From the NCBI GenBank assembly GCA_016124515.1, contig WGNN01000017.1, forward strand, positions 1-41,659: a stretch of 41,659 nucleotides of DNA, written 5' to 3'. Each line of letters opens with the position of its first letter. Within the stretch, counting starts at the first letter, position 1. Origin of the DNA: a bacterium. Its GTDB lineage: Bacteria; Bacteroidota; Bacteroidia; CAILMK01; JACPUW01. A program made the translations under genes and the position numbers. Below are positions 1 to 41,659 of this stretch, one piece after another. The notes beneath the pieces were generated by a model, which saw only the letters and a list, made by a program, of their open reading frames with translations, had not been told where the DNA came from and searched no databases.

Positions 1-110
1 AACAACGCCGAAGGCAAAATAACGGCGAAGCCAAAATAACGGGCGCAAGCCCAAACAACGCCGAAGGCAAAATAACGGGCGCAAGCCCAAACAACGCGAA
101 GCCAAATAAC
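1..110. repeat. Tandem array of mini-hairpin units (runs off the left edge)
   Basis: Six units of about 17-20 nt follow one another. Each is a short self-complementary core joined by A-rich linkers of the type AAAATAAC or AAACAAC. Cores: GCCGAAGGC at 7-15, GGCGAAGCC at 24-32, GGGCGCAAGCCC at 41-52, GCCGAAGGC at 60-68, GGGCGCAAGCCC at 77-88, and GCGAAGCC at 96-103. Stem sequence and length vary while the ability to pair is kept, and the loops are GAA or GCAA. GCGAAGC is known as an exceptionally stable DNA mini-hairpin and GCAA is a GNRA tetraloop. No gene is seen here. Function unknown; it could be a transcript end, a protein-binding array or a genome-specific intergenic repeat. Confidence 0.8.
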
Positions 111-135
111 ACATAATCCACTAAGTTTGAAAGCC

Positions 136-1518
136 ATGGAAGCGCAAGTAAAAACCATTGGAATTGAACTAGCTGCCTTTTTCAAAACAGGCACTACCCT
201 ACCGGTGAGCTTTAGAATTAAGCAGTTGAACCATTTAAAAAAGGCTTTGGCAAAAAACCAGGACAAGCTCTTACAAGCCTTGAAACAAGATTTGGGAAAA
301 CACGAAACGGAAGGATATGCCTCAGAAATAGGTTTGGTTTTCGAAGAAATAAACCACGCCATTAAAAATCTGCGAGCCTGGGCATCGCCACAGGCGGTGG
401 GTTCCAATCCGGCACTTTTCCCCACACGCAATACCATTTATCCCCAGCCAAAAGGGCTTTCACTTATTATAGCCCCGTGGAATTATCCGGTGCAATTGGT
501 ATTTGCGCCCCTCGTAGCCAGCATAGCCGCAGGATGCTGTGCCATCGTAAAACCATCAGAATTGGCTCCGGCTTGCGAAAAAATAATTGCCCAACTCATT
601 CAAGAAACCTTCGATTCCAAATACATAAATGCTGTGTGCGGCAATGGTGCCGAAGTGGTGCCGCCAATTATTGAAAGTGGCCTAATCAACCACGTATTTT
701 TTACCGGCAGTACCGCGGTAGGACGCTCAATTGCTGTTCAGTGCGCTGAAAATTTTACATCATACACCTTGGAATTGGGCGGTAAATCGCCTGCCATTGT
801 CCACCCATCTGCCAATATTAAGGTTAGCGCCAAACGCATTGCCTGGGGCAAATTCTATAATTGCGGGCAGACCTGTGTGGCGCCCGACTACGTGTTGGTG
901 CATGAAGACAAAGCAAAAGAACTGTGCGATGAACTTAAGGAAAGTATTAAAACGTTCTTTGGAAATAATGCCGCGGAAAGTAATAGCTATGGCCGCATTA
1001 TAAACGACAAACAATTCAACAAACTAATAAGCTACCTTGAGCAGGGCGAAATAATATATGGCGGAAAACACAATGCTGAAGAAAAATATATAGAACCCAC
1101 GCTAATTCTGGAACCACCACATACAGCACCTATCATGCGCGAAGAAATTTTTGGCCCTATATTGCCCATACTCACCTATCGCAGTATCGACGAAATTTTT
1201 GAAATTATTGCCAAAAACTCCAATCCGCTTGCACTTTACGTTTTTACGAGTGACAGCAATTTTGAAAGAAAAATCATACGAAATATTGCATTTGGCGGTG
1301 GCTGTGTCAACAATACCATCATCCATTTGGTAAGCAGCGAAATGCCTTTTGGCGGTATTGGTACAAGTGGCATGGGTAGCTACCACGGCAAAGCAGGCTT
1401 TGATGCCTTCACCCATTACAAAAGCATCTCTAAAACAGGCAATTGGCTAGATTTAAAAATAAAATATCCGCCATACAATGCATTCAAAAACGCGATGGTA
1501 AAACTGTTTTTGAGATAA
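136..1518 (+). CDS. Aldehyde dehydrogenase, class 3-like (NAD(P)+-dependent)
   Basis: Oxidises an aldehyde to the carboxylic acid with NAD(P)+. The 460-residue length fits class 3 / fatty-aldehyde-type ALDHs. Visible motifs are APWNYP near residue 113, the Rossmann segment FTGSTAVG, the general-base glutamate in ELGGKSP (E213), the nucleophilic cysteine in GQTCVAPD (C247), and the late MPFGGIGTSGMG segment. The C-terminus ends in a basic, hydrophobic stretch (PPYNAF...MVKLFLR), as in membrane-associated class 3 members. The ATG at 136 is chosen over an in-frame TTG at 127. Nothing upstream except the hairpin array, and the gene is followed by a 144-bp gap, so it is probably monocistronic. The physiological aldehyde cannot be read from sequence; long-chain or aromatic aldehydes are family-based guesses. 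Confidence 0.93.
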   Translation: MEAQVKTIGIELAAFFKTGTTLPVSFRIKQLNHLKKALAKNQDKLLQALKQDLGKHETEGYASEIGLVFEEINHAIKNLRAWASPQAVGSNPALFPTRNTIYPQPKGLSLIIAPWNYPVQLVFAPLVASIAAGCCAIVKPSELAPACEKIIAQLIQETFDSKYINAVCGNGAEVVPPIIESGLINHVFFTGSTAVGRSIAVQCAENFTSYTLELGGKSPAIVHPSANIKVSAKRIAWGKFYNCGQTCVAPDYVLVHEDKAKELCDELKESIKTFFGNNAAESNSYGRIINDKQFNKLISYLEQGEIIYGGKHNAEEKYIEPTLILEPPHTAPIMREEIFGPILPILTYRSIDEIFEIIAKNSNPLALYVFTSDSNFERKIIRNIAFGGGCVNNTIIHLVSSEMPFGGIGTSGMGSYHGKAGFDAFTHYKSISKTGNWLDLKIKYPPYNAFKNAMVKLFLR

Positions 1519-1662
1519 ATCAAGAAGGCGAAGAAGTCTCATTCTGACTTACCAAACTAGCTCGTGAATTTTCTTACCTTTCCTTTTGTGTGCTTCTTAT
1601 TCATTTGGGTTATATTGTAGCACAATTTATTTCAAAAATTTAAACATGAGTTTACTTCTATT

Positions 1663-4600
1663 ATGTATTGTAAAAACTACATAGCATTTATTTTTATTCA
1701 ATTGAACCTAACACTCTCATGTTCAATAGCATTTACACAAGCGCCACAACCCGCAATGGCACCCATGGGTTGCGAATTGGGATATAAAGATTCGGTTGGT
1801 AATTGGTTAATTGAGCCCCAATTTGAAGACGCTGAAAAGTTTATTCCTGATTTCCCTTATTATGGCCACTATGCGAAAATAAAATCAGGTGGTTATTTCG
1901 GGCTCATCAACCGAAAAGGAGAAATTGCATTAAAACCCGAATACACTGAAATAAGACCCGCATTTTCTATAGATTCAAGCGATTATTTCAAATTCGCGCC
2001 CAGACAAAAACTGGTGTACACAATTTCAAATGCTCTGGATTATAGCAATAGGTGGAATTATGGTTATGGGTACATCCATCCTGTCCACTACGATTTTCGC
2101 ATAAATACAAATGGATACATCCAGTTTCAAGAGAAAAAAATATGTCTATTGAAAAATAACAATGGCTTTTACAGGCTCTATGATTTAGGCCTGAATACAT
2201 TTCAATACGAGGCATTGGATGCATTTGAAATATCGCACGAGGTAGATGGTGTCCGATTCATTCAAGTGGCCGATTCAATTTATTTAATCCGAAATACACA
2301 CATTATTTACCGCGCACAATATGCAATCGCCAGACCGCTTTTACATAATCTCTACAGCATCTACCACCAAAAAACTGGCAAATTTGAAATTATCAACAAC
2401 AAAGGAAAATTGATTCAAAAACAAGAGTTTGATTCCATCATATACCAATGGAAGGGTAGTTTACTCGCAGCCAAATCAGGCTCTACAGTGTACCTGCTCG
2501 ACAGCACCGGAAATATTCAACACGAAATTGCTGATGCCATCTTACCAAAAATTATAAGCCCAACCTGCAACGGATGTCAGGCATATTTCATTTTTTGGCC
2601 CCATTGCTTTGGTGTGCGGTCAAAAAATGGATTAATGTGGTTGTTTAATTCACAAGGGCAACTTGTAATTAACCAACCTGTCAGAATTCAAGACAAAGCC
2701 CTGGGCGTTAAATCTTTATCAAAATTTAAATATGAACACAATTGGTACATTCTTGAACGGTCAGGACATTTTAACAAACAATATCCTTTTGATACAATTA
2801 TAGAAATAAATTTACCAAAATCATTCTTTTCAGGCCCAAGGACATTAATGAGCGGTATCAGAAATGATTCAACTTTTATCATTTCAGAACGAAACCAAAT
2901 CATATATCAAGGACAAACAAACGAACATATTGAAATAATGACACTTTGGCTATACGAAAAAGCCTTCTTTCTAATATACAATGGAAGTGAGACCTTTTTT
3001 TATGATGAAGCAGATAATTACCTTTTTAAGGTGACAGGCAAAGCCATAATACATAATTTCGATCAAAATTGCGGCAAAAAACTACCATTAATTGTATGCC
3101 AAAAAGATGGCTTTTACGCACTGTTTGATTGGGGTGGCAAGATGATTTTGCCCTTTGTCTTTGACAATTTTGATGAAGACAACCATAACCGATATGATGC
3201 CAATTGCTCCGAAAACAGTGTGCTTACCGGCTCAACTGTCTTTTCTATTCATGACTTTCTAACTGAAAACAAACCCTTTAAAACCATCCCAAACAAAAAC
3301 TTCGGCTGCTATGAAGTAGCCGGTAAAACAATATTCTTTGACGAAAATGGTAAGCTATTAAAAAGATTTAATTGCAAAATTAAGGAGCAACGCCACAACG
3401 ATACCGCAAATGCCGAAATGTATCTAATGGATAATTGTGGCGCATATATACCATCAAAAAACATTTATTTACCCAACTTTAACGAAGTAAAAGAATGGAG
3501 TAATTTCAAACTTTTTTATAGAACTGATGGTAAATTATTCAGGGGAAAATACAAGTACCTGCGTCCATTTGGCGATTTGGGCTTTATCGGTTGCGATAAT
3601 AGCCTTCCAATATCCATTTTAAATAAAGACACACAAGAAGTTTTTAAAATTAAGGGCGAAGTCTTTTTTGATGAAGTCGAATCAGGTAACTTCTTTTATG
3701 AAGTTGGCGATTATTACCGTGCGTGCAATTTTAACGGAGAAACCGTAAAAAAGTTAAGCGACTCACTGTTTTATGCTCCCTTCTCATTTTATGATGGCCT
3801 CGCCATTTTCGCCAATAAGCGGCATAAACTTGGAATTATTAATGAGAATTTCGAAATATTATTACCGCCAAATTTTGAGTTCGTATATCGACAGAAAGGC
3901 GTAGGCTTCTTTGTTTTCAATGCTGGCAAAAGTTTTATCGTTTTTCAAAAGGGAAACAAATTAATAAACGGCCCATACTATATTAATTGCAGTACTTTCA
4001 GGAACGACACCGCTATAATGCAACCGGATTCCTCCATTCGTGCCCTCACCACAAATGGCGAAATTATCGAGTTATCAAATTTAAAAACCAGACAGATTAA
4101 AGGCCTCTTGAAAAGCTTTGAAATTGATCCAATAAATATTCCGAACCAAACATGGTCTATACAGCAAAAACGGCGTTATTTAGAATTAAGATTGGAGTTA
4201 TGTTTGCTAAATCACACTCCTTATCTCGAAAAAGAGTTCTTCCAAGAAGGTGATACAATAGCGCAAATATTGAAACCACGTTATAAAATTCATATTCCAA
4301 GCAGGCAAGAAACCAGCCAATATTATGGCCACCTATTTGGATTTTGGACCGACAATTTTTTTGACTATTCATCGAGCAGCAAGAGCCGCTTCAAAAGAAA
4401 CCACCCTAAATATTCCTATGCCGTCGCTCATTCATCAGCCAGCACAGTTTCTATTATAACATTCGCTAATTCCTTAAGAACACCTCACATTTCACACTAC
4501 AAAACATATTTGCTTGAAAATGAACGTTATGCCGAAATAAACTTTCAAACCATTTTTGACTTGAAAGCGACTGATACTTTGGAATTTAACACCTATTTAT

Positions 4601-4794
4601 TCAACAAACTGAGCCAGTTGGAAGACTTGAACTTTCCTTGTACCCAGAATCAGAATTTACTCAAAAAACTCTATACCATTTGTATTGATGAAAATAATAT
4701 TATACTCATTTTGCAAAATACAAAATCAGAAATCATAGAAGTACCTATACCAAAAAAAGAAATTTCGAATTACTTAAAACCTATATTCAGGTAG
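1663..4794 (+). CDS. Large exported WG-repeat-like protein
   Basis: A 1043-residue protein with an N-terminal signal peptide (hydrophobic from about residue 5, likely cleavage near AFTQA). The first half carries degenerate WG-type repeats, which are beta-hairpin units with a G-[YF]-x-x-[LI]-x(2-4)-G-x-[IL] pattern followed by P-x-[FY]: for example GYKDSVGNWLIEPQFED, GYFGLINRKGEIALKPEY, GLMWLFNSQGQLVI, GFYALFDWGGKMILP and LGIINENFEILLPP. The last 300 residues, from about the segment WSIQQKRRYLELRLEL, look different and may be a separate domain I do not recognise. WG-repeat proteins are common in Bacteroidota envelopes and their partners are generally unknown. No sorting domain or extra membrane segment is seen. 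It stands alone between the ALDH and the photolyase cluster. Confidence 0.8.
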   Translation: MYCKNYIAFIFIQLNLTLSCSIAFTQAPQPAMAPMGCELGYKDSVGNWLIEPQFEDAEKFIPDFPYYGHYAKIKSGGYFGLINRKGEIALKPEYTEIRPAFSIDSSDYFKFAPRQKLVYTISNALDYSNRWNYGYGYIHPVHYDFRINTNGYIQFQEKKICLLKNNNGFYRLYDLGLNTFQYEALDAFEISHEVDGVRFIQVADSIYLIRNTHIIYRAQYAIARPLLHNLYSIYHQKTGKFEIINNKGKLIQKQEFDSIIYQWKGSLLAAKSGSTVYLLDSTGNIQHEIADAILPKIISPTCNGCQAYFIFWPHCFGVRSKNGLMWLFNSQGQLVINQPVRIQDKALGVKSLSKFKYEHNWYILERSGHFNKQYPFDTIIEINLPKSFFSGPRTLMSGIRNDSTFIISERNQIIYQGQTNEHIEIMTLWLYEKAFFLIYNGSETFFYDEADNYLFKVTGKAIIHNFDQNCGKKLPLIVCQKDGFYALFDWGGKMILPFVFDNFDEDNHNRYDANCSENSVLTGSTVFSIHDFLTENKPFKTIPNKNFGCYEVAGKTIFFDENGKLLKRFNCKIKEQRHNDTANAEMYLMDNCGAYIPSKNIYLPNFNEVKEWSNFKLFYRTDGKLFRGKYKYLRPFGDLGFIGCDNSLPISILNKDTQEVFKIKGEVFFDEVESGNFFYEVGDYYRACNFNGETVKKLSDSLFYAPFSFYDGLAIFANKRHKLGIINENFEILLPPNFEFVYRQKGVGFFVFNAGKSFIVFQKGNKLINGPYYINCSTFRNDTAIMQPDSSIRALTTNGEIIELSNLKTRQIKGLLKSFEIDPINIPNQTWSIQQKRRYLELRLELCLLNHTPYLEKEFFQEGDTIAQILKPRYKIHIPSRQETSQYYGHLFGFWTDNFFDYSSSSKSRFKRNHPKYSYAVAHSSASTVSIITFANSLRTPHISHYKTYLLENERYAEINFQTIFDLKATDTLEFNTYLFNKLSQLEDLNFPCTQNQNLLKKLYTICIDENNIILILQNTKSEIIEVPIPKKEISNYLKPIFR

Positions 4795-4871
4795 TTGAAA
4801 GTAATTTCCATCAATAGGTCACCTCCCTTCAACTCATCAGAACAATTTGTCGCTAGGTTGGTTTGTACCTT

Positions 4872-6401
4872 GTGCAAGTAAACATTGTTTGGTTAAAAAG
4901 AGACATCAGGTGGCGCGACCAAGAAGCCTTACACGCTGCTATTGAAACGGGAAAGCCCTTGATAATCATCTACTTTTTTGAGCCCGAACTCATTGCCAAT
5001 CACGATGCTGCCCCACGACATTGGCGTTTTGTTTACCAAAGTATTGCTGATTTGAACCGGACCATTTTCAACCAAACAGGTTTTGAAAAAGCAGTTCAAA
5101 TGGCTTATTGCGACGTGCTGACAGGCTTTGAGATCATCAGTCAACGATATGCCATTTCGCAAGTGTACTCGTATCAGGAGAGCGGAAACGCACTGAGCTA
5201 CCGCCGCGATAAAATAATGAAAAAATGGTTTTCTGATAAGAACATTGAATGGATTGAAATGCAAACCAACGGCGTGCAGCGCGGAAGAAAAAACCGCCAA
5301 GATTGGTCGCTGCAATTTGATGAAAGAATGGCTGAGCCGGAGGTTTTCCCCGATTTGAAAAAAGCCCGATTTATAGCGCTTCCCAATCAATTATTAGAAA
5401 CATTACAAGGCAATTCACTTGAGAAAGAAATTGTATCTTCTCATGAAAACTTTCAGCCTGGTGGAGAAAAATGGGCTTGGAGATATTTAAACTCTTTTTT
5501 GAACAACAGGGTAAAAAACTACAGCAAAGGCATATCCAAGCCTGAAGAAAGTAGAAGCAGTTGCAGCCGATTGTCCCCTTATTTGGCCTGGGGCAATATT
5601 TCCATGCGTTCCTTATTTCAGGAAATGAAGCGTAATTACGCTACCATTCCTAATAAAAGAGCACTTAGCAATTGGCGTTCGCGCTTGTATTGGCACTGTC
5701 ATTTCATACAAAAATTTGAGATGGAATCGCGCTACGAATTTGAAAACATTAACAGGGCATTTGACCTATTGCCCCATAAAAAAAATGATAATCATATTCA
5801 GGCTTGGCAAAGCGGGCAAACAGGTTTTCCGCTTGTAGATGCCTGCATGCGCTGCGTGGTTGCCACGGGTTATCTCAACTTTAGAATGCGCGCAATGGTG
5901 GTTAGTTTCCTCACACACAACTTGTTGCAACCTTGGCAAAGCGGAGCTTCTTTTTTGGCTAAGCAATTTCTCGACTACGAACCGGGCATACATTTTCCTC
6001 AATTTCAAATGCAAGCCGGCACTACCGGCACCAATACCCTCAGAATCTATAATGTGGTGAAACAAGCTGAAGAACATGACCCGGAGGCCGTATTTATCAA
6101 AAAATGGGTTCCTGAGCTGGAAAAACTACCCGCACATTTTGCCATAAAGCCATGGGAAATGACCCCGCTTGAGCAGGTTATGTATGGTTTCAGTTATGGA
6201 AAAGACTATCCATTGCGCATTGTAGATCATGAAGAAACCGCCCGAACTGCTAAAGTAAATTGGGCAAAGATTATGAAAACGGAAATTGCAAAAAGCGAAG
6301 CCAAGCGCATACTGCATACCCACGTGCACCTGAGCGACAAAAGAGCGCATCGCAGCAAAAGCGATATTGAATTAAAAACCAAACTACGCAACGATGCATA
6401 A
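4872..6401 (+). CDS. Cryptochrome/photolyase-family FAD protein, atypical flavin-proximal segment
   Basis: The N-terminal segment [18 protein letters not shown] is the antenna-binding alpha/beta domain of photolyases. The C-terminal half has the FAD-binding helical domain: [43 protein letters not shown], then [26 protein letters not shown]. The segment that in CPD photolyases and Cry-DASH reads NN/NYGNW (Asn beside flavin N5, then the first Trp of the electron chain) is here [10 protein letters not shown] (residues 374-383), with no Asn or Trp. So repair chemistry may differ, or the protein may be a photoreceptor. Start: GTG at 4872 gives MQVNIVW; a TTG at 4863 is also in frame. The gene overlaps the DUF2256 ORF by 8 nt and leads a same-strand series with Cry-DASH and an Fe-S photolyase. 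Family is certain; exact substrate is not. Confidence 0.9.
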
Positions 6402-6537
6402 AAAAGAATTTCTTCCACAGAAAATATGTCCAACTTGCGGACGACCTTTCAATTGGCGAAAAAAATGGGCCAAAACCTGGGAACATGTAAAATACTGTAG
6501 TGAAAAATGCAAAAAAAACAAAGCCGGTAACTTCTAA
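6394..6537 (+). CDS. DUF2256 small Cys-rich protein (zinc-ribbon-like)
   Basis: A 47-residue protein starting [19 protein letters not shown] and continuing [19 protein letters not shown]. It matches the whole DUF2256 pattern: CPxCGRPFxWRKKW, then W-x(2)-VKYCSxxC. Four cysteines (C12, C15, C35, C39) form a probable zinc-binding site, and the rest is strongly basic. Its ATG lies inside the last codons of the upstream photolyase-like gene (overlap ATGCATAA, 8 nt), which suggests translational coupling. DUF2256 has no assigned biochemical role. From memory such genes often sit beside cryptochrome/photolyase genes in bacteria, so a role in nucleic-acid binding or as an accessory of the flavoprotein is a reasonable inference, not shown. 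The gene is short and easily missed by length-based gene calling. Confidence 0.93.
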
Positions 6538-6603
6538 TCTCCAGAAAACTCTGCCAAACCAAATTTCTCTAAACCAGCCGCATCAAAGATGGTTTTACCT
6601 CTT

Positions 6604-7986
6604 ATGAGCACAGCTATTGTTTGGTTTAGAAACGACCTCAGATTGCGTCACAATGCGGTATTGTACAAAGCAATCAACCGTCATGAACAAGTAATACCTG
6701 TTTATATTTTTGACAATCATTATTTTGAAACCAATGAATTTGGTTTTAAGAAAACCGGGCCCTTTAGAGCTAAATTCCTGATTGAAGCAGTTGCGGATTT
6801 AAGGCGCAACCTTGAATCATTTGGCGGCCAACTGCTTGTTGAAAAAGGCGATTCTGCTACGGTACTTAAAACACTTTCGCAGCAATATCATGTTGAGGCC
6901 ATTTATGCCCAAAAAGAAGTATGCGCTGAGGAATTAGCCATAGAACAGGCGGTAACTAAATCGGTGAGTTGTCCACTTGATTTTACATGGACTTCTACTT
7001 TGTTGCAACCCGAAAACCTTCCTCTTTCCATCGCTGAACTACCGGATATTTTTACTGATTTTAGAAAAAAATGTGAGAAATATGTACCAATAGAAACTGA
7101 ACTAAAACCGATAAATGCAATAAAATGCCCCGAAAATATTCCGCACCACGAAATACCTGATTTGAACGCCTTAGGTCTTGAAGAACCCGAAGTCGATACC
7201 GAGCGGATATTAGACTTTAAAGGTGGGGAAACCGAAGCATGGAACAGGCTGAACCAATATTTTTGGCAAAGCGAAGAACTCAGCAAATACAAACACAAAC
7301 GCAATGGTTTGTTGGGAGCCGATTATTCCTCCAAATTTTCCCCTTGGCTGGCGCTAGGCTGCATTTCACCCGTTTCAATTTATCATGAAGTCAAGCGTTT
7401 TGAAAAGCGCATCATCAAAAATGAATCGACCTATTGGCTGGTATTTGAGCTGCTATGGCACGATTATTTCCGCTTTGTTTGTGCAAAATATGGAAATATG
7501 ATTTTTTGGCCGGGCGGTATTAGAAATGAAAAAATAAAATGGAAATGGAACGCAGAACTCTTTGAAAAATGGCGACTTGGCCAAACAGGTGTCCCTTTTG
7601 TTGATGCCAACATGAAAGAATTGCTGCAAACTGGTTTTATGAGCAATCGTGGACGACAAAATGTGGCGAGTTTTTTGGTAAAAGACCTCGGCATTGATTG
7701 GCGGGCAGGCGCTTCTTGGTTCGAAAGCCAATTGATTGATTATGATGTATGTTCAAACTACGGAAACTGGAATTATATAGCCGGTATAGGCAACGACCCA
7801 CGCGATGAACGTTATTTTAATGTAGTGTGGCAGGCAAAAAAATACGATGCAAATGCCGCCTTTATTAAAACATGGCTTCCGGCACTTGAGCATCTGTGTG
7901 CCGAACATGCCATTGAGCCGTGGAAAACAAACGATAAACTGATGCACTACCCAAAACCCATTGTGCAAGGCCGATTCATGAAATAA
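6604..7986 (+). CDS. Cryptochrome DASH (single-strand CPD photolyase type)
   Basis: A 460-residue flavoprotein expected to bind FAD and a folate antenna and to repair cyclobutane dimers in single-stranded or looped DNA. The N-terminus MSTAIVWFRNDLRLRHN is the photolyase alpha/beta domain. Cry-DASH hallmarks follow: YKHKRNGLLGADYSSKFSPW, then SNRGRQNVASFL, LGIDWRAGASWFES, and DYDVCSNYGNWNYIAGIGND followed by PRDERYFN. The Asn and Trp next to the flavin (NYGNW) are present, unlike in the neighbouring 4872 gene. The ATG at 6604 is preferred to an in-frame ATG at 6589 because the conserved strand follows at once. It lies 66 nt after the DUF2256 gene and 47 nt before the Fe-S photolyase, so co-transcription is likely. 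It may also act in light sensing. Confidence 0.95.
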   Translation: MSTAIVWFRNDLRLRHNAVLYKAINRHEQVIPVYIFDNHYFETNEFGFKKTGPFRAKFLIEAVADLRRNLESFGGQLLVEKGDSATVLKTLSQQYHVEAIYAQKEVCAEELAIEQAVTKSVSCPLDFTWTSTLLQPENLPLSIAELPDIFTDFRKKCEKYVPIETELKPINAIKCPENIPHHEIPDLNALGLEEPEVDTERILDFKGGETEAWNRLNQYFWQSEELSKYKHKRNGLLGADYSSKFSPWLALGCISPVSIYHEVKRFEKRIIKNESTYWLVFELLWHDYFRFVCAKYGNMIFWPGGIRNEKIKWKWNAELFEKWRLGQTGVPFVDANMKELLQTGFMSNRGRQNVASFLVKDLGIDWRAGASWFESQLIDYDVCSNYGNWNYIAGIGNDPRDERYFNVVWQAKKYDANAAFIKTWLPALEHLCAEHAIEPWKTNDKLMHYPKPIVQGRFMK

Positions 7987-8033
7987 TAATTAGCCAAACT
8001 GAACATCTACTCTAATTCCAAAAAAAACGCATA

Positions 8034-9611
8034 ATGCCGGAAAAACAGCACACCACCCAAGGCTGGAAAAACGACCCTGAAAGCAATACCAGTACACTAA
8101 AAATTATACTTGGCGATCAATTGAACTATGAGCACAGTTGGTTTAAAGCGGTTGATGATAACGTGGTTTACACATTGATGGAAATTCGCGCAGAGCAAGT
8201 GTATGTGATGCACCATATACAGAAAATAGCAGGGTTCTTCGCTGCCATGCGTGCTTTTGCTCAGCATTTATCAAGTACAGGACATAGGGTGCACTACATT
8301 AAATATGATAATCCTGAAAACGCACATTCTATTATAGACAACATCAGAATTCTACGAAAAAAATACCAATTCAACAGGATTGAATATTTGGAGCCTGATG
8401 AATACCGTCTTGACCAACTGTTTAAAACCCTTGGTAATGAGCTGGATATAGATTGCGAAATGCTGCCATCTGAGCATTTCCTGACCCAAAGAAAGGAAGT
8501 ACAAGAGTTTTTTAAAAACAAAAAAACCTATTTGATGGAAAGCTTTTACCGCCACATGCGCAGGAAACACCATATACTTATGCAGGGTACCGAACCCATG
8601 GGCGGGCAATGGAATTTTGACCACGACAACCGCAAAAAATACAAAGGAGAAGTTTCAATTCCCCCGGCATATAGTGCCAATAATAATGTTTCTGCTATTT
8701 ATAACATGATTTGCAAAGAGCAAATACCGCATTTTGGGGCCATTGATGCTGAAAATTTCCACTGGCCGATTAATCGAAAACAAGCTTTGGAGCAATTGCA
8801 TTATTTTCTGCAAAACCATTTGGTATATTTTGGAACTTATGAAGATGCCATGACCACTGAGAGCGCTACGGTTTTTCACTCACAACTCTCATTTGCCATG
8901 AATTTAAAAATGATTTCACCCATTGAAATTGTGCACAACACCCTCTCCTATTGGTCATCGCATCCAGAAATAAAAATACAACAGGTAGAAGGTTTTATAC
9001 GTCAGATTATAGGTTGGCGCGAGTTTATGCGTGGTATTTACTGGGCAAAAATGCCTCATTATGAAAACCTGAATTACTTTGAAAACGAAGCCAAATTGCC
9101 CTCGTGGTATTGGACCGGAAATACAAAAATGAATTGCCTGAAACACGCCATAAAGGGCAGTTTGAAAAACGGTTGGGCACATCACATCCAAAGGCTTATG
9201 GTTACAGGCAACTTTGCTGCTTTGATTGGTGCGGACCCTAATGAAGTTGACAACTGGTACCTGGGCATCTATGTTGATGCCATTCAATGGGTTGAAATAA
9301 CCAACACCCGCGGCATGAGTCAGTTTGCCGATGGTGGTCTTTTGGCTACAAAACCTTATGTATCCTCGGCAAGTTACATGCACAAAATGAGCGATTATTG
9401 TACCGCTTGCAGCTACAAACACCAATTGAAAACCGAAGAATATGCCTGTCCTTTCAACAGCTTATATTGGGATTATTTCCATAGAAATCGCGAAAAACTT
9501 GAAAGAAACCCGCGCATAGGCATGATGTACCGCGTGTGGGATAAGATGAAAAATCAGGAAGAAATTTTGAATAAAGCCAATCAGCTTAAGACAAAAATTG
9601 AAAGCTTATAA
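8034..9611 (+). CDS. Iron-sulfur bacterial cryptochrome/(6-4) photolyase (PhrB/FeS-BCP class)
   Basis: This 525-residue protein belongs to the deoxyribodipyrimidine-photolyase-related family, whose studied members (Agrobacterium PhrB, Rhodobacter CryB) carry FAD, a ribolumazine antenna and a [4Fe-4S] cluster and repair (6-4) photoproducts. It has the family N-terminus LKIILGDQLN, the segment YRHMRRKHHILMQGTEPMGG and the FAD-domain motifs QIIGWREFMRGIYW and MVTGNFAALIGADPNEVDNW. Cysteines C368, C456, C459 and C472 have the same spacing (88, 3, 13) as the cluster ligands of PhrB as I recall them (350, 438, 441, 454). The first 20 residues look non-conserved, so a slightly later start is possible. 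It ends 30 nt before a small exported protein and is third in the photolyase series. Confidence 0.95.
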   Translation: MPEKQHTTQGWKNDPESNTSTLKIILGDQLNYEHSWFKAVDDNVVYTLMEIRAEQVYVMHHIQKIAGFFAAMRAFAQHLSSTGHRVHYIKYDNPENAHSIIDNIRILRKKYQFNRIEYLEPDEYRLDQLFKTLGNELDIDCEMLPSEHFLTQRKEVQEFFKNKKTYLMESFYRHMRRKHHILMQGTEPMGGQWNFDHDNRKKYKGEVSIPPAYSANNNVSAIYNMICKEQIPHFGAIDAENFHWPINRKQALEQLHYFLQNHLVYFGTYEDAMTTESATVFHSQLSFAMNLKMISPIEIVHNTLSYWSSHPEIKIQQVEGFIRQIIGWREFMRGIYWAKMPHYENLNYFENEAKLPSWYWTGNTKMNCLKHAIKGSLKNGWAHHIQRLMVTGNFAALIGADPNEVDNWYLGIYVDAIQWVEITNTRGMSQFADGGLLATKPYVSSASYMHKMSDYCTACSYKHQLKTEEYACPFNSLYWDYFHRNREKLERNPRIGMMYRVWDKMKNQEEILNKANQLKTKIESL

Positions 9612-9641
9612 TGCTATATTCGTGCAATAAAGATTTGTTGT

Positions 9642-10184
9642 ATGAAAAAATCTCTGATGCTCTTTTTGTTTATTCCATTCCTCACTTTTGCACAGGGTGA
9701 TAAAACCGCCACCCATATTGCGTTTTCATATCAGGTGAATTCTAAATTTTCGGATATAAAATCCCGCAAGACTCATCAAGCTGCAGATTATCAATGTTAT
9801 ACCGCACAAATCAGTCGGTTAATTGAATCCGGAAATATTCTTTTGGGTTTCTCTGCCGGACCTTATTTGATGCACAATTCTTACAGCAAAAATAATTCCT
9901 ATGGTTTGCAAATGCAATTCTCGGTAAGGAACCGTAGCCCTTATTCCCTAATGGCAACAATTGGAAAAGAGATGATATCACCAGAAAATACAGGTTTTTA
10001 CGAAGTCGTAGCTATTGGGGTAAATCCATTTCCCTTAATAGTTGACGATTCATCGGAAAGACGACGAAAAAAAAAGGATTACAGTCTCACTTCTTTTTAT
10101 TTTTCAATTGGGCATTATGAAACGCTTACATTTGGTATGGCCATTTTATATTCATTTAGATTATCACCTGTTTCCGGCAATTAA
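9642..10184 (+). CDS. Hypothetical exported protein, possible small beta-barrel
   Basis: 180 residues with a clear signal peptide (MKKSLMLFLFIPFLTFAQG). The mature part alternates hydrophobic and polar residues in short strands (IAFSYQVNSKF, NILLGFSAGPYLM, YGLQMQFSV, TFGMAILYSFRL) as in small outer-membrane barrels, but no family is recognised. A run of nine A at 10067-10075 encodes the KKK of ERRRKKKD and could allow slippage; the frame after it still looks strand-like, so I keep one intact ORF. It follows the Fe-S photolyase by 30 nt on the same strand and may simply be read through from it. No functional link to light repair is visible. Confidence 0.65.
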   Translation: MKKSLMLFLFIPFLTFAQGDKTATHIAFSYQVNSKFSDIKSRKTHQAADYQCYTAQISRLIESGNILLGFSAGPYLMHNSYSKNNSYGLQMQFSVRNRSPYSLMATIGKEMISPENTGFYEVVAIGVNPFPLIVDDSSERRRKKKDYSLTSFYFSIGHYETLTFGMAILYSFRLSPVSGN

Positions 10185-10301
10185 AACAATTGAGTTTGTT
10201 GCCAAATTTTTCGCGTTTTTCTACTGAAACTTACTTCCTCCGGCCTTATGTTTTTTGCAATTACCGGGCAATATTTAACTCCGGTTCCACATTTTTGTAT
10301 C

Positions 10302-11078
10302 ATGACACAGCCCAAAATTCCTTCCGATAAAGTACGCATTTTTCTGGTGGACGATGAAAAAAGAGCTATTGACACCCATTTCAAAGCACTTACACAATTT
10401 ATTGACGGTGTGGAAATTGTGGGAAGTGCCACCGCGGTTGACGAGGCCTACGATAAAATTATTGACCTACAGCCCGACCTGCTTCTACTTGATATTGAAA
10501 TGGGCAATGAAAGTGGTTTTCAACTCCTCGAAAAATTTGACGAACTCAATTTTCACGTGGCCTTTGTGACCGCACACGAAAATTATGCACTCAAAGCCAT
10601 CAAATTTTCAGCTATAGACTATGTAATAAAACCTGCGAGTATTAGCGATTTAAAAAGCCTGATTGAAAAAGTAAGGAAAAACCCCATAGACAAAGGCGAT
10701 GAAAAAAAGGTAAGGCACATGATGTCTAATATTTTAACCCAGGAAAAGAGCGAACATAAATTGACCATAGCACTCACCGAAGGTTATGAATTTGTAAAAA
10801 TTGATGACATTATTACCCTTAAAGCCGACGGAAGCTACACGCAGTTTCAATTGCAATCAGGCGAAAAACTAACCACATCCAAAAATCTCAAATATTTTGA
10901 AAGCATACTTGAAGACTATGGCTTTTACCGAATCCACAACTCAAGCATCATCAACCTGCGCTATATAAAAAGGGTAAATAAGGCCGCGGGCGGCTCAGTA
11001 CTAATGGAAAACAATGATGAACTGAGCATTTCAAAAAGCCGCAAGGAAGAGTTTATGAACCGCCTGTCGCTAAAATAA
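10302..11078 (+). CDS. LytTR-family response regulator
   Basis: A 258-residue two-domain regulator. The receiver domain (about residues 9-125) has the acidic pair in LVDDE, the phospho-acceptor D64 in LLLLDIEMG, the Thr of FVTAHENY and the Lys of AIDYVIKP. The C-terminal LytTR DNA-binding domain (about 155-255) starts LTIALTEGYEFVKIDDIITL and shows FYRIHNSSIINLRYI near its end. The ATG at 10302 (MTQPKIPS) is preferred to one at 10248, because the 18 extra residues are not receiver-like. It is followed after 89 nt by a LytS-type kinase on the same strand, its likely partner. Target promoters are not evident. Confidence 0.93.
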   Translation: MTQPKIPSDKVRIFLVDDEKRAIDTHFKALTQFIDGVEIVGSATAVDEAYDKIIDLQPDLLLLDIEMGNESGFQLLEKFDELNFHVAFVTAHENYALKAIKFSAIDYVIKPASISDLKSLIEKVRKNPIDKGDEKKVRHMMSNILTQEKSEHKLTIALTEGYEFVKIDDIITLKADGSYTQFQLQSGEKLTTSKNLKYFESILEDYGFYRIHNSSIINLRYIKRVNKAAGGSVLMENNDELSISKSRKEEFMNRLSLK

Positions 11079-11167
11079 CCGTACAGCCAAAAGCTACAGC
11101 CACAAACTGAAAGCGATCAAGTACAAAACCCTTTGCTCCACCTCTTTATTAAACGTATTTTCACCAA

Positions 11168-13021
11168 ATGTTTTCAGTATTCAGTCGTATAGTTTGGTGC
11201 CTGTTGCTGCTTGTAATATCCTGTGGCACAAAAGCCTATAGCTTGCCAAGCCGGTACAATACCGATAGTTTGCTCAAAACTGCACGCGAGCTCAACGACC
11301 CATTGCAAAGAACTGATGCTGAACTAAATGTGGTGAAAAACTGGAGCGGAGTGCCTAATGATTCAAACATAGCCTTGCTCAACCGGCTCATTAAACATTA
11401 TGAAAAAAACGACAATATTTTAGCACGCGCAAGGGCCGTGTCATTAAAAGGTTGGTATTATTGTTTTCAAGCCCGCTACGAAGAAGCGCTCACCCTTGTT
11501 CACCAAGCTTTGAAGCTGCAACAAACACAAGTCAACGATGCAACCGGCACCGCACTGAGCCTTAACAGGTTGGCTATTATCAACCTGCAATTTGAACGGT
11601 ACAAGGAAAGTAAAAAGTACTTCTTGCAGGCATTGCAGTATTTCAAAGAACTCAAAGACACCATTTACATCGACCTGGTAGTCAATAACCTGGGTGTATG
11701 GTATTATGAAAAGGAAAACTACAAAAAAGCCATTGACTACTACCGAACTTCGCAACGTATACGCGAAGAACTAGGAAGGTGGTATTGGGTAGGATATTCG
11801 CTATACAATATTGCAAGTTGCTACCTCGACTCACAACAATACGACAGCAGCGGCTATTATTATTTAAATGCGATAGAAACATTCAGCACACGCACAGAAA
11901 GGGGAAAAACACCGGATATGGTGTGGCTCGGCGCGGCTGAATACTTTATGAAAACAAAGGATTTTGAAAGTGCGGAAAAATATGCCTTGCAAGGACTTGA
12001 GGATGCCTTGAAATCAAATCATGTGGAAATGGAAATTGAAGGCAAAAAATTGCTTGCCAAAATATATGAAAAATGGGGCAACAATGCACGCGCCTTGCAG
12101 TACCTGCACGAATACGCAAACCTGAAAAACACCCTTGACAGCGCCAACAACGCAGGAAGGGTCGCCGAAATTGAATTAAAGTATGAAACGGCTTTGAAAA
12201 ATGAAGAAATAGCCAAACTGAAGTCAGAAAAGTATGAAAGTGATATAAAAAAAGAAAGAGCACAATTTATTGCTTTAATTTCTGTGACCGTACTTCTATT
12301 GCTTTTAGCAGGTGTAGCGCTTATAAGATTTAGAAACCACCAAAAGCGCAAACGCGAAATATTGGAGTTGAATGCCAATATTGCAGAAGCCCGTCTAATG
12401 GCACTGCGCACCCAAATGAATCCGCATTTTATCTTCAATTGCATCAATACGGCGCAAAATTTTGTGCTCAATGCGCAGCACCGCGAGGCCTATGAATACC
12501 TTGCCGACTTTGCCAAGCTTCTAAGGTTGGTGCTCGAAAATTCAGGATCGAACTATATTCCGCTCGATGATGAACTCAAACTGTGCAAACTCTATATTGA
12601 ATTGGAAAAAATCAGGTTCAGCGAAAATTTCAATTATGATTTTATTATAGATGAAAGTTTACAAAACGGCGTATTTGAAATTCCGGGTATGGTATTGCAG
12701 CCATTTATAGAAAATGCCATTTTGCATGGTTTGGTACACCGAAAGGAAGGCGAAAAAGGTTGGCTCAAAATTGTACTTGTGCATAAAGCCGATATGATAA
12801 TATGCACCATAGAAGACAATGGAATTGGTCGCAAAAAAGCCAAAGAAATAAAAGAACAAAAACAGCAACACTACCAATCGGCGGCGCTATTGAACATTGA
12901 AAAAAGGCTGAAAATACTTGAAGTAGCTACCAAATCACACATCAACTTTAGTATAGAAGACAAATACGAAAACAGCGAAGCGAGCGGTACCAAGGTGGTA
13001 ATAGAACTGCCCTACCGATAG
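11168..13021 (+). CDS. TPR sensor histidine kinase, LytS/His_kinase family
   Basis: 617 residues. A signal/anchor (FSRIVWCLLLLVISC) precedes a periplasmic region of TPR repeats (about residues 60-330; for example YEEALTLVHQALKLQQ, YKESKKYFLQALQYF, YKKAIDYYRTSQRI), a short coiled coil, one membrane helix (FIALISVTVLLLLLAGVAL, about 370) and a cytoplasmic kinase domain. The phospho-acceptor is H420 in MNPHFIFNCIN, typical of PF06580 kinases; the ATPase part has GMVLQPFIENAILHG (N box) and IEDNGIGRKKAK (G1 box). This kinase class pairs with LytTR regulators, and one lies just upstream (10302). The signal sensed by the TPR region is unknown. The lipobox-like SCGTK at residues 19-23 could also mark lipidation. 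Confidence 0.92.
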   Translation: MFSVFSRIVWCLLLLVISCGTKAYSLPSRYNTDSLLKTARELNDPLQRTDAELNVVKNWSGVPNDSNIALLNRLIKHYEKNDNILARARAVSLKGWYYCFQARYEEALTLVHQALKLQQTQVNDATGTALSLNRLAIINLQFERYKESKKYFLQALQYFKELKDTIYIDLVVNNLGVWYYEKENYKKAIDYYRTSQRIREELGRWYWVGYSLYNIASCYLDSQQYDSSGYYYLNAIETFSTRTERGKTPDMVWLGAAEYFMKTKDFESAEKYALQGLEDALKSNHVEMEIEGKKLLAKIYEKWGNNARALQYLHEYANLKNTLDSANNAGRVAEIELKYETALKNEEIAKLKSEKYESDIKKERAQFIALISVTVLLLLLAGVALIRFRNHQKRKREILELNANIAEARLMALRTQMNPHFIFNCINTAQNFVLNAQHREAYEYLADFAKLLRLVLENSGSNYIPLDDELKLCKLYIELEKIRFSENFNYDFIIDESLQNGVFEIPGMVLQPFIENAILHGLVHRKEGEKGWLKIVLVHKADMIICTIEDNGIGRKKAKEIKEQKQQHYQSAALLNIEKRLKILEVATKSHINFSIEDKYENSEASGTKVVIELPYR

Positions 13022-13134
13022 CGGCTACAACAAAACACAAAACCAAATGAGCCAAATACAAAATGGCAGCCAACAAAGGCAAAACCGCGGGTAGCGAACC
13101 TTATTTATTGATACATTCGAATAAACAAAACACG

Positions 13135-15033
13135 ATGATGAACCCAAAATACTTCCTGTACAATTTGCTGCTACTGTTTGTTGTCAGCAGCGCCAGCGCC
13201 CAAAAAACAGGCCTTTTTACCGAGGATATCAGCTTCAATGCTGAGTCGAGAACCCTTGCCTGCTATGTACCCACCGATTATGATTCAACCAAACAATACC
13301 GCCTGATGGTGGCCTTGCACGGCTTGGGTGATAATGCAGTTAATTTCAGAAGTGCCCTGATAAATTCATTAAAATGGAACAACATTTTTGACAGTACCAT
13401 TTTTATTTGTCCCGATGGCGGCAGCGACCAAAACAAGGATTTCTATACGCCCCAAGGCGATGAAAAAATAATTGACATTGCCATAGGTTTTGCCAGCGAC
13501 AACTATAAAATAAACAGCGAAGAAATTATATTGGAAGGCTTCTCATTGGGCGGAAGAAGTGCGCTCAGATATGGGCTTGACAATCCTGATAAATTCAAAG
13601 CTTTGCTGCTAAACACCCCCGCATTGCAGGGAATAGATGATTTGAACAACCATCCGGCAATCAATTTCCCCATAGCTTACCAAAAAGCCAACCTACTGCC
13701 GGTATTTATTAGTGTGGGGCAGCAAGACTATACCTACTTATACACCATGAAAAAACTATATGAAAAACTCATCATAAATGATGCCCACCTCATGTACCAC
13801 GAAGTAAAAAGCATGGGGCATTCCATTCCGTCGGACGGTAGTATAAGCAGTGCCCGCGACTTTTTCAATGGACAAAACACCCAAAATACCGATGTAGAAT
13901 TGAGTCTTATTCAAACGGATCAACTCAATTGCGGCACCAATACAACCGCCCGTTGCCTCGTGCGAAATGTGGGCAAAAACACCATTTCCAAGCTGGAACT
14001 TAACTATATGGCTGATTCAAAAAATGGTAGTGCCAACTGGAGCGGCGAAATGAAAGCTTTTGGCCACGCTATCATAGACTTGCCTTTGCAAGATTTGCCC
14101 AACGGAGGTGAGCGCTTGGCCGCAAGCCTCACAAAAGTGAACGACAAGCCCGGTGACGACAATGCGGTGAATGACACAGTGAGCAACGAAATTATTATAA
14201 ATGCCACCGCCCTTCAACTCCCTATAGAAGAAGGTTTTGAAGACAAAAATCCACAGTGGCAAACCAACCACAGCGGCACAATATTCAAGTGGAGCCGCGA
14301 CAATTCATCAGGACATAATAGCTCCACCGCTATGTCAATGGTCAATACTATTTTATTTTTTTACACCATGGGCGACAGAGAGTCGTTTTATTCGCCTGCG
14401 GTTGACCTCAGCAGCTTGTCAAAACCCAGTGTGGCTTTTGATTTGGCTTATAATTACCAAAAATATACGCAACCCTATTTTACACAGGATGTATTTTTTG
14501 CCGATACGCTTGAAATCTCCATATCAACCGATTGCGGCGAAACCTTCACCACTCTATTTAGAAAAGGCGGAGCCGATCTTGCCACTTTTGATGAACCCAT
14601 TTTAAATCCATTGAATATAAATCAATGCTATGTAGTACCCGGAGAAAATAACTGGAAACGCATTGCTCTTGACCTTTCGGACTATAAAAACAGTAGCAAT
14701 GCGGTATTGCGTTTCACTTGTGTATCGGCCAACGGCGGACTGACCGTTATAGATAACGTGCAATTTGACAACGCCCTTGCCGTGCCCCATGTGGCAAATC
14801 ATAATAAGGTAACCGTATTCCCCAATCCGGCCAACAACTATATTACGCTCCAAAGCAACTTACAAAAACCCACAGTCGTCAAACTGTACAACACCACGGG
14901 GCAGGTGGTTTTTTCGCAAAACGTAGGTAATGAGCTAAGAATTGAAACCAGTGGTTTTGAAAACGGTCTCTATTTGCTTGAAATACCGCTTGAAGAAGGA
15001 ACTGAGTACCACAAAATTCTCATACAACACTAA
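13135..15033 (+). CDS. Secreted esterase/feruloyl-esterase-like hydrolase with T9SS sorting domain
   Basis: 632 residues. A signal peptide (MMNPKYFLYNLLLLFVV..ASAQ) leads into an alpha/beta-hydrolase domain of the polyhydroxybutyrate-depolymerase/feruloyl-esterase type, with candidate catalytic triad S137 (GFSLGG), D198 (VGQQDYTY) and H229 (MGHSIPSDG). A CARDB-like beta-sandwich follows (about 265-360), then a MAM/cleaved-adhesin-like sandwich (about 365-545, LPIEEGFED...NWKRIALDLSDY...VIDNVQF), and finally a type A T9SS C-terminal domain (VTVFPNPANNYITLQS ... GLYLLEI ... KILI). The protein should be exported by type IX secretion and attached to the surface or released. The ATG at 13135 (or 13138) is chosen because it begins the signal peptide. 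The substrate is not readable; a polysaccharide-linked ester is likely. Confidence 0.85.
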   Translation: MMNPKYFLYNLLLLFVVSSASAQKTGLFTEDISFNAESRTLACYVPTDYDSTKQYRLMVALHGLGDNAVNFRSALINSLKWNNIFDSTIFICPDGGSDQNKDFYTPQGDEKIIDIAIGFASDNYKINSEEIILEGFSLGGRSALRYGLDNPDKFKALLLNTPALQGIDDLNNHPAINFPIAYQKANLLPVFISVGQQDYTYLYTMKKLYEKLIINDAHLMYHEVKSMGHSIPSDGSISSARDFFNGQNTQNTDVELSLIQTDQLNCGTNTTARCLVRNVGKNTISKLELNYMADSKNGSANWSGEMKAFGHAIIDLPLQDLPNGGERLAASLTKVNDKPGDDNAVNDTVSNEIIINATALQLPIEEGFEDKNPQWQTNHSGTIFKWSRDNSSGHNSSTAMSMVNTILFFYTMGDRESFYSPAVDLSSLSKPSVAFDLAYNYQKYTQPYFTQDVFFADTLEISISTDCGETFTTLFRKGGADLATFDEPILNPLNINQCYVVPGENNWKRIALDLSDYKNSSNAVLRFTCVSANGGLTVIDNVQFDNALAVPHVANHNKVTVFPNPANNYITLQSNLQKPTVVKLYNTTGQVVFSQNVGNELRIETSGFENGLYLLEIPLEEGTEYHKILIQH

Positions 15034-15050
15034 CAAATCATTAATTCAAA

Positions 15051-15088
15051 AAAACCGAGGCGGTTAATCATACTGCCTCGGTTTTTTT
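15051..15088. terminator. Bidirectional intrinsic terminator
   Basis: The arms AAAACCGAGGC (15051-15061) and GCCTCGGTTTT (15075-15085) pair perfectly over 11 bp around a 13-nt loop. They are flanked by A and T runs on the two sides, so the hairpin can stop the esterase transcript and the converging minus-strand transcript. Confidence 0.9.
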
Positions 15089-15596
15089 ATTTCTCCAAAT
15101 CAGTCACAATCTTCAGGAGCGCTTCTTTTACCTGTAGGTAAATCAGACTTTGCGGGTCCATAATATCATCGGTTCGGTAGCGATTTAAAAGCATGTTGCC
15201 GCGGCAAAACAATATTTTTTCCGAAGAAATACGCAATTTGTCTATCGCTTTTTCAACTGCTGCTGATTTGCCATATATTTTTTTGGCTGCTAATAGCTCA
15301 ATGGTAATGGCGGCAAGGTATTTTGTTTCGGGTATATTAGAGTTCATTAAACTGTCTATCAAGTAGAATTTTTCATTTTGCAAAATCAACTCCATAAACT
15401 TGATGTTTTCGGTCACGGTTTCATCATAGCCGCATGTTACGCCAATTACTTCCAGGTTGTTTACCAGGTAATTTTTGGCGCTTGTAGAATCCATTAGCAA
15501 TTCAAAAACCGCCAACACATCCGCCGAGTCGCGGTTTTGTGCCGTCAACTTACCGGCTGACAGCACCATTAGTAACGCAATACATTTTACTTTCAA
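15087..15596 (-). CDS. Hypothetical exported protein
   Basis: 169 residues with a signal peptide (MKVKCIALLMVLSAGKLTAQ) and a mostly helical mature part (DVLAVFELLMDSTSAKNYLV, KYLAAITIELLAAKKIYG). No family recognised. The start is a TTG at 15596, two bases after the stop of the upstream gene; an in-frame ATG at residue 10 would shorten the signal peptide too much. It is most likely co-transcribed with the CarboxypepD_reg-like gene and ends at the shared terminator. Two Cys in the mature part (GVTCGYD, LFCRGN) could form a disulfide in the periplasm. Confidence 0.7.
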   Translation of the reverse strand: MKVKCIALLMVLSAGKLTAQNRDSADVLAVFELLMDSTSAKNYLVNNLEVIGVTCGYDETVTENIKFMELILQNEKFYLIDSLMNSNIPETKYLAAITIELLAAKKIYGKSAAVEKAIDKLRISSEKILFCRGNMLLNRYRTDDIMDPQSLIYLQVKEALLKIVTDLEK

Positions 15597-15598
15597 AC

Positions 15599-16816
15599 CT
15601 ATTTTTTATGCTTTGGATTTTTTGGTTTTTCGTCTTTCAAATAGTTGAAGGTTTCCCAGAATTTTGCATCAAAAGGCACTTCTTCGTAGTAGGCCCTCAT
15701 GGCTATTACTTCAGGGTTTTCAACCACAACATCCGTTACAAGTATTTGCGCGTCAACACTTTCGCTGTGCACTGCGTGGCTTTTTTTGTTGCGCCACTTT
15801 TGCTCTCGTTTGTATTCTATGGAGCTTAAAAAATACGTTCCATTATATTCTTTGTACCTTGTGGTCACTTTATAGCTGATAGACATGGGTTCGTTTTCTT
15901 GCTTGGCTTCGTTTACATAGAGCGATCTGCCTTGGGTGCTGTAGTTTGAACTTTCGTATTCCGCCTCGTATTTTATTACCGCATAATCCTTCATTTTAAT
16001 ATAAACCAAACCCTTGTACGAAAGGGCGTAATTATCACCTGTATTTCCCAAGGTTGGGTTGGTACATTTGAATTTAATCACCCACACCGAGTCGCCGTCC
16101 ACTTGGGTTATTTTCAACAATTCCGCATCATAATCATCATATACATACAGCGGATTCAGTACGTTGTTGTCTATTCGCACAATATCAAATTCAAGCAAAT
16201 CGTCAAGTTGGGTGCTTCTGTCGCTCAAGCTGTTGAGCTCAAAACTCCTGCGCACTTGCAAAAATTCATAGCCGCGCTCTTTGTATGCTGTAAACGCGTT
16301 GGCCTGCCCATATCCCTTGGCATCGTACAGCCGCACTGCTGCCTGCCTTTCGCGGCTCACTTTGTTGTTTTGCATTTGGGTATTGCGGTAGTACATATCA
16401 TAGTTGAAAGGCCCTTGGTAGTAGTTTTTTGAAATATTTTCCGCTGCCCTTTTCAAAATGGTGTTGTACAACTGCGATTTAGACTCGACCGTTACATCCG
16501 CTATTTCATATACAAAAGGTGTTAGGTAGAATTTGTGCAGCTTTTCGCCAATGAAATTTTTTACCGGTTCCATAAGGGTTTTATAGCCCACCACCGAAAA
16601 CACGAGCGTGTCGTTTGTTTTGTCTTTTGGTATGTTTAAAATGAATTCGCCATCAAAATTGGTAGCCGAACCTTTATAAGTTCCCTTCAAAACCACGTTT
16701 GTAAATGGTATTGGTTCGCCCGTGGCTTTATCGAGCACAGTTCCCTGCACGTATTGTTGCGCAAAGGCGGTGTTGACTAAAGAGAGAAAAAAAATTATTT
16801 TAAATGCGGTTTTCAT
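15599..16816 (-). CDS. Exported CarboxypepD_reg-like domain protein
   Basis: 405 residues. Signal peptide MKTAFKIIFFLSLVNTAFAQ, then a carboxypeptidase-regulatory-like beta-sandwich (about 21-110) with the usual GTVLDKATGEPIPFTNVVL, SATNFDGEFILNI and FSVVGYKT landmarks. The remaining 290 residues (from about SQLYNTILKRAAENISKNYY) have the strand-rich form of the large Bacteroidota group of envelope proteins that join this domain to an uncharacterised C-terminal region (DUF5686-like group). No TonB-dependent receptor plug or barrel follows, so it is not a SusC. The promoter -7 box TATTTTTG lies about 40 nt upstream on the minus strand. Outer-membrane or periplasmic localisation is likely; role unknown. 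Confidence 0.8.
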   Translation of the reverse strand: MKTAFKIIFFLSLVNTAFAQQYVQGTVLDKATGEPIPFTNVVLKGTYKGSATNFDGEFILNIPKDKTNDTLVFSVVGYKTLMEPVKNFIGEKLHKFYLTPFVYEIADVTVESKSQLYNTILKRAAENISKNYYQGPFNYDMYYRNTQMQNNKVSRERQAAVRLYDAKGYGQANAFTAYKERGYEFLQVRRSFELNSLSDRSTQLDDLLEFDIVRIDNNVLNPLYVYDDYDAELLKITQVDGDSVWVIKFKCTNPTLGNTGDNYALSYKGLVYIKMKDYAVIKYEAEYESSNYSTQGRSLYVNEAKQENEPMSISYKVTTRYKEYNGTYFLSSIEYKREQKWRNKKSHAVHSESVDAQILVTDVVVENPEVIAMRAYYEEVPFDAKFWETFNYLKDEKPKNPKHKK

Positions 16817-16854
16817 GTCGTGTCTAAATTTGTTTTACAGCAAACGTTTGTCAA

Positions 16855-16862
16855 CAAAAATA
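16855..16862 (-). promoter_or_regulatory. Bacteroidota-type -7 box (TATTTTTG)
   Basis: On the minus strand TATTTTTG matches TAnnTTTG exactly, about 40 nt before the start of the 15599-16816 gene. No good -33 TTTG is seen at the usual distance. A 10-bp palindrome CAAACGTTTG (16841-16850) lies just downstream of the box and could be an operator. Confidence 0.5.
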
Positions 16863-16873
16863 CATGATGCATG

Positions 16874-16905
16874 TTTGTGCTAAGTACTGTTAAAATCTAC
16901 TTTTG
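16874..16905 (+). promoter_or_regulatory. Bacteroidota-type promoter for the OmpA-like lipoprotein gene
   Basis: TTTG at 16874-16877 and TACTTTTG at 16898-16905 are separated by 20 nt, matching the -33/-7 consensus TTTG-N19-TAnnTTTG of the phylum. Transcription would begin near 16912, giving a leader of about 45 nt before the ATG at 16959. Confidence 0.65.
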
Positions 16906-16958
16906 AGTAAATACTTGTTAAACCCTTTCGTTGATTTGAAGAAATGAACCAACCTAAT

Positions 16959-17858
16959 ATGAAAACCTTGAAAATTGTGCTGGTATTAATCAGCTGTGTA
17001 GCGCTCTCGGCTTGTGTATCAAAAAAGAAATACGAAGAACTGAGCGAAGCCAAACGCCGCAGCGACCTGAAACTTTCAGAAGTAAGTAAGGAAAATAAAG
17101 CCCTGAGCGACAAACTCACTGCAAAAACCAAAGAGGCTACCAAATTGAACGAAGATCTTGAGAGTCTGAAAAAAGAATTTAACGACATAAAAAATGAGAT
17201 GCTGGAGAACAATGCGCGGAAAACAACGCTTATTGAAGAGCTGAACCGCAAATTGGCCATGCTCTCAAGCGACCATAAAAGTGCAAAGGATTCGCTGCAA
17301 AAAATGCTGGCAAGGCTTGATGTACGCGATAAAAAATATGCGGAGCGACAAAAAGAACTAAGCGCACAACTAGCTGACCTTGAAGGAATAAGTGAAGCAC
17401 TGAACCAATACGGCACCAAGTTGTCTGACATGGAAAAATTCATTATCCACAACTTCGATAAAAATAATATTTCGGCTGCCTACACAGCCATCAACGGTGG
17501 TTTTCTATACATTACCTTCAATCCGGGTTTGTTGTTTAAAGCCGGTGGCACCGAACTGCAACCCGAAGGAAAACGCGCTTTGAAAATAATTGCAGCGGCA
17601 TTGGAAAGCAGCACGCCGGCCAATTGTGCAGTGGCTGCCAACTGGGCCGAAACCGAAACTCTTGCCAACGCATGGAACCTGACCCAACAAAGAGCCAATC
17701 AGGTATTTACTTATATAAAGGAGAATGGCAACCAAGCCGGTACCGGATTCAGCGTGAGCAGCGAAAAAGTTTCGGAACAAAAAATAGGTGAAAATAAGCA
17801 CGAGATTGCTCTTGTTTTATTTCCACCTTTACAAAACATCACCAAGTTTACAGAGTAA
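16959..17858 (+). CDS. OmpA-like lipoprotein with coiled-coil stalk
   Basis: 299 residues. Lipoprotein signal with lipobox LSAC (MKTLKIVLVLISCVALSACVS). Then a long charged coiled coil (about 25-150, many E/K/L heptads) and a C-terminal OmpA/MotB-like domain (LLFKAGGTELQPEGKRALKIIAAAL, then NAWNLTQQRANQVFTYIKENG and HEIALVLFP). Such proteins tie the outer membrane to peptidoglycan. The usual GHTD motif, whose Asp contacts diaminopimelate, is replaced by AANWAETE, although the Arg of QQRA is kept, so binding may be altered. The ATG at 16959 is preferred; another at 16944 adds five residues before the signal peptide. Monocistronic, with its own promoter. Confidence 0.85.
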   Translation: MKTLKIVLVLISCVALSACVSKKKYEELSEAKRRSDLKLSEVSKENKALSDKLTAKTKEATKLNEDLESLKKEFNDIKNEMLENNARKTTLIEELNRKLAMLSSDHKSAKDSLQKMLARLDVRDKKYAERQKELSAQLADLEGISEALNQYGTKLSDMEKFIIHNFDKNNISAAYTAINGGFLYITFNPGLLFKAGGTELQPEGKRALKIIAAALESSTPANCAVAANWAETETLANAWNLTQQRANQVFTYIKENGNQAGTGFSVSSEKVSEQKIGENKHEIALVLFPPLQNITKFTE

Positions 17859-17881
17859 ATCTACTTCTATAGGCTTTAAGT

Positions 17882-18292
17882 CTAAGAGTACACAAATCTT
17901 TTGCTCATTAGCTGCATCACCACTTCTTTGTCAAGTGGTTTTGTAACGTACTCCGAAATTACTTCAGAGTCTTTGGCCCTGCTTATGTCGCGGTCGTCAA
18001 CCGAGCTGCTGATCATAAAAATGGTTGGGTCTTTGGCAATCATGCGTTTTACTTCGTTGAAAGCCGTAATGAAATCCCAGCCGTCCATAATGGGCATGTT
18101 AATGTCGAGAAACATCACATCAGGAAGCTTTTCGCTGTCGTGTGCGTTTTCAATCAGGTATTTAATGGCTTCTTCGCCGTTTTCAAACGAAATAATGTTT
18201 TCTGCCAAATCCTGATTCACAATGTGTTTCTTCATGATAAACCTGAAAATATCATCATCGTCGATGATACATGCTGTTTTTACCTTTTTCAT
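17882..18292 (-). CDS. Single-domain response regulator (CheY-like)
   Basis: 136 residues, receiver domain only. Acidic cluster IIDDDD (residues 9-14), phospho-acceptor D63 in MFLDINMPIMDGW, Ser of MISSSVDD and Lys of YVTKPLDKE are all present, so it should be phosphorylated. The pattern (CIIDDDDIFRFIMKK...LPDVMFLDINMPIMDGWDF) is that of the common stand-alone Bacteroidota regulators that work with hybrid or orphan kinases. No kinase gene is adjacent. It converges on the OmpA-like lipoprotein gene with 23 nt between stops. Partner and output unknown. Confidence 0.92.
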   Translation of the reverse strand: MKKVKTACIIDDDDIFRFIMKKHIVNQDLAENIISFENGEEAIKYLIENAHDSEKLPDVMFLDINMPIMDGWDFITAFNEVKRMIAKDPTIFMISSSVDDRDISRAKDSEVISEYVTKPLDKEVVMQLMSKRFVYS

Positions 18293-18825
18293 CTTGTCGT
18301 TTTTGTTTGTTTGATTACACCTTGTGTTTGTGTGAGCACCACATCACTCAAACACAGGATCAAATTAATAGGTTATTTACCGAGCTCATCGAAGCATTCA
18401 CCGAAATTTAGCGAAATCAAGACGGCATTAAACCCCATTACACTGAATAGCAATACTTTAACATAATATTACTCCTTTTTTAATCGACCAACATCCAATA
18501 TAAGCCGTACTGAATTTGGGTAGAATCTTTATTTAACAACCTTAATTTCAACACTTTAAAACCCACATCACGCCTTTGACAGATTACATTACGATGAAAT
18601 TTTAGCCGAAACTAAAAGGCATTTCACCTAATTAGCGAATGAATAGATTTTGGCGTTTTAACAGGGTGCATTGTTCCATTTAAGCTTAAAGAGAGCCTTT
18701 GCCGGGAAAGGGTTTTTTGCAAGGTGCTACATGCAAAACCGCTGAAGTCTTTTACAAAACCTATAACAATAAAAAACCCCGCTTTGCAGAGCGGGGTTTT
18801 TATGTAAAGTGAATTTAAACCGTGT
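18293..18825. other. 533-bp intergenic region with palindromes and terminator-like hairpins
   Basis: No ORF is convincing here. The left 350 bp are AT-rich without clear structure. The right part holds a perfect 12-bp palindrome TTTAAGCTTAAA (18679-18690), a hairpin CCTTT-GCCGGG-AAAGG (18696-18711) followed by GTTTTTT, a further pairing GGTTTT..GC (from 18711) with GCAAAACC (18733-18740), and the strong terminator at 18772-18801. The run of structured elements suggests a small plus-strand RNA, but no good promoter was found. Confidence 0.4.
18772..18801. terminator. Intrinsic terminator
   Basis: AAAAACCCCGCT and AGCGGGGTTTTT pair over 12 bp around TTGCAG. It follows the minus-strand stop at 18826 by about 25 nt, so it mainly ends that transcript. 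It would also stop a plus-strand RNA coming from the intergenic region. Confidence 0.92.
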
Positions 18826-19791
18826 TTAAAAGTCGCCTACATTTCTGTTTTTCATGTATGACTCGGTTTTGTCTTTTGAGCTTTCTACGATGAGTGAAAA
18901 TTCATCGCCGGTACCTGAGTCGGTAAGTTTAATGGTCACATCACCAATTTTCCACTCAGTTACGCTCATGTCGTCGCCAAATACGTTCACATCTTCGGCA
19001 CCACCAAATTTGTGGTTCAAAATGAATTTTACTTCGCCGTAGTTGCTTTTTGAACCGCGCATTACCACTTTGGTAAAATGGTCGTCGTCGTTGAAAAAGT
19101 AGCTGATTCCGGTAAGGCGTACCGAACCAAAGGCAAGTTTTTCGTTTACGAGATAGTAGGTATTGGGTTGGTTGGCATTCTTGTCTTTTACAAAGTGGAT
19201 TTTTTCGCCGCTTGCGTAAATAGAGTCTTTGTGTTCCAACCATTTCAGACTGCGAAAACCTGAAACTTTTTTACCGTCATATACGATATCGTTCACATTC
19301 ATATTCACCAAAATGGCGCGGGTAAGGTCCCAATTGCTTTCAATGCTCAAGGTCACAATTTCGTCGCGCGAGTTTTGAGTGAGGTTCAGCGATACATCAC
19401 CTACTTGCCATTCAGAAACTTTGAGTACAGGGGTGGGATCTTTCACATTTTTAGCTCCACCAAATTTGAATACCAAAATGTCTTTAATGTCAGTTTGGTA
19501 TTTGCTAGTGCTATACATAATCACTTTTTTGAAGCGATCGTCTTTATTAAAGAAGTAGGTAATCTTGGTAAGTTTGGCAGCACCCAGCGTAAGGTTGTCA
19601 TTTTCAATTACATAAGCGTTTGGCTCAGTGGCTTCTTTGTCTTTTACAAATTTTACCTTGGTACCATTTGAGTAAACGGAATCCCTGTGAATTCCCCAAA
19701 CCAGGTCTCTAAAACCGGTAACTTTCGAGTCTTGTGCGTAGGCCGTTACCGAGAGAAGAATTGCGAAAACGGCAATCAGATTTTGTTTCAT
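18826..19791 (-). CDS. Hypothetical exported protein made of two tandem repeats
   Basis: 321 residues. Signal peptide MKQNLIAVFAILLSVTAYAQ, then two copies of a domain of about 135 residues: one from about 22 (KVTGFRDLVWGIHRDSVY) to 155, the other from about 173 (KVSGFRSLKWLEHKDSIY) to 309. Shared landmarks are GFR-x-L-x-W, H-x-DS-x-Y, FVKDK, the ITYFFNKDD/ISYFFNDDD strand, FKFGGA/HKFGGA and SEWQVGDV/TEWKIGDV. By eye 40-50% of positions agree, so this is an internal duplication. No known family is recognised; the fold is probably beta-rich. A -7 box lies about 30 nt upstream and a terminator directly downstream, so it is monocistronic. Confidence 0.8.
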   Translation of the reverse strand: MKQNLIAVFAILLSVTAYAQDSKVTGFRDLVWGIHRDSVYSNGTKVKFVKDKEATEPNAYVIENDNLTLGAAKLTKITYFFNKDDRFKKVIMYSTSKYQTDIKDILVFKFGGAKNVKDPTPVLKVSEWQVGDVSLNLTQNSRDEIVTLSIESNWDLTRAILVNMNVNDIVYDGKKVSGFRSLKWLEHKDSIYASGEKIHFVKDKNANQPNTYYLVNEKLAFGSVRLTGISYFFNDDDHFTKVVMRGSKSNYGEVKFILNHKFGGAEDVNVFGDDMSVTEWKIGDVTIKLTDSGTGDEFSLIVESSKDKTESYMKNRNVGDF

Positions 19792-19821
19792 GTTTTGTGG
19801 CTTTTTGATTCTTTAGCTGCT

Positions 19822-19829
19822 CAAAAATA
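19822..19829 (-). promoter_or_regulatory. Bacteroidota-type -7 box (TATTTTTG)
   Basis: The exact TAnnTTTG match on the minus strand lies 30 nt before the ATG at 19791, which leaves a leader of about 20-25 nt. No convincing -33 element at the usual spacing. Confidence 0.45.
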
Positions 19830-19866
19830 AAATATTATTCCAACCGTGAATTTTTAAACTTTTCCA

Positions 19867-21975
19867 CTATGAAATTAGGCTCCAGTTTGTGCCCGTTTCC
19901 TCTTGCTTTTTCAACTCCATTTTAAGGGCTTTGTGCGCTTCATTTTGTAAACCAATATCCTTGTCCAATACCTTTTTTGCGGCTTCTCGCGCAAGGCTAA
20001 CCAATTGACCATCAGTTACCAAATTGGCGAGTTTTAAATTTGGCAGGCCACTTTGTTGTGTGCCGCTGATGTCGCCGGGGCCGCGAATTTCCAAATCAAC
20101 CTCGGCTATTTGAAAACCATCATTTGTTTGTACCATAGTTTCCAATCTGCGCCGCGCTTCCTTGCTTAGCTTGTGTCCAGTAATTAGTACACAGTAAGAT
20201 TTATTGGCTCCACGCCCTACCCTGCCGCGCAGCTGATGCAGCTGACTCAAGCCAAACCGTTCGGCGTTTTCAATTACCATTACGGTGGCGTTGGGCACAT
20301 CCACTCCCACCTCAATCACGGTGGTGGCTACCATAATCTGTGTTTCGCCCGATTTAAATCGCTGCATCTCCAAATCTTTGTCGTAGGCGCTCATTCGGCC
20401 ATGTACCACACTCACTTGGTATTGCGGTTTTGGAAACTCTCTCAGAAGGCTTTCATAGCCTTGCATCAAGTTACTCAAGTCCAACGTTTCCGACTCTTCA
20501 ATAAGTGGATACACGAGGTAAACTTGTCGGCCTTCTGCTATTTGACTCTTCAAAAAACCATATACCTGCAAGCGGTTTTTCTCAAAGTAATGGCGTGTTT
20601 CTATGGGTTTTCGGCCCGGCGGCAACTCATCGAGCACCGAAGTTTCAAGATCGCCATAGAGCGTCATGGCCAAGGTACGCGGAATGGGAGTGGCGGTCAT
20701 TACCAATACGTGCGGTGCAATATCGCTTTTGTTCCACAACCTTGCCCTTTGCGCCACGCCAAAACGGTGTTGCTCATCAACCACGGCCATGGCAAATGCT
20801 TTAAACTGCACTTTGTCTTCAATTAAAGCATGCGTGCCTACCAATATATGGCAGCTTCCGTCCAGGAGTTCTGCATGTATTTCGCGCCTTTCGCGGGCAC
20901 TTGTGGCGCCGGTAAGCAAACGAATATTTACGGGCAAATCCTGCAACAAGTAGTTGAGGTTGGTATAGTGTTGACGCGCCAATATTTCGGTGGGTGCCAT
21001 TAGTGCGGCTTGCTTGCCATTGTCAACTGCCAGCAACATAGACAGCAAGGCCACCAAGGTTTTTCCACTGCCAACATCGCCTTGCAGCAGGCGGTTCATT
21101 TGCACTCCTGAGCGCGTGCTGTGGTGAATTTCGCGCACCACCCGTTTTTGCGCACCCGTGAGTTCAAAGGGCAAAATTTCATTGTAAAATTTATTGAAAA
21201 ACGCACCCACCTCGGGCAATGGATAGCCTTTGAGCTTTTGTTGCCGGTTTTGTGTGCTTCCCAATATCTGGCATTGAATCAGAAACAATTCCTCAAACTT
21301 CATCCGAAACCTTGCTTTTTGCATGGCGGCCAAATCGCGTGGAAAATGTATTTGATGTAAAGCTACTTTGCGGTCTATCAGGCGGTTTTCGCTTAAGACT
21401 TCCCCTGGCAAAAAATCCGTTATTTTATCGCCATGCAGCTCAAGCAACGTTTTGGTAAGTTTCTCAATATGCTTTGAGTCTATGTTTTTCTTCTTGAGCT
21501 TTTCGGTGGTGTTATATACCGGTCGCAAACCCGATTTTGTTTCAGGTGCGGCGTTGGGGTTGTACAATTCAATTTCTGGATGGGTAAAATTGAGGCGGCT
21601 GCCAAAAAGACTGGGTTTGCCAAAAACCAAATAGGTTTGGCCCGCTTTGAGTAGTTTTTTTATCCAGTTGGCTCCCGCAAACCAAACCATTTCAATAGAG
21701 CCACTGCCATCTACAAGAGTGGCTACCAATCTTTTGGAGCCTTTAGTGCCAACTTCTTCCACGCGCTGCAAACGGCCAATTACCTGCACCTGCGGCAAGT
21801 CTTCGGTCAAGTTGCCAATGGCGTAAACTTTGGAGCGGTCAATATATCTGAAGGGATAGTGCGACAATAAATCGCCGAATGTATGCACCTGAAGTTCAGC
21901 CTTTAATGCCTTGCCTTTTTCAGGCCCCACGCCTTTCAGGTATTCAATGGGTGTATCGAGTATATCATGAAGCAC
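19867..21975 (-). CDS. recG: ATP-dependent DNA helicase RecG
   Basis: The 702-residue branch-migrating helicase remodels stalled replication forks and Holliday junctions. It has an N-terminal wedge/OB domain (about 1-230; PIEYLKGVGPEKGKAL, HTFGDLLSHYPFRYIDRS), Walker A GDVGSGKT at about 299-306, the DEQH box in VVDEQHRFGVAQRARL, and the TRG and motif VI region (ATTVIEVGVDVPNATVMVIE, LHQLRGRVGRG). Length is normal for the family. It is last in the minus-strand series, 54 nt after gldD, with only a weak sign of its own promoter. Confidence 0.97.
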   Translation of the reverse strand: MLHDILDTPIEYLKGVGPEKGKALKAELQVHTFGDLLSHYPFRYIDRSKVYAIGNLTEDLPQVQVIGRLQRVEEVGTKGSKRLVATLVDGSGSIEMVWFAGANWIKKLLKAGQTYLVFGKPSLFGSRLNFTHPEIELYNPNAAPETKSGLRPVYNTTEKLKKKNIDSKHIEKLTKTLLELHGDKITDFLPGEVLSENRLIDRKVALHQIHFPRDLAAMQKARFRMKFEELFLIQCQILGSTQNRQQKLKGYPLPEVGAFFNKFYNEILPFELTGAQKRVVREIHHSTRSGVQMNRLLQGDVGSGKTLVALLSMLLAVDNGKQAALMAPTEILARQHYTNLNYLLQDLPVNIRLLTGATSARERREIHAELLDGSCHILVGTHALIEDKVQFKAFAMAVVDEQHRFGVAQRARLWNKSDIAPHVLVMTATPIPRTLAMTLYGDLETSVLDELPPGRKPIETRHYFEKNRLQVYGFLKSQIAEGRQVYLVYPLIEESETLDLSNLMQGYESLLREFPKPQYQVSVVHGRMSAYDKDLEMQRFKSGETQIMVATTVIEVGVDVPNATVMVIENAERFGLSQLHQLRGRVGRGANKSYCVLITGHKLSKEARRRLETMVQTNDGFQIAEVDLEIRGPGDISGTQQSGLPNLKLANLVTDGQLVSLAREAAKKVLDKDIGLQNEAHKALKMELKKQEETGTNWSLIS

Positions 21976-22029
21976 TGTTCCAAAAATATTTGAAATAGTG
22001 TAAAATGAAGGCTTGTAAGCGGTTGATAT

Positions 22030-22629
22030 CTATCGGTAGTGCTCCAATTCCTTACCGGTCCAGTGGAAAGTGCTTATCATGCGCTCAATGTCTTCGCCGA
22101 TGAATTTGATAACCGGAGCGAGGGAGTCTTTGTTGGGTTCGCAATTGAAGTAGAGCGAGGCGCGCACAAAATGTTGGGTACTGTCGGTAAGGAAAAACTG
22201 GAGGTTTGAAGCTGTATTGCCCCCAATCCTAAAAAGCAGCCCTGAAGCATCAAACAATTGGTTTTCAACCCGCTCTTCGGTTATTCGTTCGGCTTTTATA
22301 TTGTGTTTTTCAACAAAAGTGTAGGCATCGGTAATGAGGTGTTGAAAATCGCCTTCTTCAACTATGGGTTTGTAGCTAAGGTGCAGGCTGGCATTAAAGG
22401 GTTTGTATTCCACATTTACCCAGCAAAATGCTTCGTCGCCCAGCATATCGGGTTTTATCTCGGCATAGGTTGGGTATTCAAAAGCATAAGGACAATCGGC
22501 ATCATAGGTTTGGTATTCCTTTTCGGGAAACTGTATGCGGTAGTAGGCTCTTGGCTTGGGCACGTAGTTGGTGCTGCATGCCTGCAAGAGCAAGGCCGCC
22601 ATTATTGTGATAAAAACCGTTTTAACCAT
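22030..22629 (-). CDS. gldD: Gliding motility lipoprotein GldD
   Basis: 199 residues. Lipoprotein signal (MVKTVFITIMAALLLQAC), then the GldD pattern NYVPKPRAYYRIQFPEKEY, CPYAFEYPTYAEIKPD, CWVNVEYKPFNASLHLSYK and HNIKAERI. GldD is needed for gliding in Flavobacterium and belongs to the machinery associated with type IX secretion; it also occurs in non-gliding Bacteroidota. The ATG at 22629 is chosen: it overlaps the stop of the Nfu-like gene as ATGGTTAA (8 nt), which suggests coupled translation. An upstream TTG is possible. The esterase at 13135 shows that this genome uses T9SS. Confidence 0.93.
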   Translation of the reverse strand: MVKTVFITIMAALLLQACSTNYVPKPRAYYRIQFPEKEYQTYDADCPYAFEYPTYAEIKPDMLGDEAFCWVNVEYKPFNASLHLSYKPIVEEGDFQHLITDAYTFVEKHNIKAERITEERVENQLFDASGLLFRIGGNTASNLQFFLTDSTQHFVRASLYFNCEPNKDSLAPVIKFIGEDIERMISTFHWTGKELEHYR

Positions 22630-23212
22630 TATGCGCAACTACTTCGGTGATTTGTGGAATCATTCTTTTCAATAGCGCTTCGATACCTGCTTTTAACGTA
22701 ACGGTGGCTGAAGGACAACCTGAACAAGCTCCCTTTAGGGTAAGTGAAACTACGCCATCTTCATAACTATTGAAGTCTATGGCACCACCGTCCATTTCCA
22801 CTGCGGGTCTTATATTTTCGTTGAGCAGGTTTTTTATTTTGGTCACCACTTCGCCGTCGTTGTCGTCCATGGCGTAGTTGGCGTCTTCGTAGCTTATGTC
22901 TTCAGTAAACATCTTATTGCCACTTTCAAGAAACTCTTTGATAAAGCGGCGCAGCGATGGAATGAGTTCCACCCACATTTTATCTTCGGTCTTGGTGATG
23001 GTGATAAAATTGTTGGCAATAAACACGCGCTTCACAAATCCCATTTCAAACAGTTGGGTAGCCAAGGGCGATTTTGCTGATTTTTCAAGTGAATCGAAAT
23101 CGAAAGAATGGCCACGAACCAAGAGCTTGTTCACCACAAATTTGAGCGACTCAGGATTGGGTGTTGCCTCGGCATATACGGTAATGGGGGTATTTTTTGA
23201 TGTTTCGGTCAT
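22622..23212 (-). CDS. NifU/Nfu-type Fe-S cluster scaffold or carrier
   Basis: 196 residues. N-terminal Nfu_N domain (about 10-95; YAEATPNPESLKFVVN, then FVKRVFIANNFITITK) and C-terminal NifU domain (about 118-190; IRPAVEMDGGAIDF, LKGACSGCPSATVTLK) with the cluster-binding C163-x2-C166. It is expected to carry [4Fe-4S] clusters to apoproteins. Possible local clients are QueE, encoded just upstream in the same series, and the Fe-S photolyase; that is inference only. The C-terminus overlaps the gldD start. Confidence 0.95.
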   Translation of the reverse strand: MTETSKNTPITVYAEATPNPESLKFVVNKLLVRGHSFDFDSLEKSAKSPLATQLFEMGFVKRVFIANNFITITKTEDKMWVELIPSLRRFIKEFLESGNKMFTEDISYEDANYAMDDNDGEVVTKIKNLLNENIRPAVEMDGGAIDFNSYEDGVVSLTLKGACSGCPSATVTLKAGIEALLKRMIPQITEVVAHNG

Positions 23213-23255
23213 AACTAATTTGCATTGGTTGCGAAGCCTTGAAAACGCAGCTTCG

Positions 23256-23834
23256 TCAAGGAATGTTCAAGTACTTGTGTGTTTGCAAAGATATTTTCCA
23301 CTTTGGATTTTGCTTTACGTATTCCACTATTTGGGGCAGATAGCTTTGGGCGCGGCTCCACTCGGGTTGGAGCAGCAGTTGACAGGCCTCACCTACTTTT
23401 TGGGCTTGTTGCTCGGCCCAGGCAAAATCACTTTTATTGTACACAATTACCTTTAGCTCGTGGCAGCGGTCAAAAACTTCGGGTAGTGGTTTCACAAATT
23501 TTTTGGGTGAAAGACAAACCCAATCCCATGTACCCGTGAGCGGATGTACGCCGGCGGTTTCAATATGTGTTTTAAAACCGTGGTTTTGCAAGGCTTTTGT
23601 CAGGTTTCCAAGGTCGTGCATCAGTGGTTCGCCACCGGTTATAACCGCAAGGCGCGCAGGATGTTGCATTGCTTCCTGCACCAGATTTTGAGCGGTGAGC
23701 ATTGGGTAATTTTGTGTCCACGAATCCTTTACATCGCACCACACACAACCCACATCGCAGCCCGCCAATCTAATGAAATAGGCGGCTTTTCCTGTATGCA
23801 CTCCTTCGCCTTGTATGGTGTAGAAATGCTCCAT
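23256..23834 (-). CDS. queE: 7-carboxy-7-deazaguanine synthase QueE (radical SAM)
   Basis: Converts 6-carboxytetrahydropterin to 7-carboxy-7-deazaguanine in preQ0/queuosine synthesis. 192 residues beginning MEHFYTIQGEGVHTGKAAYF. The radical-SAM cysteines C26-x3-C30-x2-C33 (GCDVGCVWCD) bind the [4Fe-4S] cluster. VITGGEPLMH is the usual GGEP SAM motif and CLSPKKF is conserved. Codons upstream of the ATG still look QueE-like (FSDPYPV before MEHF), but no usual start codon is found before an in-frame stop, so the ATG at 23834 is kept. It sits 56 nt after folD. The enzyme for the preceding step (QueD) is at 39645. Confidence 0.94.
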   Translation of the reverse strand: MEHFYTIQGEGVHTGKAAYFIRLAGCDVGCVWCDVKDSWTQNYPMLTAQNLVQEAMQHPARLAVITGGEPLMHDLGNLTKALQNHGFKTHIETAGVHPLTGTWDWVCLSPKKFVKPLPEVFDRCHELKVIVYNKSDFAWAEQQAQKVGEACQLLLQPEWSRAQSYLPQIVEYVKQNPKWKISLQTHKYLNIP

Positions 23835-23890
23835 AACAGGATATGGGTCAGAAAACTTTTGGAGTAAAACCGGTTTTTCTATGGTTTATA

Positions 23891-24769
23891 TTATTTGCGG
23901 TTGAGCGCTGACTGATAGGTATTGAGCATGAGGCCGGCAATGGTCATGGGGCCCACACCACCCGGAACCGGCGTGATGTACGATGCTTTTGGTTCTACCG
24001 CTTCGTAGTCAACATCGCCTACCAATTTGTAGCCTCTTTTGCGGCTGGCGTCTTCTACCCGGTTCATGCCCACGTCTATTACCACGGCACCTTCTTTCAC
24101 CATATCGGCAGTCACAAAATTGGCTTTTCCAATGGCCACCACCAAAATATCGGCTTCGGCGCAAATTTCTTTGATGTTTTGGGTTCGGCTGTGGCAAACC
24201 GTTACCGTACCATTGCCATAAGGTCGGCTTTGCGAAAGTAAAATACTTATGGGGCGACCCACAATGTGACTTCGGCCAATAACTACAACGTTTTTGCCAG
24301 AGGCGGATATGCCGTAGTGCTCCATCATTTTGGTAATGCCGAATGGTGTTGCGGGCAAATAGGTGGGCAAACCTGCCACCATTTTACCAACGTTTTGTAC
24401 GTGAAAACCATCCACATCTTTGTCGGGATGAACGGTTTCTATCACTTTATCTTCAGAAATATGCTCGGGCAAAGGAAGTTGCACAATGTAGCCATCCACA
24501 CCCGGATCGTTGTTGAGCTTGTCAACTTCGGCCAAAAGCTCGGCTTCGGTAATGCTGGTTTCAAATTGCAACAAGGTTGACTTGAAGCCCACCTCTCCGC
24601 AGAATTTAATTTTGTTTCCTACATAGGCTTTGCTGGCGGGATTGTTTCCTACCATAACCGCCACAAGGTGAGGCGGATTTTTGCCTTCGGCCACCATTGC
24701 TTCCACCTTTTTTTTCAAATCATCTTTTATTGCAGCAGAAGTAGCTCTGCCATCAAGAATTGTTGCCAT
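23891..24769 (-). CDS. folD: Methylenetetrahydrofolate dehydrogenase/cyclohydrolase FolD
   Basis: The 292-residue bifunctional cytosolic enzyme interconverts 5,10-methylene-, methenyl- and 10-formyl-tetrahydrofolate. Motifs: YVGNKIKFCGEVGFKS with the catalytic Tyr/Lys region, the conserved GYIVQLPLPEHI, the Rossmann signature VVVIGRSHIVGRPISILL, and the C-terminal TPVPGGVGPMTIAGLM. Length is normal. It lies in the minus-strand series, 5 nt after the small lipoprotein gene upstream of it. Confidence 0.97.
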   Translation of the reverse strand: MATILDGRATSAAIKDDLKKKVEAMVAEGKNPPHLVAVMVGNNPASKAYVGNKIKFCGEVGFKSTLLQFETSITEAELLAEVDKLNNDPGVDGYIVQLPLPEHISEDKVIETVHPDKDVDGFHVQNVGKMVAGLPTYLPATPFGITKMMEHYGISASGKNVVVIGRSHIVGRPISILLSQSRPYGNGTVTVCHSRTQNIKEICAEADILVVAIGKANFVTADMVKEGAVVIDVGMNRVEDASRKRGYKLVGDVDYEAVEPKASYITPVPGGVGPMTIAGLMLNTYQSALNRK

Positions 24770-24774
24770 AGGAT

Positions 24775-25002
24775 TTAATATTCGTCGGTTGTTTCGGTTT
24801 TGTTTGCTTTTTTCTTTGCTTTTCGCTTTGATGGATCCATTGACTTGGGGAAAAGCCCAATATCTCTTTTGCGCTTCTGGTTGAATTTAGCAAGTTGTCT
24901 GTTTTGGTATTCTCTGCCATTGGCCGGGCAAATAGCCGGTGCGCAAGAACACACGCTAATGGCAAGGAAGGCGATACATGCTATTTTTACGAAGTGCTTC
25001 AA
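24775..25002 (-). CDS. Very small lipoprotein, paralogue of its upstream neighbour
   Basis: 75 residues. Lipoprotein signal (KIACIAFLAISVCSC) followed by a short mature part that starts CAPAICPANG and is rich in K, R, N and Q (FNQKRKRDIG, KRKAKKKANKTE). The start appears to be a TTG at 25002, abutting the TAA of the preceding gene, because no in-frame ATG precedes the signal peptide. The mature start C-x-P-x2-CPAN is shared with the 25003-25284 product, so the two are tandem paralogues. No known function; the basic tail suggests contact with a negatively charged surface such as lipid A or nucleic acid. Confidence 0.7.
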   Translation of the reverse strand: MKHFVKIACIAFLAISVCSCAPAICPANGREYQNRQLAKFNQKRKRDIGLFPKSMDPSKRKAKKKANKTETTDEY

Positions 25003-25284
25003 TTACTTGGTTTGGTGTTTGAATTGTTTTCTTTTGAGCCTGGTTTCAAAGAATTTGTACTTTGGACGTCGGTGTCGCGATTGATGGTGTTTTTGTCCTT
25101 TTCCGCCTCTTCTTTTCATGTGGTTTATCATGGCGTAGCGGGCTCGTTTTCTGTTGAATTGAGCATGGTCGTTGGCCGGACAAACCTTGGGCGTACATGA
25201 GGTAAGCACAACCGGACCGCCCAATGTAAAAAAGATGAGCAAAAATGGCAATGCCTTTCGCAGTTTCTTAATTGATGGTATCAA
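25003..25284 (-). CDS. Very small basic lipoprotein, paralogue of its downstream neighbour
   Basis: 93 residues if the TTG at 25284 is the start (MIPSIKKLRKALPFLLIFF...). The frame remains open to 25371, but the extra residues lie inside pdxH and do not look like a signal peptide. Lipobox-like VLTSC gives a mature protein CTPKVCPAND followed by a very basic tail (FNRKRARYAMINHMKRRGG, then HHQSRHRRPKYKFFETRLK). A -7 box TATTTTTG at 25310-25317 fits this start, giving a leader of about 20 nt. CTPKVCPAN matches CAPAICPAN in the next gene. Function unknown. Confidence 0.65.
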   Translation of the reverse strand: MIPSIKKLRKALPFLLIFFTLGGPVVLTSCTPKVCPANDHAQFNRKRARYAMINHMKRRGGKGQKHHQSRHRRPKYKFFETRLKRKQFKHQTK

Positions 25285-25309
25285 GCGAATGTGTTTTGTT
25301 GTGTTTTCG

Positions 25310-25317
25310 CAAAAATA
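25310..25317 (-). promoter_or_regulatory. Bacteroidota-type -7 box upstream of the small lipoprotein pair
   Basis: TATTTTTG on the minus strand matches TAnnTTTG. It lies directly after the pdxH stop and 26 nt before the TTG at 25284, suggesting that the two small lipoproteins and folD can be transcribed separately from pdxH. No -33 element at ideal spacing. Confidence 0.4.
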
Positions 25318-25333
25318 AGATAATGTATTGCAT

Positions 25334-25975
25334 TCACGGGGCAAGGCGGTATTTAACCCATCGATTTTCAATCAATTCGTAGGCAATTCTATCGTGCAGT
25401 CTTGATGGACGCCCCTGCCAAAATTCGATATAGTGGGGCAACACGCGGTAGCCGCCCCAATGTGGCGGGCGCGGCACGTGCAGTCCGCCAAAACTTTTGA
25501 GCAGCTCCTGGGTAATGTTGTGCAATATTTCGCGCTTGGCTATCTTTTGGCTTTGCGGCGATGCGTGCGCGCCAATGCGGCTTTTGAACGGTCGCGAGTG
25601 GAAATATTCATCAGATTCCTGCTCCGATACTTTTTCTACCCTGCCTTCTACCCGCACCTGTCGTTCCAACTCAGGCCAGAAAAATGTGAGCGCTGCCTGT
25701 GGGTTTTCCTCCAGTTGGTTTCCCTTACGGCTTTGGTAGTTGGTATAAAAAACAAAGCCGTGGTCAACGCCTTTGAGCAACACCATTCTTGACGAAGGTT
25801 GACCAAGCTTGGTGGCGGTTGCAATATTCATAGCAGTTGGCTCGGGTAGGTCGGCGTGCAGGGCTTCGTGAAACCACAAGGAAAATTGCTCCATGGGATC
25901 GTCCTTCACATGGCTTTCGGTGAGTTCGGCCCGCGCGTAGTCTTTTCTTATGTTTTGAATGGTTTTTTGGTCCAT
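25334..25975 (-). CDS. pdxH: Pyridoxamine 5'-phosphate oxidase
   Basis: 213 residues. The FMN enzyme oxidises pyridoxine or pyridoxamine 5'-phosphate to pyridoxal 5'-phosphate. Family landmarks: an N-terminal IRKDYARAEL, PTAMNIATATKLGQPSSRMVLLK, FYTNYQSRKGNQLEENP, FFWPELERQVRVEGRVEKV, FHSRPFKSRIGAHAS and the C-terminal PHWGGYRVLPHYIEFWQG followed by RPSRLHDR. Length is normal. It follows rlmB with a 9-nt gap, so the two are co-transcribed. Confidence 0.97.
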   Translation of the reverse strand: MDQKTIQNIRKDYARAELTESHVKDDPMEQFSLWFHEALHADLPEPTAMNIATATKLGQPSSRMVLLKGVDHGFVFYTNYQSRKGNQLEENPQAALTFFWPELERQVRVEGRVEKVSEQESDEYFHSRPFKSRIGAHASPQSQKIAKREILHNITQELLKSFGGLHVPRPPHWGGYRVLPHYIEFWQGRPSRLHDRIAYELIENRWVKYRLAP

Positions 25976-25984
25976 ACCTCTTTT

Positions 25985-26737
25985 TTAGCTGTTGATTTTT
26001 CTGAACCACTCATAAAACACCAAACCTGCCGCTACTGAAACATTGAGCGAAGCAACCCCACCTTTCATGGGTATTTTGTATTGTGCATCGGCAAATTCTA
26101 GGATTTCGCGCGAGATGCCTTTTCCTTCATCGCCCAATACCAAACAGGTTGGGTTTTCCGCTTGGTTTTGCTCAATATCTTCCACCGCTTTCTCGGTAAT
26201 GGCGGCTATGTGCACCCCCAATTGAGAAAGTTCTTGCAAGGTTTGTTGGGTACTTTTTGAGAGTATGAGCGGCACGTGGTAAATGGCTCCGGCGGATGAC
26301 TTGACCACATCGGCACTGAGTATGGCGCCTGCCTTGGCCGGAAGAATAACCGCATGTACGCCAAAACAAGCCGCGGAACGCATGATAGCGCCCAGGTTGC
26401 GCACATCAGAAACGCCATCGAGCCAGCAAAGCACAGGGGTTTCGCCTTGTTCAAAAACCGAGGCTACTACATGGCTCAGTTGTGCAAATTCAACCGGGCT
26501 AATAAATGCAATAATACCCTGGTGATTGCCTTTGGTGAGTTTGTCGAGCTTGAATTTTGGCCAGCGCTGCACTATGTAGTCGGTGCCTTTAAGCTCAAAC
26601 CACAATTTTTTTGTGTGTTCGTTAAAATCGCCGCTTTGCAAAATTATTTTGTGGATGGGCTTGCCGGTGCTTATTGCTTCTGCCACAGGATGGTAGCCAT
26701 ACACGAGCAGCTCTTCTTCGCTGTTTTGCTGATTCAT
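25985..26737 (-). CDS. rlmB: 23S rRNA (guanosine-2'-O-)-methyltransferase, RlmB/TrmH (SpoU) family
   Basis: 250 residues. The N-terminal substrate-binding domain begins VYGYHPVAEAISTGKPIHKI. The SPOUT catalytic domain shows motif 1 LDGVSDVRNLGAIMRSAACF, motif 2 LVLGDEGKGIS and motif 3 IPMKGGVASLNVSVAAGLVFY. It should methylate a ribose in rRNA (G2251 if it is true RlmB). Bacteroidota have several SpoU paralogues, so the exact target is less certain than the family. First gene of the long minus-strand series, divergent from the phosphoesterase at 26805. Confidence 0.9.
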   Translation of the reverse strand: MNQQNSEEELLVYGYHPVAEAISTGKPIHKIILQSGDFNEHTKKLWFELKGTDYIVQRWPKFKLDKLTKGNHQGIIAFISPVEFAQLSHVVASVFEQGETPVLCWLDGVSDVRNLGAIMRSAACFGVHAVILPAKAGAILSADVVKSSAGAIYHVPLILSKSTQQTLQELSQLGVHIAAITEKAVEDIEQNQAENPTCLVLGDEGKGISREILEFADAQYKIPMKGGVASLNVSVAAGLVFYEWFRKINS

Positions 26738-26804
26738 GCAGCGAATTTAGCAAGGCGGCGATTGCATGGCCAACATTGGTGGCTCTTTAGTTTATACTTG
26801 CAGC

Positions 26805-27308
26805 ATGAAAATTGGAATTTTGAGCGACACACACAGCTACCTTGACCAAAGAATTTTGCACCACCTGAGTGGCTGCGATGAAATTTGGCATATTGGCGAT
26901 TTTGGCAATTATGAAGTGGTGGAAAAACTTGAAGCCATAGCGCCGGTGCGTGGTGTTTACGGAAATATTGATGGCAACGATATAAGGTCAACTTTTGGCG
27001 AAGAAGCAGTGTTTGATTGCGAAGGAGTTTCCGTTTATATGCGGCACATTTGTGGCTATCCTGGCAGGTACAACCCAAAAGCCCGAATGCGTATCAATGA
27101 ATTGCGACCCGGTTTGGTGCTTGCCGGACATTCGCACATTTGCAAAGTAGTGCGCGACCCCTATTTCAATCATTTACATATAAATCCGGGAGCGGCGGGC
27201 ATACATGGATTTCATAAAATGCGCACCATGACCTTGGCACAAATAAGTGCCGGCAAAGTAGCCGAGCTAAAGGTGGTAGAGTTGGGCTTGCGCGCCGCTT
27301 TGGATTAG
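26805..27308 (+). CDS. YfcE/MJ0936-type metallophosphoesterase
   Basis: 167 residues. Calcineurin-like fold with all metal ligands visible: D8-x-H10 in GILSDTHSY, HIGDFGN (D32), GVYGNIDGNDI, VLAGHSHICKV and INPGAAG. This is the small cytosolic phosphodiesterase family; natural substrates are mostly unknown. The ATG at 26805 begins the conserved MKIGILSDTH; an ATG at 26766 in the same frame adds 13 unconserved residues. A -7-like TATACTTG (26793-26800) lies so close to the ATG at 26805 that a nearly leaderless mRNA would result, so I do not rely on it. Confidence 0.92.
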   Translation: MKIGILSDTHSYLDQRILHHLSGCDEIWHIGDFGNYEVVEKLEAIAPVRGVYGNIDGNDIRSTFGEEAVFDCEGVSVYMRHICGYPGRYNPKARMRINELRPGLVLAGHSHICKVVRDPYFNHLHINPGAAGIHGFHKMRTMTLAQISAGKVAELKVVELGLRAALD

Positions 27309-27321
27309 TGCCATTGTTTGG

Positions 27322-27978
27322 TTATTTCTCAGTATTTTCCAATAATCCGTTTTCCAAGGCGAATTTCACGACACCTATCAGGCTATTGATACCCAATTTG
27401 TTGTAAATATTTTTTCGGTGTGTTTTTACGGTGTTCACCGATATTTTCAAGGTGGCAGCCACATCGGTCATAGAGTAGTTCATGGCCGTGTATTTTATAA
27501 TTTCCAGCTCGCGCCAACTCAGTAGTGCTAATTGGTCTTCTACCTCATGATCAGTTTTTTTGCCTGTAATAATATCGGTTGCCGCCGATAAGAGTCCTTT
27601 TGAAAAATAAGAGCCCCCTTCGCTCACGGTTTCAATGGCCTTTTGCAGTTCCTCGCGGTTGGTATTTTTGAGCATGTAGCCATCTACTTTCAGCTCGAGC
27701 ATGCGTTTAATAAAACTGGGTTCGCCACGCATGGAAAGCACCAATACTTTGATATTGTCAAATCGTTTTCTCATAATTTCCACCGTGTCTTCTCCGCTCA
27801 GCTCCGGCATATTCAAGTCGAGCAGAATCAAATCGATGGCTGTATTTTCGAGCTTGTCCAAGGCTTCCATCCCCGATTTTGCAATACCCACCACTTCTAC
27901 TTCGGGCAGGTCTTGCAGCATAAGGGCAATTCCTTCGGCAAACATCAAATGGTCGTCAACTATCAAAACCCTTATCAT
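27322..27978 (-). CDS. NarL/FixJ-type response regulator
   Basis: 218 residues. Receiver domain (1-120) with LIVDDH, phospho-acceptor D54 in LILLDLNMPELSG, LVLSMRGE and GYMLKNTN. Here the conserved Lys before a Pro (KP) is KN, as in many NarL-type regulators. The LuxR helix-turn-helix (about 148-210) reads LSWRELEIIKYTAMNYSMTD, then AATLKISVNTVKTHRKNIY. It lies 195 nt after the HisKA_3-type kinase on the same strand, its most likely partner. Converges on the phosphoesterase gene with 13 nt between. Confidence 0.94.
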   Translation of the reverse strand: MIRVLIVDDHLMFAEGIALMLQDLPEVEVVGIAKSGMEALDKLENTAIDLILLDLNMPELSGEDTVEIMRKRFDNIKVLVLSMRGEPSFIKRMLELKVDGYMLKNTNREELQKAIETVSEGGSYFSKGLLSAATDIITGKKTDHEVEDQLALLSWRELEIIKYTAMNYSMTDVAATLKISVNTVKTHRKNIYNKLGINSLIGVVKFALENGLLENTEK

Positions 27979-28173
27979 ATTTGTCTTAACTATTTGGGGC
28001 GCAATTTAGTTGTTAGGGTTTATTTTGATGTTTTTCAGGTATTAATAGGGTTTTACATAAAAATGTAACCACTCAATTTGTGGTGTTGAAAATCGATTGG
28101 CTACGCATTCTTTTCTTCTTTCCAGAAAAGCAGCTAATTTTTTGAATTTATTTTAGCGGAAATAACACAAAGT

Positions 28174-30135
28174 CTAACTCACTTTAAAATCAACAATAGC
28201 CGTAGTACCGCTACCTTTATTAGTATCAAACTCTATATTTCCACCGAGCTGTGTAACCCTTGTCTTAAGGTTTCGCATGCCCATTCCATCTTTTTTTATT
28301 GCTTCATTATAATCAAAACCTACCCCATTGTCTTCTACCATCAGGTTTATTTGATCGTTGTGGCGGTTGAGTTGTATAACCACTTCTGATGCCTTGGCAT
28401 GCTTTAGCACATTGCCCACCAACTCCTGAATAATTCTGAAAATCTGAATTTCCACTGAGTTTTCCAGTCTGTTTTCCATTCCCGTTATTATGAGCTGTAC
28501 CTTCAATTTGTCCTTATCCGATATCATATCAACCATATCGTACAGGGCTGCCTTCAGGCCAAACTTTGACAATACATTTGATGCCATATCATGCGAAATA
28601 CGCCGCACCTCGTCGCAGGCTTTGTCCAGAATGTTGAATGCCTTTTTTACCAAATTGTCATTTGATTGCAGTTTACTTTCCACCACTTCAAAATAATGTT
28701 TCACGGTGGCAAGCAGGCTGCCTACACCATCGTGCAATTCGGTGGCTATGCGCGACCGCTCCTGCTCCTGACCTTCCATCAGGGCGGTCATTCTATCTAT
28801 TTGGTTCTCACGCATCAATTGCTCTATTTTATTTTGATGCAATTGTTCGTTGCGCTCAGAAATAATTTTTCGCGATAGATACAACTGCCTGAAAAGCAAG
28901 GTAACCGCTATTGAAATTACAAACAACAAGGATACGGAAATCACCGAAATGGTAAGTTTTTGGTTTTTCCGGACTGCCTCTTCATTTTCGTATTTCAGTT
29001 GTATTTTTTGGCTTTGCAACTTCTCATTTTCAAATTTTGCAGAATAGCGGGCTACTTCTATCTGGGCTTCTTTAGCATATTTTTCCTTTTCCAATTTATT
29101 ATGAAGTGTCATAAAATGGATAGCAGAATCAGCATCTCCCAGGTACATATATGTTTTAGCCATAAACTCACAAAGGTCTGGCATATCATACTTCCGTTGT
29201 GGATTGTTTAACATAGCAAAGCTTTTGCGATAATATTTTAAGGCATGCTGATAGTCACCTTGTACCTGATAGACTTCTCCGAGTTCTCTATAAAGCTCAT
29301 CAAACATAAAACTATCGCCTATTGCGGTATAAGCTTCCAGCGATTTGATATATAGCAGTTCTGCTTCTTCATACTTTCCAATTACCAGCTGGCATATTCC
29401 TTTTTCGTGGCAGTATCTAGCCATTTGTTCGGTTGTGGCATCTGCAGCATAATTATTAAACTTATCCAAAATTACAAGGGCAGAATCTCGCATATAAGAA
29501 ACCCTATAACAATTGGCATGATTGAGTAAATTTGTAAGAAGATTAAATGTGTCACTCTTTTCAAGGTAAATTTTATGCAGCCGGGTATAAAATCTTGAAG
29601 CTTGGCTGTATAATTTCTGGGAATAATACAAATTTGCTAAAGTTGTATATGCTCTATTCATATAATCAGGATAGTATTTTTTACAACCTGTGATACTGCT
29701 ATCTATATATAACAACGCTGTATCAAAAACCGATAAATTCTTCCAACAAATGGCCAAATTGTTGTAGTCAGAAGCCAATCCTTGCATATCCTTTGCCTTC
29801 CTTCGTCTGTATAATCCCTTTTTATATTCGCGGATAGCCTTCCTGTAGTGTCCCTCATCCACGAAAAGCGAGCCTAATGCATTGTACGATTTGGCTATGT
29901 AATTGAGAGAACCTAAGCTGTCCGCCAGCGCTAATAACCTTGCAGTGGCCTTACGGCATTGTGTTGCGTTCCCTTGATAGTAGAGGGATACAACCGTATC
30001 AAAACCGGCTGCCAACACAGGATTGTCATCACTTGCTGTAACTTCGGTTGTTGCTGTATTCGTAGTGGTAGTTACCTCATCTTCTTTGCATTGACTTATG
30101 GTAATTGTGAGCAGCAAACAACTTATCCTGAACAT
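28174..30135 (-). CDS. TPR sensor histidine kinase, NarX/DegS (HisKA_3) type
   Basis: 653 residues from the ATG at 30135. Signal with lipobox-like ending (MFRISCLLLTITISQCKEDE), a periplasmic stretch of TPR repeats (about 40-330; YRKAIREYKKGLYRRRKA, YEEAELLYIKSLEAYTAIG, YQHALKYYRKSFAML), a membrane helix (LTISVISVSLLFVISIAVTL), a coiled coil, then the dimerisation domain with H468 in RIATELHDGVGSLLATVKHY and the ATPase domain (IIQELVGNVLKHAKASEV, VEDNGVGFDYNEA, GMGMRNLKTRV). The frame stays open to 30306, but 30135 begins the signal peptide. The start lies inside the end of the 260-residue ORF upstream (59-nt overlap). Pairs with the 27322 regulator. Confidence 0.9.
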   Translation of the reverse strand: MFRISCLLLTITISQCKEDEVTTTTNTATTEVTASDDNPVLAAGFDTVVSLYYQGNATQCRKATARLLALADSLGSLNYIAKSYNALGSLFVDEGHYRKAIREYKKGLYRRRKAKDMQGLASDYNNLAICWKNLSVFDTALLYIDSSITGCKKYYPDYMNRAYTTLANLYYSQKLYSQASRFYTRLHKIYLEKSDTFNLLTNLLNHANCYRVSYMRDSALVILDKFNNYAADATTEQMARYCHEKGICQLVIGKYEEAELLYIKSLEAYTAIGDSFMFDELYRELGEVYQVQGDYQHALKYYRKSFAMLNNPQRKYDMPDLCEFMAKTYMYLGDADSAIHFMTLHNKLEKEKYAKEAQIEVARYSAKFENEKLQSQKIQLKYENEEAVRKNQKLTISVISVSLLFVISIAVTLLFRQLYLSRKIISERNEQLHQNKIEQLMRENQIDRMTALMEGQEQERSRIATELHDGVGSLLATVKHYFEVVESKLQSNDNLVKKAFNILDKACDEVRRISHDMASNVLSKFGLKAALYDMVDMISDKDKLKVQLIITGMENRLENSVEIQIFRIIQELVGNVLKHAKASEVVIQLNRHNDQINLMVEDNGVGFDYNEAIKKDGMGMRNLKTRVTQLGGNIEFDTNKGSGTTAIVDFKVS

Positions 30136-30859
30136 ATACAGGAAGATGCGGTGATTGCATACCGCCAAGGTCTTTCTGTCTGTTAATTTGATCTCCTTCG
30201 GTCGTTGCACCTTCAAGTGATTCAGTAACCGCATCATAGTTTTCATTAATATCAATTTGTCGATAGAAATAGAGGGGCAATGTACTTGAACAAGTGCAAG
30301 TATCAATCGTTACCTCAATATTTGTGTTTTGTCCGGCGGCATAAGAATAGTTGATAGCGCCCTCGGTGTAGTTGTTGTACACATTGATCAAACACGAAAA
30401 GTCATAGCTTCCCACATTGTTTGAAGCGATAAACACACAAGGCGCTTTGTCGCTGATACCGCCATTGTAGTAATTTGGCAAATAGGTTTTAAAGCTGCCT
30501 TGTTCAGTTCCATCAACCTTTACAACTACCTGCAAAAAGTCTTCGGGAGTTAAACTGTCTTTTGAAAAACTGAAATCATTGACATACACGTGAATGTTGG
30601 AGCTTCCGGCAGAAGTGAAGTCAATAGCGTAGCATTTGATGACCTCACCACCATTGAAAATGGTAGAGGTGGAAACACTCACAGCGGCATAATTTGATTG
30701 CAAGGGCACCATAACTCTGAAAGAAAACGGACCAGATGATGAATTTGCTGCAAGAAATAGGTGTGGTTTTAAGTATAGCATGTCTTTAATTTTATAGATG
30801 GATAAAATGTTATTGGCAGCGAAATAACCACAGATAAACGACATAATATTAATTTTCAT
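30077..30859 (-). CDS. Unknown protein overlapping the kinase start
   Basis: 260 residues from 30859, or 234 from the Met at 30781. The middle looks like a genuine beta-rich protein (FSFRVMVPLQSNYAAVSVST, GGEVIKCYAIDFTSAGSSNI, NNYTEGAINYSYAAGQNTNI), but the last 45 residues read into the kinase gene and look less protein-like. No signal peptide, membrane segment or known family. The TCTCSSTLPL segment has two Cys. It may be a regulator or ligand-binding partner of the kinase, or the reading frame may be truncated by a mutation near 30150. Same strand as the kinase, so co-transcription is likely. Confidence 0.5.
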   Translation of the reverse strand: MKINIMSFICGYFAANNILSIYKIKDMLYLKPHLFLAANSSSGPFSFRVMVPLQSNYAAVSVSTSTIFNGGEVIKCYAIDFTSAGSSNIHVYVNDFSFSKDSLTPEDFLQVVVKVDGTEQGSFKTYLPNYYNGGISDKAPCVFIASNNVGSYDFSCLINVYNNYTEGAINYSYAAGQNTNIEVTIDTCTCSSTLPLYFYRQIDINENYDAVTESLEGATTEGDQINRQKDLGGMQSPHLPVYVQDKLFAAHNYHKSMQRR

Positions 30860-30893
30860 CGAAGGTTAAGCGTATTTGAACGGAGAATCCAAC

Positions 30894-31061
30894 CTACCTA
30901 ACACACCGCTTATTTTGCACATTTGCCCAGTTGTAGGGGCAGTGCTTGCATTTGTTGCCGCAACAATAGCCTCGTTTCAAATGGTATTTTTCGGTAAAAA
31001 CATAGAGTCCCTCTTTGTTGATGTAATAATCTTCGCCTTCTTTCAACTTTTGCTCTGTCAT
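30894..31061 (-). CDS. DUF5522 small Cys-rich protein
   Basis: 55 residues: MTEQKLKEGEDYYINKEGLY, then VFTEKYHLKRGYCCGNKCKHCPY with cysteines C33, C34, C38 and C41. The pattern YY-x-N-x-x-G-x-x-VFT-x-x-YHL-x-RG-x-CC-x(3)-C-x(2)-CPY is that of DUF5522, a small conserved family of unknown function; the Cys set suggests a metal or Fe-S site. Its ATG overlaps the TGA of the upstream ABC exporter gene as ATGA, so it is translationally coupled to that gene. It is shorter than common ORF cut-offs and is easily missed; the plus strand has a spurious ORF here. Confidence 0.92.
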   Translation of the reverse strand: MTEQKLKEGEDYYINKEGLYVFTEKYHLKRGYCCGNKCKHCPYNWANVQNKRCVR

Positions 31062-32851
31062 AGCGCTTCGTCTTTTAGTTCTTTTTCAAGCAATTGCTTT
31101 TTGTAGAGCGAATAATAATATTTCTTGTTTCCAATCAGCTCATCATGGCTCCCCTGTTCTATTATCCTACCCTTTTCCATAACTATAATAAAGTCGGCAT
31201 TTTTTACCGTACTTACCCGGTGCGATATCAGCAGCGTGGTTCGGTTTTGCAAATACTTGCCCAGCGATTGCAGTATAGATGCTTCGGTACGCGTATCCAC
31301 CGCTGAAAAGCTGTCGTCAAAAATTACAATACCGGGATTGCCATAAATAGCGCGTGCTATGGAAAGCCGTTGTTTTTGTCCACCCGAAAGGGTAATACCG
31401 CGTTCGCCCAATACCGTTTCAAAGCCTTTTTCAAATGCTTTTACATCATTGTACAAATCAGCTATTTGGGTTACTTCGTCCACTTCTGTGGCGTTGTCGC
31501 TGCCATCGCCGCCCCACAGCACATTATTGTAAATGGTGTCGCTGAACAGGAAATTGTCTTGCGGTACAAAGCCCACTTGTGCGCGGTATTCGCCAAGGTC
31601 AAGCTTACTCAGTATTTTGTTGTCAACAAGTATGCGTCCTGTATCGCAGTCGTATTGGCGCAGCAGCAGGTTTACCAGCGTGCTTTTGCCGCTTCCTGTT
31701 TTACCTATTATACCCACCAATTGTCCGGGTTTTACCTGCAACGAGAAATTTTGAATGGCCTTAATTCCGGTGTCGGGGTAAGTAAAACTCACCTTATCAA
31801 ATACCAGCTCCCCTTTCAGTTGCGGAATGTTTTCGGTACCGCCCACAATTTCGGGTTGTTGTTTCATAAAATGGTTGATGCGCTTTTGCGATGCCGCCGC
31901 ACGCTGTATAATGGCGGTAACCCAACCGATGGCCGCCACAGGCCAGGTAAGGCGACTCACGTACATAAAAAATTCAACAATATTGCCCGCGCTTGCCGTG
32001 CCTTTCACATAAAATTGGCCGCCTACATAAATGGTTATCAGGTTGCTCATACCAATTAAGAAGATAATCAGCGGAACGAAAAGGGCATTGACCTGCACCA
32101 GCGACAAGGCTCTTTTTTTGTACTCTTCGGTTTCGTTTTCAAAAGCATCGGTCAGTTTTTTCTCTGCCGCAAATGCCTTTATCACACGAATGCCGCTAAA
32201 CATTTCCTGCACGTAGGTTGAAATGCGCGACATCTGTTCTTGCAACAAGGTACTTCTGTTGTGGATGATTTGGTTGACAAAATACACACTTATTGCCAAC
32301 ACCGGCATGGGCAAGAGTACATAGAAGGTCAGCTCGGTATTTACCGAAAACATGATAACCAAAACCAGTACAATGTTGGAAACAAAATTGATCGTGTACA
32401 TGATTCCCGGCCCCAAATACATCCGCACGTTCGACACATCTTCGGTTATGCGGGCCATGATGTCGCCGGTGTTGTTTCGGCGGTAAAAAGAGAGCGAAAG
32501 TTTTTGCAGGTGGTTGTAAATATCGTCCTTCAGGTGTTTTTCAATTTTGCGCGAGGTCACGATAATCATTTGCCGCATAAGAAACATAAACACGCCGCTG
32601 AGCAGCGCCAAGGCCAGAAACTGCGCCCCGTATTTGCGAAAAATATGCGTATTCTCACTGTCAAAAAAAGAAACATCGGCATCGCCCTGGCGCATTTGCA
32701 CCACTATGCCCGCCACTTTGTCAACCGTTTGCCGCACCAGCTTGGGTTGCATTATGGCAAAGTAGTTTGAGGTAATTACAAATACCAGCCCCACCACAAG
32801 TTGCCACTTGTAGCGCCACAGGTAGTGATTTAATGAAGCCAACTCTTTCAT
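31058..32851 (-). CDS. ABC half-exporter (membrane + ATPase domains), degenerate Walker B
   Basis: 597 residues from the ATG at 32851 (MKELASLNHYLWRYKWQL). Six membrane helices (about 15-310) precede an ATPase domain with Walker A GIIGKTGSGKSTL, Q-loop GFVPQDNFLFS, signature LSGGQKQRLS, Walker B IVIFDDSFSAVD and the switch ISHRVS. The residue after the Walker B Asp (D512) is Asp (D513) instead of the catalytic Glu, as in the degenerate subunit of heterodimeric exporters such as TM287/288 or BmrCD. The partner, if any, is not in the window. The 14 residues before the chosen ATG are not family-like. Substrate unknown; often lipids or drugs. Coupled to the DUF5522 gene. Confidence 0.93.
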   Translation of the reverse strand: MKELASLNHYLWRYKWQLVVGLVFVITSNYFAIMQPKLVRQTVDKVAGIVVQMRQGDADVSFFDSENTHIFRKYGAQFLALALLSGVFMFLMRQMIIVTSRKIEKHLKDDIYNHLQKLSLSFYRRNNTGDIMARITEDVSNVRMYLGPGIMYTINFVSNIVLVLVIMFSVNTELTFYVLLPMPVLAISVYFVNQIIHNRSTLLQEQMSRISTYVQEMFSGIRVIKAFAAEKKLTDAFENETEEYKKRALSLVQVNALFVPLIIFLIGMSNLITIYVGGQFYVKGTASAGNIVEFFMYVSRLTWPVAAIGWVTAIIQRAAASQKRINHFMKQQPEIVGGTENIPQLKGELVFDKVSFTYPDTGIKAIQNFSLQVKPGQLVGIIGKTGSGKSTLVNLLLRQYDCDTGRILVDNKILSKLDLGEYRAQVGFVPQDNFLFSDTIYNNVLWGGDGSDNATEVDEVTQIADLYNDVKAFEKGFETVLGERGITLSGGQKQRLSIARAIYGNPGIVIFDDSFSAVDTRTEASILQSLGKYLQNRTTLLISHRVSTVKNADFIIVMEKGRIIEQGSHDELIGNKKYYYSLYKKQLLEKELKDEAL

Positions 32852-32980
32852 AAAAGGTGTTGTGCGGTTTTGCTGCTGCAAGATTATTGGCAATTGATGA
32901 CACTTGCACTACCAAAAGGTTTAAAAAAAGCCATAAGAATGGCCGGTAAGACAAAAAAAATTCTGCAAAAAACCAAAAGC

Positions 32981-33010
32981 TTGGTGCAATTACCTTAAAG
33001 CGTACTTTTG
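32981..33010 (+). promoter_or_regulatory. Bacteroidota-type promoter of leucine dehydrogenase
   Basis: TTG at 32981-32983 is followed after exactly 19 nt by TACTTTTG at 33003-33010 (TAnnTTTG). Expected start near 33017, with a leader of about 45 nt before the ATG at 33061. This is among the clearest promoters in the window. Confidence 0.75.
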
Positions 33011-33060
33011 CACCGTTCTTTTATGTAATGAATTTTTCAAACTAAGAATTTAACACAACC

Positions 33061-34155
33061 ATGACAGCCTCTACTGCTATAGAAACATCAAACTTCGTTT
33101 TTGATAAACTGGTACAGTACGATTATGAGCAACTCTTAATGGTACAAGACAAGGCTACCGGCCTTAAAGGAATTATAGCCATCCACAACACCGTGCTGGG
33201 CCCAGGCCTTGGCGGCACCCGTATGTACAACTATGCCAATGAGCAAGATGCCATTGTAGATGTACTTCGTCTAAGCCGCGGCATGACCTACAAAGCAGCC
33301 ATTTCGGGTTTGAACCTGGGCGGTGCCAAAGCCGTGCTGATTGGCGATCCCAACAAACTTAAATCAGAAGCCTATTTCAGAAAATTCGGTCGATTCATTG
33401 AAAACCTCAATGGAAAATACATCACTGCCGAAGATGTGGGAACTACCACCAAAGACATGGAATACATTGCCATGGAAACCGAAAATGTGGTTGGTCTTCC
33501 TGAAGTACGCGGAGGTGGAGGCGACCCATCGCCTGTAACCGCTTATGGTGTTTATTTGGGTATGAAAGCTTCAGCCAAAGAAGCCTACGGAAGCGACTCA
33601 CTTACCGGCAAAACCATCTTGGTAGAAGGTGTGGGCAAAGTAGGAACCTATTTGGTGGAAAGACTGGCCAAAGAAGGTGCCAACATATTGGTAGCCGATG
33701 TATATGAGCCCGCATTGAAAAATGTTGCTGAAAAGTATGGTGCTCAGGTAGTGCCCGTTGAAAATGTATTTGATGCACAAATGGATATTTATGCTCCATG
33801 CGCATTGGGTGCACGTGTAAATCCTGAGTCGATAGCCAAAATGACTTGCGCCGTGATAGCCGGTGGAGCCAACAACCAATTGGCACAGGAAGACCGCGAC
33901 AGCGAATTGCTGAAAGACAAAGGCATTTTGTACGCTCCCGACTTTTTGATAAATGCCGGCGGACTTATAAACGTATATACCGAGTGGAATGGCTACAACC
34001 GCGAAATTGCCATGTCAACCACCGACCACATATACGATGCCACTGCAAGAATTTACAAAACAGCAGCCAACAACAATATAACTACTCTTGACGCCGCCAA
34101 ACACCTGGCCGAAAAGAGAATTGCTGATATAGCAAACGTTCAATCAACTTACTAG
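33061..34155 (+). CDS. Leucine (branched-chain amino acid) dehydrogenase
   Basis: The 364-residue cytosolic NAD+ enzyme reversibly deaminates leucine, valine or isoleucine to the 2-oxo acids. The N-terminal substrate domain has GPGLGGTRMYNYANEQDAIV and the catalytic lysine region RGMTYKAAISGLNLGGAKAV. Next comes the ITAEDVGTTTKDMEYI segment, then the nucleotide-binding domain with VEGVGKVGTYLVERLAKEGA. The late segment APDFLINAGGLINVY closes the fold. Length fits leucine dehydrogenase rather than the longer glutamate enzymes. It has its own strong promoter; nusB begins 9 nt after its stop. Confidence 0.94.
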   Translation: MTASTAIETSNFVFDKLVQYDYEQLLMVQDKATGLKGIIAIHNTVLGPGLGGTRMYNYANEQDAIVDVLRLSRGMTYKAAISGLNLGGAKAVLIGDPNKLKSEAYFRKFGRFIENLNGKYITAEDVGTTTKDMEYIAMETENVVGLPEVRGGGGDPSPVTAYGVYLGMKASAKEAYGSDSLTGKTILVEGVGKVGTYLVERLAKEGANILVADVYEPALKNVAEKYGAQVVPVENVFDAQMDIYAPCALGARVNPESIAKMTCAVIAGGANNQLAQEDRDSELLKDKGILYAPDFLINAGGLINVYTEWNGYNREIAMSTTDHIYDATARIYKTAANNNITTLDAAKHLAEKRIADIANVQSTY

Positions 34156-34164
34156 AAACCGCGA

Positions 34165-35085
34165 ATGCTAAACAGAAGACAAGTCCGCCTTAAGGTTATG
34201 CAGGTACTTTATATGTACCAACAAGGAGGTAGAGAAATGTCTGTTTCCGAGCTACAGAAAATATTTGATAATCAGGTAGAGCGAATGGAAAAGCTCTACC
34301 TGTATTATCTCGCTTTTATAAAGGAAATAGACCATCAGGGCCTTGTGTATGACCAGGAGGTGCGCAACAAATACGTAGAAGCATCAAGAAATGCAACCGA
34401 ACACCTGCGATTAAGAGAAAACCCGATAATTAGAGCCATTGCCGACAGCCCCGAACTGGAAGAACAACTGGAGAAATTCAACGTGTTGTTTAACCACGAA
34501 GCCGACGACAACCTGGTTCAAAAAGTATTTTACGATCTCAAAAACAGCGAGTTTTACAGCGACTACCTCAAATTGGTGAGCCAACCCGGGCAGCACGAAG
34601 AACTCGTTCTCTACATTTTTAAGCATTACTCTGAAAATTTCCAACTTTTTGAACAACACTTCGAAGAAGAGTTTACCAACTTTCTCGACGACAAAAAACT
34701 GGTATCGAGCATGCTCAAAAAAACCATTCAAAATATCATGAATGGCAAAGAACCTTTTTTAATTGAGTTTATTCAAGACTGGGAAAACACCATTGGTTTT
34801 GGCCATGAACTCATAGAAAAAGTAGTGACCCACAACGCCGATCTCGGCGAAAAAGTGACACAGAAAATACTGAAATGGGAACCCGGCCAAGTGGCGGTTC
34901 TCGATACCATTATCCTTAAAATGGGTATTGCCGAATTCATGTATTTCGAGTCCATTCCATCTACCGTTACCATAAATGAATACGTGGAGCTGGCCAAAAA
35001 CTACAGCCCTCCCAACAGCAAAAAATTCATCAATGGTGTGCTCGATGCCGTCAACCGCGAGATGGTTCTTAAACAAGGAAAGTAG
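34165..35085 (+). CDS. nusB: Transcription antitermination factor NusB (long Bacteroidota form)
   Basis: 306 residues, about twice the E. coli length, as usual in this phylum. The N-terminus MLNRRQVRLKVMQVLYMYQQ is typical, and the C-terminal NusB core (about 185-300) reads LGEKVTQKILKWEPGQVAVL, then AEFMYFESIPSTVTINEYVE and LAKNYSPPNSKKFINGVLDA. It binds boxA with S10/NusE in rRNA antitermination. The middle (about 60-180) is a helical insert without known role. Followed by the DUF1573, yajC, ybbR and coaE genes, a conserved arrangement. Confidence 0.95.
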   Translation: MLNRRQVRLKVMQVLYMYQQGGREMSVSELQKIFDNQVERMEKLYLYYLAFIKEIDHQGLVYDQEVRNKYVEASRNATEHLRLRENPIIRAIADSPELEEQLEKFNVLFNHEADDNLVQKVFYDLKNSEFYSDYLKLVSQPGQHEELVLYIFKHYSENFQLFEQHFEEEFTNFLDDKKLVSSMLKKTIQNIMNGKEPFLIEFIQDWENTIGFGHELIEKVVTHNADLGEKVTQKILKWEPGQVAVLDTIILKMGIAEFMYFESIPSTVTINEYVELAKNYSPPNSKKFINGVLDAVNREMVLKQGK

Positions 35086-35119
35086 ATAACTTTATAAATT
35101 TGACCCAAATACCAAACTA

Positions 35120-35599
35120 ATGGAAAGAAGTATCAAATTGCTAAGCATTTTGGCCATTGTAGCCCTTACAGCCTGCGATGCCAAAAAATCTGACGACAAC
35201 AACAACCAAAGCGAAGGAGTAAGTGCCGAAGTAATTTCAGAGTCGAACCCACACAGTGCCAGCGGCGATGCCAACTTGCAAAAAACCGCTGATATAAAAT
35301 GGGACGAAAAAAGACACAACTTTGGAAAAGTACATTACCAACAAAAAGTGTTGTACAACTTTCAATTTACCAACACCGGCGAAACCGATTTGCTGATAGT
35401 TGATGCACAAGCCTCATGCGGCTGCACCACCCCCGAGTTTTCAAAAGAACCCATAAAACCCGGCGAAAGAGGCAGCATTACGGTAGGTTTCAAATCATCA
35501 GCCGAAGGTCCTTTTAGCAAGCAAATAACCGTTACAGCCAATACCAGCCCCGACAAACACGCCCTTTACATATCAGGCGAAGTTATTAAGGCAGAATAA
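35120..35599 (+). CDS. DUF1573 lipoprotein
   Basis: 159 residues. Lipobox LTAC (LLSILAIVALTACDAKKS), a low-complexity linker, then an immunoglobulin-like DUF1573 domain (about 58-157) with HNFGKVHYQQKVLYNFQFTN, ASCGCTTPEF and GSITVGFKS. Anchored in a membrane facing the periplasm or the surface; function unknown although the gene is a near-constant neighbour of nusB-yajC in Bacteroidota. The CGC pair could bind metal or form a disulfide. Confidence 0.93.
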   Translation: MERSIKLLSILAIVALTACDAKKSDDNNNQSEGVSAEVISESNPHSASGDANLQKTADIKWDEKRHNFGKVHYQQKVLYNFQFTNTGETDLLIVDAQASCGCTTPEFSKEPIKPGERGSITVGFKSSAEGPFSKQITVTANTSPDKHALYISGEVIKAE

Positions 35600-35623
35600 T
35601 TTACAACTACTAAACACAACAAT

Positions 35624-35902
35624 ATGGCAGGTGGAAGCTCTACCTCACTCATTTTTCTCGGCGCAATGCTGGTTATTATGTTCTTCTTTTTCATTCGTCC
35701 GCAACAAAAGCGCATGAAAGAATTGAAGGCATTCAGAAATTCATTGGAAAAAGGAAGCAAAGTAGTATCAACCGGCGGCATACACGGCAAAGTGGTTGAA
35801 GTACGTGAAAACAATACCATTCTCGTAGATTCAGGCGGAACCAAACTCATTTTTGACCGCGAATCGCTCACCCCCTCATTTGACCCCGCCCAAAAAAGCT
35901 AA
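35624..35902 (+). CDS. yajC: Preprotein translocase subunit YajC
   Basis: 92 residues. One membrane helix (SLIFLGAMLVIMFFFFIRPQ) followed by the YajC cytoplasmic part (QQKRMKELKAF, LEKGSKVVSTGGIHGKVVEV). Accessory of the SecDF-YajC complex in the inner membrane. It lies 24 nt after the DUF1573 gene and 6 nt before the ybbR gene, so it belongs to the operon. Confidence 0.96.
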   Translation: MAGGSSTSLIFLGAMLVIMFFFFIRPQQKRMKELKAFRNSLEKGSKVVSTGGIHGKVVEVRENNTILVDSGGTKLIFDRESLTPSFDPAQKS

Positions 35903-35908
35903 GAACTA

Positions 35909-36865
35909 ATGCCAGAGCCATTTACCCTAAAACGCGCTTTGGCATTAGCTCATAATACCAATATCAGAATATTCGCCATTTGCATGGGAGTCTCCTCACT
36001 CCTATGGCTTTTTCAAAGTATGGGCCGCGAATACACCACCGATATTGATATTGCCATTGACTATGAAAACCTGCCTGAGGACAAAACCTTCAGCGAGGCG
36101 GCTACCAATACCGTACGCCTGAAGGTAACCGGCGTAGGTTGGGATTTGCTCTCGTACAGCATCAAATTCAAAAAACCAAGTTTTGCTATTGACCTTTCGC
36201 GGGTGCAAAACCAAAAGGAAATTTCCCTAAGCGGCGCCAAGGATTTGATAGTGGAAAGTATTCCCGGCCTCACCAATATCCTGAACTTGGAACCCGACAA
36301 AATTGATCTCAAACTAGAGCCTGCCGTGCGCAAAAAGGTTCAAATAGTGTCTAAGCTCAATGTCATTCCCGCCAATGGTTTCGGTTTTAGCGCAGCCTAC
36401 CCCAAGCCTGATTCGGTTGAGATTTTTGGTCCCAAAAGCAAGCTCGATGCGATAAAAGAAATTTACACCGAAGAAAAATTGGTTGAAAATGCCGAAGGCG
36501 AATTGGATGTACAAGCCAATTTGCAACTACCCGAAGGCATACAGGAAAGCAGCGCACAAAGCAGCACCGTGCACCTTTTAATGGAGCCGCTAACCGAAAA
36601 AGAACTGCAAGCTACCATAAAAGTGGTGGGCTACAAAGGCAATAAAAAGGTAAATATCTTTCCGCGGGTAGCTACTCTCAAGTTGCAAACCACGCTCAGC
36701 CAATTTGAAAAAATAGACCTGAGCGATTTTGAAGTTTATGTAGATTTCAGTGAGGTGAATACCGAGTCGGACGAACTGCTGGAAGTGAAGGTAAAAAGCA
36801 ACAGCCGACTGGTTCAAAACTTCAGGGTGCACCCCAAATACGTTGACTACATTTTAGAAGAATAA
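35909..36865 (+). CDS. YbbR-domain membrane protein (CdaR-like)
   Basis: 318 residues. One N-terminal membrane anchor (IRIFAICMGVSSLLWLFQ, about 19-36), then periplasmic beta-rich YbbR repeats (about 45-310; IDIAIDYENLPEDKTFSE, VRLKVTGVGWDLLSYSIK, DSVEIFGPKSKLDAIKEIYT). In Firmicutes CdaR regulates the diadenylate cyclase CdaA; whether that holds here cannot be seen, since no cyclase gene is nearby. Its TAA overlaps the coaE start (TAATG). Confidence 0.88.
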   Translation: MPEPFTLKRALALAHNTNIRIFAICMGVSSLLWLFQSMGREYTTDIDIAIDYENLPEDKTFSEAATNTVRLKVTGVGWDLLSYSIKFKKPSFAIDLSRVQNQKEISLSGAKDLIVESIPGLTNILNLEPDKIDLKLEPAVRKKVQIVSKLNVIPANGFGFSAAYPKPDSVEIFGPKSKLDAIKEIYTEEKLVENAEGELDVQANLQLPEGIQESSAQSSTVHLLMEPLTEKELQATIKVVGYKGNKKVNIFPRVATLKLQTTLSQFEKIDLSDFEVYVDFSEVNTESDELLEVKVKSNSRLVQNFRVHPKYVDYILEE

Positions 36866-37464
36866 TGCTGAAAATTGGCATAACAGGAGGCATTGGAAGT
36901 GGCAAAAGCACCGTAGCCCGCATGTTTATGCAATTGGGCATTCCGGTGTACGAAGCCGACCAACGCGCACGGTGGCTGCAAGACCACGAACCTCTGAAAT
37001 CACAAATTATTGAGGCTTTTGGTGCATCATACTATGTTGCAGGAAAATTAAACCGCGCACAATTGGCGCAATTGGTTTTCAACAACAAAGAAAAGTTGGC
37101 CGAACTCAATGCCTTGGTTCACCCCGCTGTGGCAAGCGACTACGCGCATTGGCTGTCAGCCCAAAACGCACCCTATATACTCAAGGAAGCCGCCATCATT
37201 TTTGAAACACATAGCGAAAACCAATATGACTACATAATATTGGTAACCGCCCCCACAAGTCTGCGCATAGAACGTGTGATGCAGCGCGACAAATTGGCGG
37301 CTAAGGAAGTGGAAGCCCGCATGAAAAACCAATGGAGCGACGAAGAGAAAAAACAAAAAGCCCATTTTGTAATAGAAAACACAACACTGGAGGATACGCA
37401 AAATCAAGTAGTTGCACTGCACAACAAAATCTTGGAGCTATGTGAGGGTTATAGGAAAAATTGA
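36865..37464 (+). CDS. coaE: Dephospho-CoA kinase
   Basis: 199 residues. Last step of coenzyme A synthesis: phosphorylation of dephospho-CoA on the ribose 3'-OH. P-loop GITGGIGSGKST at residues 5-16, then GIPVYEADQRARWLQ, the conserved LNALVHPAV and LIERVMQRD-type lid (SLRIERVMQRDKLAAKEVEA) and MKNQWSDEEK. Length normal. Its ATG overlaps the stop of the ybbR gene. The 108 nt between it and gyrB hold an imperfect pairing of TAAAAGCCA with TGGCCTTTTA that could be a weak terminator. Confidence 0.96.
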   Translation: MLKIGITGGIGSGKSTVARMFMQLGIPVYEADQRARWLQDHEPLKSQIIEAFGASYYVAGKLNRAQLAQLVFNNKEKLAELNALVHPAVASDYAHWLSAQNAPYILKEAAIIFETHSENQYDYIILVTAPTSLRIERVMQRDKLAAKEVEARMKNQWSDEEKKQKAHFVIENTTLEDTQNQVVALHNKILELCEGYRKN

Positions 37465-37572
37465 ATTAACAATTTCTTTCCATAAAAGCCATTTTGTGGA
37501 AAATTAGCCACGCACAAAAGCCCGAAAAAGTGGCCTTTTACGCTATTTTTACCTCTTTATAAAATCTGCTAA

Positions 37573-39525
<1,953 letters not shown>

Positions 39526-39545
39526 CGATAAGCCATAATTAACAG

Positions 39546-39578
39546 AAAAGCCCTTCTCAAAAAAAGAAGGGCTTTTTT
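39546..39578 (+). terminator. Intrinsic terminator of gyrB
   Basis: AAAAGCCCTTCT (39546-39557) pairs perfectly over 12 bp with AGAAGGGCTTTT (39565-39576), with a 7-nt loop and a following T run, 20 nt after the gyrB stop. Confidence 0.93.
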
Positions 39579-39644
39579 ATATTCCGTTATTTGGCCGAAC
39601 CAAGTTGTATAAAAACTGTTTGAAATAAGCTTAAACACCTATTG

Positions 39645-40055
39645 ATGATAACCACTATTTGCAGACAAGAACACTTTAACGCGGCACACCGCATATTCAA
39701 TAAAAGTTGGACTAAAGAAAAAAACCTTGAAGTATTTGGCAAATGCGCCTACGAAAACTACCACGGGCACAACTATGAGTTGGTAGTGAAGCTTACCGGC
39801 GAGGTGGACAAAGAAACCGGCTATTTAGTTGATTTAAAAGAAGTAAGCTCCATAATTAATGAAGAAATTATAGAGCCCTTCGATCACAAGAATTTGAATT
39901 TAGACTGTGAAGAATTTGCAGAATTGGTGCCCAGTTGCGAGCATATTGCCTACGTTATTTGGCATAAGCTGAGACTGAGATTTGATCAAAAACTGCATTT
40001 GAAAGTAATTTTATATGAAACCCCGCGCAATTGGGTTGAGTATTCGGGTGAATAA
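39645..40055 (+). CDS. queD: 6-carboxytetrahydropterin synthase QueD / PTPS family
   Basis: 136 residues. Converts dihydroneopterin triphosphate to 6-carboxytetrahydropterin in the preQ0 pathway. Zinc ligands H15 (EHFNAAH), H40 and H42 (YHGHNYEL); catalytic C34 precedes HGH by five residues (KCAYENYHGH), the spacing of pyruvoyl-tetrahydropterin synthase rather than the three of E. coli QueD. Also seen: TGYLVDLKEVSSIINEEI, DHKNLN and LYETPRNWVEY with the catalytic Glu. The ATG at 39645 is used; a TTG one codon earlier exists. Stands alone, while queE is at 23256. Confidence 0.92.
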   Translation: MITTICRQEHFNAAHRIFNKSWTKEKNLEVFGKCAYENYHGHNYELVVKLTGEVDKETGYLVDLKEVSSIINEEIIEPFDHKNLNLDCEEFAELVPSCEHIAYVIWHKLRLRFDQKLHLKVILYETPRNWVEYSGE

Positions 40056-40056
40056 A

Positions 40057-40145
40057 AGTATTTTGCGGACTGTGGTTTAAGGTTTTTTTACAGGCAATGA
40101 GATGTGGGGAAGTTTGCCAAAGGTTTGGCTAGCCCGCAAAATACT
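40057..40145. repeat. 89-bp segment with perfect 12-bp terminal inverted repeats and inner hairpins
   Basis: AGTATTTTGCGG at 40057-40068 is the exact reverse complement of CCGCAAAATACT at 40134-40145. Inside lie a hairpin GCCAAA-GG-TTTGGC (40116-40129) and an alternative pairing of GGCAA (40093-40097) with TTGCC (40114-40118). It begins one base after the queD stop. No clear target-site duplication. Could be a MITE-like remnant or a structured RNA end. Confidence 0.75.
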
Positions 40146-40196
40146 AGATTGGTTTTAAGGTATTTCGAGAATGAGAGTACAACTTTGGTATAAAGA

Positions 40197-40240
40197 AGCA
40201 AACCCTTTGATTTTTTGGGAGACAAGTCAAAGAGTTTGCT
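40197..40240. repeat. Inverted repeat, 14-bp arms with one mismatch
   Basis: AGCAAACCCTTTGA (40197-40210) and TCAAAGAGTTTGCT (40227-40240) pair at 13 of 14 positions around a 16-nt loop. No T run follows on either strand, so it is not a classical terminator. Possible operator or RNA hairpin. Confidence 0.7.
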
Positions 40241-40376
40241 ATCTTATATGAGTTAGTCTAGGTCAACATTTTTTGAATATCCCTTCGCGGTCGCTCATGA
40301 AATAAAGAACTGTTTTACGAAACAACAATTCAAATGTATTGGCCGCATTTGCAAAAAATAAATACAAAAAAAGGCG

Positions 40377-40462
40377 TTTGTCGGACGGTGCATTCCCAAC
40401 AATCTATCAATACGCAACGAAATGGCATATAAACCGATTTTAAAAAGACCATTTGTCGGACG
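40377..40462 (+). repeat. Direct repeat TTTGTCGGACG, two copies
   Basis: TTTGTCGGACG occurs at 40377-40387 and 40452-40462, each followed by a related sequence (GTGCATTC and TTCCATTC). The copies are 75 nt apart and upstream of cdd. Confidence 0.6.
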
Positions 40463-40519
40463 TTCCATTCATTTCTGATTGATTTATTTTTATCTAACTT
40501 GCTCTTAAATTGACCTCTA

Positions 40520-40996
40520 TTGAAAAACCAAAGCGCCCTAAAAGTAGTTTGTGAGCTACTGATAAAAGACCAAAGCGAGCTGAGCAACGAACTTAACAAC
40601 CTGTGCAACAAAGCTATAGAAGCATCGCAAACGGCCAACGCGCCTTTCTCAAAATTTAAAGTAGGTGCCGCAGCTTTGCTCAGCGACCAAACCGTGGTAA
40701 TTGGTTCAAACCAAGAAAATGTGGCTTATCCATCGGGGCTTTGTGCCGAGCGGGTGGCACTTTTTGCCTGCGGAGCACAGCACCACAACAAGGTGGTAAA
40801 AGCCCTCGCCGTGTATGTTGATTCATTTGAAAATCTGGAAGAAATACCCATGCCGTGCGGTGGATGTCGGCAGGTGATGAACCAAACCGAATCAGACCAA
40901 AAGACTGATTTACAAGTACTTTTAGTGACAAAAAACAAAAAGGTATATATAGCCCGAAACACAGAAATGCTACTCCCCTTCCCTTTCAGATTCTAG
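40520..40996 (+). CDS. cdd: Cytidine deaminase
   Basis: 158 residues. Deaminates cytidine and deoxycytidine to the uridine forms in pyrimidine salvage. Zinc site C75-A-E77 (LCAERVALF; E77 is the proton shuttle) with C113 and C116 (MPCGGCRQVM), and substrate segment APFSKFKVGAAALL. The first 25 residues are an N-terminal helix extension common in Bacteroidota homologues. The only available start is a TTG at 40520, since an in-frame TGA lies three codons upstream and no ATG precedes the conserved core. Its 3' end overlaps the converging asparagine-synthase-like gene by 27 nt. Confidence 0.94.
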   Translation: MKNQSALKVVCELLIKDQSELSNELNNLCNKAIEASQTANAPFSKFKVGAAALLSDQTVVIGSNQENVAYPSGLCAERVALFACGAQHHNKVVKALAVYVDSFENLEEIPMPCGGCRQVMNQTESDQKTDLQVLLVTKNKKVYIARNTEMLLPFPFRF

Positions 40997-41659
40997 CAAA
41001 AATTTCAAATAATTTCCCGCGGCTTCGTTTACCGTCATATCGCGTTTTTTCAATTGAAGACGCTCCACTATTTCGTTGCGCAACCACCACAAGTTGTTCA
41101 CGTCCTCGTCACTTCTCCCCCGCCATTTTTTCATCCAATTCAAAAGCCTAATGGGCAATAGGTAGCGCACGAAAGACTTGAATTCATGTGCATCAGTTGC
41201 CGCTACCCCGAGTGATTGATCGTCAATACCAAGTGATTTAAAATATTCACTTTCAATAAATTGAATATATAATTGCTTATTGAATCGATGTTTGCTCGGC
41301 ACTTTTTGCCAAAACGAAATAAAAGCGGAATCCCAAAAAGGCAAATACCATTGATAGCCAAAAAATTCGTAGCAACGTACCCCGTTAATAATGTATTTGC
41401 TTTCCCGCTCGCGCAGTACAAACTCCTCGCTAAGCGACACCAATTGCTTAAAAGAAGAAACCTTGGCTGGAGTGCATTGGGCAATCACTTCTGAAAAATC
41501 TTTGCTGAGCAAACGGCGGCTCAAGTAGTGCTGCGGCGATTCCTTTAGTAGCCACCATGTTTTTTGCAAGTACTTGTTGGGTAGAAAGCTGCCCGCCTGC
41601 ACATCGGCGCAGTAGCCCGGACAAAAAACAGCATCTTCAGGAAGCAGGTTGTTTTCGTG
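40970..41659 (-). CDS. Asparagine-synthase-like protein, C-terminal part (cut by window edge)
   Basis: The frame is open from the right edge to a TAG at 40970, 229 residues visible. The first ones (NNLLPEDAVFCPGYCADVQA, then GSFLPNKY) match the late part of the ATP-dependent amidotransferase domain of asparagine synthases. Next come ESKYIINGVRCYEFFGYQWY and LPFWDSAFISFWQKVPSKHR, as in asparagine-synthase homologues found in surface-polysaccharide gene clusters. The N-terminal part, including the PP-loop, is outside. A polysaccharide- or glycan-modifying role is inferred from the family only. A GTG at 41602 lies inside the gene and is not the real start. Confidence 0.65.
   Translation of the reverse strand, partial: HENNLLPEDAVFCPGYCADVQAGSFLPNKYLQKTWWLLKESPQHYLSRRLLSKDFSEVIAQCTPAKVSSFKQLVSLSEEFVLRERESKYIINGVRCYEFFGYQWYLPFWDSAFISFWQKVPSKHRFNKQLYIQFIESEYFKSLGIDDQSLGVAATDAHEFKSFVRYLLPIRLLNWMKKWRGRSDEDVNNLWWLRNEIVERLQLKKRDMTVNEAAGNYLKFLLESEREGE

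Follow-up and report, generated by a model that had tools for sequence, protein, structure and literature searches.

A bacterial subfamily of photolyase-related proteins with altered flavin-N5, tryptophan-triad and lesion-pocket residues

The residue next to flavin N5 differs among members of the photolyase/cryptochrome superfamily. It is Asn378 in the class I CPD photolyase PhrB of E. coli, Asp in plant and Cys in insect cryptochromes (PMC10997514), and in prokaryotic (6-4) photolyases no Asn reaches N5, water is found in its place, and Tyr serves as the proximal electron donor (PMC12082625). The bifunctional PhrSph98 type, related to class II by the published account, has an aromatic chain of its own, Y389-W369-W390-F376-W381. 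Where among these proteins, then, does a bacterial photolyase-like protein stand if it has neither the Asn nor the proximal Trp of CPD photolyases? Such a protein, P0001, is encoded in the window analysed here, a 41,659-nucleotide stretch of a Bacteroidota genome (contig WGNN01000017.1), in which a DUF2256 gene, a Cry-DASH gene (P0002) and then an FeS-type photolyase gene (P0003) come after its gene, all in the same orientation (Table 1). From an alternative GTG start at 4872, P0001 would have 509 aa. P0003, with its PF04244 domain, would be an FeS-BCP photolyase.

Table 1. Positions of P0001, its neighbours, the residues discussed and related genes at other loci (those with an L prefix are numbered within their own locus)
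Feature	Position	Strand	Remark
P0001, photolyase/cryptochrome-superfamily protein	4863..6401	+	512 aa from TTG 4863
Arg274, aligned with the catalytic Glu274 of E. coli PhrB	5682..5684	+	Arg in 85/85 family members
Phe340 (=N341) to Ala344 (=M345)	5880..5894	+	Arg341/Arg343 (=R342/R344) retained
Trp358 (=W359)	5934..5936	+	sole canonical Trp-triad residue retained in P0001
10-residue signature of P0001	5991..6020	+	His377 (=N378), Phe381 (=W382), Met383 (=W384), Gln380/382/384
DUF2256 small Cys4 protein, 47 aa	6394..6537	+	PF10013 E=1.6e-21; overlaps P0001 3' end
P0002, Cry-DASH (ssDNA-photolyase type)	6589..7986	+	TIGR02765 557.9 bits, cut-off 317
P0003, FeS-type prokaryotic (6-4) photolyase homologue (DPRP)	8034..9611	+	PF04244 E=5.8e-75
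Deinococcus UDG-fusion ORFs	L087:8004-10277; L162:2992-5274; L163:3034-5355; L164:2980-5259		annotated as UDG only
Short FAD_binding_7 genes	L017:2032-3150; L032:4895-6004; L050:4859-5992; others		immediately upstream of family gene, often overlapping
Halobaculum sister proteins	L091:4935-6509; L160:4917-6503; L161:4932-6497		uncharacterised
Halorubrum sp. BOL3-1 relative	L090:4920-6518		divided into two annotated genes
Natribaculum protein	L101:931-2334		labelled photolyase
Cereibacter azotoformans plasmid relative	L166:2530-3897		degenerate (HWARVRRAARA)

P0001 has both PF00875 and PF03441 (FAD_binding_7), and Pfam gave no PF04244 match in it. Its NCBIfam scores fall short of the cut-off for each of the named classes: for the class I (E. 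coli-type) equivalog 166 bits against 506, 153.7 against 317.05 for Cry-DASH (TIGR02765), whose NYGNW-type motif is absent, 137.4 against 603.85 for plant cryptochrome (TIGR02766), the N5 position being His and not Asp, and 42.9 against 550 for class II (phr2). The last score, which puts P0001 far from class II, and the published description suggest that PhrSph98 is not of this group. VcCry2, published as a Cry-DASH/ssDNA photolyase, would by its description belong elsewhere too, haloarchaeal Phr1, considered as a possible sister group, is Cry-DASH-like (PMC8305020) and so different, and the motifs of the plant photolyase PPL, ESxSxxPVYCFDPR and FFRFxTxK (PMC9498864), are absent from P0001 by reading. 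The FeS-BCP (6-4) photolyases (PhrB/CryB/Cc(6-4)PL) resemble P0001 in having no N5-reaching Asn and a proximal residue other than Trp (PMC12082625), while they differ from it in PF04244 and in the Cys ligands of an Fe-S cluster, P0001 having PF00875.

AlphaFold2, given the family alignment, yielded a model without FAD with a pLDDT of 93.6 and a pTM of 0.91, in which the last ~20 residues are of low confidence. When the model was compared with the PDB by Foldseek, full-length matches were obtained to class III (TMt 0.83), Cry-DASH (0.86) and class I (0.84) proteins at 20-24% identity. On this model the whole photolyase fold is retained, and P0001 presumably binds FAD. The best Foldseek match over the whole fold is the class III CPD photolyase PhrA of Agrobacterium (PDB 4u63), which has in common with P0001 the FAD-domain scaffold R342/R344/D372 and W277, W316 and W359 (numbered as in E. 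coli PhrB). PhrA is, however, 24% identical to P0001 and keeps E274, N341, M345, N378, W382, W384 and W306. Class I CPD photolyases (E. coli PhrB, Anacystis) share with P0001 the two domains, FAD_binding_7 and the middle Trp359, whereas P0001 has other residues in the lesion pocket and at both outer positions of the Trp triad.

How firm is the assignment of the N5 and proximal positions? With the TTG start, the signature of P0001 comprises residues 377-386; with GTG 4872, as in the numbering of the first-pass annotation, these are 374-383. It lies within a confidently modelled helix, 374-385. The stretch from D372 to A386 aligns with E. coli PhrB without gaps in both pairwise and multiple alignments, which place His377 at flavin-N5 Asn378, Phe381 at proximal W382 and Met383 at lesion-stacking W384. 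This register is confirmed by haloarchaeal relatives reading INYTQWQYQ, since these intermediates have the Asn and the Trp within the same Q-x-Q-x-Q frame as P0001. The window's Cry-DASH reads SNYGNW at the same place. Thus, the claim of the first-pass annotation that the N5 Asn and the proximal Trp are missing is borne out. No conserved Trp or Asn replacing them was found within the signature segment, and the distal Trp306 position is His. Since the Asn and the proximal Trp are absent without a substitute in the segment, the classic Trp-triad route of photoreduction is predicted to be broken, and with Trp306 lost it would be so at both ends. His377 is expected to sit at flavin N5, and we found no description of a His at this position in the open literature.

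The first-pass annotation regarded the surrounding motifs as intact. This holds for the FAD domain, as W277, W316, W359, Y222, S238, R342, R344, D372 and R397 of E. coli PhrB are all retained, but not for the lesion pocket and the triad, where R226, E274, N341 and M345 are replaced and W306 is lost. Read in the order E274, N341, M345, W277, W384 and R226, the CPD pocket is R, F, A, W, M and I in P0001, so that W277 alone is kept. Because R226, replaced by Ile, is a conserved DNA-contact Arg, binding of DNA by P0001 is not assured. A (6-4)-type active-site His pair is also missing: the N341 and M345 positions, which we take to be the places of the two active-site His in eukaryotic (6-4) photolyases and animal CRY, are Phe and Ala. 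Instead, the pocket region has acquired new charged or His residues, R274, H280 and H377, which are invariant in the family. As judged from these alignments, the rebuilt pocket speaks more strongly against CPD repair than does the loss of the Asn or the Trp by itself.

P0001 is not an isolated case. Of 443 candidate relatives found in a genome scan, 80 (41-52% identity) were retained; they belong to Bacteroidota, Ignavibacteriota, Balneolota, Bdellovibrionota and Gammaproteobacteria. Further members were found on plasmids of Vibrio, Salinivibrio, Pseudoalteromonas, Tritonibacter, Novosphingobium, Duffyella and Deinococcus, while phage records contain distant relatives only (26-30% identity). 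When 246 genomes of at least 90% completeness were sampled from the window's class, 62 carried a family gene. Seven residues, R274, F340, H377, Q380, Q382, M383 and Q384, never vary in 85 aligned members, and R341, R343 and D371 are further invariant columns. Position 381 is F, L or I in the family, V, I, M or C in a deeper group (F2), and Trp or Tyr in none. Chance or sequencing error is ruled out because H377, Q380, Q382, M383 and Q384 are identical in 85/85 members. Finite dN/dS values for close pairs are between 0.05 and 0.20; therefore the protein is maintained by purifying selection, and the reading frames are intact in most genomes. A plasmid of Cereibacter azotoformans has a degenerate relative without most of the conserved residues, which is probably decaying. 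On RefSeq plasmids, copies are found labelled deoxyribodipyrimidine photo-lyase. No description of the subfamily was found in the open-access literature, an earlier account elsewhere being possible, and it is apparently a large bacterial subfamily without a name.

In a tree of the FAD domain (53 sequences, LG+C20+F+G4), the family and F2 form a clade with a support of 100/99, and so do the family, F2 and haloarchaeal proteins together (100/99), apart from the class I, class III, plant CRY2 and Cry-DASH references; P0001 is thus placed outside the class I/III clade (100/99). It is to be noted that this tree is midpoint-rooted for drawing, that long branches meet at its root, that it omits animal CRY, eukaryotic (6-4), class II and FeS-BCP proteins, and that plant CRY2 and PhrA entered it as FAD-domain segments only. 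Cry-DASH, which matches P0001 in fold (TMt 0.86) and is its neighbour in the window, forms a separate clade and keeps E274, N341, N378 and W382. The haloarchaeal sister group, FAD-binding proteins of Halobaculum, shares the altered pocket (R274, F341, A345) and Q-x-Q-x-Q with P0001, but still has Asn378 and Trp382, with Tyr at 384. Most simply, the pocket would have been altered first and the Asn and the Trp lost afterwards. A haloarchaeal protein, from Natribaculum, shows an unusual state, with Arg at E274 and Ala at N378 but otherwise class I-like, and a haloarchaeal relative in Halorubrum is split between two annotated genes.

Do the neighbours of the family genes tell us something about function? 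We compared 31 family loci with 30 class I control loci taken from the same genome sample, with similar flanks of ~1.5 kb; in the controls, the CPD signature is intact at all positions that were read. DUF2256 was found near 20/31 family genes (4/30 at class I loci), DUF2805 near 12/31 (0/30), an FeS-BCP (6-4) photolyase near 13/31 (2/30), and a short FAD_binding_7 protein near 7/31 (0/30), whereas an enrichment of Cry-DASH over class I loci was not significant. These short proteins have ~370 aa without the N-terminal antenna domain and read SNALSWQWVAG, with Asn and Trp kept. At the level of whole genomes, DUF2256 is present in 61/62 carriers of the family against 40/184 non-carriers, and the FeS (6-4) photolyase in 58/62 against 40/184, by Fisher tests on the 246 genomes without correction for kinship. 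In genomes without the family, DUF2256 seems, by eye, to accompany the FeS (6-4) photolyase, of which it may be an unrecognised partner. In addition to the family protein, each of the 62 carriers has one or more PF03441 matches, and the match list, read by eye, shows a strong class I-like match in at least 61 of them. In the genome of the window, two FAD_binding_7 proteins were seen, P0001 and the Cry-DASH; a class I CPD photolyase was not found in this assembly, which is 82% complete, although a strong class I-like match is present in a congeneric relative. Four plasmid records of Deinococcus offer another hint. There, the family protein forms the N-terminal part of a 757-773-residue ORF together with a uracil-DNA glycosylase (UDG), recognised as PF03167 by Pfam in D. 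proteolyticus and by annotation in D. radiophilus, D. aetherius and Deinococcus sp. QL22. In the last strain, dinB and a spore photoproduct lyase family gene adjoin the fusion.

What, then, is P0001? Since the CPD pocket is gone, the fold and the FAD-domain residues are kept under selection and a CPD photolyase is already in the cell, a role as CPD photolyase is improbable; the company of photolyases and the fusion to UDG make repair preferable to signalling. We therefore favour, with a probability of about one half, a reading in which members of the subfamily have kept the fold and FAD-domain residues, have had the active site rebuilt, and are flavoproteins associated with DNA repair rather than CPD photolyases. 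Most likely, P0001 would act with its FAD on damaged nucleic acid, or on direct products of it, in cells already owning a canonical CPD photolyase. The substrate would be a lesion other than the standard CPD, the FAD might be reduced chemically or via a different aromatic path instead of the triad, and His377 beside N5 could take over the hydrogen-bonding or protonation role of the Asn. Flavin reductase (PF01613) as a substitute electron source was dropped: found at 8/31 family and 5/30 class I loci (p=0.53, not significant), such neighbours lend chemical reduction no support. The link with the (6-4) photolyase could also reflect a light-exposed lifestyle and not a shared reaction. More tentatively, one may think of an unrecognised repair class of the photolyase fold, characterised by His at N5, Arg for Glu and no triad, whose lesion is repaired neither by CPD nor by (6-4) photolyases. 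Such a class would be present in roughly one in four of the genomes sampled from the window's class, as well as in marine gammaproteobacteria, Bdellovibrionota and Deinococcus, and in view of the UDG fusion its lesion might be, for instance, a photoproduct that yields uracil when reversed.

It was also suggested in the first-pass annotation that P0001 might act as a sensor instead of a repair enzyme. Such a cryptochrome-like blue-light sensor would have lost repair and would signal via a flavin radical state set by His377. Every tested residue of the CPD pocket except W277 is indeed replaced, an intact class I photolyase occurs in the same cells, as expected for a non-repair paralogue, and plant (Asp) and insect (Cys) cryptochromes are also characterised by a change at N5 (PMC10997514). 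However, the step from a missing Asn to a sensor is not compelling because prokaryotic (6-4) photolyases repair without an N5 Asn (PMC12082625). P0001 has no C-terminal signalling extension, its final ~20 residues being of low confidence, no regulator is consistently adjacent (a LysR gene is a neighbour in 7 family loci only), and the proximal Trp on which known sensors depend is missing. The UDG fusion, the neighbouring photolyases and the FeS photolyase in 58/62 carriers point instead to repair, and the suggestion is left unsupported; we consider a sensor unlikely. A light-independent flavin enzyme, which would carry out redox or base chemistry in the dark, on DNA or on a nucleotide, with His377 as acid/base and Arg274 for anion binding, would accord with the broken Trp chain, with the new invariant R274, H280 and H377 around the pocket, and with SDR and flavin-reductase genes in some clusters. 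These genes are, however, about as common at class I loci (SDR at 5/31 against 5/30), and the strong tie to light-driven photolyases also speaks against it, so that this explanation is distinctly doubtful.

Could P0001 still be a CPD or (6-4) photolyase of the ordinary kind, in which the substitutions are tolerated? It retains W277 and the FAD-domain residues, relatives on RefSeq plasmids bear the photo-lyase label, and the Natribaculum protein, itself labelled photolyase, likewise has R274 and no N5 Asn. Against these stand the replacement of R226, E274, N341, M345 and W384 all together, the absence of either (6-4) His, and the presence of another photolyase-domain protein in 62/62 carriers, which make this very improbable. 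A decaying pseudo-enzyme, for which one could cite the absent canonical catalytic residues and the single degenerate copy in Cereibacter azotoformans, is hardly credible, as the invariant replacements, the low dN/dS and the intact frames contradict decay.

As no tested lesion-contact residue except W277 is kept, the label deoxyribodipyrimidine photo-lyase, which databases give to many of these proteins, is probably wrong in many genomes. The natural exchange of Asn for His in a protein without the triad, with the haloarchaeal proteins standing halfway, is a ready experiment on the roles of those residues, and the FeS-photolyase partner, like the fusion to UDG, supplies concrete ideas about the substrate.
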